From a virus, in the IMG/VR virus record IMGVR_UViG_3300036985_001945, positions 1 to 34,329 of that record: 34,329 nt of DNA. One strand, 5' to 3'. Below are positions 1-34,329 of this stretch, in pieces. Position 1 is the first letter of the stretch. Every line of letters starts with the position of its first letter. The notes beneath the pieces were generated by a model that saw only the letters and a program-made list of their open reading frames with translations, had not been told where the DNA came from and ran no database searches. Both the position numbers and the translations under genes were made by a program.

Positions 1-62
1 ACCCAGTTACAAAAGAAGTTGATCCAGATTGTAGACATTTATGGTACGCTATTACTAAAACT
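1..62. repeat. Terminal direct repeat, left copy
   Basis: These 62 bases are identical to 34268-34329. The portal gene reads in frame from the right copy through the left copy to its stop, so the repeat is best explained as the overlap left when a circular or circularly permuted genome was assembled. It is unlikely to be a functional terminal repeat, because it lies inside a coding sequence and has a length typical of an assembly overlap. Confidence 0.9.
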
Positions 63-77
63 AGAAAAAAGAAATAA
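1..77 (+). CDS. Portal protein, C-terminal end (continues from 34329)
   Basis: This is the 3' end of the portal gene that starts at 32287. The reading frame at 34329 ends exactly on a codon. It continues from position 63 with codons for Arg-Lys-Lys-Lys and a TAA stop at 75-77. The next gene starts at 78, directly after the stop. Seen alone the fragment looks like noncoding sequence; across the junction it completes a 685-residue protein. The Cys-Arg-His-x-Trp motif near the C-terminus is encoded in this stretch. Confidence 0.9.
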   Translation, partial: PVTKEVDPDCRHLWYAITKTRKKK

Positions 78-647
78 ATGGCAGACGTTTTATTTATACA
101 AGAAAATTACTTTAAAAAGTTAGCAGGTGTCGATGGCAATGTTGACTGGACTAAGTTAGAAAGTACTATTATAATGGTGCAGGATATTTATATTCAAGCA
201 TTATTAGGAACGCCATTATATGAAGATTTAAAAACTAAGATAATCGCTAATCCATCATTATCATCTTATTTACCTGAAAAGGCTTTAATAGATAATTATA
301 TTGCAAAGTGTTTGGCTTGGTATATTAAAGCAGAAGCTAGTTATAGTTTTAAATTTGCTTATCAAAACAAAGGAATACAAGTTAAAAACAGTACTAATTC
401 AAACGCTGCCGATACAGATGATGTTCAATTAATCAAAGATGAATGGACGTTAAAAGCTAAAGCATACGGTAATTTATTAAAAGATTATTTAGTAGCAAAT
501 AGTGATACGTTTCCAAAGTATTTAGAATATACTGATAGTGGAATGAATAGCAGTAGAAAAAACTACATTAACGGTATTTACATTAGAGATAATGCTACTG
601 ATATTGTAGATGAGATTTATAGAAGAACTAACTTTTTAAACGAATAA
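78..647 (+). CDS. Putative head-tail connector (neck) protein
   Basis: A 189-residue soluble, largely helical protein directly after the portal stop. Its size and its mostly alpha-helical look (long helices around residues 25-50 and 65-90) fit head-tail adaptors of the gp6/DUF6712 kind found after portal and capsid genes in Bacteroidetes phages. It would sit under the portal and form the first ring of the neck. The start at 78 abuts the portal stop, and its own stop abuts the next start (TAAATG), so the genes are translationally packed. The function rests on position and overall look; no catalytic motif is visible. Confidence 0.55.
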   Translation: MADVLFIQENYFKKLAGVDGNVDWTKLESTIIMVQDIYIQALLGTPLYEDLKTKIIANPSLSSYLPEKALIDNYIAKCLAWYIKAEASYSFKFAYQNKGIQVKNSTNSNAADTDDVQLIKDEWTLKAKAYGNLLKDYLVANSDTFPKYLEYTDSGMNSSRKNYINGIYIRDNATDIVDEIYRRTNFLNE

Positions 648-1289
648 ATGTTATCATTAAATCAAGATATTGAATTACTTAGTCAATTTGCGGTTAAGCA
701 TAAATCTATTAACTCATTTTACTTTGGTGATGAATCAGAAGCTGATACAGATGTACAAATAGTATATCCGTTTATGAATGCTATTTTACAGAATCAAAGT
801 ATTTTAAATGGCATAGTTAGCAGAACTTATTTAATTGTTATTTCTGATTTAGTACAAAAGGATAAGAGTAATTTAAACCATGTATTAAGTGATACTGAGC
901 GTATTTGTTGGGATGTTCCTTTATATATGCGACAAGTATCTAATAGTGGTTTAGTTGGTGCTTTTAGAGTTAATCCTAATATTACAGTTACACCCGATGA
1001 TTCAAGAAATGATGACGATGTAGCAAGTAGTTATTTTGATTTAACTATTAGTAGCCCATTAGGAAACGATGCTTGTAACTTACCAATTAATGCAGGTAAT
1101 ATTTTAGATGGTAACTATATTTATGTAGGAGGTTCGATGAGTGGTAATTTCTTAGTAGAAATTAAAGATCAAGATGGTAATGTAGTGCAATCATTTAATA
1201 CAAGTGGTGAGTATGTAATAACTGTTTTAAGTGGTATTAAAGACACTATAACAAGTAATGTAACAACAATAACAGACGATATAATATAA
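648..1289 (+). CDS. Putative neck / tail-completion protein
   Basis: A 213-residue protein beginning immediately after the previous stop and sharing one base with the next gene (TAATG). The N-terminal part (about 1-130) is alpha/beta and resembles the small tail-terminator or head-closure proteins that follow the first connector. Residues after about 145 look like a compact beta domain with a repeated Gly-Asn/Gly-Ser pattern, possibly an Ig-like or carbohydrate-binding tail. The role in joining head to tail is inferred from position between a connector and the receptor-binding genes. Confidence 0.45.
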   Translation: MLSLNQDIELLSQFAVKHKSINSFYFGDESEADTDVQIVYPFMNAILQNQSILNGIVSRTYLIVISDLVQKDKSNLNHVLSDTERICWDVPLYMRQVSNSGLVGAFRVNPNITVTPDDSRNDDDVASSYFDLTISSPLGNDACNLPINAGNILDGNYIYVGGSMSGNFLVEIKDQDGNVVQSFNTSGEYVITVLSGIKDTITSNVTTITDDII

Positions 1290-1984
1290 TGGCAATAGTT
1301 GACGGTAGTTTACAATTAGGATATAAAGATAGTGCTTGGTTTACTGCTAATGCTAGCGTAGTATTATTAGTAGGTCAAATAGTTTATTTACAACAAACTG
1401 GCACTTATAAGATAGGCGATGGTGTAACTGCTTTGAGTGCTTTATCTTTTTTGGGTGGCGGTTCATCAACAACCCCAACCCTACAACAAGTAACAGACGA
1501 GGGAGCAACAACAACAAATCCAATAACAGCAGACGCTTTTTATAATACACTAGGAACCGTTAGTCTTTATACTGATGGTATAAGTGTTTTACAGTCAGAT
1601 GATGCAACACCTTTGTTTGATGCGGATAGGTTAACAGATACAATTAAATATAAAACCGTAGAGATTGCAACCTTAAATGATGTTAATAGTAAACTCCCAA
1701 TACAAGCAACCCAAACAACTGGTGTAGCTTTAACATTTTTAACTGATTCTGTTTACGGTACAATAGGAACTCCCGAAACTGGTAATATAACTTATTCAGC
1801 TACTAATGCAAAGATAGGGGTTACTAATTTAATCATTCATAATAACGGGACTGCTCCAACATTTGCGGCTAATATGAAACAATTGAGTGGTAGTAGTGGG
1901 TATTCATTAGGGGTTGTTAATTATATTTTTGTAACTTATATTAATTCAACTGAGGTTATTTACTCTATAAACCAACGAACATAA
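1289..1984 (+). CDS. Tail fiber / receptor-binding protein with Mtd-like N-terminus
   Basis: A 231-residue protein. Residues about 8-58 match the short attachment module seen at the N-terminus of major-tropism-determinant and hyaluronidase-type tail proteins, with the signature YKIGDGVTALSALSFLGGG. This module fixes a fiber to the tail tip. The remainder is low-complexity Thr/Ser/Asn-rich beta sequence ending in a compact C-terminal domain (from about 165) of a type common at the end of Bacteroidetes phage fibers. It overlaps both neighbours by one base in TAATG junctions. No template/variable repeat or reverse transcriptase was found nearby, so there is no sign of a diversity-generating retroelement. 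Confidence 0.6.
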   Translation: MAIVDGSLQLGYKDSAWFTANASVVLLVGQIVYLQQTGTYKIGDGVTALSALSFLGGGSSTTPTLQQVTDEGATTTNPITADAFYNTLGTVSLYTDGISVLQSDDATPLFDADRLTDTIKYKTVEIATLNDVNSKLPIQATQTTGVALTFLTDSVYGTIGTPETGNITYSATNAKIGVTNLIIHNNGTAPTFAANMKQLSGSSGYSLGVVNYIFVTYINSTEVIYSINQRT

Positions 1985-3579
1985 TGAGTTTAAGACGTAT
2001 GGCAAATTTATCATCTAATGATATTAATTATACAGATGATTATACAGCTCCAACTTGGAGTAGTAATTCATTTAGTTTTGATGGTACAAATAATATATTT
2101 TCTGGTAACTCAACAATAAGCACTACATTAAACAATGCTATTGTAGGTAGTAATAAACAATTTACTTTACAATTATGTGTAAAGAGGGTTACAACTGGAA
2201 CTACTCAAGTTATATTTTGTAGAGATAAATCAAGTGCTACAAGTGCAAGGCAAGTATTAATATTCTTTTCATCTAATAAATTAGTCGTATCGTTATATAC
2301 TAACTCTAGTAATTTTATACAATATACTTCAACTGCATCGTTTTTAGAAACTAGACAATGGTTGCATTTTACAATAGTTTACGATGGTACTCAGTCTGCA
2401 ACTAGCCGTTTAACTGTTTATACAAATGGAATTGCAGAAGCTGGTTCAACTACCCAAACCGGTACATTTACAACCATTAATAACATAACTTCACCAAATG
2501 TAAATATTGGAGGGCGCAGTGATGCTGCTAACTTTTCAACTACTAAGATTAACCATGTAGCTTTATTCAATACGAATTTATCCGCTATAAATGTTGCTTT
2601 ACTTTATAACAATAGAGTTCCTTTTGACATTAGAACAAACGCTACTTTGAATGCAAATTTAGTAATGTATTTAAGTGCGGATCAATCAAGTGTTTTTAGT
2701 ACAAATTGGGCTTGGACTGATTTAGTTGGTGGTGGTGTTTTTACATCTGCTAATATGGTTGTAGGTGATTTAGTAGCGGATGCTCCAGCTTTAAAACAAA
2801 TTAGTGTTATTACTATATTCGGTCAATCTAATGCGGTTGGGAGGGTTGCAATGGCAGAATTAGACAGTAAATATATTGGTGCATTAACTTGGTTAAAAGT
2901 ATGGGATAATGTAAGTAATTCTTTTGTAAACATTAATTCTACTACTAATAACAATCAATTAAATGATTTCCAAAATCAATACGGCATAGAATATTATTTA
3001 GGTAATAAATTAAATAAACACTCAAGAAAAACTCAGTATATTTTAAAATATGCTGTTGGCGGTACAGCCTTAACACCTTTGGAAACTCCTAGTTGGTGTG
3101 TTCCAACTCCTGGCGTTCAACCAAGTGGCGGTACAATGTGGCAAGCGGTTTATAATACTGAGATACCCGATTTATTAGAATGGGAATTGGCAAACGGATT
3201 TACTATTACAAAATTACGATCTATTTGGATTCAAGGTGAAAAGGATTCGCAAGTATTAGGTGAATCAACAACCTATGAAACTAATTGGCTTAACTTTATA
3301 GCATCTGTTATTAACGGTAGGTTAAAATCTTATTTCTATGTTACTCCAAAAATTTACGATTGTTTACTTTCTGTAAATCAAACTAATGTTTTGTATTTGT
3401 ATAAATCAAATATAAATACTGCTAAAAATAATGTTCAATCAACGGATACTACTAATTATCGAACTATAAATACAGATGGGTGTGATGTAAGCACCGTTGA
3501 TTTATCGCATTATACAAAGAATGGGAATATAACATTAGCTAATTTAATTGGTGATTTAATAATAACAGACGGAATATAA
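1984..3579 (+). CDS. Tailspike: LamG-like domain fused to SGNH carbohydrate esterase
   Basis: A 531-residue protein with two visible domains. Residues about 25-235 look like a LamG/concanavalin-A jelly roll, a sugar-binding fold. Residues about 270-531 form an SGNH hydrolase of the sialate O-acetylesterase type. Block I is GQSNAVGR with the nucleophile Ser282, block II is the VGGT glycine near residue 360, block III is WIQGEKD with Glu419, and block V is DLSH with Asp506 and His509. All catalytic residues are present. I infer that it removes acetyl groups from capsule or surface polysaccharide during adsorption. It follows the fiber gene and precedes the lysis genes. Confidence 0.75.
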   Translation: MSLRRMANLSSNDINYTDDYTAPTWSSNSFSFDGTNNIFSGNSTISTTLNNAIVGSNKQFTLQLCVKRVTTGTTQVIFCRDKSSATSARQVLIFFSSNKLVVSLYTNSSNFIQYTSTASFLETRQWLHFTIVYDGTQSATSRLTVYTNGIAEAGSTTQTGTFTTINNITSPNVNIGGRSDAANFSTTKINHVALFNTNLSAINVALLYNNRVPFDIRTNATLNANLVMYLSADQSSVFSTNWAWTDLVGGGVFTSANMVVGDLVADAPALKQISVITIFGQSNAVGRVAMAELDSKYIGALTWLKVWDNVSNSFVNINSTTNNNQLNDFQNQYGIEYYLGNKLNKHSRKTQYILKYAVGGTALTPLETPSWCVPTPGVQPSGGTMWQAVYNTEIPDLLEWELANGFTITKLRSIWIQGEKDSQVLGESTTYETNWLNFIASVINGRLKSYFYVTPKIYDCLLSVNQTNVLYLYKSNINTAKNNVQSTDTTNYRTINTDGCDVSTVDLSHYTKNGNITLANLIGDLIITDGI

Positions 3580-3613
3580 TTATGCAACTAACAGCAAACG
3601 AAACAACTACTAT

Positions 3614-3925
3614 ATGGCTATAAAGTTTAACGAAATGACCTTTGATTTAAAAGACTTGCTATTAATTATAGGATTAGTAGCTGGTTATTTTCGTTTTGAG
3701 CAAAAGCAAAAGGATATGTATAATGAGTTGCGTTCTGAAATAGCTACAATAGTAGCGGATAATAAATTACAGGAGGTTAAAGTAAACGCTAGGTTTGATG
3801 CAATGTTAAATAAACCAACAAGCGAAAAACAAGCTAGCAATAAGATGCTACAATTTATAGCAGTATTACACGATAATAGAATTGGAGTAGTTAAAAAAAG
3901 ATTAGTTAAATTTAGATTGGTTTAA
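3614..3925 (+). CDS. Small membrane protein of the lysis cassette
   Basis: A 103-residue protein with one hydrophobic segment (about residues 11-26) followed by a charged, helical region that may form a coiled coil. It lies 34 bases after the tailspike and one base before the endolysin gene. This topology is shared by some holins, antiholins and spanin-like accessory proteins of Bacteroidetes phages; the sequence does not decide between them. A 13-codon ORF starting at 3582 overlaps its start and is probably not meaningful. Confidence 0.45.
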   Translation: MAIKFNEMTFDLKDLLLIIGLVAGYFRFEQKQKDMYNELRSEIATIVADNKLQEVKVNARFDAMLNKPTSEKQASNKMLQFIAVLHDNRIGVVKKRLVKFRLV

Positions 3926-3926
3926 T

Positions 3927-4328
3927 ATGGCATCAAGAGATAAAAAAGATTTAAGACCTGAGTTAGTGCAGGCATACGAGAAAGCAAAAGAGAAATACTA
4001 TGCTTTATATCCAAACGAACCGCAACCGTTTATAACTTGCACTTATAGAAGTGGTGAGGAACAAAACAAACTATATAATAGTAAGCCAAAGGTGACTAAT
4101 GCAAAGGCAGGACAAAGCCCACACAATTACAATCCTAGCTTTGCCTTTGATATTGGCTTTATTGGTGCAGATAAGAAAATGGATTGGAATAGTAAACTAT
4201 TTGAAAACTTTGCTAATTGTGTTAAATCAGTTAGCGATGTAACGGATTGGGGTGGATCGTGGATTAAGTTTTCTGACAAACCTCACTTTGAGCTAAAAAA
4301 CTGGAAAACTTATATACCTAAAAAATAA
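3927..4328 (+). CDS. Endolysin, M15-family L,D-peptidase (VanY/Ply-like)
   Basis: A 133-residue single-domain peptidase. The zinc-binding signature of family M15 is visible: His66 in SPH, Asp75 in FAFD, and His120 in DKPHFEL. The YRSGEEQNKLY stretch near residue 40 is also typical of this family. Such enzymes cut peptide cross-links of the cell wall (L-Ala-D-Glu or D-Ala-type bonds). No signal peptide is seen, so export depends on a holin, and a two-TM holin gene follows with a one-base overlap (TAATG). The lysis role is strongly supported by both motifs and neighbours. Confidence 0.85.
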   Translation: MASRDKKDLRPELVQAYEKAKEKYYALYPNEPQPFITCTYRSGEEQNKLYNSKPKVTNAKAGQSPHNYNPSFAFDIGFIGADKKMDWNSKLFENFANCVKSVSDVTDWGGSWIKFSDKPHFELKNWKTYIPKK

Positions 4329-4582
4329 TGAAAACATTTATAACTAAACTATTCGCATCACTAGATAATCATTCGCTTGGATATTCTGGACGTAAATTAA
4401 CCGCCTTATTCTGTATTCTAATTGGGGCTTATATCACTTACTGTAAATTACCTACTGAATCATATTTACACGCCTTATACGCATGGCAAGTACTTTGTAT
4501 GTTATGTTTAGGGATTGTAACCGTAGAACAGATTATAAAGTTTAAGAATGGTGGCAAGGATGAGAATACACCGTCTGCTTAA
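4328..4582 (+). CDS. Putative holin
   Basis: An 84-residue protein with two hydrophobic segments (about 24-40 and 49-66), separated by a short polar turn, and a charged, hydrophilic C-terminus. This is the plan of a two-TM holin. It overlaps the endolysin stop by one base and is the last gene before a hairpin terminator at 4599-4618. It would form the membrane lesion that lets the endolysin reach the wall. The family is not recognised from sequence, so the call rests on topology and context. Confidence 0.6.
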   Translation: MKTFITKLFASLDNHSLGYSGRKLTALFCILIGAYITYCKLPTESYLHALYAWQVLCMLCLGIVTVEQIIKFKNGGKDENTPSA

Positions 4583-4589
4583 TTATATA

Positions 4590-4786
4590 AAATGACAAAG
4601 CCTACAATTAAGTAGGCTCTTTCATGCTTTTTTGTAGTCCCCAGTCGTAGATACTTAAACCTATAAACACTAAGCGGTTCGCATATGGTTCTGCTACATA
4701 TCCCCTATCCTTTTAAACTTAACTAAAAGAGTGGTAGAATCACGTAAAGTGTGCTATCCTTCGGTAGTTGCGTTCAATAACATCCG
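4590..4786 (-). ncRNA. Candidate noncoding RNA of about 195 nt
   Basis: This 240-bp gap has no ORF longer than ten codons on the minus strand, yet it starts with a consensus promoter (4790-4821) and ends in a hairpin terminator. Local pairings include a hairpin CTA-CC/GG-A-TAG around 4753-4767, ATATG/CATAT (4685-4703), and AACC (4676-4679)/GGTT (4649-4652, offset by one) crossing CTTA/TAAG, which could form a pseudoknot. The octamer AAGGATAG occurs twice (about 4755 and 4707). It appears less AT-rich than its surroundings. The role is unknown. Confidence 0.5.
4599..4636. terminator. Hairpin terminator between convergent units
   Basis: Perfect 7-bp stem AGCCTAC (4599-4605) / GTAGGCT (4612-4618) with a six-base loop. 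Downstream on plus a T-rich run (to 4634) ends the late/lysis transcript. The same stem read on minus is followed by a weaker T-rich stretch (about 4581-4598) and would end the candidate noncoding RNA. Confidence 0.65.
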
Positions 4787-4789
4787 ACA

Positions 4790-4821
4790 CAAATATAATA
4801 ACTATTTTTTTATTATACAAA
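4790..4821 (-). promoter_or_regulatory. Bacteroidetes-type promoter, minus strand
   Basis: On the minus strand, TTTG (4821-4818), a 20-base spacer, and TATATTTG (4797-4790) match the Bacteroidetes primary-sigma consensus TTTG / TAnnTTTG exactly. Transcription would start near 4784 and run away from the 4823-5413 gene into a region with no ORF. Confidence 0.65.
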
Positions 4822-4822
4822 T

Positions 4823-5413
4823 TTATTTAACAATTAACCCTCCAATAAATCCAACACCTAAACCTACTGCACCACCTTGTAATAAACCTTTTCTGTATTT
4901 ACGTTTTGCGGTCTTAATCTCCGCATCTATGCGTTCTTTATACGCTACTTCGTTAATGCTATCTATGTTGTGCTGGTAGTTACGAATATCAATTATATCT
5001 TGTTGGTTGTTGGTTAGCGTTATGTATTGTGCTATTTGGCTTGATTGATTAGATATAATAAACTCATTAACACTATCCTTTTTTAAGCAAGCGTCATTTA
5101 AAACAGCAAGGGATTTAACGCAAGCGGTATCAACAATTAACAAGCTATCGTATATCGTCTTATATCGTATCACTATTTTAGGTTTAGCTTGATTGAGTTT
5201 AAATAAACTATCTCTTAACACCTTGTTGTTTTCAATCAATACAGCGTTAATAGCTTCTTTATCCTTTACTATTTCGTTTAGGGGGTTGGTTTCAATAATA
5301 GTATTAAACGGCTTAGGCTCGTTGTTACAAGTCATTAAAGCTATAATTATAAGTAGTAATAAAACAGCTCCTAAGAACCATTTAAAGTATTTGTTTTCGG
5401 TTAGGTTTGTCAT
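4823..5413 (-). CDS. Membrane-anchored coiled-coil protein, possible spanin
   Basis: A 196-residue protein with an N-terminal hydrophobic segment (about 13-28) ending in MTC. A long helical, coiled-coil-like middle (about 45-170) follows, then a Gly-zipper-like hydrophobic C-terminus (about 177-196, GGAVGLGVGFIGG). It could be an inner-membrane spanin. If Cys29 is lipidated it could be a single-chain (u-) spanin tethered to both membranes, but MTC is a poor lipobox because Thr and Met sit where Gly/Ala/Ser are usual. It is the last gene of the minus operon, two bases after the 5416-5709 gene and convergent with the holin. Confidence 0.4.
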   Translation of the reverse strand: MTNLTENKYFKWFLGAVLLLLIIIALMTCNNEPKPFNTIIETNPLNEIVKDKEAINAVLIENNKVLRDSLFKLNQAKPKIVIRYKTIYDSLLIVDTACVKSLAVLNDACLKKDSVNEFIISNQSSQIAQYITLTNNQQDIIDIRNYQHNIDSINEVAYKERIDAEIKTAKRKYRKGLLQGGAVGLGVGFIGGLIVK

Positions 5414-5415
5414 GG

Positions 5416-5709
5416 TTATTTAGATTTAAAATTAATACAACCAAAATCGCCATCAGTAACTAAACAATATTGGCTTCGTTCAACTTTGCCAAATGGAACT
5501 ACATTAGATGTATTTTCAAATCTTTGAACGCCTTTATACTTTACTTCATGTCTATTTGCTCTATCCAATAAATATGCAGATTGGTAGTTATCATTTTCAA
5601 ACTTTAGTTTATGGCTAACACAAATACCTGAGTTTTTACAGTATTCTAATTCTGATTGGTTGTTTTTCCAACTAATACAGTTTTTACATTTATTTTCTTT
5701 TGCTTTCAT
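5416..5709 (-). CDS. Small cysteine-rich, probably zinc-binding protein
   Basis: A 97-residue protein with six cysteines: a CKNC pair at the N-terminus (residues 8 and 11), Cys24, Cys30, and a distal pair (YC near 82 and GC near 91). The arrangement resembles small phage proteins that start with a CxxC-x-W motif and end with FGCxxF. A structural zinc site is likely. No function can be read from it. It lies two bases upstream of the membrane protein gene, in the middle of the minus operon. Confidence 0.5.
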   Translation of the reverse strand: MKAKENKCKNCISWKNNQSELEYCKNSGICVSHKLKFENDNYQSAYLLDRANRHEVKYKGVQRFENTSNVVPFGKVERSQYCLVTDGDFGCINFKSK

Positions 5710-5723
5710 ATCTCGCTAAATTA

Positions 5724-5897
5724 CTAATTATTATCTGAATTAAGGTAGTTTTCCATTGATTTTTTTCGGTCAAGCAATACTTTAAGTTTAGCGTTGTACG
5801 TTTCAACTCTTTGTTCAAGCATTTGTATAGTATCGTATAGTGAGTTTATCTCGCATTGTAGCAACTCTAGTGCTATTTTATCTTCTGATTGTGGCAT
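5724..5897 (-). CDS. Small coiled-coil protein
   Basis: A 57-residue ORF (starts MPQSEDKIALELLQ, ends YLNSDNN) with an ATG at 5897, three bases after the upstream stop, and a TAG stop. Residues about 8-52 show regular Leu/Ile spacing expected of a coiled coil. It fills an otherwise empty gap in a tightly packed operon, which supports it being real. Function unknown. Confidence 0.6.
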   Translation of the reverse strand: MPQSEDKIALELLQCEINSLYDTIQMLEQRVETYNAKLKVLLDRKKSMENYLNSDNN

Positions 5898-5900
5898 GGG

Positions 5901-6185
5901 TTATTTAGCTTGATTAACAATAATATTATTTATACTTCCTGCCATCTTTTCGTAATTATCAGAAACTTGTAACGCTTGTTCAAGCATACCTATAACTGAG
6001 CGAATACCGTTTGTTGAAGTTGAAAATCTTAATTCTTGTAATTCAGAACCCTTTATAATTTTATCGCCTTTATTTGAATATTTAGGCTTTTCGATTAATA
6101 AAATTACTTCTGTTTGTGGTATTAATTTACCGCTTCCGTAGTCAACTACGAATGTTTGATTTGTTCTTACTGATGATAATTGCAT
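5901..6185 (-). CDS. Hypothetical protein
   Basis: A 94-residue protein with a beta-rich N-terminal half (residues about 8-55, including a VDYGSGKLIPQTEV stretch) and a helical C-terminal half. I do not recognise it. It lies in the early minus operon between a possible membrane micro-ORF and a coiled-coil gene, a few bases from each. Nothing points to a catalytic function. Confidence 0.55.
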   Translation of the reverse strand: MQLSSVRTNQTFVVDYGSGKLIPQTEVILLIEKPKYSNKGDKIIKGSELQELRFSTSTNGIRSVIGMLEQALQVSDNYEKMAGSINNIIVNQAK

Positions 6186-6202
6186 GATGTTTATGTTTTA
6201 AG

Positions 6203-6292
6203 TTAAGGTTTTCTATTAAGTAAATAATCAATTAAATCTAAATATAAGCACATATAAATAGGGGATAGTATTAGGTGGGATAGTATTTTCAT
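6203..6292 (-). CDS. Possible 29-residue hydrophobic peptide
   Basis: ORF MKILSHLILSPIYMCLYLDL... whose ATG overlaps the stop of the upstream gene in an ATGA junction, a common sign of translational coupling. It contains one hydrophobic stretch long enough to cross a membrane. It includes two copies of the 11-mer GGGATAGTATT (6262-6272 and 6277-6287 on plus), which encode its ILS repeat. It could instead be untranslated spacer. Confidence 0.4.
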   Translation of the reverse strand: MKILSHLILSPIYMCLYLDLIDYLLNRKP

Positions 6293-6498
6293 TTGTTAGT
6301 TGTATTGTCAAATATAAACTTATTTAGATTATCACTATGCTTATGATACAATTTTAACAGTTCTTTGTATGTATCGTTATCTTTCAAAACATCAACATCT
6401 GGCAGTACTTTACTACTATATTTAATATCTGTAAATGTACCGTTAAATAATAGAGTGTTAAAATCTTCTTGAGATAGTGTTAATATTACTTTTGCCAT
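6289..6498 (-). CDS. Hypothetical small protein
   Basis: A 69-residue protein (starts MAKVILTLSQEDFNTLLFNG). Its start overlaps the stop of the upstream gene by one base (TAATG) and its TGA stop overlaps the next small ORF. The first 20 residues look like a beta strand followed by a helix. No family recognised. Confidence 0.55.
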   Translation of the reverse strand: MAKVILTLSQEDFNTLLFNGTFTDIKYSSKVLPDVDVLKDNDTYKELLKLYHKHSDNLNKFIFDNTTNK

Positions 6499-6671
6499 TA
6501 GTGTAAGTGTTTCATTAATAAATCATACTTTAAATCACTACTATCTAGTTCTTCAATTTCTTCATCGTTTAAAGGTACACCATTTAATTCAGCATAAACG
6601 ATATAAGCATCACAATAATCAGGATAGTCTGTATGGTCGATACCCTCAAATTTTACGTTTGTATATTCCAT
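6498..6671 (-). CDS. Small acidic protein
   Basis: A 57-residue ORF (starts MEYTNVKFEGIDHTDYPDYC) coupled at both ends by TAATG junctions with the Sak4-like gene and the 69-residue gene. It is strongly acidic. The pattern DHTDYPDYCDAYI...ELNGVPLNDEEIEEL resembles small phage proteins of unknown function that keep a DYPDxxDAYI motif. The acidic charge could mimic DNA or bind a basic partner, but that is speculation. Confidence 0.6.
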   Translation of the reverse strand: MEYTNVKFEGIDHTDYPDYCDAYIVYAELNGVPLNDEEIEELDSSDLKYDLLMKHLH

Positions 6672-7522
6672 TACTCGCTTGTTTTATAGTGTAATTTAAT
6701 TTCTGCACATAGGTTAATAATACTTTTAACTTGCTTTAAATCGGCTGGTAATGCCTTATAAATGTCAATCATTTGTTGTTCAGATGTTACATCACTTAAC
6801 AACGCTTCAGCATCTTTAATGCGTTCTTCTAAACTAGGCATAACCACACCTTGTTCACACCAATCTTTAATTAACTTACCAGTTTCTTCTGTAATTAAAA
6901 ATGGCATTTTACCCTCAAATAAATTAGTTCTATCTTTGCTAGGTGTAGCTAAATGAGTTTCTCTATCCAAGTTTAAAGATACGGTTAATTCGTATTCCCA
7001 TCCTTCACGCTGCACATCTTTCATTCCAACTTTATGAACTTTTTTACCTTCACCCATAACTGTTTCCATTTTAGATCGTGTGCAAGTAATAACGTGAGCT
7101 GGTGAATGCAATACAGCATTTACAAACTTATCGTGTCTAGGTGTTGATTTACTCCAAGCACTCCAAGTATTTCCTCTAAAATTAGTTTGAGCTAATAACT
7201 CATTTTCTTCTAATAAACAGTTCCACTCATGCGAACTACTATCAATAATAATAGCTTCCATTCCAGCATTAGTACAAGCTGTTAACGCTTGAATATACTT
7301 TTCGGGAGTGAATGGACTTTGTAAATCAATTACATTAAAATCCCCTAAATGAGAGTATAGAGATGCTGAACCGTTTTCTGTATCAATAACTGCTATTTTA
7401 CTCCAATCCCCTACTAAACCTTTTGCCATTAATAATGCTGACATTGTTTTACCTGCGCCACTTGGAGCTGATATGTTTAGTCTTAATTTTACTTGTTGCC
7501 TTTTGGCTTTCTTTAATTCCAT
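6671..7522 (-). CDS. Sak4-like RecA-fold ATPase (single-strand annealing/recombination)
   Basis: A 283-residue P-loop ATPase. The Walker A motif SAPSGAGKT lies at about residues 18-26. The Walker B strand is EAIIIDSSSHEW near residues 88-100. The short N-terminus and overall length match phage Sak4/AAA_24 proteins, which are RecA-core enzymes that work with SSB in annealing and recombination. An SSB gene lies 0.5 kb upstream in the same operon, the usual pairing. A helical tail (about 220-283) follows the core. The start at 7522 follows a short A/T-rich spacer, and the stop overlaps the next ATG (TAATG). Confidence 0.75.
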   Translation of the reverse strand: MELKKAKRQQVKLRLNISAPSGAGKTMSALLMAKGLVGDWSKIAVIDTENGSASLYSHLGDFNVIDLQSPFTPEKYIQALTACTNAGMEAIIIDSSSHEWNCLLEENELLAQTNFRGNTWSAWSKSTPRHDKFVNAVLHSPAHVITCTRSKMETVMGEGKKVHKVGMKDVQREGWEYELTVSLNLDRETHLATPSKDRTNLFEGKMPFLITEETGKLIKDWCEQGVVMPSLEERIKDAEALLSDVTSEQQMIDIYKALPADLKQVKSIINLCAEIKLHYKTSE

Positions 7523-7542
7523 GTTTTCTGTTTATTTAATTA

Positions 7543-7719
7543 TTAATCTTCTATTTCTATTTGTCCTTCGCCTTTGCAATTTAGACAAGCTATTTGATGT
7601 CTTCTATCATCATAACCTTCTTCTTCAAACCATACCCATCCGTCACCATCGCAAAACTCACATTCAGTATATTCTTTATCTTTACCAAATATAGGGGTGT
7701 TATAACTTATCTCATCCAT
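7543..7719 (-). CDS. Small DnaJ-type zinc-finger protein
   Basis: A 58-residue ORF with two CxxCxGxG motifs: CEFCDGDG at residues 20-27 and CLNCKGEG at residues 45-52. Two such motifs make one zinc site of the DnaJ cysteine-rich type. There is no J domain, so it is a free-standing zinc module. Its ATG overlaps the upstream stop (TAATG) and it ends 20 bases before the Sak4-like gene. It might bind unfolded protein or nucleic acid; the role is not known. Confidence 0.65.
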   Translation of the reverse strand: MDEISYNTPIFGKDKEYTECEFCDGDGWVWFEEEGYDDRRHQIACLNCKGEGQIEIED

Positions 7720-7886
7720 TATGCTAATGTTTTTATAAGTTTATGCAACTCGATTAATACTTCTGTTTTAGCGTGTTTACGAATAGTTTTTTCTAAACCG
7801 TCATAGGTTTTAGAATCTTCATCTGCTATTTGTTTATTAATGATTATCTCTAAATCAATTAATTTTTCTATTGCCAGTTCTTCCAT
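7719..7886 (-). CDS. Hypothetical small helical protein
   Basis: A 55-residue ORF (starts MEELAIEKLIDLEIIINK, ends LIELHKLIKTLA), predicted almost entirely helical and rich in Glu and Lys. It is the first gene downstream of the structured RNA and terminator at 7903-7942, only 16 bases after the hairpin. Its expression would therefore depend on read-through. The stop overlaps the next start (TAATG). Function unknown. Confidence 0.6.
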   Translation of the reverse strand: MEELAIEKLIDLEIIINKQIADEDSKTYDGLEKTIRKHAKTEVLIELHKLIKTLA

Positions 7887-7894
7887 GTTATTTA

Positions 7895-7942
7895 AAATAA
7901 GAAAGCCTATAAAAAATAGTGTGGGCTATTCCTTATAGGCTT
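7895..7942 (-). terminator. Hairpin terminator inside the early operon
   Basis: The stem AAGCCTATAA/TTATAGGCTT plus the inner stem AATAG/CTATT is followed on the minus strand by TCTTATTTT. It separates the SSB gene from the downstream half of the operon, so SSB and upstream genes may be made in excess over the downstream ones. Confidence 0.65.
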
Positions 7943-7992
7943 AATTCTTTAGTAGTTTAGCTTTTAACTTGGAACCCACATTCCCTAACTGA
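7895..7992 (-). ncRNA. Structured RNA with kissing loops, leader or small RNA
   Basis: On the minus strand a hairpin GGAA-TGTGGG-TTCC (7984-7971) is followed 28 nt later by a long hairpin with an outer 10-bp stem AAGCCTATAA/TTATAGGCTT (7942-7933/7912-7903). Inside it is a 5-bp stem AATAG/CTATT closing the loop CCCACA (7925-7920). The two six-base loops, TGTGGG and CCCACA, are fully complementary and could form a kissing complex. The last stem is followed by a T-rich tail. A promoter-like element at 7996-8003 lies just upstream. No ORF fits in the segment. It may be a short RNA of about 90 nt or an attenuating leader for the 7886 gene. Confidence 0.6.
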
Positions 7993-8024
7993 GTGTAAAA
8001 GTATTGTTTATTTCAATACCTAAA
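7991..8024 (-). promoter_or_regulatory. Promoter-like element with TTTTACACTC box
   Basis: On the minus strand TACTTTTA (8003-7996) resembles the -7 element TAnnTTTG, with a weak TTTA (8024-8021) at -33. The decamer TTTTACACTC (plus 7991-8000) is shared exactly with the promoter at 10342-10351, which supports a common regulatory role. A hairpin GTATTG/CAATAC overlaps the spacer. Confidence 0.45.
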
Positions 8025-8036
8025 TGTTAAATTATG

Positions 8037-8417
8037 TTAAAATGGTAAATCATTATTATCAGTAATTGAACTATTAAATTGTGGTGGAATATGACCGCCA
8101 CCGTTTACTACTTTGTTTTCAGTTGGTTCACTATTACCTTTAGATACCAACTCAATACGCCAAGCCTCCAAAGTGTTAAAATACTTTATTCCTTGCGGAC
8201 CAGACCACTCACGACCACGAAGATTGAAATGTACTTTAATTTCATCACCTTGATTAAATTTATCTAACTCACTACATTTATCTTGAGTAGTTTGAAAAGA
8301 TATGAATTGCGGGTACGGAGTGCTTAAATCCGTTGCTAGTACAAAATCACGTTTACTAAACTTATCGCTTACTTTTTGCGTGTGATACTTTACTTTTAGT
8401 TGTCCTGATACTTCCAT
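8037..8417 (-). CDS. ssb: Single-stranded DNA-binding protein (DUF3127 type)
   Basis: A 126-residue protein. Residues about 1-90 form an OB-fold of the DUF3127 family, a Bacteroidetes type of SSB. Visible signatures are KRDFVLATD, YPQFISFQTTQDKC, FNLRGREW and YFNTLEAWRIE. A flexible Gly/Asn-rich linker is followed by the acidic tip DNNDLPF, which resembles the C-terminal peptide by which SSBs recruit partners. It would coat single strands during phage replication and serve the Sak4-like protein. It is the last gene before an operon-internal terminator. Confidence 0.8.
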   Translation of the reverse strand: MEVSGQLKVKYHTQKVSDKFSKRDFVLATDLSTPYPQFISFQTTQDKCSELDKFNQGDEIKVHFNLRGREWSGPQGIKYFNTLEAWRIELVSKGNSEPTENKVVNGGGHIPPQFNSSITDNNDLPF

Positions 8418-8430
8418 TGTTTATTTGTTT

Positions 8431-8844
8431 TTAGTTGTTATTTTTATACTTTAATTCTCTTGCTATTTTAAACTTTTCTTTATGTAGTACCGTAAACTTA
8501 GGTCTTAACACATTATAACTATATCCTGTTAATGTACAAGCTACATTTAAATTACTGCCCAACTCTATAAATTTAGCAATCTTTTCTATAATATCATCCA
8601 TTTGTTCGGGATGTATTAAATATTGTTTATAGGCAGTATAGGCAGGTGTTACATACTTTACAATAGGTTTAAACTCAACCATATTAAAATGTAGAATCTC
8701 ATCTTCATCTTTGGGATTAATAAACTCTTTAGTAGAGTGTATAAAGTTAGTAAATAATTTACTGCTACTACCAAAATTATCAGAATAAATTAGATCATTC
8801 TCAATAGCTTGTATCTCGTTTAGTTTTGCGTTATTCCAGTTCAT
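8431..8844 (-). CDS. Hypothetical protein with possible C-terminal HTH
   Basis: A 137-residue protein, mostly helical. Residues about 88-125 (IELGSNLNVACTLTGYSYNVLRPKF) look like a helix-turn-helix, with a helix, a turn at the TGYS and a recognition-like helix. This suggests DNA binding, but the fit is loose. It sits between a small membrane protein and SSB in the early operon. No family recognised. Confidence 0.5.
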   Translation of the reverse strand: MNWNNAKLNEIQAIENDLIYSDNFGSSSKLFTNFIHSTKEFINPKDEDEILHFNMVEFKPIVKYVTPAYTAYKQYLIHPEQMDDIIEKIAKFIELGSNLNVACTLTGYSYNVLRPKFTVLHKEKFKIARELKYKNNN

Positions 8845-8845
8845 A

Positions 8846-9091
8846 TTATTTACTTTCTAAAAATTCAACATATAAGGCACGATTAAAAGAGCATCTAATA
8901 GTATCAACATCTTTTGTTAGCCACCACGCTTCGTTATTTAACATATCACGCATTACTACACGTTCAATTATAAACCTATTTTCATCTTCTTTAGCTTTCT
9001 TAATAGCCATTACACGTTTACGCTTTACATACTCTCTGTACATTACATAGCTAATCACTATCATAGCTATTAAAAATATTAATGGTATCAT
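8846..9091 (-). CDS. Small single-pass membrane protein
   Basis: An 81-residue protein with an N-terminal transmembrane helix (about residues 2-18, MIPLIFLIAMIVISYVMY), a strongly basic juxtamembrane stretch (RKRVMAIKKAK), and a soluble C-terminal part. The topology is most likely N-out, C-in. It starts one base after the stop of a 20-codon ORF and ends one base before the next start. Such early phage membrane proteins sometimes act in superinfection exclusion, but nothing in the sequence decides this. Confidence 0.55.
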   Translation of the reverse strand: MIPLIFLIAMIVISYVMYREYVKRKRVMAIKKAKEDENRFIIERVVMRDMLNNEAWWLTKDVDTIRCSFNRALYVEFLESK

Positions 9092-9092
9092 A

Positions 9093-9155
9093 TTACAAGT
9101 TGTTAAGGGTTTCTATTATTTGGGATGCTCTTAGTGTTTCTAATTCTTGTTTCAT
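9093..9155 (-). CDS. Possible 20-residue peptide
   Basis: ORF MKQELETLRASQIIETLNNL followed by TAA, ending one base before the ATG of the membrane-protein gene (TAATATG). The A-rich sequence upstream of its ATG resembles other starts in this operon. It fills the only larger gap between the coiled-coil and membrane genes. It may be a real micro-protein, or a leader whose translation couples to the next gene. Confidence 0.35.
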   Translation of the reverse strand: MKQELETLRASQIIETLNNL

Positions 9156-9176
9156 TTTGTTAGTTTTTTTAAATAA

Positions 9177-10244
9177 TTATAAATTATTAATTTGAGTTAA
9201 TGCCCAGTTTTTAAATCCATCGAACTTTTGTAAAATAACTTCGTTTAAAGCAGTTGAATCATTATCTTTTAAATCAGTAAAAGCTAAAGTTAAATCATTA
9301 ATTGTTTTAAGCATTTTAATTTTATCAGGTGCTTTAGCTGCTTTTTTCTCAGCTTCTAATTTAGCTTTATTTTCTGCTTCAATACGTTGTTTTTCTTTTA
9401 ACTCAGCATCCGCTTTAGCTTTTAATTCAGCAGCTAATCTATCCGCTTCTGCTTTTTGTTTAGCAATTATATCAGCTTGTTTTTTAGCTTCAATATCCGC
9501 TAATCTTTTTTGTTCTGCAAGTTCAGTATCCGCTTTATGTTTAGCGGCTTTAGCAACTTTAGCAGCTTCAATACGCTCTAATTCTAACTGTTTTTCTTTA
9601 GCTTCGTTTTCTTTTTTTAATCGTTCCATTTCTAAACGTTGATTTTCAGCATCAATAACTGCTTGTTTTTCACGTTCAATTCTTGCGTTTTCAATCTCTA
9701 ATTCCGCTTTAATTTTAGCTTCATAAGCTAATTTAGCACCGTTTAAAATAGATTCAAACATTGTAGAATCCATATTACCTAAATCCATTGCAGCATAATT
9801 TTCGCCATACTGTTTAATTAATTCTACACGCTCTAAACGAGTAGCTTCAATTTTAGCTTTGGCAACTATTTCACGTTGTTTTTCAACATTAGATAATTTT
9901 AACTCTAATAATTTAGATGTTTTTTCAACTATTCCAAAAGCATCATCTTCTAAACCATTAATTAAAACAGCTTCAGCTTTACTTTCTTTTTTCAACTTAT
10001 CAGCAGCCGTTCTATTTGGCACTAAACTTAATCGAATTTCACGAGCAATTTTCTCATCTAATTCACTTGGGTTTTCAAAGTTAATTTTTTTAGCTGATTC
10101 ATCCGCTTCACGAATTTTTAATAAAAACGGTACATACTTTAATGTGATTGTTTCGGCTTTTGATAATTCAATTCCCGATTCTTTTGCAATTGTAGCTAAC
10201 TCATTTGGTTGCTCAATAATTTGTAATTCATTATTTGTTTTCAT
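9177..10244 (-). CDS. Long coiled-coil early protein
   Basis: A 355-residue protein. The ATG at 10244 is preferred over an upstream GTG in frame. Residues about 1-80 are a globular helical region. About 80-310 form a long Ala/Glu/Lys-rich coiled coil with repeated KAxAE and EAxRLxxE patterns. The last 40 residues are a small helical cap. Proteins of this build often sit first in recombination operons of Bacteroidetes phages near SSB and Sak4 genes. It is the first gene behind the promoter at 10347-10378 and a structured leader of about 100 nt. Confidence 0.6.
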   Translation of the reverse strand: MKTNNELQIIEQPNELATIAKESGIELSKAETITLKYVPFLLKIREADESAKKINFENPSELDEKIAREIRLSLVPNRTAADKLKKESKAEAVLINGLEDDAFGIVEKTSKLLELKLSNVEKQREIVAKAKIEATRLERVELIKQYGENYAAMDLGNMDSTMFESILNGAKLAYEAKIKAELEIENARIEREKQAVIDAENQRLEMERLKKENEAKEKQLELERIEAAKVAKAAKHKADTELAEQKRLADIEAKKQADIIAKQKAEADRLAAELKAKADAELKEKQRIEAENKAKLEAEKKAAKAPDKIKMLKTINDLTLAFTDLKDNDSTALNEVILQKFDGFKNWALTQINNL

Positions 10245-10343
10245 AATAATAAGTTCCCTACTCACAAGGCAGTCCAGTTAGCTAAGTATTAGCAATAGGC
10301 AAGTTTTCAGGAATTTATTTAATTTCTTTTTTACTGGCTGCGA
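10245..10343 (-). promoter_or_regulatory. Structured 5' leader of the early operon
   Basis: The minus transcript would carry a long-range stem GCAGCCAGT (10341-10333) with ACTGG-A-CTGC (10278-10269), 9 bp with one bulged A. Within it is a perfect 5-bp hairpin GCTAA-TAC-TTAGC (10293-10281). The 3' strand of the long stem ends 24 bases before the start codon. The fold could control translation or transcript stability. It does not match a riboswitch class that I can recognise by eye. Confidence 0.45.
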
Positions 10344-10346
10344 GTG

Positions 10347-10378
10347 TAAAATTATACTATTAGTTTTAATCCACCAAA
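10347..10378 (-). promoter_or_regulatory. Promoter of the early minus operon
   Basis: On the minus strand TTTG (10378-10375), a 20-base spacer and TAATTTTA (10354-10347) match the Bacteroidetes promoter except for the last base of the -7 element. It is followed by ACACTC, giving the TTTTACACTC box shared with 7991-8000. It points into the long minus operon that includes SSB and the Sak4-like gene. Confidence 0.6.
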
Positions 10379-10420
10379 TAATATTTTGTTAAAAGTGATA
10401 AACTATTGAGTATCAATGCG

Positions 10421-10428
10421 TATATTTG
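10421..10428 (+). promoter_or_regulatory. TATATTTG -7 element directly upstream of a start codon
   Basis: A perfect TAnnTTTG lies three bases before the ATG at 10432. No good TTTG at -33 is seen. If used, transcription would start at or very near the start codon and give a leaderless mRNA. Confidence 0.4.
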
Positions 10429-10431
10429 AGC

Positions 10432-10704
10432 ATGGCTAATATAACAGAAGTAAACAAACTAATAGAAGAAACTTGTAATGAGTTAAAAGAATTATTAATT
10501 CAAAAGAATATAGACTATAACAATAGCTTACAAAACCCTATACAAGTGTTTAGTAAATCAGCTCCTATTGATGGCATATTGTCTAGGTTAGATGATAAGT
10601 TGAACCGTATCAAAAAGAAAGGTATTAACGATAAAACAGAAGATACTATTATGGATATTATGGGTTACTTAGTTCATCTGAAGATTGCGAAGAAGCTTTT
10701 ATAG
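10432..10704 (+). CDS. MazG-like / DUF1599 (Nmad1-like) protein
   Basis: A 90-residue helical protein starting at the ATG at 10432; a TTG six bases earlier is in frame but overlaps the promoter element. The pattern KNIDYNNSLQNP, then ILSRLDDKLNRIKK, then EDTIMDIMGYLVHLKIA resembles the DUF1599 family, small all-alpha proteins related to MazG nucleotide pyrophosphohydrolases and found in phages. The acidic residues (Glu, Asp) of the two helices could bind metal. Its 3' end overlaps the convergent gene 10658-10981 by 47 bases. Confidence 0.55.
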   Translation: MANITEVNKLIEETCNELKELLIQKNIDYNNSLQNPIQVFSKSAPIDGILSRLDDKLNRIKKKGINDKTEDTIMDIMGYLVHLKIAKKLL

Positions 10705-10981
10705 TTTCCAAATAAGCTAGGTAATTCTTATCAAACGTATCATATTTAAGAACAGCATAAACATAACTACCATCACTTAAATATACTTTAGTGCATTGCG
10801 TAGAATTGTTTTCATCATCTATTAATACATATTCTCTATAAGATGTTATCCATAAATCATCAGTAGATATGGTTAGTTTAAAGCTATGCCAGTAACTAAT
10901 TACTTTTATATTGATAGCACCATCAACATCGAATGATTGTGATTCGTGGGTGTCGTATATTTTAAACTCAAATAGATTCAT
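10658..10981 (-). CDS. Hypothetical protein
   Basis: A 107-residue protein with a largely beta-strand pattern (alternating hydrophobic residues from 3 to about 85) and a short polar, Ser-rich C-terminus. I do not recognise it. It starts four bases after the stop of the metallophosphoesterase gene and is likely co-transcribed with it. Its end overlaps the convergent DUF1599-like gene. Confidence 0.5.
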   Translation of the reverse strand: MNLFEFKIYDTHESQSFDVDGAINIKVISYWHSFKLTISTDDLWITSYREYVLIDDENNSTQCTKVYLSDGSYVYAVLKYDTFDKNYLAYLETIKASSQSSDELSNP

Positions 10982-10985
10982 AATA

Positions 10986-12062
10986 TTAAAATTTATGTGT
11001 AAACCTTGCTACTTGTCCGTATTTTGGATGGTGTAAATATGCTTCTATTGCTTTGCTTGCGTGTTGATAGCCGTTACGATGATGCCAGCTATCAGTACCC
11101 GATGGACTTCTACTGCTTTCAACCGTAATGCCAATATAATCTTTGCTAGTTTTGTGATGTACATGGTGCGTATAAATATATCTATGTTTAGTTTTAGCCC
11201 ATTCTAGTTTATACTCTTGTGCCATTAATAACGGTAAATCTGCATTCTTAGCACCATCCCCATGAGTTGAACCAATTAGGTTATCATAATAAACAAATGC
11301 TTTACGGTGTGCAATAGATGTATCAAAGGTTATATTTTTACTACTTTTAAACCAGGCGTTAATAGTTTGGGCTAAAAACCACCCACTCATATAATCGTGG
11401 TTAGATGAATTATGTATTATATGAACATCTGCAATAGTTACAAGTTTTTCAATTATATCAACATACAACTGTTTAGCTATTAAAAAGTTTTCAAACCACA
11501 TACCATCTGTATCTTGTGGCGTTCCTGATGTTGTTTGTCTTTTGGTATTATCAGTATGTAAAATATCATTCCCAATAATTAAAACTATCTTATCTATGTT
11601 AAATGATTTGCTACGTTCTAGTATTTTATCAATACCCTCATGCACTCGTTTAACTGCTATATTATTATTATAACTATCTCCAGTTTCATACTCACTAGCT
11701 AATTTACCAATGTGAATATCGGCAGGATCTAAAACTAAGCAATGGTTATCTTTAGTTTTTAATCGTTTAATTACTGGGTATTTTGGTGTATGTTTAGATA
11801 AATCTTTTAATAGATATTCTTTTAAATCTTCTATGCTTTTACCTTGTTGCTTAACAAACATTGAAAACACTTTAGACTTATACCAATAGTGTTTAACATC
11901 GTTTACATCAATACCAGCTTGTTGGCATTCCTTTTCTATTAGGTTTTTTTGCTCCCTAAAATTAAACAGTACTTGTTCTTCTTCATCTGTTAGCCTATAT
12001 CTAACATGATTATTTACTTGGGTAGTTCTAGTTACTTTTCCAGTACCGTTTAATTTAGCCAT
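10986..12062 (-). CDS. Metallophosphoesterase (SbcD/calcineurin-like)
   Basis: A 358-residue protein. Residues about 1-95 are a helical N-terminal region that may bind DNA. The phosphoesterase core follows, with the family motifs in order: DIHIGK (D-x-H), GNDILHTDN (GD-x-x-D/N-like), NSSNHD (GNHD-like), STHGDG and the distal HHVHH (G-H-x-H-like). These build a two-metal site for cutting phosphodiesters. The family includes phage nucleases. The ATG at 12062 is chosen over one at 12119 because a promoter -7 element (12079-12086) lies between them. It heads a two-gene minus unit, divergent from the replication genes. Confidence 0.7.
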   Translation of the reverse strand: MAKLNGTGKVTRTTQVNNHVRYRLTDEEEQVLFNFREQKNLIEKECQQAGIDVNDVKHYWYKSKVFSMFVKQQGKSIEDLKEYLLKDLSKHTPKYPVIKRLKTKDNHCLVLDPADIHIGKLASEYETGDSYNNNIAVKRVHEGIDKILERSKSFNIDKIVLIIGNDILHTDNTKRQTTSGTPQDTDGMWFENFLIAKQLYVDIIEKLVTIADVHIIHNSSNHDYMSGWFLAQTINAWFKSSKNITFDTSIAHRKAFVYYDNLIGSTHGDGAKNADLPLLMAQEYKLEWAKTKHRYIYTHHVHHKTSKDYIGITVESSRSPSGTDSWHHRNGYQHASKAIEAYLHHPKYGQVARFTHKF

Positions 12063-12078
12063 GCCTTTATAGTTTTTA

Positions 12079-12086
12079 CAAATATA
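12079..12086 (-). promoter_or_regulatory. TATATTTG -7 element of the metallophosphoesterase gene
   Basis: On the minus strand a perfect TATATTTG lies 16 bases before the ATG at 12062. No clear TTTG at -33. The element supports 12062 as the start, with a leader of only about ten bases. Confidence 0.45.
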
Positions 12087-12184
12087 GGGTATTTTTGTTA
12101 ATAAGATATTATTTAACAATATGGTAACAAAGTACGCAAGTACGAAATAAATACCCTATTACCCTACTATGTATATATTCATAT

Positions 12185-12224
12185 TGTGTGTGTGTAATAT
12201 ATATATATAATACACAAACACACA
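12185..12224. repeat. Imperfect inverted repeat around an AT tract
   Basis: TGTGTGTGTGTA (12185-12196) faces TACACAAACACACA (12211-12224) across an alternating AT tract. The arms pair along 12 positions with a two-base bulge. It could extrude as a cruciform or serve as a DNA-unwinding element. Confidence 0.5.
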
Positions 12225-12323
12225 TCATGAAAATAAAAAATAAATAGTTTGGGTAAATTTATCGTTTTACGGTTGTTGAATTAGTTAAATTATTTATTAT
12301 CAATTATTTACGTTTTTAAAAAG

Positions 12324-12387
12324 TGTACTATTTAAGTCGTTTTAACATTTAAATACCATAATCTAAACTTTTTTATGTACTATTTAA
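12324..12387. repeat. Pair of 12-bp direct repeats, possible operator
   Basis: TGTACTATTTAA occurs at 12324-12335 and 12376-12387, 52 bp apart start to start, close to five helical turns. Both copies lie just upstream of the promoter at 12404-12437, a place and spacing suited to a dimeric or looping regulator. Confidence 0.45.
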
Positions 12388-12403
12388 AAAATATTTTATC
12401 ATT

Positions 12404-12437
12404 TTTGTGTTTCGTATTAAAATATTTAGTATATTTG
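12404..12437 (+). promoter_or_regulatory. Bacteroidetes-type promoter of the replication module
   Basis: TTTG (12404-12407), a 22-base spacer and TATATTTG (12430-12437). The expected start near 12442 coincides with the first base of the hairpin that opens the structured RNA at 12441, so promoter and RNA structure fit together. Confidence 0.6.
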
Positions 12438-12440
12438 CAT

Positions 12441-12562
12441 TATCAGATTAACGGACTGATATAAAATAGCTCAATAAAACATTAGGAAGTCCTAATGATT
12501 AAGTGAAAGGTGTTGAGCCCTTTCTTGCTTCGTAAGCAAACTTAATCATTAGGACTTTTTTT
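12441..12562 (+). ncRNA. Highly structured RNA: three-way junction, pseudoknot, terminator
   Basis: About 120 nt from the expected transcription start to a T run. P1: TATCAG/CTGATA (12441-12446/12456-12461). P2: an 18-bp perfect stem (12487-12504/12540-12557). P2 directly encloses P3 GAAAGG/CCTTTC (12505-12510/12519-12524) and P4 TTGCTT-CGT-AAGCAA (12525-12539), with no unpaired base at the junction. The P3 loop TTGAGC (12513-12518) is complementary to GCTCAA (12469-12474), a pseudoknot. An alternative hairpin CATTAGG-AAGT-CCTAATG (12480-12497) competes with the base of P2. Seven Ts (12556-12562) follow P2, so P2 can terminate transcription. It is either a switch ahead of the GIY-YIG gene or a free RNA. 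Confidence 0.75.
12540..12562 (+). terminator. Terminator / attenuator ahead of the replication genes
   Basis: The 3' strand of the 18-bp stem (partner 12487-12504) runs directly into TTTTTTT. If P2 forms, transcription should stop 13 bases before the GIY-YIG start at 12576; the competing hairpin at 12480-12497 would break the lower half of the stem and allow read-through. Confidence 0.65.
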
Positions 12563-12575
12563 ATTTATAAAAATT

Positions 12576-13088
12576 ATGAAAATAGAAAAAATTAACACAA
12601 ACACTGGAGTTTATTCAATTAAAACAAAATCAAACAAACTACTTTACGTTGGAGCAAGTATTAACTTAGAAAAAAGATTTACAGACCATTCATCTTTACT
12701 TAAAAAAAACAAACATAGTAATACTACTTTACAAAATATTTGTAATAAAATAGGATATGATAATTTAATTTTTTCAACACTAAAAATTGGCGATAATGAT
12801 TTATTTTATTATGAAGAATTATTTATTAAAACACTTAATCCTTTATGTAATATAGCTCATAGTTTAAAGATTAAAAAAGACAAAAATGTTAATACTTTTT
12901 TAAATGATATAGAATTTATTTTAAACATGAACTTACAATTAAATAAAAGATATAGTAATTTTAACTTAAAAATAGATATAAGTGTAAGAGAGTTTTATAG
13001 AAAATTAAAATTATATTGCGATGAAAATGAATACAAATTAGTAAAAGGAAATACTAATGGTAGTAGATTTTTTATAATAAATAACTAA
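12576..13088 (+). CDS. GIY-YIG endonuclease with primase-like C-terminal domain
   Basis: A 170-residue protein. Residues about 9-92 are a GIY-YIG nuclease with its key residues present: GVY (Tyr13), LYVG (Tyr24), Arg34, His38, Glu80 in YEELFIK, and Asn88 in LNPLCN. Residues about 132-170 (ISVREFYRKLKLY, then KGNTNGSRFF) match the C-terminal end of the neighbouring primase-helicase (RTFIKWIKKY, EGNTNGQRWF), probably a small DNA-binding wing. The build suggests a free-standing homing endonuclease. It sits between the structured RNA and the primase gene. Its own codon and base use are as AT-rich as its neighbours or more so. Confidence 0.75.
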   Translation: MKIEKINTNTGVYSIKTKSNKLLYVGASINLEKRFTDHSSLLKKNKHSNTTLQNICNKIGYDNLIFSTLKIGDNDLFYYEELFIKTLNPLCNIAHSLKIKKDKNVNTFLNDIEFILNMNLQLNKRYSNFNLKIDISVREFYRKLKLYCDENEYKLVKGNTNGSRFFIINN

Positions 13089-13122
13089 TTAAATAATATA
13101 AAATTAAATAAATCATATTAAT

Positions 13123-15501
13123 ATGTCAAAAGTAAATTATTTTAAGAACTTAAAGTCAGTTGCACCAGATGAAAGACCAAAAGATGCTACTTATTATTTA
13201 GATAGAATTCAAAAAGGAACTCATGAAAATTTAATAAAAAATTTACGTTCTGAAATAGATCCCGAAAAAAAGAAGTTATTAAAAAATACTTTGCCTGGTG
13301 TTACTTTTTGCGGTACTTTTACAAGTAGAAAGAAAGAAAACTTAAAACAAGGTAGCGGTTTAGCTATATTAGATTTTGATAAATTAGATGATGCTTTTCA
13401 GTTTAAAGATAGTTTAAAATCAAATGATTATATTTTTTCAGCTTGGATTAGTCCAAGTGGTAACGGTGTAAAAGCATTGGTTAAGATACCAGTTATTCAA
13501 AATGATGCTGAATATAAAAATATATTTAAGCAGTTAAAAGAGTTATTCCCTTTACTAGATGATAGTGGCTCTGATATTAGTAGATTATGCTTTGAGAGTT
13601 ATGATGCCGATATTTACATAAACTTAGATTCTGAAAAGTTTACACCTACTTATCCATCTCAAGCAATTGAAGTTATTAATTTAGGTACTATTACAAACAT
13701 TCCTTTAATTGATAATGATGAAATAGCTAATAGATTAGTTAAATGGTTTAAATCAAAGTTTGATTCATCTGCTAGAAACTCATCTTTATTTAAATTAGCT
13801 ATTGCTTTTAATGATTTTGGAGTGGATAAAATGATTTGTACTAGATACCTACATTCATTTATTGAAAAGGATTTTAGCGAAAGTGAAATAAATAATCTTA
13901 TTAATTCAGCTTATAAAAATTCAGCTAACTATGGCAGTAAACAATTTGAAGATAAGGTTAAAAGAAAACAGATTGAAAATATTGTTTTAAGTGGCAAAAA
14001 GGATAAAGAAGTAATTGATAAGTTTAAAGAAATAGATGCTGAAAAACTACAAAATGAAATTCAATTAATAAAGAATAACATTAAGTTTGATGAGTTCTGG
14101 AGCTTTAATGATAAAGGTAAGTTAGAAATTTCTGCATATCGTTTTAAATTATACTTAGAAAGTTTAAACTACCGTAAGTACTACCCTAGCGAAAAAACAA
14201 AGACTTTTATATTTGTAAAGAAAGAAAACAAGTTTATTGATATTATTACTGAATTTCAGATTAAAGATGAGATTTTAAAGAATTTAATTATAAACAATCA
14301 ATTAGATGCTTTTGATGTGGCTGCTGAAACATTAGCGTTATTTTCATCTAAATACTTATCAATGATAGATACTGCTGATGTAAAGATGGATAAAGATAGT
14401 AGTGATTACGCTATGATTTATTACTCAAACTTAGCTTTAAAAATATCTAAAGATTCTATTGATAAGATAGAGTATGAAGATATGGATTCTTTTGTTTGGA
14501 AATCTCAAGTAATTAATAGGGATTATGTAGATGTAGACCATCACGAAAGCCAATTTAGAAGTTTCATTTGGTTTGCAAGTGGGCAAAATAGAGAAAAATA
14601 TAACACTATGAAGTCAGTAATAGGTTATTTATTACATTCTCATAAGACTGCTAGTAATAATAAGGCTATTATTTTTAATGATGAAACTATTTCTGATACA
14701 CCTAATGGTGGTAGTGGTAAGGGTATTATCATTAATGGTATAGGACACATGAAGAAAACATCAACTATTGATGGTAAAACGTTTGACTTTAATAAATCGT
14801 TTGCTTTTCAGACTGTTAATACTGATACTCAAGTACTTGCATTTGATGACGTTCGTAAAAACTTTGACTTTGAAAGGTTGTTTAGTGTGATCACTGAGGG
14901 TATAACTATTGAATATAAAGGTAAAGATGCTATTAAAATACCAGTACAAGATAGCCCTAAAATAATAATTAGTACTAACTACACCATTAAAACAGATGGA
15001 GGTTCTTTTCAACGTAGAATTTTTGAATTAGAGATGTCAGATTATTTTGGAGTGCATCACACCCCATTAGATCAATTCGGTAATTTACTTTATGATGAAT
15101 GGAATATTGATGAGTGGAATAGGTTTGATAAATTTATGATTAACTGCCTACAATATTATTTAGAGAATGGACTTGTTAAATCTAAAACTAATAATTTGGA
15201 GTTAAGAAAGTATATCAACGAAACAAGTCAAGAGTTTTACGAATTTTCTATTACTGATAATGCTATTAAAAACGACATAAGAATAGGTAAAAACGAAGCA
15301 TTGAATGAATACCATAATGAATATCCGGATTCTAAGAAATTTGTAACTAGCCGTACCTTTATAAAATGGATTAAAAAGTATAGTGAATATAGAAAACTTA
15401 ATTATACTGAGGGTAACACAAATGGTCAAAGATGGTTTACATTATCTAAAGAAACTACTAACAAAGTAGATAGTATTAACTTTGATGAAACACCATTTTA
15501 A
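13123..15501 (+). CDS. Primase-helicase (BT4734/VirE-N domain plus SF3/D5-type helicase)
   Basis: A 792-residue replication protein. Residues about 15-175 fit the BT4734/VirE N-terminal domain of Bacteroidetes, a primase-polymerase-like fold (LPGVTFCGTFTSRK, LAILDFDKLDD, AWISPSGNGVKALVKI). A helical linker of the primase C-terminal type (about 215-270) follows. The helicase has Walker A PNGGSGKG at 527-534, a Walker B-like VLAFDDV near 570, and IIISTNY near 615. A C-terminal winged helix (about 735-777) ends in EGNTNGQRWFTL. It should prime and unwind at the phage origin. The downstream helicase gene begins one base after its stop. Confidence 0.8.
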   Translation: MSKVNYFKNLKSVAPDERPKDATYYLDRIQKGTHENLIKNLRSEIDPEKKKLLKNTLPGVTFCGTFTSRKKENLKQGSGLAILDFDKLDDAFQFKDSLKSNDYIFSAWISPSGNGVKALVKIPVIQNDAEYKNIFKQLKELFPLLDDSGSDISRLCFESYDADIYINLDSEKFTPTYPSQAIEVINLGTITNIPLIDNDEIANRLVKWFKSKFDSSARNSSLFKLAIAFNDFGVDKMICTRYLHSFIEKDFSESEINNLINSAYKNSANYGSKQFEDKVKRKQIENIVLSGKKDKEVIDKFKEIDAEKLQNEIQLIKNNIKFDEFWSFNDKGKLEISAYRFKLYLESLNYRKYYPSEKTKTFIFVKKENKFIDIITEFQIKDEILKNLIINNQLDAFDVAAETLALFSSKYLSMIDTADVKMDKDSSDYAMIYYSNLALKISKDSIDKIEYEDMDSFVWKSQVINRDYVDVDHHESQFRSFIWFASGQNREKYNTMKSVIGYLLHSHKTASNNKAIIFNDETISDTPNGGSGKGIIINGIGHMKKTSTIDGKTFDFNKSFAFQTVNTDTQVLAFDDVRKNFDFERLFSVITEGITIEYKGKDAIKIPVQDSPKIIISTNYTIKTDGGSFQRRIFELEMSDYFGVHHTPLDQFGNLLYDEWNIDEWNRFDKFMINCLQYYLENGLVKSKTNNLELRKYINETSQEFYEFSITDNAIKNDIRIGKNEALNEYHNEYPDSKKFVTSRTFIKWIKKYSEYRKLNYTEGNTNGQRWFTLSKETTNKVDSINFDETPF

Positions 15502-15502
15502 T

Positions 15503-17008
15503 ATGTTAAGAGATTATCAATTACAATCAATTCAAGATATTGAAAATTGTGAAGAAAAAAATATACTATTACAACTACCTACTGGAGCTGGTAAGACCTA
15601 CACATTTTGTGAAATAGCTAAACGTTTCTTTGCTGCTGAGGTTAAAAAAGTATTAATATTAGTACATAGAACAGAACTTTTAACACAAGCGAAAAACTCA
15701 TTAGGCGAAAGATGTTTTAGTATATCCGATGGTGTAAAGGTTATTCCTAATGATTTTGATTATTATGTGGGTATGGTTGAAACTGTTAATAGACGAGTTA
15801 ATAAATTACCCACATTTGGTTTAGTTATTATTGATGAGTGTCATATTGGTAACTTTAAAAAATTACCGTTCTTTACACAAACAGAAACTAAAGTACTAGG
15901 TGTTACTGCCACACCAATAGCAGCTCCACCTTTATCAAAGTTGTATCAAAAAATGGTTAGCCCTATTGATATATCGACTTTAATTGAAAGTAAATATCTT
16001 TTAAATGCAGTAGCTTATGGTGTTGCTTCTGATGTTGTAGGTGTTCAAAAGTTTAAAACAACTGGAGGGGACTTTGATACTAACCAATTAGACGAGTTTT
16101 ATTCATCTGAACAAATGGTTTTAAATGTATTAAAGGCGTATCAAAACTACTCACTAGATAAAAAAGCACTTATATTTAATGTTAATGTTAATCATAATAA
16201 TACTGTTTATACTGCCTTTAAATTAGCAGGGTATAATGTTTATTCCATTGATGGACAAACACCATCTGAAGAAAGAAAAGACACGTTAAATAAGTTTAAA
16301 AATGAAGATGATGCTATACTTTGTAATGTTGGAGTTTTAACTACTGGTTTTGATGAGCCTAGCGTTCACACTATTTTTTTAAATAGGGCTACAAAATCAC
16401 TTGCTTTGTATCTTCAAATGATTGGTAGAGGTAGTAGAATTTATGATAATAAAGAACATTTTACAATTATTGATTTAGGTAAAAATACTGATAGGTTTGG
16501 ATTTTATGATAGCCCTTATGATTGGGATTCTTATTTTGAATTTGGTAAATCAGTTTCAGATGGTAAAGGAGTTGCTCCATCAAAAGAATGCCCTGAGTGT
16601 TCATTTATTCAACATACCAGAAAAGTGATTTGTGAAAATTGTGGGCATAACTTTGTAGAAGAAGCTGAAAAGCAAAGGAAAGAAGAAGTTGAACAAAAAC
16701 TATATTTACTTACTCAAAAAAACCCTATCAATATTCCTACTCGTGGTTTGTTTAAAATAGCACAAGACCGTAACTGGAAAGAATACGCAGTTTTACATAA
16801 GATAGCCGAACATATCGTAAACTATCAAAATAAGCATTCTATTGTTACTGATGAGTATTGCAATAGTATTGCTATGATAGAGCTAGATAAGTGGTGTAAA
16901 GAATATAATAAGAAAAATAATCAATGGCATAAACAATTTATAATAAATTCAATAAATGAAAAGCGAAAACTTATTACAAGCAGAGATTTACAAGTGGTAT
17001 CACAATAA
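15503..17008 (+). CDS. SF2 DEAD/DEAH-type helicase with zinc ribbon
   Basis: A 501-residue helicase. The ATG at 15503 follows the upstream TAA by one base and gives the usual N-terminus MLRDYQ; earlier in-frame codons overlap the primase gene. Motif I LPTGAGKT is at 25-32, motif II IIDECH near 116, motif III GVTATP near 136, and motif VI QMIGRGSR near 308. A four-cysteine zinc ribbon (CPECS...CENCGH, about 368-387) and a helical tail follow. It resembles phage UvsW/RadD-like helicases that remodel forks or recombination intermediates. The last 53 bases overlap the VRR-NUC gene. Confidence 0.8.
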   Translation: MLRDYQLQSIQDIENCEEKNILLQLPTGAGKTYTFCEIAKRFFAAEVKKVLILVHRTELLTQAKNSLGERCFSISDGVKVIPNDFDYYVGMVETVNRRVNKLPTFGLVIIDECHIGNFKKLPFFTQTETKVLGVTATPIAAPPLSKLYQKMVSPIDISTLIESKYLLNAVAYGVASDVVGVQKFKTTGGDFDTNQLDEFYSSEQMVLNVLKAYQNYSLDKKALIFNVNVNHNNTVYTAFKLAGYNVYSIDGQTPSEERKDTLNKFKNEDDAILCNVGVLTTGFDEPSVHTIFLNRATKSLALYLQMIGRGSRIYDNKEHFTIIDLGKNTDRFGFYDSPYDWDSYFEFGKSVSDGKGVAPSKECPECSFIQHTRKVICENCGHNFVEEAEKQRKEEVEQKLYLLTQKNPINIPTRGLFKIAQDRNWKEYAVLHKIAEHIVNYQNKHSIVTDEYCNSIAMIELDKWCKEYNKKNNQWHKQFIINSINEKRKLITSRDLQVVSQ

Positions 17009-17315
17009 CTACTGTTTAAAAACATCAGAAAATAGAGGGTTAATATTCTCAATCCCAAACGGTGGCACTAGAAATAAACTAGAAGCATTAACCTTAAAAT
17101 CTACTGGGTTACTAAAAGGTGCTTCTGATATGGTTTTAATATTCCCAAACGGGAAATTAATCTTTTTAGAACTAAAGATTGAAAAAGGCATTCAAAGTGA
17201 AGAACAGAAAGAATTTGAAAATAGAGTTAATAAATTAGGATTTGAGTATTATTTGATTAGAACTTTAGATAGTTTTAAGGAATTAACTTTAAACAACCTA
17301 ACACAGACTTTCTAG
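16956..17315 (+). CDS. VRR-NUC nuclease
   Basis: A 119-residue PD-(D/E)xK nuclease of the VRR-NUC type. Visible motifs are the N-terminal Glu of LLQAEIYKWY, SIPNGGTRN, KGASDMVLIFPNGK with the catalytic Asp, FLELKIEKG (E-x-K), and QKEFENRVNKLGFEYYLIR. The length is that of the free-standing phage forms, which cut branched or flapped DNA. Its start lies inside the helicase gene (53-base overlap in another frame), so the two are coupled and probably act together in recombination or repair. Confidence 0.8.
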   Translation: MKSENLLQAEIYKWYHNNYCLKTSENRGLIFSIPNGGTRNKLEALTLKSTGLLKGASDMVLIFPNGKLIFLELKIEKGIQSEEQKEFENRVNKLGFEYYLIRTLDSFKELTLNNLTQTF

Positions 17316-17357
17316 ACATAGTGATTAATGATGAGAAAAACCCTTTTTAAATATTAT

Positions 17358-17388
17358 TTTGTAGTGTCAAAGATATTGTTTAGTTTTG
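17358..17388 (+). promoter_or_regulatory. Consensus promoter before the sigma-like gene
   Basis: TTTG (17358-17361), a 19-base spacer, and TAGTTTTG (17381-17388), an exact TAnnTTTG. Transcription would start near 17393. The only bacterial-type start codon upstream in the frame (TTG at 17386) overlaps the -7 element. Confidence 0.5.
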
Positions 17389-17895
17389 GCTATCAATAAG
17401 AATCAGTTAATAACCATTGCAGCGAATAGCAAACTGTTAATTAATTTAACAGCTAAACTCTGCGACTACCGTTATATCAAAGATGACTTATTCCAAGAGT
17501 TTCTTTTATCTCTATTAGAAACAGATGAAGATAAGTTAATCGAAATAATGAATAACGGTAAGTTTATTAGCTATTGTTCTACTAAAATACATTGGCTTAA
17601 TAAAAACAGATATAGAGATAAAAAGTACTTAAATAGTAAAAACGTATTAGTTGAAAGGAATGATGTTTGTGAATTAAATTTTGATATTAAAGATGAAAGT
17701 TATAACTTTGATATTGATATGAAGTTTGAAAAGGTGGTTAAGCTAGTTAGAGAACAACCGTTAAAAGGTCAGATACTTTTTAAATCAGTTGTATCTACTA
17801 CTAGAGAAATAGCAAGCGAACTAAATGTAAAAGAAAAGAATCTCATATACGCAAACAACAAATTTAAACGAGAATTAAGAAATAAGATAAAATAA
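17386..17895 (+). CDS. Sigma-factor-like protein
   Basis: Up to 169 residues. The N-terminal half has the feel of sigma region 2: DDLFQEFLLSLLE, then KFISYCSTKIHWLNKNRYRD. The C-terminal 40 residues (STTREIASELNVKEKNLIYANNKFKRELRNK) form an HTH like sigma region 4. Small phage sigma factors of this size direct late transcription, and three late units here share a non-host promoter motif. No ATG exists in frame until residue 54. TTG at 17386 is the only usual start, but it lies within a promoter element, so the true start is uncertain. One base overlaps the next gene (TAATG). Confidence 0.5.
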   Translation: MAINKNQLITIAANSKLLINLTAKLCDYRYIKDDLFQEFLLSLLETDEDKLIEIMNNGKFISYCSTKIHWLNKNRYRDKKYLNSKNVLVERNDVCELNFDIKDESYNFDIDMKFEKVVKLVREQPLKGQILFKSVVSTTREIASELNVKEKNLIYANNKFKRELRNKIK

Positions 17896-18125
17896 TGGAA
17901 ACACTTTTAAAACATAAAGACTTTATTGAAATGGTTGCAAGGGATTTAATCAGACCAGATGAATCTCAACAAGCAGTTAAGGAAGTATTAGCAGCTTATT
18001 CTAAGATAGATAAAACAGCCGAAGTATTAATTGGTTGCTCCACTTGTGAGAATAAGTTTAAAGATACTTTTAAGATTATATTGGCTTACTTGAACAAAGA
18101 AGATAAACCTAAAGCTAAGAAGTAA
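17895..18125 (+). CDS. Hypothetical small protein with CxxC
   Basis: A 76-residue helical protein with a single CSTC pair (residues 48-51) and a Lys-rich C-terminus. One CxxC is half a zinc site, so it may dimerise around a metal or have no metal. It is coupled to both neighbours by TAATG junctions. Unknown function; its place after the sigma-like gene suggests middle expression. Confidence 0.5.
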   Translation: METLLKHKDFIEMVARDLIRPDESQQAVKEVLAAYSKIDKTAEVLIGCSTCENKFKDTFKIILAYLNKEDKPKAKK

Positions 18126-18334
18126 TGGATCAAGAACAACCAAAAGCATTTAAAGCTACTTACAATGTGCAACTTTCTGAACTATCTAAACGTAAACAAA
18201 ACTTACTAATTGATAGAGCTGAACGTTTGTTAAAGGTTTCAATACCTAAATACTATACTTTAGGCAAAGTTAAATATCCTCACAAATTTGAAATATACTA
18301 CAATACCCATGATAACAACTCTTTGGAAAACTAA
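18125..18334 (+). CDS. Hypothetical small protein
   Basis: A 69-residue basic protein (starts MDQEQPKAFKATYNVQLSEL). Residues about 18-40 form a charged helix and 40-60 look like beta strands (YYTLGKVKYPHKFEIYY). I do not recognise it. Its ATG overlaps the previous stop by one base. Confidence 0.5.
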   Translation: MDQEQPKAFKATYNVQLSELSKRKQNLLIDRAERLLKVSIPKYYTLGKVKYPHKFEIYYNTHDNNSLEN

Positions 18335-18385
18335 TACTTTTAAGTCTAAGATACTTAATAGAACATTTACAATTATACTGAACTG

Positions 18386-18517
18386 ATGATTGAGATTATA
18401 AAACAATATAAAATAAATAGTGTAAACTTTGTATTTTTTAAAAGGGATAATGTTAATTTATATTTATCTTCATATAGTGAAATTACAAATAATGATATGT
18501 TAAATTTTCTAAACTAA
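18386..18517 (+). CDS. Hypothetical 43-residue protein
   Basis: ORF MIEIIKQYKINSVNFVFFKR... ending NDMLNFLN, with its TAA overlapping the ATG of the lipoprotein gene (TAATG), as at many true junctions here. It fills a gap of about 180 bases. Short alternating hydrophobic stretches suggest a small beta fold. Function unknown. Confidence 0.5.
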   Translation: MIEIIKQYKINSVNFVFFKRDNVNLYLSSYSEITNNDMLNFLN

Positions 18518-18750
18518 TGAAATACCTAATACTATTAATCCTATTTGTAGGATGTCAAAAGAAAACAACTACACCAGCTAAAGTAGCAACTACTAAAGTA
18601 TGGTGTTTTTATCAAATGAACTTTGGTAATAAGGCTTTCTTTAAATGTTGTAAGACTGAACAGGAATATCATGATACATACCAACAAGGTATTAATAACG
18701 GATTGAATCTAAGTGTAGAAGTTAAAAACGATTGTAACGAGTGTCAATAA
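18517..18750 (+). CDS. Small Cys-rich lipoprotein
   Basis: A 77-residue protein with a short lipoprotein signal: a charged start, LILLILFVG as hydrophobic core and Cys13 as the likely lipidated residue (lipobox FVGC). After a Thr/Lys-rich linker the mature part carries six further cysteines (WC, KCC, DC, EC), probably disulfide-bonded in the periplasm. Phage lipoproteins of this kind often block DNA entry by rival phages or decoy receptors, but that is inference. Coupled by TAATG to both neighbours. Confidence 0.55.
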   Translation: MKYLILLILFVGCQKKTTTPAKVATTKVWCFYQMNFGNKAFFKCCKTEQEYHDTYQQGINNGLNLSVEVKNDCNECQ

Positions 18751-18935
18751 TGGCAAAACCTATATTATTTATAAATATATCTGATGATTTTTTTAGAACA
18801 ACAACTGAAAAAAAACGAACATCAATAGTTAATAGAATAAAAAAACAAACAGATAATGAATATCATGTTATTTTACATAATGGAGTAATTGATATTAAAT
18901 GTGTAAATGGGGAAAATATAGTTAAATATCTTTAA
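18750..18935 (+). CDS. Hypothetical small protein
   Basis: A 61-residue protein from the ATG at 18750, which overlaps the previous stop (TAATG); a GTG nine bases earlier is in frame but less likely. Alternating strands and one helix (TEKKRTSIVNRIKKQ) suggest a small alpha/beta fold. It lies two bases before the small terminase gene. Unknown function. Confidence 0.5.
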   Translation: MAKPILFINISDDFFRTTTEKKRTSIVNRIKKQTDNEYHVILHNGVIDIKCVNGENIVKYL

Positions 18936-18937
18936 TA

Positions 18938-19357
18938 ATGGCAAAGCATAAATACATAGAAACACCAGAGTTAATGGCTCAGTTGTTTGAGGAATATAAA
19001 ACAGAATGTAAATCTAATCCTAGAAAAAAACACGTATTTGTGGGTAAAGATGGTACAAGTGATTACGAGCTATTAGAACGCCCTTTAACTTATGAGGGGT
19101 TTAGTGTATTCTGTTATCTTAAAATAGGCTCTATTAAGCATTATTTTGAGAATAGAGATAACTCTTATGATGATTATGTACCTATCTGTCGCGCGATTAA
19201 AGAAACTATTAGGTTAGACCAGATTGAGGGTGGTATGGTAGGACAGTATAATCCATCAATAACACAAAGGTTAAACGGACTTAAGGAGCAAACAGAAACG
19301 ACTAATACAAACATATCTATCCTAAACATCGATCCGATAGATAAACCAATGGATTAA
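18938..19357 (+). CDS. terS: Terminase small subunit (putative)
   Basis: A 139-residue protein directly upstream of, and overlapping by one base, the large terminase gene. The pattern YEGFSVFCYLKIGSIKHYF, then the helix DDYVPICRAIKETIRLDQIEGG, then GQYNPSITQRLNGLKE is typical of Bacteroidetes phage small terminases: an N-terminal DNA-binding HTH, a central oligomerisation helix pair, and the GxYN motif. It would recognise the packaging site and load the motor. Confidence 0.75.
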   Translation: MAKHKYIETPELMAQLFEEYKTECKSNPRKKHVFVGKDGTSDYELLERPLTYEGFSVFCYLKIGSIKHYFENRDNSYDDYVPICRAIKETIRLDQIEGGMVGQYNPSITQRLNGLKEQTETTNTNISILNIDPIDKPMD

Positions 19358-20535
19358 TGCCACTCAAACAAACAACCGCTCTTCGTAAAATAGCATCTTT
19401 AACTAAGAAGTATATTGCTGTTAGAGGTGGTCAAGGTTCTTCTAAAACATTTAGTATATTAACTATTCTTATTAACCATGCAAGTAGCAAGGCTAATAGG
19501 AATATTTACGTAGTTTCTGCTGAATTAACTAAGATGCGTGAAACTGTTATAAAGGACTTTGTATTCATTATGTCAGAAGCTGGGATATTTAACCCAGATA
19601 ACTTTCTTGCTGGCACTCTTTACAAATACCCAAATGGTTCAACTATTAAGTTTTTAGGTTTAGATAAAGAAGATGTGGGTAAAGGTTTACGTTCCCATGT
19701 TGTTTACTTTAATGAGGTTAATAAAGTTAATCAAGAAACGTTTAGGCAAATGGCTTCACGTTCTGATAAGATTTATTTAGATTATAACCCAGATGCTGAG
19801 TTTTATGTTGATACAGATATATTAACTCGTAGTGATTGTGACTTTATACAATTAACGTTTAAAGATAATGAATGTTTAAAAGAGGGTGAACGTGATGAGA
19901 TTATAAACTATTATAATCAAGGATATAATACAGATGGAACGATAAAGAATAAATATTGGGCTAACTTATGGCAGGTTTATGGATTAGGTAACATTGGTAA
20001 TTTAATCGGGGTTATCTTTGAGAATTGGAAAGAAGTTGATGAGATACCTAAAGAAGCTGAGTTTATTAGTTATGGTATGGACTTTGGCTTCACAAATGAT
20101 CCTACCACATTAACAGCCGTTTACCGTTACAATAACGAGCTGTACTTTGATGAGTTGATTTATAAAACTAAACTAACTAATAGCGATATTATTAAAGAGT
20201 TTGAAGCATTAGGTATTAAACGACACGAAATGATTGTAGCTGATAGTGCAGAACCTAAATCTATTGAAGATATACGTAGAGCAGGTTACAGGATAGAGGG
20301 GGCTAAAAAAGGTGCAGATAGTATTAAGAATGGATTAGATACTTTACTAAGGCATCCTATTAACGTTACTAAACATTCTACTAACCTTAAATCAGAATTA
20401 AGAACTTACCGATGGGCTACAGATAAAGATGGTAAACAAACAAATATACCAGAAGCAGGAAATGACCACGCTATTGATGGGGTTCGTTATGTAGCCCTAA
20501 ACCGACTCAAAAAATCCACATTCATTATACAATAA
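19357..20535 (+). CDS. terL: Terminase large subunit
   Basis: A 392-residue packaging motor of the PBSX/Terminase_3 type. The ATPase has Walker A GGQGSSKT at 24-31 and Walker B-like VVYFNEVNK with catalytic Glu near 125. The C-terminal RNase-H-like nuclease shows the three acidic motifs: GMDFGFTND near 233, VADSAEP near 290 and NDHAIDGVRY near 370. It is complete and of normal length. It cuts and pumps DNA into proheads through the portal encoded at 32287. Confidence 0.9.
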   Translation: MPLKQTTALRKIASLTKKYIAVRGGQGSSKTFSILTILINHASSKANRNIYVVSAELTKMRETVIKDFVFIMSEAGIFNPDNFLAGTLYKYPNGSTIKFLGLDKEDVGKGLRSHVVYFNEVNKVNQETFRQMASRSDKIYLDYNPDAEFYVDTDILTRSDCDFIQLTFKDNECLKEGERDEIINYYNQGYNTDGTIKNKYWANLWQVYGLGNIGNLIGVIFENWKEVDEIPKEAEFISYGMDFGFTNDPTTLTAVYRYNNELYFDELIYKTKLTNSDIIKEFEALGIKRHEMIVADSAEPKSIEDIRRAGYRIEGAKKGADSIKNGLDTLLRHPINVTKHSTNLKSELRTYRWATDKDGKQTNIPEAGNDHAIDGVRYVALNRLKKSTFIIQ

Positions 20536-20538
20536 ATC

Positions 20539-20566
20539 GGGAAAATCTTTAAAAAAAGTGTTTATA
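20539..20566 (+). promoter_or_regulatory. Late promoter motif, copy A
   Basis: GGGAAAA (20539-20545), 12 bases ending in an A run, then GTGTTTATA (20558-20566). The same two boxes with exactly the same spacing recur at 29563 and 31863. The ATG at 20572 lies only six bases after the second box, so the mRNA may be leaderless. Confidence 0.65.
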
Positions 20567-20571
20567 ATTAG

Positions 20572-21210
20572 ATGAAAGTAATTAATAGATACGAAGATTT
20601 AACGGTGGAACAATTCCAACAATTAGAGTTCTTAAAGAAAGATACTACGCTAGATAAGTTAGATAGTGCTATTAAAAGACTTTCTATTTTATCAGGTGAA
20701 TCTATTGAAGATATTGAAAACCTTAGCCCTACTCAAGTGTATAACCACTTGTTAGATGCTTTGTTTTTAACCTCACCTATTACAGAAATTGATACACCAG
20801 AAGAAATTAAACTAGGTGGTATTAAATTTAGATACATTAAAAACTTATACGATTATAATATTTGCCAAGAGAAAGACTGGAAAGAGATGGTTAAGGTAAA
20901 TGATAACGATTACTTCAAAGTACTTCCTGAGTTAATGGCTATTTGTCATCAAGAGTTTGAAGATGGTAAATGGGTTTATAACTCAAATAACCACCAACGA
21001 AATGTAGAGTTATTTAAAAAATCTAAACTTAGCGAATCACTTGGGGCTGTTTTTTTTTATTCAAAATATTTGATGAGTTACACAAAAGCTATTCAGGATT
21101 GTTTAGCGGAGCAAATCAAAGTACTAGAGCAGGCGAAGTCGATGATGTTGGAAGACCAAGAGTTCAAGACTTTTTTGAAAGATGGGGGTTTGAATACTCA
21201 GTTGGTTTAG
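20572..21210 (+). CDS. Tail assembly chaperone (gpG-like)
   Basis: A 212-residue, mostly helical protein. Its N-terminal part (VINRYEDLTVEQFQQLEFL...) is typical of Bacteroidetes phage proteins placed after the large terminase. A slippery run at 21051-21057 allows a -1 shift into a second frame that is open to 21338. A pair of products sharing an N-terminus is the hallmark of tail assembly chaperones, which bind the tape measure during tail building. The unshifted product ends DGGLNTQLV. It is the first gene behind late promoter copy A. Confidence 0.6.
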   Translation: MKVINRYEDLTVEQFQQLEFLKKDTTLDKLDSAIKRLSILSGESIEDIENLSPTQVYNHLLDALFLTSPITEIDTPEEIKLGGIKFRYIKNLYDYNICQEKDWKEMVKVNDNDYFKVLPELMAICHQEFEDGKWVYNSNNHQRNVELFKKSKLSESLGAVFFYSKYLMSYTKAIQDCLAEQIKVLEQAKSMMLEDQEFKTFLKDGGLNTQLV

Positions 21211-21338
21211 TGGTAGCTGATACCAACTTAACAGAAGATGAGGTATTTAACTGGAGTGTGATAAGGTACTATAATAAGTTAGCTTATTTAAAAGATAAAG
21301 GAAAATTTGAAATAGCATTAAATGGCTCTGGTAGATAA
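21051..21338 (+). CDS. -1 frameshift extension of the tail chaperone (gpGT-like)
   Basis: T-TTT-TTT at 21051-21057 is in the correct phase for a -1 shift (codons GTT TTT TTT TAT in the first frame). The second frame has its last stop at 21030 and stays open to TAA at 21336. It has no ATG start. The fusion would be about 255 residues, adding LFKIFDELHKSYSG... and ending YNKLAYLKDKGKFEIALNGSGR, a helical tail like those of known T domains. The overlap with the unshifted frame is about 150 bases. The last 17 bases overlap the next gene. Confidence 0.65.
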   Translation, partial: FFLFKIFDELHKSYSGLFSGANQSTRAGEVDDVGRPRVQDFFERWGFEYSVGLVVADTNLTEDEVFNWSVIRYYNKLAYLKDKGKFEIALNGSGR

Positions 21339-21900
21339 GATAAAAAAATTACTCGATGAGTTTGGGATAGCATTAAACGATGACACCCGCAGTTCTTTAA
21401 AAAAGGCTTTAGATGATAGAGCAGCTAAAAACAAAGGTAGAAAGCGTACTAGTAGATTAGAAGCTAGTGTTAAGCCTACAATATCATTTAGTAGTGGCTC
21501 TATAAAGTTCACGCTAAATATGAATGATTATTGGGCGGTTGTTAATGATGGTAGAAGTCCTAACAATGTAAGTGAGGAGGGACAAGAGAAGATAGCAGCT
21601 TGGAGTGCAGTTAGTGGTTTTGCTGAAAAGATAAGGATTAGTGATTTAGAGCAAAGAAAGCAAAAGCAAAGTTTATCTAAACGTAAAGGTAAATTAAAGA
21701 AGTTGCAAAAGATGCCGTTTGATAGAGCAAAGAAAGCGGCAGGTTTTTTAGTAGCTAGGAGTTTAAAGAATAAAACAATAGAACCTACTCACTTTTTTGA
21801 TGATGTGATTGATGATGGTAGAGTTCAAGAGTTACAAGATGCTTTAACAGAATTGATTAAAGAAGATATTATAATAGAAATTAGAAGTAGTTACACATAA
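21322..21900 (+). CDS. HK97 gp10-like neck / tail-completion protein
   Basis: A 192-residue basic protein. The stretch DYWAVVNDGRSPNNVSEEG followed by an AAW helix is characteristic of gp10-like head-tail joining proteins (a tyrosine-rich strand then V-x-x-G-R-x-P). A Lys-rich region (about 110-140) and FDRAKKAAGFLVARSL helix follow. It would sit between head and tail. Its start overlaps the frameshift product by 17 bases. Confidence 0.6.
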   Translation: MALVDKIKKLLDEFGIALNDDTRSSLKKALDDRAAKNKGRKRTSRLEASVKPTISFSSGSIKFTLNMNDYWAVVNDGRSPNNVSEEGQEKIAAWSAVSGFAEKIRISDLEQRKQKQSLSKRKGKLKKLQKMPFDRAKKAAGFLVARSLKNKTIEPTHFFDDVIDDGRVQELQDALTELIKEDIIIEIRSSYT

Positions 21901-21901
21901 A

Positions 21902-23083
21902 ATGGCATTAACAGTATATCAACAACCGCAGACATTAACACCTGCTTATAACGACCAAATATTTACAGCGTTATCTACTCAAATTGCAGTAAGTGACTTT
22001 AAATATATTGTTACCGTAGTTGTTAATGGCGATACAGCTAATACTTATACAGAAGATATATTGCAACGTCCTGATGGTTACTTAGTATTTAATGCTAAAC
22101 AATGGGTACAAAATTATATTGAACATTACTTTGAATACGCTAATGTAGTTTTAGCTAATCCCATTAATTTAGCTACTGGTAAAAATGTAACGGTAGATGT
22201 TGAGATTAAAGAATATTATACTGGTGCAGTTCAATCTACTACACCAATTAACTATGATGCGTTTGATGCTTGTTTAACGGATGCACAATTTAGAGCTTAT
22301 GATTCTGCGGATTATACTTTTGGTGGTACTTCTGGTAAATACTTTTTATCTAAAACAGTTGATACAATAACGCCAGACATTAGGATAGCCTTAAACCAGC
22401 TTATGTTTATTCATTTCATACCTGCACCATGTGATAATATAATTATAACATTAAGACGTGCTGGTACTGCAATAGATACAGTTAGTATAGCATCGTTTCC
22501 TACACCAGTTAATACTTATGATATTTACCAATTAACATTAAGCAGCATTATATTTACTGGTGCTACCGCTCAAGTTGGTGATGTTATTAGAGTTGATTTT
22601 TTAGATAGTGCGGTATCGTTATTAAGATACTCAATTACCTTAACTGAAATTTGCACTAAATACCAAGATTATGTTATTTACTATTTAGATAGAGATGGTA
22701 ATATATTATCATTTCACTTTGAGCAAAAGAGTAAAAAGAACTTTAGTAAAAAAGTTAATACAGTTAGTTTAAACAAAGATACTTTAAATACAACTACTGG
22801 AGCTTATGAATCTACATCTTATGATAGAGAAGATAATGTAGTAAGTACTGCTATCGAGTCAACAATGGACTTAAATACTTATTGGTTAGATCAAACACAA
22901 ATAGCACAATTAAAGGATTTATTTGATAGCCCAATAGTTTATATTTGGGATTATAGCACATTAAGAAGTTGTAAGGTAACTAATACTTCATTTGAGGAGT
23001 TCCAACAAAACAACGAGCCATTAATATCATTAGCTATTACTATTGACTTAGGCATAACAGAAACTAGACAAAGAGGTATATAA
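21902..23083 (+). CDS. Tail-tip / distal tail-like protein
   Basis: A 393-residue protein, almost wholly beta-strand by pattern. The N-terminus (VYQQPQTLTPAYNDQIF) and the C-terminal part (IWDYSTLRSCKVTNTSFEEFQQNNEPLIS..., like distal-tail proteins that follow or bind the tube) occur in a conserved Bacteroidetes siphophage gene placed before the large tail-hub gene. It shares one base with that gene (TAATG). I infer a role in the tail tip; no enzyme motif is visible. Confidence 0.5.
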   Translation: MALTVYQQPQTLTPAYNDQIFTALSTQIAVSDFKYIVTVVVNGDTANTYTEDILQRPDGYLVFNAKQWVQNYIEHYFEYANVVLANPINLATGKNVTVDVEIKEYYTGAVQSTTPINYDAFDACLTDAQFRAYDSADYTFGGTSGKYFLSKTVDTITPDIRIALNQLMFIHFIPAPCDNIIITLRRAGTAIDTVSIASFPTPVNTYDIYQLTLSSIIFTGATAQVGDVIRVDFLDSAVSLLRYSITLTEICTKYQDYVIYYLDRDGNILSFHFEQKSKKNFSKKVNTVSLNKDTLNTTTGAYESTSYDREDNVVSTAIESTMDLNTYWLDQTQIAQLKDLFDSPIVYIWDYSTLRSCKVTNTSFEEFQQNNEPLISLAITIDLGITETRQRGI

Positions 23084-25905
23084 TGGCAGTAGTAACCGAT
23101 TTATTAATAGCAGCTAAGAATGGTACTGAAAAGTTCCAATACTATCCTATTGCTAAAAATATACCAATTAACATTAACTATAACTTAGCGGATGTTAGAG
23201 AGCCTGATAAACGTAAAGCATCGTTTAGTAAAACCATTACTTTACTAGGAACTAATGATGTAAATAAATTATTTGAAAACATCTTTAGTGTAAACGTATC
23301 TACTCAGTATTTTAATAAGAATCTTAAAACACCTTGTAAATATATTGTAGATGGTATTGAAAACTTTGCAGGTGATTTACAACTAATCAAAGTAAACATT
23401 AACCCCGATAAATCAATAGAGTATGAATGTTCTATATTAGGTGAGGGTGGTAGTTTGTTTGTAGATATTGGTGACAAGTTAATAACTGGTAATTCTGATA
23501 GTGCAGATGATTTAGACTTTAGTGCATACGACCACGTTTATAGTAGAACTAATCAAATAGCTTTAAACGTAGCTAATGAGGGTACTGGATTAGGTGCGGT
23601 ATATCCATTTATTGATAACGGTCAAAACGCTGGTAGTGATACAGTATTTAATGTAGAGGGATTTTTACCTTGCTTTCACAAAAGAGAATATATTGATAAG
23701 ATTATAACTAAAACTGGTAGAACTTGGACTTCATCTATATTAGATACTACTGAGTTTAAAAACCATATTACTTATCCTAACTTAATCAACTTACAATTAA
23801 CACCAGCACAATTAGAACAAAAGCAATTCTATGTAGGTTTAAATGCAGATGCTGCTATAACAAGTGGAGTATATCAAGATGTTGTTTATACAGATGATAG
23901 TACTAATGGCTTCTTTGATTTGGGTGGTCAGTTAGATCCAGCTAATGACTTTGTAACACTTAATGCAAATGGTTTTTATAATGTAGCTGCCGTTAATTAT
24001 GTAAAGATTACAGCTACTCATTCTAATCCAGCAGTAGCATACTTTAGAACACAAAGCCAATTAGTTACTAAGATTATTAAATCTGGTGATGGTGGTACTA
24101 CATACTTTGATTTAGCTGTTCATACTGATTTTCCCACTACAATATCTGTACCTCCAGGTACTGGTTCTTACCCTATTGGCGTACCTATTTTTTCTAGTGG
24201 TGGTGTTGCAACTGGTAGTTTATTGTTTGGAGCTGGTGATATATTATTAACACGAGTTTATTGCGCTCCTGGCATAACTAATTACTATGATTCAATAGGT
24301 AATGAATTGTTTTTCCCATCTGGTACTTTCACTTGGAGTGTTGAATTAGTTAGCGGTGCAGCTAAAACTTCATTTTATGCGTTATGCTCACAAAAGACTT
24401 TAATAGCTGGTGATACTTTATTGTGTAATACTGCCTTACCTCAAAAGATTAAGCAAAAGGATTACCTTAAATCAGTTATACAAGGGTTAAACTTATTTAT
24501 TGATGTTGATCCTAATGATGCTAATAACTTAATTATAGAATCGTTTAGTGACTTTTACAATGGGGATATAATTGACTATGAGAATAGAACAGATTTATCT
24601 AAAGAGCAAAGCATTAACCCGAATGTATTAGATGGTAAAAAATATATTTACACTTATAAAGCTGATACTGATAAATGGAATGAGCAATATAAGAACGAGT
24701 TTAACGAAGTGTTTGGTACACATGAGGAAGAAATAGAAAACGATTTTATCAAGTCAGATAAAAAGAATGAGTTAATATTTAGCCCTACACCAAATGTAGC
24801 TAACTATGGTTTAGGTATTGCTATGCCACGAATTTACAAAGAAGAAAACTTAGTAGTTAAACAATTTGCAAGTAACATAAGATGGTTAATTTGTGGTGGT
24901 ATAAAGCAAACGCTTTCAGCTTATACTTGGAAACAAACGGGACAAACTGATTTAGTTACTAATGATTATTTATATGCAGGGCATACAGATGATCCATTAA
25001 ACCCTACTATTGATTTAAACTTTGGGCTACCTAAAAAGGTTTATTATGATTATCCAAACGCATACTTTACAACTAACAACCTTTACAATAGATACCACGC
25101 TAAATACTTAAATAACCTTATTAATAGAGATGCTAAGTTTGTTACTAAGTACTTATGGTTAAGCCCTAAAGACATTTATAACTTTAGCTTTAGAAACCGT
25201 TTATTTATTGATGGTGCTTATTATATCGTTAACAAGATTGAGAATTACAACCCACTAGAAGAAACGAGTACTAAGGTGGAGTTAATTAAGTTATTAGATA
25301 CAGATGCGTTTACACCATCTTCTATTTTAATTAGTGGTACTGGTACAGTTCAAGGCGGTGCAGAAGTTTATAATGCAAGGTTAAACACTTCATTTAGTGT
25401 GGGGACTGGAAACCAAAATAGAGGGACTAATTGTGTGGCTATTGGTGACTATATTATTATACCAGAATCTTGTACTAATGTAACGGTAATAGGTAACAAC
25501 ATTAGCGTACCAGAAAACACTAGCGACTTTAGCTACATAAACGGTACAGTAACAAATACAATCTATAACGAAAAGGCATTAATACAAAACAAGTCAGCAG
25601 ACTATAATGTTAAGGCTTATGATGATGTTGTATTTATGACTACTGGAGCAACTGATAAAACAGTAACATTAGCTTATGCTTTACCTGAATATTTAGAAAG
25701 TACGGTAGTTTTAAATATAAACGATGTAGAAACTACTTTAGAATATACTAAACGAATTACTATTAAGAAAGTAGATAGCGGTGCTGGCAATGTTATAATA
25801 GATGGTGATGGTGCTAATATAGATGGCTTTGCTACTTTCACAATATACACACAATACGATTCCGTTACTTTACAATGGGATGGCACTAACTGGAATAAAA
25901 TATAA
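23083..25905 (+). CDS. Large tail-tip / baseplate hub protein with fiber-like C-terminus
   Basis: At 940 residues the largest protein of the window. Residues about 1-120 (NYNLADVREPDKRKASFSKT...) are a beta-rich hub-like domain. The middle (about 450-750) is alpha/beta. The last 190 residues, from about 750, are a Gly/Asn/Thr-rich segment with short beta repeats and an end domain (YDSVTLQWDGTNWNKI) of the kind found on receptor-binding fibers. I infer a tail hub carrying its own adsorption domain. The gene sits between the distal-tail candidate and a beta-helix fiber gene. Confidence 0.5.
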   Translation: MAVVTDLLIAAKNGTEKFQYYPIAKNIPININYNLADVREPDKRKASFSKTITLLGTNDVNKLFENIFSVNVSTQYFNKNLKTPCKYIVDGIENFAGDLQLIKVNINPDKSIEYECSILGEGGSLFVDIGDKLITGNSDSADDLDFSAYDHVYSRTNQIALNVANEGTGLGAVYPFIDNGQNAGSDTVFNVEGFLPCFHKREYIDKIITKTGRTWTSSILDTTEFKNHITYPNLINLQLTPAQLEQKQFYVGLNADAAITSGVYQDVVYTDDSTNGFFDLGGQLDPANDFVTLNANGFYNVAAVNYVKITATHSNPAVAYFRTQSQLVTKIIKSGDGGTTYFDLAVHTDFPTTISVPPGTGSYPIGVPIFSSGGVATGSLLFGAGDILLTRVYCAPGITNYYDSIGNELFFPSGTFTWSVELVSGAAKTSFYALCSQKTLIAGDTLLCNTALPQKIKQKDYLKSVIQGLNLFIDVDPNDANNLIIESFSDFYNGDIIDYENRTDLSKEQSINPNVLDGKKYIYTYKADTDKWNEQYKNEFNEVFGTHEEEIENDFIKSDKKNELIFSPTPNVANYGLGIAMPRIYKEENLVVKQFASNIRWLICGGIKQTLSAYTWKQTGQTDLVTNDYLYAGHTDDPLNPTIDLNFGLPKKVYYDYPNAYFTTNNLYNRYHAKYLNNLINRDAKFVTKYLWLSPKDIYNFSFRNRLFIDGAYYIVNKIENYNPLEETSTKVELIKLLDTDAFTPSSILISGTGTVQGGAEVYNARLNTSFSVGTGNQNRGTNCVAIGDYIIIPESCTNVTVIGNNISVPENTSDFSYINGTVTNTIYNEKALIQNKSADYNVKAYDDVVFMTTGATDKTVTLAYALPEYLESTVVLNINDVETTLEYTKRITIKKVDSGAGNVIIDGDGANIDGFATFTIYTQYDSVTLQWDGTNWNKI

Positions 25906-25910
25906 ATAAT

Positions 25911-27080
25911 ATGTCTAACTTTAAGCATCCAAATAAAGATATTCAGTTCATCAATTCAATAGATGACTTTCCTGTTGCGATTAGTAGTGTAATAACTCTT
26001 TTATCAAACGTTACTTATTTTATTTGTAGCGAAATAGACTTAGTGGGAAGTAGATTAGTAGGAGCGGCAAACACTACAATTATTGGAGGTTCATCTGAAA
26101 ATTGCAGAATAAAAAGTACTGGATTAAATGCTTCAACTGCTTTAATTAGTAGTGCATGGTCTTTGCCTATACGAAATATTACTATTGAACATGGTACTGC
26201 CTTAAACTTAGATGCTACTGCAAACGCAAATCAAGCATTAGATTGGTTTGGGGTTAATTTTACTGATTGTGCAATTATAGGAACTATTAAGAATTATAGC
26301 AATTTTGTAATGAATGATAGTGCTTTTCTTAATTCACAAGGATTAACATTTGATGGTTCATTTGGTACTATTGCTTTTGGTAATACTTTATTTGACAATC
26401 GTACAAGTGGAACAGTAATAATACTTCCAGCAACATTAACAATCACTAGACGTTTTAGAATTATTTATAGTTCGTTTATTTGTTTAAGTGGTGAAACTGG
26501 AATTAATGTAAATGCAAGTGCTACTATTCCTGATGAACGTTATATTTTAGATACTGTTAATTTTAGTGGTGGTGGAACTTATTTAACTGGAGTTACTGAT
26601 ACAAGTAATAAGGCTTTATTTGTTGCTTGTTTAGGTATATCCAACACAAATGTAAATGGTCAATTATATATGCAAGGCAACGCAACCGTTACAACAGTCG
26701 CAAGTGCTAATGTATTTTATAAAGTACTAGGAACTACAACCGCAAGTGCTGACAATCAAAAGTATTTACATAGTAATAATAGATTAACGAATGATGCAAT
26801 TATACCTCGTAAATTTTTAATACAATGTAATTTATCATTCACTTCGGGTAGTAATAATGTATGCCAATTTGGTTTTTATGATAGTGTATTGGCAGCAGTA
26901 AGAACTCCAAGTAAAACAAAATCAACTGCAAATGGTTCTGGACGTGCTGAAAGTGTAACTTTTAATTGTGTGGTTACTCATAAGCAAGGGGATTATTTAG
27001 AAATACACGCATCAAATACTACTGGAGCAAACAATATAACGGTTACGGATATGAATTTTGTAATAACAGAAATAAAATAA
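25911..27080 (+). CDS. Beta-helix tail fiber / spike protein
   Basis: A 389-residue protein. Residues about 25-250 contain repeated short strands with Asn/Ser/Thr turns (TTIIGGSSENCRIKSTG, NITIEHGT, NFVMNDSAFLN), the pattern of a right-handed parallel beta-helix. The C-terminal 110 residues form a compact, jelly-roll-like domain. Such proteins bind or cut surface polysaccharide. No catalytic residues can be assigned. It follows the hub gene by five bases. Confidence 0.55.
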   Translation: MSNFKHPNKDIQFINSIDDFPVAISSVITLLSNVTYFICSEIDLVGSRLVGAANTTIIGGSSENCRIKSTGLNASTALISSAWSLPIRNITIEHGTALNLDATANANQALDWFGVNFTDCAIIGTIKNYSNFVMNDSAFLNSQGLTFDGSFGTIAFGNTLFDNRTSGTVIILPATLTITRRFRIIYSSFICLSGETGINVNASATIPDERYILDTVNFSGGGTYLTGVTDTSNKALFVACLGISNTNVNGQLYMQGNATVTTVASANVFYKVLGTTTASADNQKYLHSNNRLTNDAIIPRKFLIQCNLSFTSGSNNVCQFGFYDSVLAAVRTPSKTKSTANGSGRAESVTFNCVVTHKQGDYLEIHASNTTGANNITVTDMNFVITEIK

Positions 27081-27229
27081 TGATAGACAAAATAGAATTT
27101 TTAGAATCTCAAATGAATAACGAACCTAGCTTAATTATTATTAATGGCATAGCGTGTATTCATATGTGTATTGACATAGCAGCAACTGGTAACGAAGATT
27201 TAATAAACGTGATAAATGGCAGAAAATAA
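27080..27229 (+). CDS. Hypothetical 49-residue protein
   Basis: ORF MIDKIEFLESQMNNEPSLII... ending LINVINGRK. Its ATG overlaps the fiber stop (TAATG) and its last 14 bases overlap the tape-measure start. These couplings suggest it is translated. A central hydrophobic stretch (SLIIINGIACIHMCIDIAA) could be a membrane or core helix. Small genes just upstream of the tape measure can act in tail assembly, but nothing specific is seen. Confidence 0.5.
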   Translation: MIDKIEFLESQMNNEPSLIIINGIACIHMCIDIAATGNEDLINVINGRK

Positions 27230-28928
27230 AGAAATAGCTTTTGATTTAGAAGTCAAAGGTGTAGAACAATCCATTAGTTCTGTTAAGGAATTAAAAAATG
27301 CTATTAAGGCAGCTAAAGACGAGCAGTTAAAAGCAGCGCAGGTTTATGGTGAATCTTCTGCTGAATTTAAAAAAGCATCTGCTAGTGTAGCTAATTTAAA
27401 AGATAAGGTAGAAGATTTAAATGATGCTACTAAAACAGTTAAAGGTAGTGGAGTTGAAAAGGTTACTGAATCATTTAGTCAATTAGGCGAGGGGTTAAGA
27501 ACTTTAGATACAGATAAAATTAAAACTGGATTTAGAGGTTTAGGTGCTGCTATGTCAGCTATTCCTATTTTCTTATTAATCGAAGGATTAAAGTATTTAG
27601 TTGAAAATTTTGAAGAAGTTTCAAAAGCTATTAAAACATTCTTTAATGTAGCAACTGAAGCTGAAAAAGGAATACGAAAACTAGAGCAAGCACAAAAGGA
27701 TTTAAAAGATGCAAACTCATTAGTAATAACTTCTTTAGAAAATGAAGTTAAAATATTAGAGGCTCAAGGTGCTAGTCAAGAAAAAATACTTGGAGTTAAG
27801 AAAAAAATAATAGAGCAAAAAATAAAAGAAGCTGAAATTGATATACAATTACAAAAGGCTAAGATAGCTGAAATATTAGCTAATGATAATTTAACCGAAT
27901 CTTATTATAGACAAGGTGCTGCAAATGCTAGATTATTTGGACAGAAAAAAGAAGCTGCTGCTTTTGACGCTTTATTAGCAAAAGAAAAATCTGAAAGGTC
28001 AGAAGAAGCTATTAACGCTTTAAAGACTGATTTAATAACTATTCAAAATTTAAAGACTCAAGAAGCCGTAAATCAAATAACTAATGATAAAAAAGTAGCG
28101 GATGAATATAAAAAACAAAACACCGCTAAATTAGAAAGTGATAAGGCTTATTATGCTGAAAAAAATAGATTAGCACTAGAAAATGAAAAGTCATTAAACG
28201 ATGCTTTAAAATCTTTAAATGAAGTAGTAAAAGGTGAAAAGCTAGTAGCAGAAGAAGATGATGCTAAATTAACTTTTACTAGAAAAGAGTTTACTCAAGA
28301 CGAGTTAAATAATATGCAACGTGAAAAATTCATGCAAAATGAATTAGCGATGTCTAACTACTCTTTACAAGTTGCTCAAACTACTACTCAATCTTTACAG
28401 TCCTTATCTGACCTTTATTTTATGGTTAAGAATAAGAACCTACAAAAAGGTACAGCAGCAGAATTAAAAGCAGCAGAACAACAATTTAAAATTAATAAAG
28501 CATTAGCTATTACAAGTGCTGTTATTAGTGGAATACAAGGGGTAATTAATGCTTTATCTGCTCAGTCAGTTATACCTGAACCTTTTGGAACTATCTTAAA
28601 AGTAGCTAGTGCAGTTGGTATTGGTATTGCAGCAGCAGCAAATGTAGCTAAAATTGCTAGCACTAAATTTAGTGTAAGTGGTGGCGGTGGCGGTGGCGGT
28701 TCTGCTTCGTTACCTAGTTCACCACCTATTCCAAGTCCACCAAGCATAAGCACTAAACAAAATAATACAAATCAAAGTACTTCATTTGATGAAACTGGTA
28801 AAAAAATAGGTGGTGATTCTGAAAAGAAAATGAACCCAGTTATACAAGTTAAAGCAACAGTAGGAGTTGATGAGGTAAGTAACAAACAAAATAGAGTAGA
28901 TACATTAGAAAAACAATCAACATTTTAA
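27216..28928 (+). CDS. Tape measure protein
   Basis: A 570-residue protein dominated by long helices and coiled coil (about 15-75, 145-200, 260-345). It has hydrophobic segments at about 105-130 (GLGAAMSAIPIFLLIEGL) and 425-490 (ALAITSAVISGIQGVINAL; AVGIGIAAAANVAKIAS), then a poly-Gly run and Pro/Ser-rich tail. This is the usual build of a tape measure. At about 0.15 nm per residue it predicts a tail of roughly 85 nm, short for a siphovirus. The head protease gene follows after four bases. Confidence 0.75.
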   Translation: MAENKEIAFDLEVKGVEQSISSVKELKNAIKAAKDEQLKAAQVYGESSAEFKKASASVANLKDKVEDLNDATKTVKGSGVEKVTESFSQLGEGLRTLDTDKIKTGFRGLGAAMSAIPIFLLIEGLKYLVENFEEVSKAIKTFFNVATEAEKGIRKLEQAQKDLKDANSLVITSLENEVKILEAQGASQEKILGVKKKIIEQKIKEAEIDIQLQKAKIAEILANDNLTESYYRQGAANARLFGQKKEAAAFDALLAKEKSERSEEAINALKTDLITIQNLKTQEAVNQITNDKKVADEYKKQNTAKLESDKAYYAEKNRLALENEKSLNDALKSLNEVVKGEKLVAEEDDAKLTFTRKEFTQDELNNMQREKFMQNELAMSNYSLQVAQTTTQSLQSLSDLYFMVKNKNLQKGTAAELKAAEQQFKINKALAITSAVISGIQGVINALSAQSVIPEPFGTILKVASAVGIGIAAAANVAKIASTKFSVSGGGGGGGSASLPSSPPIPSPPSISTKQNNTNQSTSFDETGKKIGGDSEKKMNPVIQVKATVGVDEVSNKQNRVDTLEKQSTF

Positions 28929-28932
28929 TATT

Positions 28933-29559
28933 ATGGAAAAGAAACTACCAATTTATTACGCTTCAATTAATGAAGATTTAAACGGATTAGAATTAAAACA
29001 ACAAGGTATTCAAAACATCGCTTTAGTAGATAGTCCTGCTATGTTAACTGAGTGGTTAATGTTTAGCGAACAAAAGCCTTATGAGTTTAAAATGGCTTTG
29101 CAAGAAGAACAGCGCATTGTGACTGCACCAGTTATTATAGCAGACTTACCTATCTACCGTAAAATAGAAACCTCACCTAATAGCGGTGTTTATGAGGAGT
29201 TTTATGTAGTGTATAAAAAAGATACTAATATGCAAATATTACAAAAGTATATGCTTGATGGTAATCAAAAGAAAGTTAAACTAACTCACGATACAAGTGA
29301 TCTATCTAAAGGTGTATTTGTATTTGAGATATTTATGAGTGACGAATCTCGTGGTATTACTGCGCCTAAAGGTTTTGAATCGTTAAGTGATGGTACTATT
29401 TACTGTTCTATGAAGATAAATAATGATGCGATATGGAACGAAGTAAAAGCTGGTAAAGTTAAAGGTATTTCTTTAGAGGGCTTCTTTGATTTAGAACAAG
29501 AGATTGATTTAACCGAGCAACAAATAGAGGCTATAATTAACGACCTTATACAAAAATAA
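28933..29559 (+). CDS. Prohead maturation protease, XkdF-like (Peptidase_S78_2)
   Basis: A 208-residue protein. Family features are TAPVIIADLPIYR, EFYVVYKKDT, KLTHDTSD with His119, FEIFMSDESRG, and KAGKVKGISLEGFF with Ser180. His119 and Ser180 are the likely catalytic pair of this serine protease family. It would trim scaffold and capsid proteins during head maturation. It lies upstream of scaffold and major capsid genes, the usual order for a head module. Late promoter copy C starts four bases after its stop. Confidence 0.75.
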   Translation: MEKKLPIYYASINEDLNGLELKQQGIQNIALVDSPAMLTEWLMFSEQKPYEFKMALQEEQRIVTAPVIIADLPIYRKIETSPNSGVYEEFYVVYKKDTNMQILQKYMLDGNQKKVKLTHDTSDLSKGVFVFEIFMSDESRGITAPKGFESLSDGTIYCSMKINNDAIWNEVKAGKVKGISLEGFFDLEQEIDLTEQQIEAIINDLIQK

Positions 29560-29562
29560 TTT

Positions 29563-29590
29563 GGGAAAAACAAAAAATTAAGTGTTAATA
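29563..29590 (+). promoter_or_regulatory. Late promoter motif, copy C
   Basis: GGGAAAA (29563-29569), 12 bases, then GTGTTAATA (29582-29590), one mismatch to copies A and B. It precedes the scaffold and major capsid genes by about 34 bases, which would allow strong separate expression of the head proteins. Confidence 0.6.
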
Positions 29591-29623
29591 TAATAAGAAA
29601 CTTAAATAAAAATAAATATAAAT

Positions 29624-30193
29624 ATGTTAAACGATAAAACAAAAGAAGCAGTTAAAAACTTCATCGCTAAATTAGGGATTGAGTTACCTGCTAAACCAGT
29701 TGTTAAATTAGAAGATGTTACCTTAATGGATGGCACTATGTTAACAGTTGATGCAATGGAAGTAGGTTCACCTGCTATGTTTACTGGTGCTGATGGTGTT
29801 GCTATTCCTGCTGAGGGTGCTTATGAATACGAGGGTGGTACTATTGTTTGCGCTGCTGGTGTAGTTACTGAAATTAAACCAAAAGAAGCGGATGTACAAC
29901 CAGAAGAAAAACCTGAACCTAGTGAAGAAATGGCTGCTATTTTAAGCCGTTTAGATGCTGTTGAGAAAGCGTATCAATCTTCTTTAGCTGCTAAAACAAC
30001 TTTAGAAGCTGAACTAGCTGAAAACAAAAAAGGGTTAGTAGTTGCTTTATCTGCTATTGAAGAATTTAATACTACTGCGGTTGCTGTTAGTTTAGAATCT
30101 CAAAAGTCTAAAAAAATGACTGAGTTAGAATTTTCTAAAATGACTGAACACCAAAAATATCAATTAGCTAAATACGGAGAAATTAAATATTAA
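29624..30193 (+). CDS. Putative scaffold protein
   Basis: A 189-residue acidic protein. Residues about 30-85 form a small beta-hairpin-rich domain (MDGTMLTVDAMEVGSPAMFT, AEGAYEYEGGTIVCAAGVVTEIKP). A Pro/Glu linker and a helical coiled-coil C-terminal half (about 95-189) follow. A flexible acidic protein with a helical end, between the prohead protease and the major capsid protein, is what a scaffold looks like in this phage group. The basis is context and shape. Confidence 0.6.
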   Translation: MLNDKTKEAVKNFIAKLGIELPAKPVVKLEDVTLMDGTMLTVDAMEVGSPAMFTGADGVAIPAEGAYEYEGGTIVCAAGVVTEIKPKEADVQPEEKPEPSEEMAAILSRLDAVEKAYQSSLAAKTTLEAELAENKKGLVVALSAIEEFNTTAVAVSLESQKSKKMTELEFSKMTEHQKYQLAKYGEIKY

Positions 30194-30217
30194 ACTTAAA
30201 AACAAAAACAAAATAAA

Positions 30218-31237
30218 ATGGCAATAACTTATACAACACCAGTAACGGTAAACGGACCTAACTTAGTTCCAATTATTGAGCAACTTTATTTCGAGAATAA
30301 AACTATCGGAAAAGGTTATGTAACTTTTAATGACAACATTAAAGCAGGTACAATTTTAACAGATGAATTAGTTTCGGTAACGGCTCAAGCTTATACTGGT
30401 TCTGCATTATCTTCTAGTGGTTCTATTACTATTACTGATAGATCAGTAACTTTAACTAAATTAGAATACAAACAAACATTCTTAGATGAAACTTTACGCT
30501 CTACACGTTTCAACTTAGATATGAAAAAAGGTGCTTGGGAGATTGAATCTAATGAGTTTGCAACTACTGTATTAGGTAAATACGCTCCATTAGTATCTCA
30601 AGATGCTGAAACATTATTCTGGGGTGGTGTAACTTCTGCTACTAAAGTTGCGGTTGCTGCTTTAACTCCAAATGCTGCTCAAGGTTCTATTACTGCTGCT
30701 GCTCAAACTGCTTTTGCTACTTTGACTGCTGGTTTATTAGATGGAATCTTCTCTAAAGCGTTTTATGATAACGGTGCAATTGGTGGTTATATTAAGGTAA
30801 CTGGTACAACTGTAACGGCTGCAAATATCGCTGCTGAAATTGGAAAAATCTATGCTGCTATCCCTGCGGTTGCAATGGAAAATGATTCTGATCCAGTTGT
30901 TATTTACTGTCCACGTGCTTGGAAACAATTAGTATATAACGCTAACAATGCAGTAGGCGCAGCTCAACAAATTAACTTCTTAATCGAGGGAACTGGAGCA
31001 GATGCTAAATTCTACTACAATAACGTAGAGTTATTATTTGTACCAGTACCTAAAGATACTTGGGCATACGCTCACCAAAAATCTAAGGTTATGTGGAATA
31101 CTGACTTATTAGATGACGTTAATCGTGTTGAAATTGGTAAGGTAGCAAATGATGGTGACTTAAGATTTATTCGTTCTATCTATTGCATCCACGCTCATAT
31201 CGCAACCGCTACAAACGGTGTGTTATACGGAGGATAA
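30218..31237 (+). CDS. Major capsid protein
   Basis: A 339-residue protein, 25 bases after the scaffold gene. Codons are somewhat richer in frequently used and GC-ended forms than in neighbours, as expected for a highly expressed gene. The order protease, scaffold, this gene, terminator is the standard head module. Segments such as VTLTKLEYKQTFLDETLRS, IYAAIPAVAM near the middle and RVEIGKVANDGDLRFIRSIYC at the end fit HK97-fold capsid proteins of Bacteroidetes phages. A hairpin terminator at 31246-31271 follows. Confidence 0.75.
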   Translation: MAITYTTPVTVNGPNLVPIIEQLYFENKTIGKGYVTFNDNIKAGTILTDELVSVTAQAYTGSALSSSGSITITDRSVTLTKLEYKQTFLDETLRSTRFNLDMKKGAWEIESNEFATTVLGKYAPLVSQDAETLFWGGVTSATKVAVAALTPNAAQGSITAAAQTAFATLTAGLLDGIFSKAFYDNGAIGGYIKVTGTTVTAANIAAEIGKIYAAIPAVAMENDSDPVVIYCPRAWKQLVYNANNAVGAAQQINFLIEGTGADAKFYYNNVELLFVPVPKDTWAYAHQKSKVMWNTDLLDDVNRVEIGKVANDGDLRFIRSIYCIHAHIATATNGVLYGG

Positions 31238-31245
31238 AAAATAAA

Positions 31246-31271
31246 AGAGGGGTTATTAAGTTAATCCCTCT
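31246..31271 (+). terminator. Hairpin after the major capsid gene
   Basis: AGAGGGGTTA (31246-31255) pairs with TAATCCCTCT (31262-31271) over 10 positions (one G-T pair) around a six-base loop. The following sequence is only moderately T-rich, so termination may be partial and set the capsid to tail-tube ratio. Confidence 0.6.
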
Positions 31272-31299
31272 TTAATATTAATTTTTAAATTATAAAAAC

Positions 31300-31806
31300 A
31301 TGGCTTGTCCACTTTCACAAAATTACGCATTAAAAGACTGTTTAATACCTGCTGGTGTTGCAAGTTGGTATATTACACCATTTGCAAATATGACAGCAGC
31401 TACGTTAACATCTAATGTTGTTACAGCTATTACTAAAACAGTAGCTTTTAAAACTATTGCTCAAGAGATTGAACAAGGTGCTTGGAGTTATACTGGTGCA
31501 GGAACTTCTGCTAGTGGCGCTCACGCTTTCGACTTTGAAGCAACTATTAAAATGCACCAATTAAATACTTTAGACCAAGAAGAAATTACTTTAATCCTTA
31601 AAAACAAATGCGTACTTATTGCAGTAATGCAAAACGGTGATGCTTGGATGTTAGGGCGTGAATTTGGTTCTACTGGTATTGATTCTAAGTTTGAATCTGG
31701 TACTGCTTTAGGTGACTTTATGGGTACTACTTTAACGGTTAAAGGTAGAGCAACAGCAGCAGCTAAAAAAGTTGATCCAACAATCTTAGCAGGCTTATTA
31801 GCTTAA
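31300..31806 (+). CDS. Putative major tail tube protein
   Basis: A 168-residue beta-rich protein, with hairpins on both sides of its gene. The stretch NGDAWMLGREFGSTGIDSKFESGTALGDFMGTTLTVKGR resembles the loop and final strands of tail-tube proteins of Bacteroidetes siphophages. An isolated, separately terminated gene next to the capsid gene suggests high expression, as needed for a tube subunit. A capsid decoration protein is the main alternative. Confidence 0.55.
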   Translation: MACPLSQNYALKDCLIPAGVASWYITPFANMTAATLTSNVVTAITKTVAFKTIAQEIEQGAWSYTGAGTSASGAHAFDFEATIKMHQLNTLDQEEITLILKNKCVLIAVMQNGDAWMLGREFGSTGIDSKFESGTALGDFMGTTLTVKGRATAAAKKVDPTILAGLLA

Positions 31807-31831
31807 TAGATTAATTACACAAAAATATTAA

Positions 31832-31858
31832 AAGCAGCCCTGTAAGGTTGCTTTTTTT
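31832..31858 (+). terminator. Terminator after the tail-tube gene
   Basis: AAGCAGCC (31832-31839) pairs with GGTTGCTT (31846-31853), 8 bp with one G-T, six-base loop, followed by a run of Ts to 31858. A strong intrinsic terminator that separates the capsid/tube unit from the unit starting at late promoter copy B. Confidence 0.8.
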
Positions 31859-31862
31859 ATTT

Positions 31863-31890
31863 GGGAAAACTTACAAAAAAAGTGTTTATA
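31863..31890 (+). promoter_or_regulatory. Late promoter motif, copy B
   Basis: GGGAAAA (31863-31869), 12 bases ending in seven As, then GTGTTTATA (31882-31890), identical to copy A in both boxes and spacing. It lies directly behind a strong terminator and five bases before the GTG start at 31896, exactly where a promoter is needed. Confidence 0.7.
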
Positions 31891-31895
31891 TAGTA

Positions 31896-32294
31896 GTGAT
31901 TTTAATAACTAAAAATACAACTAACAATATCATTTTAACACTAGCTGAAAAGACTACGTTAACTAATGCGGTTTATTTATTTGAGGTTACAAATGATATG
32001 AGTGATTATGTTAAATGCTTTATTGCAGATGATATAAGCCCAAACAAAGAAAGATATAACGAGTTTGATTTAATTGAGAATGCAACCGAAGATTTATTAA
32101 ACGGTACATTTGAATTAGAGTTAAGCGGATTTTATAAATACAATATTTACGAGCAAGCAAGCACAACAAATTTAGATCCTACACTAGCTTTAAATTTAAT
32201 TGAAACTGGTAAATTACAAGTTGCTTCAACTTTACCAGTACTAGAGCAGTATGATGGAAACCAAACACAAACAGTAGTATATAAAAATGGCTAG
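31896..32294 (+). CDS. Hypothetical structural protein upstream of the portal
   Basis: A 132-residue protein when started at GTG 31896. The frame is open further upstream, but that part overlaps the terminator and promoter. The spacing from promoter box to start matches that at 20572. Pattern is beta-rich (NAVYLFEVTNDMSDYVKCFIAD, GTFELELSGFYKYNIYEQ), like small Ig-like virion proteins of Bacteroidetes phages. It overlaps the portal start by eight bases. Likely a minor head or neck component. Confidence 0.5.
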   Translation: MILITKNTTNNIILTLAEKTTLTNAVYLFEVTNDMSDYVKCFIADDISPNKERYNEFDLIENATEDLLNGTFELELSGFYKYNIYEQASTTNLDPTLALNLIETGKLQVASTLPVLEQYDGNQTQTVVYKNG

Positions 32295-34329
32295 TATAAA
32301 TATTATAAATAACAAGCAAGCTATCAACTTAAAAGAGATGCCAAAATTAGCATTTACATTAGATAATAATGGAATGGTTAAGTATGGCAAAAATAATCTT
32401 TATCCTCAAGAGTTAGTACGTTTGTATAATGAACATCCAGAACATAGGGCTATTATTAATCGTAAAGCTCGTTATATTTGGGGTAAAGGATTAAAGGCAG
32501 TTAAGCCAGAAGATGAGGTTAAAGTAAATGCTTTTATTGAAAACTTTAATAAAAAAGAAAACTTAAATCAAGTAGGTAAAAAGATTAGCGTTAATACAGA
32601 AATGTTTAACGGTCAATTTATCGAGGTTATAACTAATTTAGCAGGTGTACCTATTGAGATGTTCTTTTTAAATTCTGCTAATTGTAGATTATCTGAATGT
32701 GGTGAAATATTATACTTTTGCAAAGACTGGAAAAAATCTCAATCACAAAGAGAGGTTAAGGAGATTCATAAATTCAAAGATGGTGAATTACAAGTAGGTA
32801 GTTTCTTTTGTGAGTTTAAATACTATTCTGCAACTGGCAGTAAATTAGATGCTATTTATCCAACTGCACAATATCAATCTATTGTAGAAGATATTAATAC
32901 AGATATAACTATAAGCGTTACTAATAGCAATATGGTAAACAATGGTTTATCAATGGGTAAAATTATTAACTTCTTTAATGGTATGCCAGATGATAAAACA
33001 ACGGCTGTAATTGATAGAGGGTTTAAAGGAACTTATACTGGTGAGGAGGGTGAAGCTGTTATGGTTGTTCACTCCGATAGAGATGATAAAGCACCTGAGT
33101 TGGTAGATGTTACACCTACTGATATGGCAGAACGTTTTAACTATACTGCTAAAAGAGCGCAAAAGAAAATATTTGCAGGGCATGAAATGGCTAGTGAGTT
33201 ATTTAACATTAAGTTTGATGATTCGTTTTTAAGTGGTTCACCAGATTTATTAACGTTACAAGAGTTATTTGTTAAAGGGTATATTGAACCAAGACAAGAA
33301 GATTTATTAGAGTTTTTAAGTTATTTATCGTTTATTAAAACTGGTGAATATTTAGAGATGATGTTTGAGCCTATTAGTTTAATCGGTGCAGACTTGAGTA
33401 ATGATGTTGATTTAACTCAAGATGAACGTAGAAAATTAAAAGGGTATGAACCATTAACTTCACCTAAATTAGATGCAAATGGCGCACCTTTACCAGTTCA
33501 AGCTAATGAAGTAAACGATAATTTAAAAGGTTTATCCGCTAGTGAGAATAGAGATATGCAGCGTATTATTAGAGATTTTCAAGCTGGTAAAAATGGAATG
33601 AATGAACATTTAGCTATTGCACGTTTAACCGCTTATGGTTTATCTACAAACGATGCTAAAAAAATGCTAGGCATAAATACAGGCATTGATACTAAAATGT
33701 CAAGTCAAGTAGATAAAGTTTTAATGGCTTTAGAAGCGTGTGCAGAAGATGATAACGATGATGATGTTATTTTAGTAGAAGCTGCTCATATTCATAATTC
33801 AAAAGATGCTTTAAAGTATGAGCGTAACTTAATGAAGTTTGCGGATGCTTTAGTGATTAGTGTAGAAGAACTAGATAATGCTATTTTAACGGCTCTAAAA
33901 GGTAACCCTACGCTTACTATTGATGAGATTGCAACTACTCTTAAATACGATGCTATTAAGGTTTCTGAATCTATTGCACGTTTAACTAAGAATGGATTTT
34001 TAGAAGATACAGTAGAGGGTTTTAAACCTACTCAAAAGGCATTAGATAAACCAACTGAACCAATCGTAAGTAGAGAAGTTTATACAGTTTATAAATACGA
34101 TGTTAACCCCGATAAACCAAAGTTAAGTAAAGGCGGTTCATCTCGTCCATTCTGCTCAAAAATGATGGCTTTAAGTTTAACTAAAAGTTGGACTTTTGAA
34201 CGATTAGATGCAATGGAAAATGATTTAGGTACTAATGTTTGGGATTATAGAGGTGGTTATTATACTAACCCAGTTACAAAAGAAGTTGATCCAGATTGTA
34301 GACATTTATGGTACGCTATTACTAAAACT
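32287..34329 (+). CDS. Portal protein with C-terminal winged helix and MuF-like tail (continues at 1)
   Basis: 681 codons to the window end and four more at 63-74, 685 residues in all. The N-terminal 450 residues look like a Bacteroidetes phage portal (KYGKNNLYPQELVRLYNEHP, AIINRKARYIWGKGL, and KIFAGHEMASELFNIK). After a linker, residues about 525-585 (AILTALKGNPTLTIDEIATTL...VSESIARLTKNGFL) resemble a winged helix. Residues about 615-680 carry SRPFCSKMM (619-627), NVWDYRGGYY and CRHLWY (671-676), the signature of the C-terminus of Mu gpF-type minor head proteins. No separate minor-head gene is seen, so the fusion may replace it. Confidence 0.75.
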   Translation, partial: MASINIINNKQAINLKEMPKLAFTLDNNGMVKYGKNNLYPQELVRLYNEHPEHRAIINRKARYIWGKGLKAVKPEDEVKVNAFIENFNKKENLNQVGKKISVNTEMFNGQFIEVITNLAGVPIEMFFLNSANCRLSECGEILYFCKDWKKSQSQREVKEIHKFKDGELQVGSFFCEFKYYSATGSKLDAIYPTAQYQSIVEDINTDITISVTNSNMVNNGLSMGKIINFFNGMPDDKTTAVIDRGFKGTYTGEEGEAVMVVHSDRDDKAPELVDVTPTDMAERFNYTAKRAQKKIFAGHEMASELFNIKFDDSFLSGSPDLLTLQELFVKGYIEPRQEDLLEFLSYLSFIKTGEYLEMMFEPISLIGADLSNDVDLTQDERRKLKGYEPLTSPKLDANGAPLPVQANEVNDNLKGLSASENRDMQRIIRDFQAGKNGMNEHLAIARLTAYGLSTNDAKKMLGINTGIDTKMSSQVDKVLMALEACAEDDNDDDVILVEAAHIHNSKDALKYERNLMKFADALVISVEELDNAILTALKGNPTLTIDEIATTLKYDAIKVSESIARLTKNGFLEDTVEGFKPTQKALDKPTEPIVSREVYTVYKYDVNPDKPKLSKGGSSRPFCSKMMALSLTKSWTFERLDAMENDLGTNVWDYRGGYYTNPVTKEVDPDCRHLWYAITKT
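34268..34329. repeat. Terminal direct repeat, right copy
   Basis: Exact copy of 1-62. Removing one copy gives a circular unit of 34,267 bp in which the portal gene is intact. Confidence 0.9.

Follow-up and report, generated by a model that had tools for sequence, protein, structure and literature searches.

Kissing-loop leader RNAs of Bacteroidota phages: an undescribed class in which a 5' hairpin loop is complementary to the loop of an intrinsic terminator, with a probable role in attenuation

The pRNA of phage phi29, a ~120-nt part of the packaging motor, has two mutually complementary loops in a poorly conserved sequence, and the loops of pT181-like plasmid systems differ between compatibility types. 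In pT181-type antisense attenuators, plasmid replication is controlled through leader hairpins, kissing-loop recognition and an intrinsic terminator before the gene (PMC3753616). The IsrK locus of prophage Gifsy-1 comprises a promoter, a small RNA, a terminator and readthrough into a phage gene, with two RNA forms (PMC4825925). GOLLD and ROOL are large structured RNAs that form homo-oligomers; the study on them also deals with kissing loops and phages (PMC12286853).

Here we analyse a 34,329-bp virus record, IMG/VR IMGVR_UViG_3300036985_001945 (the window), and conclude that an RNA encoded in it is a member of an undescribed, widespread phage RNA class, whose defining, conserved feature is the predicted kissing pairing of a 5' hairpin loop with the loop of a terminator hairpin. 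As in pT181-type attenuators, there are leader hairpins, kissing loops and an intrinsic terminator ahead of a gene; in pT181, however, the loops that kiss belong to two RNAs, the second one an antisense transcript, and there is an antiterminator fold, whereas in the element a single sense leader carries both loops and an antiterminator is not conserved. With HK022 put the element shares a promoter-proximal position in phage RNA, a similar size, two hairpins and an association with early operons (PMC9378689), but put suppresses terminators and is none itself, whereas the second hairpin of the element is a terminator and its loops pair. The likeness to IsrK, by description only, lies in the order of promoter, small RNA, terminator and readthrough; IsrK trans-activates translation of its own readthrough transcript, which differs from our reading of the element. 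GOLLD and ROOL are much larger than the element, which is without an Rfam match. Complementary loops and a variable sequence are common to the element and phi29 pRNA, but the element is instead a terminator leader before unrelated genes.

The copy that we call element A, and the genes that follow it, have these features:

12430-12437, plus strand: promoter -7 box TATATTTG, Bacteroidota-type; a TAnnTTTG box is common to nearly all elements
12442-12460, plus strand: 5' hairpin, ATCAG-loop-CTGAT
12469-12474, plus strand: 5' pairing segment GCTCAA, which sits in the linker in the window variant
12476-12484, plus strand: A-rich linker AAAACATTA, which recurs among relatives
12487-12557, plus strand: intrinsic terminator, a three-way junction of an 18-bp basal stem and two hairpins
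12487-12504/12540-12557, plus strand: perfect 18-bp stem of the terminator
12505-12524, plus strand: 6-bp hairpin GAAAGG/CCTTTC, carrying the apical loop segment TTGAGC (12513-12518)
12525-12539, plus strand: 6-bp hairpin TTGCTT/AAGCAA, at a junction without an unpaired base
12556-12562, plus strand: T-run of seven T at the terminator end, the first two also paired in the stem
12576-13088, plus strand: GIY-YIG endonuclease gene, directly 3' of element A (Pfam PF01541, E 4.5e-10)
13123-15501, plus strand: BT4734/VirE-N type primase-helicase gene, next in the operon (Pfam PF08800, E 1.4e-19; phrog_28855)

An earlier note, made from the letters of this DNA, had described a perfect 18-bp stem closing two 6-bp hairpins with no unpaired base at the junction, a Bacteroidota promoter at the 5' end and seven T after the last hairpin. 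All of these are present, the promoter box lying just before the first hairpin, and the transcript is expected to start at ~12442-12444 as predicted from the sequence. A GC-containing hairpin followed by a T-run thus lies between promoter and gene, as in intrinsic terminators, and the fold of element A reaches -42.2 kcal/mol against -21.4 +/- 3.2 in shuffles (z -6.6; 0/200 shuffles as good). The complementarity of GCTCAA to TTGAGC, which the note had read as a pseudoknot, is likewise there; weakly significant in the window alone (P 0.045), it gains weight because the family shows the same pairing between an upstream element and the terminator loop with other sequences. The three-way junction is real in the window but does not define the family: the window and L008 show it as a variant, and in both of them the linker is the partner of one of the terminator hairpins (CTCTAAC/GTTAGAG in L008). 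The second terminator hairpin of L008 pairs with the 5' hairpin loop, and possibly, though weakly, that of the window does so too; we tentatively assign such a second pairing to the loop ACGGA (12451-12455) and TTCGT (12529-12533), at the cost of opening two base pairs in hairpin b (12525-12539).

Primase homology alone (BT4734-type) selected the first eight relatives from IMG/VR, whose metagenomic records may be fragments, and ~120 further loci were recruited by matching a DNA pattern of the primase's Walker region. Inspected by eye, every primase relative with enough upstream sequence has a promoter box, a 5' hairpin and a linker, followed by a terminator hairpin with its T-run and by a start codon; the loop of its 5' hairpin is complementary to the terminator loop (for instance GTGGTAG/CTACCAC in L005 and GGTCGAA/TTCGACC in L011); L017, whose primase is only 44% identical, has a kissing pair as well (AACGTGCAGG/CCTGCACGTT). 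A descriptor search located the same layout in many of the ~120 Walker-pattern loci. Across 33 elements the T-run lies 74-126 nt from the promoter, the loop-loop pairing spans 5-10 bp (median 7), and in 32 of them a start codon comes 9-37 nt after the T-run; in L017 ~190-220 nt separate the terminator from the primase, which leaves room for a separate promoter. Terminator hairpins have energies of -10 to -36 kcal/mol for most elements, and some T-runs are weak (L046, L307). The loops themselves are strikingly diverse, with 38 distinct sequences among about 40 elements at a mean duplex energy of -10.2 kcal/mol. One loop pair, CATCCAC/GTGGATG, is common to three otherwise diverged elements (L042:5458-5574, minus strand; L113:7943-8057; and L342, FCL-2 record 37472-37594). 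Many terminator arms contain an internal loop, AGUA/GAA or UGAA/GGAU, with the strands occasionally swapped (L030, L034), which we read as loop-E or S-turn-like and as tandem G.A, respectively; both are subtype-specific, absent from some members and missing in the window.

The window itself contains a second copy, element B, on the minus strand (8003-7903), which the earlier note had missed:

7996-8003, minus strand: promoter-like box TACTTTTA
7971-7985, minus strand: 5' hairpin GGGAA-TGTGGG-TTCC, loop TGTGGG
7903-7942, minus strand: terminator AAGCCTATAA/TTATAGGCTT, with apical hairpin AATAG-CCCACA-CTATT
7719-7886, minus strand: 55-aa ORF, its ATG after element B, no family match

Element B was found by the covariance model R2 (match 8006-7892, minus strand; E 0.004 in the window record). 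Its apical loop CCCACA is complementary to its 5' loop TGTGGG, and both are unlike the loops of element A. Several elements per phage, with loops differing within each phage, are also found in L006, L042 and L052.

Loop pairing served as a selection criterion for part of the set, and the unbiased evidence comes from a pairing-free test of 13 regions, from searches with the covariance model R1 and from the cultured-phage finds. The 13 regions were picked by promoter, terminator and start codon alone, with no kissing criterion; the combined P is 7.4e-9, and a pairing of at least 16 is reached by 77% of true partners and 6% of mismatched ones. A refined descriptor applied to 1.27 Mb returned 17 elements at a score of at least 48, against 0.33 in dinucleotide shuffles. 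All four helices covary in the GAGTAG-subtype alignment A2, the kissing helix included (0.585 vs 0.280; 0/500 shuffles), and the fitted alignment A3 of 26 elements gives 0.633 vs 0.211, an alignment that leans towards its own model. R1, built on the GAGTAG subtype with the kiss not modelled and the window not included, placed other descriptor elements at its top ranks in 1.7 Mb and matched element A (12427-12569) at 29 bits, E 0.024 in 976 kb; the iterated model R2 yielded additional elements. The comparison with related phages proposed in the note found the same layout, loop complementarity kept despite sequence change, and covarying helices.

Searches of reference collections agree with the note's view of this RNA as undescribed. 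Rfam 15 has no match in the window at or above a curated gathering threshold, and permissive scans of the element and eight relatives returned only chance-level matches; turnover of sequence with retention of loop-loop pairing is probably what allowed the element to escape Rfam, and sequence-only covariance searches can overlook RNA classes built on variable kissing loops. A literature search found no description of such an RNA, which is not proof of absence. No DNA similarity to the window element was detected in cultured phages, and an exact search for its stem gave nothing; the GIY-YIG protein as bait retrieved no relatives, and a primase profile search of genome contigs gave none. The GAGTAG-subtype pattern had 86 matches in ~85,000 genomes, 0 of them true elements, and 53 in viral sequences, ~20 of them true; R2 found only plain gene-end terminators in 16 Bacteroidota host genomes. 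Within the limits of these searches the class looks restricted to viruses.

Among cultured isolates, R2 matched the Flavobacterium phages elemoE_6-9C (E 3e-8), 11b (4e-8), FCL-2 (6e-4) and elemoA_13-1A (0.01), and in 16 of the 20 cultured phage records searched it gave only plain terminators or chance matches. Olleya phage Harreka_1, reached via BLAST, and elemoC also carry the element. It lies ahead of small ORFs and a replication protein in elemoE and Harreka, whose kissing loops (GTGGAGG/CCTCCAC and GTGGTGG/CCACCAC) are one compensated pair apart. Over the upstream stretch that ends at the promoter, elemoE and elemoC agree at 98 of 100 bases; in the RNA they agree at 61 of 107 aligned columns, and the downstream ORF differs too. 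The loops of elemoC (TGAGAGC/GCTCTCA) and elemoA_13-1A (GTGAGATG/CATCTCAC) are different, both pairs being complementary, and the downstream protein is identical over the 53 residues compared. One host strain, Flavobacterium sp. BAL314, is infected by all three elemo types; as phages of one strain thus carry different alleles, function is directly testable. Beside a tRNA-Met gene, at least three alleles occupy the same locus (L343, L330 and L345, from elemoC, elemoA_13-1A and elemoA_2-5C), and 68 elemo records exist. With its recurrence in Flavobacterium and Olleya phages and many uncultured relatives, on the replication operon and several mobile-nuclease genes, the element offers a new handle on the timing of gene expression in Bacteroidota phages.

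The elements adjoin co-directional downstream ORFs, with a primase in many loci. The earlier note had stressed a position ahead of the replication genes, and a replication operon does lie downstream in the window, but genes for homing endonucleases or methyltransferases, or small genes, follow other copies. A GIY-YIG endonuclease follows in the window, L132 and L052, and a NUMOD4-HNH endonuclease in L043 and L107; elsewhere there is a C5 cytosine methyltransferase (L042), a DUF6291 protein (L173), a small lipoprotein-like ORF (L302) or small ORFs that match nothing known. Because the downstream genes vary, the element travels as a leader that is not bound to one gene, and the five homing-endonuclease-type cases (three GIY-YIG, two HNH) suggest that such genes acquire or carry it. 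By eye, the gene downstream of L113 resembles the C5 methyltransferase of L042, with no Pfam match. The sequence of the 5' kissing loop is repeated between terminator and downstream start at L043:8192-8197, L046:4198-4203, L080:217-222 and L173:1701-1707, so that the terminator loop could pair with the start region after readthrough in L043, L046/L080 and L173.

We interpret the element as a transcription attenuator that Bacteroidota phages carry close behind a promoter and that acts in cis, its terminator being clamped when the two loops of the same RNA kiss, and put the probability of this reading at roughly 55%. At the level of sequence, the comparisons demonstrate a host-type promoter box, a leader with a 5' hairpin and an intrinsic terminator, and complementary, covarying loops; the start and end of the transcript and the readthrough are predictions. 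With the start codon so close behind the T-run, there is no room for a second promoter between terminator and gene; the only evident promoter of the GIY-YIG gene in the window is before the terminator, and upstream genes are divergent in the window and closed by their own terminators in several relatives. The downstream genes thus seem to depend on readthrough, and the terminator should therefore be conditional or leaky. On leaving RNA polymerase, the apical hairpin would kiss the already folded 5' hairpin and so lock the terminator arm, and most transcripts would stop as a ~100-nt RNA. Expression would follow once the clamp or the terminator is overcome, whether by an antitermination factor, slow folding or a competing RNA with the same loops; private, allele-specific loops would prevent cross-reaction between leaders, and in many members the AGUA/GAA or UGAA/GGAU internal loop may set the bend needed for the kiss. 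Against this reading stand the lack of these internal loops in some members, the window included, the room for a separate promoter in L017, the weak T-runs of L046 and L307, and the possibility of an upstream intergenic promoter at some loci. Nor is an antiterminator conserved (mean z -0.08 over 31 elements, 6% below -1.5; window -1.3): CATTAGG (12480) can indeed pair with CCTAATG (12491), as the note had proposed, but the terminator switch built on this capture is not conserved. It is possible that the terminator is plain and leaky rather than clamped.

A leader peptide was rejected, with no ATG ORF of at least 10 codons in 20 of 24 leaders (4 of 24 have one), and no ligand-like core conserved across subtypes was found. 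The cis attenuator is favoured, with a trans role as its main rival, because there is no conserved antiterminator and no evident leader peptide, and ligand-like conservation is limited to subtypes. In the trans role, the element would be a small-RNA gene whose terminated ~100-nt product acts through its loops on other leaders or mRNAs, including copies of the same RNA from a co-infecting phage, the next gene being transcribed by incidental readthrough. We think this unlikely, though it accounts for much: the element has its own promoter and a mostly strong terminator, loops differ within one phage (window, L006, L042, L052), which specific pairing would predict, the sequence of the 5' loop turns up again shortly before the downstream start in L043, L046/L080 and L173, and IsrK is a precedent (PMC4825925). 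Beyond those four loci, however, no recurrent loop targets near start codons were found in the phage DNA examined, and a free RNA would have no need of the constant spacing to the ORF, compact though phage genomes are. A more doubtful proposal is that the leader serves as a self-contained RNA identity tag: each phage lineage would have a loop pair of its own, and the terminated leader of a resident phage would pair in trans with leaders of its type while these are being transcribed, and so set their termination. If true, this would amount to allele-specific RNA control of replication genes among co-infecting phages, with competition driving loop turnover as in plasmid incompatibility.

Antitermination of the kind performed by HK022 put, in which the folded leader would bind RNA polymerase and read through its own and later terminators, is suggested by the similar size, promoter-proximal place and two hairpins (PMC9378689), and by replication operons downstream whose genes are reached only through the terminator. 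The T-run follows the second hairpin itself, however, and the sequence is far more variable than expected of a polymerase-binding surface. To our knowledge put also needs no loop-loop pairing, and on balance we judge this account improbable. A small-molecule riboswitch whose aptamer includes the terminator arm, the terminator serving as expression platform, could explain the recurrent internal loops and the A-rich linker; since the motifs differ among subtypes and are missing in the window, an alternative antiterminator fold is not conserved and the downstream genes have no metabolite in common, it is very improbable. Hardly credible is a DNA element, either a recombination site or the single-strand origin that the note had raised: the window copy and those of close relatives do adjoin a probable origin region, but the order and orientation of promoter, hairpins, T-run and start codon are fixed, the promoter box and T-run are kept while all else varies, and copies also precede homing endonucleases and methyltransferases, not only primases.

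Two observations concern the sequence around the start of element A. Together, the promoter and the first hairpin of the window (GCATTATCA..TGATA) look like the 5' leader of a DUF2693-type gene at L273:2501-2534 (Bacteroides phage BS-TP2) and in L274, where the rest of the element is missing. Further upstream, the window has a TG-repeat at 12180-12230 (ATTGTGTGTGTGTAA), accompanied by an inverted ACACA partner and dispersed repeats that contain GTAC; such a region, the probable replication origin region, also precedes the element in most of the close relatives (L004-L008, L011).
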